Part shown: positions 1 to 6,146 of the stretch, piece by piece | Layout of the letters: the number at the start of each line of letters is the position of its first letter | Position numbering within the stretch: position 1 is the stretch's first letter | DNA from: Erysipelotrichaceae bacterium | GTDB taxonomy: Bacteria; Bacillota_I; Bacilli_A; Erysipelotrichales; Erysipelotrichaceae | Reading direction: 5' to 3' | DNA length: 6,146 nucleotides | Assembly (NCBI GenBank): GCA_030533035.1 | Contig: JAUNJW010000132.1 | Coordinates: forward strand, 1-6,146 | The notes under the pieces: generated by a model | What the model was told of the DNA's origin: nothing | Databases searched by the model: none | Seen by the model: the letters and a program-made list of their open reading frames with translations, nothing else | Position numbers and translations under genes: made by a program

Positions 1-120
1 TCCGGCCAGTATGTGCTGCTGGTGCTCAAGCTTGGCTATTTCACCAATACAACCTACGGCTATATCAAGTGGACGAAGTATATCCGCGAACACAAACCGG
101 CGGAAGCGTCGGTATTCTGA
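1..120 (+). CDS. pnuC: C-terminal fragment of a PnuC-like membrane transporter (5' end outside window)
   Basis: Frame 1 is open from the window edge to a TGA at 118-120, giving the last 39 residues of a protein. The fragment is a hydrophobic helix (YVLLVLKLGYFTN) followed by TTYGYIKWTKYIREHK and a short polar tail. An aromatic helix followed by a [NT]xxYGYxxW motif and a basic end is typical of the final membrane segment of PnuC-family transporters, which move nicotinamide mononucleotide/riboside or related vitamins across the cytoplasmic membrane. Only the end of the protein is visible, so the substrate cannot be judged, and another small polytopic membrane protein is possible. No terminator lies between this stop and the efp promoter, so transcripts of this gene could run on into efp. 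Confidence 0.55.
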   Translation, partial: SGQYVLLVLKLGYFTNTTYGYIKWTKYIREHKPAEASVF

Positions 121-130
121 CGGATTCAAA

Positions 131-159
131 TTGAACAAAGCAGGTATTATTGCTAAAAT
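131..159 (+). promoter_or_regulatory. Sigma-A type promoter for efp
   Basis: TTGAAC at 131-136 (4 of 6 matches to TTGACA, in the right register) is followed after exactly 17 bases by TAAAAT at 154-159, preceded by TG at 151-152 (extended -10). The predicted start of transcription is near 166, giving a leader of about 50 bases before the efp start codon. It begins only 10 bases after the stop of the upstream gene. Confidence 0.75.
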
Positions 160-173
160 ACTTGTGGAAATTA

Positions 174-192
174 ACCGGAATCCGATTCCGGT
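174..192 (+). repeat. Perfect 8-bp inverted repeat in the efp 5' leader
   Basis: ACCGGAAT (174-181) and ATTCCGGT (185-192) are perfect inverted copies around a 3-base centre. In RNA this would be a compact hairpin starting about 8 bases after the predicted transcription start and ending 8 bases before the AAGGAG ribosome binding site. No T-run follows, so it is not a terminator. It could stabilise the mRNA 5' end, modulate translation, or be a DNA operator just downstream of the promoter. The sequence does not tell which. Confidence 0.6.
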
Positions 193-200
193 GATAAAAG

Positions 201-206
201 AAGGAG
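201..206 (+). promoter_or_regulatory. Ribosome binding site deciding the efp start
   Basis: AAGGAG is followed by an 8-base spacer and ATG at 215. This fixes the start at 215 although the reading frame is open further upstream, back to ATG at 11. The upstream extension would overlap the preceding gene and has no EF-P similarity. Confidence 0.85.
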
Positions 207-214
207 ATATTACT

Positions 215-772
215 ATGGCTATTGAAGCAGGCGATTTTAAAACAGGCTTAACAGTACTCGTTGACGGCGACCCCTGGGTTGTCCTGGACTTTATGCATGT
301 AAAGCCCGGCAAAGGCGCAGCGATCCTCAAGACAAAGATGAAGAACCTGAGAACAGGTTCCACACAGGAAAGAAACTTCAACGCGTCCACAAAGTTTGAC
401 GCCGCTCCGATCGAAAAGAAGATCGTCAACTTCTCCTACAGCGTTGACGGCATGTACACATTCATGGACATGGACACATATGAGACCTATGACCTGGATG
501 AATCAAAGATCGGCGATGACAAATACTACATCACAGATGGTCTGGAAGTTTCACTGGTTATGTTCGAAGGCCAGGTTCTGAACGTTCAGCTGCCGGCTAC
601 AGTCAACCTCACAGTTGAAGAAACAGCTCCGGCGATCAAGGGCGCACCGAGCACTCAGACAAAGGACGCCACAACCGACACCGGTCTGACACTCAGAGTT
701 CCGCAGTTCATTTCCCCGGGTGAGATGATCGCGGTTTCCACATCTGACGGAAAGTACGCAGGAAGAGCCTGA
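215..772 (+). CDS. efp: Translation elongation factor P
   Basis: A 185-residue EF-P, the usual length. EF-P is a cytosolic, tRNA-shaped factor that binds between the ribosomal P and E sites and relieves stalling at consecutive prolines. The N-terminal KOW-like domain (about 1-64) carries DFKTGLTVLVDGDPW and HVKPGKGAA; the middle OB domain is about 65-127 (IEKKIVNFSY..., YYITDGLEVSLVMFEGQ) and the C-terminal OB domain about 128-185 (LPATVNLTVEETAPAIKG..., VPQFISPGEMIAVSTSDGKYAGRA). The loop-tip lysine is K33, equivalent to B. subtilis K32, in a PGKG context. In B. subtilis that residue carries 5-aminopentanol, unlike the beta-lysyl lysine of E. coli or the rhamnosyl arginine of Pseudomonas. 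It has its own promoter and leader hairpin; a terminator overlaps its stop codon, and a YmfI/FabG-like dehydrogenase follows 20 bases later. Confidence 0.97.
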   Translation: MAIEAGDFKTGLTVLVDGDPWVVLDFMHVKPGKGAAILKTKMKNLRTGSTQERNFNASTKFDAAPIEKKIVNFSYSVDGMYTFMDMDTYETYDLDESKIGDDKYYITDGLEVSLVMFEGQVLNVQLPATVNLTVEETAPAIKGAPSTQTKDATTDTGLTLRVPQFISPGEMIAVSTSDGKYAGRA

Positions 773-787
773 TCAAGGCTCTTTTTT
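763..787 (+). terminator. Intrinsic terminator overlapping the efp stop codon
   Basis: AAGAGCCT (763-770) pairs with AGGCTCTT (776-783) around a 5-base loop, and T782-T787 supplies the T-tract. The left arm consists of the last efp codons plus the first base of the TGA stop, so a ribosome finishing efp would cover it. The next start codon is at 793, only 5 bases past the T-tract. Any transcript for the downstream gene that starts at the efp promoter must read through this site. Confidence 0.8.
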
Positions 788-792
788 GTCTT

Positions 793-1542
793 ATGAAAAA
801 CAGGACTGTATTGATCACCGGCGCTGCCGGCGGGATCGGCTCCGCGATTGCCCTCAAACTGGCGGAGCAGGGCTATGACATCGTTCTTAACTACAATCAC
901 TCCGAGGAAGCGGCCAGACAGCTGCAGGAAAAGATTTTCTATGACTGCCATGTCCGCTGCCTGGCCATCCAGGCCGACGTCGCTGATGAAACTTCGGTGG
1001 ACAGGATGGTAAAGACCATCGAGCAGCAGCTCGGCGGCGTGGATATCCTGATCAACAATGCCGGCATTGACATGCCCAACCTGTTCCATCTGAAAACGGC
1101 GGATGAGTTCAGAAGGGTGCTCGACGTCAATGTCGTCGGCGCCTACAACTGTGCCAAGCGGGTTTGCACATACATGCTGAAGCAGGAGTATGGCAGGATC
1201 ATCAACATCTCCTCCACCAACGGCATCAACACCTATTACCCGATGTGCCTCGACTACGACGCCTCAAAGGCGGCGCTGATCTCCTTAACCCACAACCTGG
1301 CCATCCAGTTTGCCCCGTATGTGACAGTCAACGCGATTGCCCCGGGCTTTATCGGAACCGAAAAGGAACTGGCCGGCTATGATGAGGAATTCCTGAAGCA
1401 GGAAACAGAAAAGATCCTCGTCGGCCGCTGCGGCAAGCCGGAGGAGGTCGCTTCCCTGGTCTCCTATCTGATTTCAGACGAAGCCTCCTTCATCAACAAT
1501 TCTGTCATCCGCATTGACGGCGGTCAGACAGGCAGCGTTTAA
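793..1542 (+). CDS. FabG-like short-chain dehydrogenase/reductase; candidate EF-P 5-aminopentanone reductase (YmfI-like)
   Basis: A complete 249-residue classical SDR of the FabG group, cytosolic, NAD(P)H-dependent. Visible features: cofactor motif TGAAGGIG (9-16), LNYNHS after the second strand (32-37), AD at 61-62, NNAG (88-91), structural N113, catalytic S141 (ISSTNG), Y155 and K159 (YDASK), PG after strand six (184-185), and IDGGQTG at the C-terminus. FabG reduces 3-oxoacyl-ACP, but no fatty-acid genes are nearby. The upstream neighbour is efp, and in B. subtilis the FabG-like YmfI reduces the 5-aminopentanone on EF-P to 5-aminopentanol; the N-terminal part (ITGAxGGIG, GY, YN, AA spacing) resembles what I recall of YmfI. 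The assignment to that role is inference. The start is set by the family N-terminus; no proper ribosome binding site precedes it (only AAGG 14 bases upstream, inside the efp terminator), suggesting translational coupling or reinitiation. Confidence 0.88.
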   Translation: MKNRTVLITGAAGGIGSAIALKLAEQGYDIVLNYNHSEEAARQLQEKIFYDCHVRCLAIQADVADETSVDRMVKTIEQQLGGVDILINNAGIDMPNLFHLKTADEFRRVLDVNVVGAYNCAKRVCTYMLKQEYGRIINISSTNGINTYYPMCLDYDASKAALISLTHNLAIQFAPYVTVNAIAPGFIGTEKELAGYDEEFLKQETEKILVGRCGKPEEVASLVSYLISDEASFINNSVIRIDGGQTGSV

Positions 1543-1550
1543 ACCAGATG

Positions 1551-1602
1551 AAAAGATCCCGTATGCGTTTCAAAATGGCGCGCCTGCGGGATCTCTTTTT
1601 TT
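1551..1602. terminator. Terminator shared by convergent genes (dehydrogenase and ynbB)
   Basis: AGATCCCG (1554-1561) pairs with CGGGATCT (1587-1594), and pairing continues imperfectly inwards (GCG 1565-1567 with CGC 1581-1583). On the plus strand a run of seven T follows at 1596-1602, making a strong terminator for the dehydrogenase. On the minus strand the hairpin is followed by a shorter TTTT (1551-1554), so it can also end ynbB, whose stop codon is 13 bases from the stem. Plus-strand function is well supported; minus-strand function is weaker. Confidence 0.8.
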
Positions 1603-1606
1603 GTTT

Positions 1607-2857
1607 TTAAATCGTGATTTTGCTCAGCGCCAGCATGATTGACAGCTTGCCATAGTCATAGGACAGGCCGCCCTGCATAAACAGCGTGTAGGGAGGAATC
1701 ACCGGCGCGTCGGCACTCAGTTCAATCGTGCTGCCCTGGGTGAAGGCACCGCAGGCCATGACTTCCTCGAAGGGGTAACCGGGCATCGGTGCCGGCATGA
1801 CCTTGACAAAGGAATCAATCGGCGAACATTCCTGCAGACCCTGGGTGAAGCGGACCAGGCTTTCCTCATCGCCCAGCTCCATGGTCTGGATGATATCGGT
1901 CCTGAACTCTTTGGAGGCAGGGGAGACATTCTTATAGCCGAGCTTCTCCATCATCCAGGCCGCGAAGATCATTGTCTTCAGCGCTGATTTGACTGCGGCC
2001 GGTGCCATGAAGATGCCTTTGAAGAAGGCGTTGTTCTGGTTGAAGTTGGCGCCAAGCTCCTTGCCGATGCCGGGAGCTGTCAGCCTGTCAGCCACCATTG
2101 CAATCAGGTCTTTCCTGCCGGCCACATAGCCGCCGGTCGCGGCGACACCGCCGCCGAGGTTTTTCATCAGTGAGCCGACAACGATGTCAGCGCCGGCATG
2201 GCCGGGTTCTCTTTCCTCGACCAGTTCGCCATAGCAGTTGTCAACCATGATGATAACGTCTGTATTGACTTCACGGATCTTCTGGATGACGTGCTCGATT
2301 TTGGCAATGGTCAGGGAATCACGGTGGGAGTAGCCCCTGGACCTCTGGATTTCAACGAGCTTTACATCATTTCTCTTCAGTCTTTCAACGATGGCGTCTT
2401 CATCAAATTCAGAATCAATCAGGTCAATCTGTTCATAGCTGACGCCATTGGCTTTCAAAGACTGGGTGGAATCACCGTATAAGCCGATCATTTCCTGCAG
2501 GGAATCATAGGGGGCGCCGGAGATGGAAATCATCGTGTCGCCATGTTTCAGAAGGGCGCTGAAGGCGAGCCAGAGGGCGTTGGTGCCGCTCATGATCTGC
2601 GGCCTGACCAGGGAATCCTCACAGCCCAGCACCGAGGCGAAGATGCTTTCCAGCTTGTCCCTGCCGGTGTCATAGTTGCCGTAGCCGTTGATGTCGGCGA
2701 AGTCCGTATAGGAAACCTGGTTTTCAATGAAGGCGGAAAGAATCCGGTCCGAGGTGACCATGGAAATCCGGTCAAGCTCAGCAAATGTTTCCTTGAGATC
2801 TTCCTCGGCTTCTCTGCCAAGCTCCAGTATGTTTTTATCAATCTGATCCAGAATCAT
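1607..2857 (-). CDS. ynbB: PLP-dependent YnbB / 'methionine gamma-lyase family' protein (also annotated as aluminium resistance protein)
   Basis: A 416-residue fold-type I PLP protein of the YnbB family, the usual length. Positions from the ATG at 2857: helical N-terminus, GYGNYDTGRDKLE (about 58-70) and SGTNALWLAF (about 90-99); the PLP-pyridine aspartate is D206 in MVDNCYGEL and the Schiff-base lysine K232 in GSLMKNLGGGVAATGGYVAG. A glycine-rich, substrate-side GGLSYDYGKLSIM lies near the end. Databases call members methionine gamma-lyase-like or aluminium resistance proteins, but to my knowledge the true substrate is not firmly established; C-S lyase chemistry is inferred from the fold. 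The frame extends to a TTG at 2878, but TGAGGA 8 bases before the ATG decides for 2857. It lies alone between terminators with its own -10, without the glnR, hfq or miaA neighbours often seen in other Firmicutes. Confidence 0.92.
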   Translation of the reverse strand: MILDQIDKNILELGREAEEDLKETFAELDRISMVTSDRILSAFIENQVSYTDFADINGYGNYDTGRDKLESIFASVLGCEDSLVRPQIMSGTNALWLAFSALLKHGDTMISISGAPYDSLQEMIGLYGDSTQSLKANGVSYEQIDLIDSEFDEDAIVERLKRNDVKLVEIQRSRGYSHRDSLTIAKIEHVIQKIREVNTDVIIMVDNCYGELVEEREPGHAGADIVVGSLMKNLGGGVAATGGYVAGRKDLIAMVADRLTAPGIGKELGANFNQNNAFFKGIFMAPAAVKSALKTMIFAAWMMEKLGYKNVSPASKEFRTDIIQTMELGDEESLVRFTQGLQECSPIDSFVKVMPAPMPGYPFEEVMACGAFTQGSTIELSADAPVIPPYTLFMQGGLSYDYGKLSIMLALSKITI

Positions 2858-2864
2858 TTTTATA

Positions 2865-2870
2865 TCCTCA
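2865..2870 (-). promoter_or_regulatory. Ribosome binding site deciding the ynbB start
   Basis: On the minus strand TGAGGA is followed by about 8 bases and ATG (2857-2855). The upstream in-frame TTG at 2878 would place this site inside the coding region and has no good site of its own, so the ATG is preferred. Confidence 0.75.
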
Positions 2871-2886
2871 ACTCTCAAACAGAACC

Positions 2887-2892
2887 ATTATA
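2887..2892 (-). promoter_or_regulatory. -10 element of a probable ynbB promoter
   Basis: A perfect TATAAT on the minus strand, about 30 bases upstream of the start codon. The -35 region 17-18 bases further upstream (around 2910-2916) reads CTTTCC/TCTTTC and is poor. A transcript would begin near 2880 and have a very short leader. The gene lies behind the terminator of the phosphatase gene, so it needs a promoter here. Confidence 0.55.
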
Positions 2893-2923
2893 TCCTTTTT
2901 CTGAATCCGGGAAAGAGGGCATG

Positions 2924-2953
2924 AAAAAAGCGGAATCCTTCACGGACTCCGCT
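2924..2953 (-). terminator. Intrinsic terminator of the lipoprotein phosphatase gene
   Basis: On the minus strand AGCGGAGTCC pairs with GGATTCCGCT (10 bp, one G-U) around the loop GTGAA, followed by TTTTTT (2929-2924). It starts 17 bases after the stop codon of the phosphatase gene. Confidence 0.9.
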
Positions 2954-2970
2954 GCAATGGGTTTCTGGAT

Positions 2971-4212
2971 TCAGTTCTGTCCGCCCCAGTCGGCAGCCAG
3001 ACGGTCTTTCAGATTCTGAAGTTCTTCCTCGCTGAGGCCAAGACCCAGGATGTATTTTTCCGCGTACGGTGTCAGCGGCTCATCTTCCCCGAGTTTTGTA
3101 TAGGAACTGATCTTGAAGGCGTCGAGAATCTGGTGGATGATGATGGCCGAGATCCTGTCATATGTCTCAGCGCCCTTGGTGACATTGTAGAAGTTGTAGT
3201 AGGTGATCATGTAGTCATCCACGATTTCATCCAGGTCAGCGCCCATCAGGCCTTCCAGGACGCCGCAGATGAATCCGGTGCGGTCTTTTCCTTCCAGGCA
3301 GTGGATCAGATACGGTCCTTCATGGCCGGCAATGAACCGGAGTCCTTCCGCCAGCTTTTTCCTGTTGTCTTCAGCGGTGATGTCCATGCTCATGGCGAGC
3401 GGGATGATCTCGCATCTGGAATAATAGGAAGAGCTGAAATCCGGGAATTCCTTCATTTCCTTTTCATAATCAGCCAGGTTGATCACGGTCTTCACACCGT
3501 TGAGGGACAGCGCTTCATCCGCTTCCTTGTTTCTGCCGATCTTCGGATTGACAGGGGAGGAGGAGCGGTACAGGGTGCCTTTGCCCATGCCGGTGGTTTC
3601 AACAACCCGGAAGTTGCAGAATTCCTGGTCAGTGAGATCCGGGTAATCGGAACGCTCATTGGTGCGGGTCGCTGTCACCTTGTGAACCGCATACTCATCC
3701 GCGTAGCCCTGTTTTTCAAACATGGTGATCGTGACGGCCATATCTTTGTCCTTGCCTTCACGGTAGATCCATTCATAGCCCTTTTCATCATCGGTTTCAT
3801 TCTTGTCAGCCACTTCCATGGTTGTCGCAAGATTGCCGCTGGCAATCGCCAGTGTTGTATAGGGCGGATCGTTCTCCAGGTCATAGCGGCAGACCGGGCG
3901 GCCGGCGTCGACATCGGAGTAGTTGGTGCCGATCGGCATCTTCATATGCTTGCCGCCGATTTCCACATCGATGATATCAGCTTCTTCGTAGCCGTAGCCG
4001 ATCATGGCGTCGGGTTTGATTGTCAGGATAATATTTCCGTATTTTGAAATATCATAGATGCCGGCTTCAATGACAGGGACTTCACCCTCGCCGCCGCTGT
4101 AGGGCGTCGGATGATCATCCGGCTTCTGTTCCTGCTGTGAGCAGGCTGCAGTAAATACAAGCAGACCCGCCAGGGCAGCTTTCCAAATGTTTTTTAATCT
4201 TCTTTCAGACAT
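2971..4212 (-). CDS. Exported lipoprotein with C-terminal CX5R tyrosine/phosphoinositide-type phosphatase domain
   Basis: 413 residues from the ATG at 4212. The N-terminus is a lipoprotein signal peptide: basic ERRLKNIWK, a hydrophobic stretch, then FTAAC with the lipidated cysteine at about C24, then a polar linker rich in E, P and G. The C-terminal half (about 200-400) is a Y_phosphatase3/LipA-like phosphatase: LYRSSSPVNP (about 214-223), VINLAD (about 243-248), and the P-loop HCLEGKDRTG with nucleophile C305 and R311, the CxxGKDRTG pattern of Mycobacterium PtpB and Listeria LipA. These hydrolyse phosphotyrosine and often phosphoinositides. The middle (about 48-135; YGNIILTI, TNYSDVDAG, AIASGNLATT) resembles the C-terminal beta domain of SAM hydroxide adenosyltransferases; this is tentative. 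The protein should act outside the membrane, on an unknown substrate. The frame extends to a TTG at 4221, but AAAGAGG 9 bases before the ATG supports 4212. Confidence 0.88.
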   Translation of the reverse strand: MSERRLKNIWKAALAGLLVFTAACSQQEQKPDDHPTPYSGGEGEVPVIEAGIYDISKYGNIILTIKPDAMIGYGYEEADIIDVEIGGKHMKMPIGTNYSDVDAGRPVCRYDLENDPPYTTLAIASGNLATTMEVADKNETDDEKGYEWIYREGKDKDMAVTITMFEKQGYADEYAVHKVTATRTNERSDYPDLTDQEFCNFRVVETTGMGKGTLYRSSSPVNPKIGRNKEADEALSLNGVKTVINLADYEKEMKEFPDFSSSYYSRCEIIPLAMSMDITAEDNRKKLAEGLRFIAGHEGPYLIHCLEGKDRTGFICGVLEGLMGADLDEIVDDYMITYYNFYNVTKGAETYDRISAIIIHQILDAFKISSYTKLGEDEPLTPYAEKYILGLGLSEEELQNLKDRLAADWGGQN

Positions 4213-4221
4213 GTGACGCAA

Positions 4222-4228
4222 CCTCTTT
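4222..4228 (-). promoter_or_regulatory. Ribosome binding site deciding the lipoprotein phosphatase start
   Basis: AAAGAGG on the minus strand, 9 bases before the ATG at 4212. The alternative TTG at 4221 directly abuts this site and therefore could not use it. Confidence 0.7.
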
Positions 4229-4236
4229 GTGCTCTA

Positions 4237-4242
4237 ATCATA
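4237..4242 (-). promoter_or_regulatory. Possible -10 element for the lipoprotein phosphatase gene
   Basis: TATGAT on the minus strand, 24 bases upstream of the start codon. The -35 region 17-18 bases upstream reads CTGTTT/TGTTTT and is weak. A promoter is expected here because the terminator of the upstream glucosidase gene lies at 4296-4324, but this assignment is uncertain. Confidence 0.35.
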
Positions 4243-4295
4243 CCCCGAAATGAGACGGAAAAACAGCTTGGAAACCCAAAGGCCCGGATAACATT

Positions 4296-4324
4296 AAAGA
4301 AAAGACCCCGGAGGATCTTTTCTT
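4296..4324 (-). terminator. Intrinsic terminator of the 6-phospho-beta-glucosidase gene
   Basis: On the minus strand AAGAAAAGATCC pairs with GGGTCTTTTCTT around the loop TCCG, giving a 12-bp stem with one G-U pair. The plus strand has a C-A mismatch at that position (4306 with 4315), so the structure favours minus-strand transcripts. The T-rich 3' arm serves as the T-tract. It begins 29 bases after the stop codon. Confidence 0.75.
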
Positions 4325-4353
4325 CAGAGTTCAGCATTTCTTAAGCAGGAAGC

Positions 4354-5811
<1,458 letters not shown>

Positions 5812-5820
5812 TTATAATAT

Positions 5821-5826
5821 TCCTCC
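5821..5826 (-). promoter_or_regulatory. Ribosome binding site of the 6-phospho-beta-glucosidase gene
   Basis: GGAGGA on the minus strand, 12 bases before the ATG at 5808. The match is strong; the spacing is slightly long and the spacer is entirely A/T. Confidence 0.75.
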
Positions 5827-5844
5827 ATGTGTTTCTGTACTTTG

Positions 5845-5853
5845 ATTTTAGCA
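5845..5853 (-). promoter_or_regulatory. Extended -10 promoter element of the 6-phospho-beta-glucosidase gene
   Basis: TGCTAAAAT on the minus strand (TG at 5853-5852, -10 TAAAAT at 5850-5845), the same nine bases as in the efp promoter. No good TTGACA lies 16-18 bases upstream (TCATGA/GTCATG), so the extended -10 or an activator would have to compensate. Transcription would start near 5838, leaving a leader of about 30 bases. Confidence 0.6.
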
Positions 5854-5868
5854 TATTCAGAGTCCCTC

Positions 5869-5882
5869 ATGACGATTGTCAT
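5869..5882. repeat. Palindrome over the -35 region of the glucosidase promoter (possible operator)
   Basis: ATGAC (5869-5873) and GTCAT (5878-5882) are inverted copies around GATT. The centre lies about 38 bases upstream of the predicted transcription start, so a bound protein would contact or block the -35 region. This position fits a sugar-responsive regulator, but a 5-4-5 palindrome is short and could be chance. Confidence 0.4.
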
Positions 5883-5892
5883 CCCTGTGGGC

Positions 5893-5919
5893 AAAAAGAA
5901 AAGAGCATCTCTGCTCTTT
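5893..5919 (-). terminator. Intrinsic terminator of the gene at the right edge
   Basis: On the minus strand AAAGAGCA pairs with TGCTCTTT (8 bp) around GAGA, followed by TCTTTTT (5899-5893). It starts 12 bases after the stop codon at 5932 and separates that gene from the glucosidase promoter. Confidence 0.85.
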
Positions 5920-5931
5920 CTTCAGTGATTG

Positions 5932-6146
5932 TTACTTGTCAAATACCACTCTGGCGCAGCCGTGCGATACCGCCAGGCGTTCGCGGCCGAGCATGAATAC
6001 TGTTTCCGGCTCAGCGTTTCCGGCAAGGATCATTTCACAGACCGTGATGACGTCATCCCTGACCGCCTCCGGCTGCGAGAAACAGGTCGGATCGCCGGCA
6101 TAGCCGTTATGGCCGTTGTAATCCCGGTCGAAGGCGTCCTCATATC
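5932..6146 (-). CDS. C-terminal end of an unrecognised protein (5' end outside window)
   Basis: The minus strand is open from the window edge to a TAA at 5934-5932, giving the last 70 complete codons. It includes NGYAGDPTCFSQPEAVRDD (about 13-31), VCEMILAGNAEPETVFML (about 35-52) and RLAVSHGCARVVFDK at the end. Codon use matches the neighbouring genes, and a terminator lies just after the stop, so this is a real gene end. I do not recognise the family. The pattern of an aromatic/glycine segment, a predicted helix with an xxILxG turn, and a following VF strand is loosely like the end of SleB-type cell wall hydrolases, but this is weak and should not be used as a name. No membrane segment is present in the visible part. 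Confidence 0.7.
   Translation of the reverse strand, partial: YEDAFDRDYNGHNGYAGDPTCFSQPEAVRDDVITVCEMILAGNAEPETVFMLGRERLAVSHGCARVVFDK

Follow-up and report, generated by a model that had tools for sequence, protein, structure and literature searches.

The stretch of Erysipelotrichaceae DNA analyzed here (6,146 nucleotides, hereafter the window) is contig 171 in a genome, G000, of 2.26 Mb, 407 contigs and 84% completeness, and it appears to hold a compact EF-P modification kit found in one order, two enzymes of which likely tag a lysine. That order is most likely Erysipelotrichales, as the top protein matches carrying an organism name stem from Erysipelotrichaceae, Solobacterium and Erysipelotrichales. 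We consider it highly probable that a lysine-tipped second EF-P, a FabG-like SDR and a YnbB-family enzyme constitute a conserved cassette and that the two enzymes first assemble a short carbon chain on K33 of this EF-P as its modification and afterwards reduce it. EF-P as the substrate and the chemistry itself are what we infer from sequence data, and the predicted EF-P-modifying role of the SDR is well supported by genomic context.

The efp gene (positions 215-772, plus strand) is preceded by a likely ribosome-binding site, AAGGAG, read from the sequence at positions 201-206 of the same strand. Its product scores 205.6 bits against TIGR00038, passing the cut-off of 185.8, and, as stated in an earlier note on this DNA, carries K33 in a PGKG loop, which reads HVKPGKGAA in full; profile, tree and tip residue characterize it as a lysine-type EF-P and the second EF-P of the genome. 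The same note had placed a complete FabG-type SDR 20 bases downstream of efp, in the same orientation, and this proved accurate. After a gap at positions 773-792, the gene at positions 793-1542 (plus strand) specifies a protein of 249 amino acids that matches PF13561 with 191.9 bits and contains both classical SDR motifs, TGxxxGxG (as TGAAGGIG) and YxxxK (as YDASK), with S141, Y155 and K159, of which Y155 and K159 are invariant in 24 sequences. On account of its own clade and its linkage to efp, it is predicted to act as an EF-P-modifying ketone reductase. Convergent to it, at positions 1607-2857 of the minus strand and not mentioned in the earlier note, lies the gene for a PLP enzyme of the YnbB family, the single PF06838 match in the genome (494.8 bits vs. 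a Pfam gathering cut-off of 24.2), whose best PDB match is 3hvy (E 1e-115), named 'YNBB B.subtilis ortholog'. The start of this gene is a TTG at position 2878 in the list of open reading frames; relatives start at the ATG equivalent to position 2857.

In agreement with the earlier note, no fatty-acid genes were recognized in the 6,146 nucleotides when the ORFs of the window were subjected to Pfam and profile searches. Apart from EF-P and SDR, the window encodes the PF06838 protein, a protein of Tyr-phosphatase type and a GH1 enzyme; two partial ORFs at its edges gave no Pfam match. The Tyr-phosphatase-type protein (2971-4221, minus strand) is lipoprotein-like with a PF13350 domain, and a gene 63% identical to its gene is located near the cassette at locus L331; the GH1 enzyme (4354-5808, minus strand) is a 6-phospho-beta-glucosidase (NF007154, 763 bits). 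Positions 1-120 (plus strand) contain the 3' end (39 codons plus stop) of a gene for a PnuC-type (PF04973) membrane transporter, recognized by tblastn through 79% identity to a full-length protein (L319:1464-2690) that matches PF04973 with 87 bits. PnuC-type genes are situated upstream of efp in 43 of the 64 loci whose sequence extends 150 bases or more 5' of efp, some of these loci sharing one genome and the distance amounting to 1.3 kb in L322. Promoter-like sites 5' of efp showed no excess over chance (2 found vs. 2.3 expected).

Among 40 relatives, the genome of the window included, the SDR is present in 24, the copy of the window sharing 65-77% identity with the other 23. In all 23 of these loci efp is located directly upstream of the SDR gene, with a contig end cutting efp in some of them, and ynbB is seen in 18 of the 23 within the sequence covered. 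The survey of efp-SDR adjacency proposed in the earlier note bore out the arrangement on a larger scale: efp lies directly 5' of the SDR gene in 47 of 48 cassette loci and, with each genome counted once, in 55 of 56, these being drawn from the 136 SDR-bearing genomes and having sequence 5' of the SDR at their locus (contig ends truncate four further SDRs). The sole exception is genome G331 (L307/L332); in L332 the SDR adjoins ynbB, yet no efp is found upstream within the sequence covered. Wherever the EF-P loop is readable at cassette loci, it is HVKPGKGAA (44/44). As to controls (flanks of about 1.5-4.5 kb), efp or ynbB occurs in none of 15 YmfI loci (flanks here of about 1.5 kb), none of 26 FabG loci and none of 78 FabG-like loci among the matches listed by a contig scan for the cassette beyond the order, which were mostly FabG-like loci (16 of the 26 FabG loci are also counted among the 78), and SDR or ynbB is found at none of 29 loci of the other, non-cassette EF-P. 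The adjacency of efp and SDR exceeds chance.

With regard to YnbB, presence was scored in 315 genomes of the order at E <= 1e-70 for the SDR and at E <= 1e-15 against PF06838 for YnbB. The SDR is present in 136 genomes and YnbB in 138, both occurring together in 133, the SDR alone in three, YnbB alone in five and neither in 174 (Fisher p = 2e-78, ancestry ignored). Contig ends truncate an SDR in four of the five YnbB-only genomes, and in one of the three SDR-only genomes a contig ends inside the SDR. Where both are present, ynbB is convergent within 300 bp in 88 genomes, convergent 0.3-10 kb downstream in 31, upstream on the same strand in four, farther off in two and on another contig in eight; 45 of the 133 thus have ynbB more than 300 bp away from the SDR or on a different contig, so that immediate adjacency is not by itself enough to account for their co-occurrence. 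The gene order ynbB, PnuC-type, efp, SDR, all on one strand, is seen in G394 and G144, and in two genomes of genus g3 (G025, G220) genes for a YaaO-type Orn/Lys/Arg decarboxylase and a SCIFF-maturase radical SAM protein lie between SDR and ynbB (families tested in L163, at L163:6109-8825, the decarboxylase being PF01276, OKR_DC_1; the genes in L321 are similar). Among the 40 relatives, the set with the SDR at 65% identity or more coincides with that containing YnbB at 450 bits or more (24 with, 16 without), and Pfam's own low cut-off yields PF06838 in 25 genomes, the additional one being a 32-bit partial match in the cassette-free G033. On the tree of the other EF-P (31 genomes) SDR and YnbB change together seven times when all branches are counted; independent contrasts on supported branches number three, all of which agree but which are too few for significance, and gene linkage eases joint loss of the two.

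EF-P matches were found in 37 of the 40 relatives. In 21 of the 24 cassette genomes another EF-P is present as well, while G006, G017 and G032 show the cassette EF-P alone; G032 is listed as 100% complete. Thirteen of the 16 cassette-free relatives possess exactly one EF-P, none of them Lys-tipped, and the remaining three (G001, G002, G009) gave no EF-P match. Phylogenetic analysis of 21 cassette EF-Ps and 31 others indicated two groups (support 100/100 and 100/98) with different tip residues: Lys in 21/21 cassette EF-Ps, and Met in 18, Arg in 13 and Lys in none of the 31 members of the other group. The latter includes the other EF-P of the source genome (contig 346, G000:C346:876-1421 = L140), a Met-tipped protein with the loop HNKTAMRQM. 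Loops in this group (L127-L161) read HNKTAMRQM (Met) and HNKTARAAA or QNKQGRLSG (Arg) and lack the proline that is usual there. Earlier publications already report Met tips as well as genomes with two copies of efp (PMC11611912, PMC6544042). Among the EF-Ps examined here, it is the lysine-tipped ones that travel with SDR and YnbB.

What is known of the EF-P modification pathway in Gram-positive bacteria comes from B. subtilis; several of the steps there are still unassigned (PMC5885033), and ynbB is required for EF-P 5-aminopentanolylation (PMC5885033; restated in PMC11381351). Following the step proposed for YnbB in that organism, the YnbB of the cassette would attach to the lysine, or form on it, a first unit bearing a ketone. 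The ketone would then be converted to an alcohol by the NAD(P)H-dependent SDR, a reduction of the type carried out by YmfI in B. subtilis. This functional analogy between SDR and YmfI rests on context, the SDR being below the YmfI cut-off.

The relation to YmfI is central to an alternative that we regard as unlikely, namely genuine YmfI orthology of the SDR, with the cassette producing the usual 5-aminopentanol and an unrelated aminotransferase standing in for GsaB. Against the YmfI profile NF047420 (cut-off 238) the SDR of the window reached 173.2 bits and the cassette SDRs L008, L012 and L030 reached 165, 165 and 153 bits; a search of 149 genomes of the phylum with this profile yielded no protein over the cut-off. 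In phylogenetic trees the cassette SDRs form a group of their own, supported with 96/99 in a tree of 71 rows (28 cassette SDRs) and with 100/100 in a tree of 78 rows (12 cassette SDRs), and in the latter YmfI constitutes a separate group (100/99), curated YmfI proteins stemming from 15 of 16 genomes reached via named loci. In the tree comparison with YmfI and FabG suggested by the earlier note, the SDR did not side with YmfI: it emerged as a third lineage in a clade of its own. By the AU test, one clade uniting cassette SDR and YmfI is not rejected (p 0.39-0.40), which, together with the lack of the FabG residue Arg172 in both, speaks for orthology. A plain YmfI orthologue was rejected on profile score and own clade, the AU test leaving the joint clade open, and the SDR probably is not YmfI but represents a separate FabG-like lineage. 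The proposal of the earlier note that the SDR is the EF-P-modifying reductase is upheld with respect to the tie to EF-P, through the conserved adjacency and the neighbouring ynbB, but not with respect to identity with YmfI.

The search for the other components of the pathway bears on the same alternative. In B. subtilis the genes for EF-P 5-aminopentanolylation are those for YnbB, GsaB and YmfI as well as YaaO, YfkA and YwlG, and GsaB is needed for EF-P modification. In the 84% complete source genome GsaB was not found: the sole PF00202 protein is of ArgD-type (407 bits, TIGR00707 cut-off 410) and is located among arginine genes, as named from sequence, and was rejected as a GsaB candidate on these grounds. 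PF00202 has no match in eight of the 24 cassette genomes; tests of the other 16 covered all but G004, G014, G021, G023, G026 and G039 and comprised 11 proteins from 10 genomes, of which nine are ArgD-type, one is nearest to PRK08117 (aspartate aminotransferase family) and one, from G036, is HemL-type and adjoins a HemB-like ORF (named from sequence). YwlG (PF04260) likewise had no match in the source genome, at the same completeness, and is over the cut-off in four of the 40 genomes, i.e., in one of the 24 with and in three without the cassette, and YfkAB (TIGR04478) is over the cut-off in none of the 40, G000 included. As GsaB, YwlG and YfkAB were not found in G000, 5-aminopentanol chemistry is doubtful, and it is unlikely that the complete pathway of B. 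subtilis makes the product. In favour of a 5-aminopentanol product, the search for aminotransferases was confined to PF00202, and another aminotransferase family could supply the amine; an amine-free EF-P product is a real possibility. A more far-reaching reading, with a probability somewhat short of even, is that of a self-contained EF-P kit: a lysine-type EF-P that would be gained or lost as a unit with a minimal pathway of two enzymes, YnbB and an SDR that would derive from FabG stock by a recruitment separate from that of YmfI, and that would receive a new, amine-free modification, on top of the Met- or Arg-tipped EF-P.

That the SDR serves metabolism or fatty-acid synthesis as a reductase and merely travels with efp appears improbable to us. 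The AlphaFold model of the protein (mean pLDDT 82.4, residues 142-151 and 92-97 of low confidence) has FabG as its best Foldseek match (2uvd, TM 0.89), and such a fold would be expected from either origin. The cassette SDRs are placed, weakly (85/85), among clostridial-type FabGs and not with YmfI in the tree of 78 rows. In addition, no second SDR was detected at E 1e-40 in 24 genomes of the window's genus, so that the cassette SDR could be the only ketoacyl reductase there; the FabGs of the order fall near that threshold and some could be missed, and this is weak evidence for an absence of FabG from the genus. On the other hand, the SDR of the window scores 206.1 bits against the FabG profile TIGR01830, below the cut-off of 297.75, whereas FabGs of the order (L035, L095, L031) pass it with 329-339 bits. 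Arg172, the FabG residue docking acyl carrier protein according to PMC8007833, is conserved in 17/17 FabG references (a fab neighbour was seen for 16) and found in 0/12 cassette SDRs and 0/12 YmfI proteins; the same column in 37 other FabG-like proteins holds Arg in 28, Lys in five and neither in four, so Arg172 is not unique to the role of FabG. Arg129, the other docking residue, has been retained by 11 of 12 cassette SDRs. The lack of Arg172 in the cassette SDR fits a substrate other than acyl-ACP, and no fab genes were seen near the cassette, either in the window or among the named neighbours at other cassette loci. Furthermore, 10 cassette-free genomes of the window's own genus are devoid of both SDR and YnbB.

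Genomes of the family f2, which belongs to the same order, speak further against a housekeeping function. Nine of its 10 cassette genomes carry a further, FabG-like SDR that is 36-40% identical; the three of these nine that were read (G025, G031, G036) are located between FabD- and FabF-like genes, and the two that were tested (L035, L095) pass the FabG cut-off. The same position is taken by FabG at the order's loci L031/L087, L032, L034, L035, L036 and L095, where the neighbours were named from their first residues and three of the six genomes have the cassette. The existence of genomes having both the cassette SDR and FabG points to two different roles. The SDR was accordingly rejected as housekeeping FabG by its TIGR01830 score, its lack of Arg172 and the separate fab-cluster FabGs of the order, and the earlier note's view that it is not a fatty-acid enzyme holds. 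A separate fabG, for which that note had recommended a search, is present in f2 in fab clusters (three loci read); in the source genome, 84% complete, none of the five other SDR matches was recognized as FabG, two of them and one fragment having been tested with profiles. The assignment to a third SDR lineage and the lack of a recognized FabG in G000 partly coincide with what the earlier note had named as evidence against its proposal, i.e., another SDR class that is the only FabG of the genome; we do not take this as a refutation because the genomes containing both enzymes point to two roles.

Very improbable, finally, is an action of YnbB and SDR on a small molecule, e.g., in sulfur or aluminium-resistance metabolism, with the EF-P link fixed by chance in one order: PF06838 proteins do carry annotations as methionine gamma-lyase or aluminium resistance proteins, but B. 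subtilis genetics links this family to EF-P, and the linked EF-P is the Lys-tipped one, the other having SDR or ynbB at 0/29 of its loci.

A further conserved element of the cassette, not mentioned in the earlier note, is a terminator-like hairpin (positions 760-786, plus strand; z -3.2) that overlaps the efp stop codon and is followed by a T run. The SDR gene starts 14-22 bases past the efp stop codon in 45 of 47 loci, the other two representing a truncated alignment and an overlapping start. Of the 48 loci, 46 were compared for the hairpin (L307 has no efp and L311 an overlapping start; several strings are identical and L010 was cut by hand): a stem of at least six pairs is present in 45, L023 having none, a run of at least four T follows the stem in 44, and a Shine-Dalgarno-like motif was found in none within the last 15 bases before the SDR start, that of the window included. 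Changes in the stem are two-sided (AGAGCCT/AGGCTCT, AGAGTTT/AAACTCT, AGAGCGT/ACGCTCT). Acting as a partial terminator, the hairpin would keep the SDR scarce relative to its abundant substrate EF-P. A ribosome halted on the stop codon of efp would sit over the stem, and translation-coupled read-through is therefore possible. We infer this regulatory role from the conserved sequence features.

Among the titles and opening abstract lines returned by searches of the open-licence PMC literature, none describes an efp-SDR-ynbB cassette, and nothing was returned on Erysipelotrich EF-P and polyproline or on an EF-P '5-aminopentanone reductase'. With the substrate and two enzymes side by side, apparently without GsaB, the cassette would render the roles of YnbB and the reductase testable in isolation, and close relatives with and without it, differing in their EF-P tips, provide a natural experiment on what the modified EF-P adds.

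The system resembles 5-aminopentanolylation in B. subtilis in its EF-P, which is lysine-tipped and has the same type of loop, HVKPGKG, in the YnbB family and in a FabG-like SDR as likely reductase; the EF-P loop of B. subtilis presumably is of this type, and that of S. aureus reads HVKPGKGSA. It differs in that the genes are clustered with efp, that the EF-P is a second copy, that the SDR is of another lineage and that GsaB, YwlG and YfkAB were not found in the source genome at its 84% completeness; ymfI, unlike the gene for the cassette SDR, is beside efp in 0/15 YmfI loci (flanks of about 1.5 kb). With FabG the cassette SDR shares the fold, the catalytic Tyr-Lys pair and 36-41% identity, and it is set apart by its own clade, the missing Arg172, a score below the curated cut-off and the replacement of the FabG GN-GQ-NY loop by NTYYPMxxDYD. 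A parallel in gene arrangement is efp-epmA-epmB (yjeA/yjeK), where the modifier genes are likewise clustered with efp and where some genomes encode two EF-Ps, one with Lys and the other with Ala or His (PMC2821294); the enzymes, however, are unrelated, and the chemistry there is beta-lysylation.
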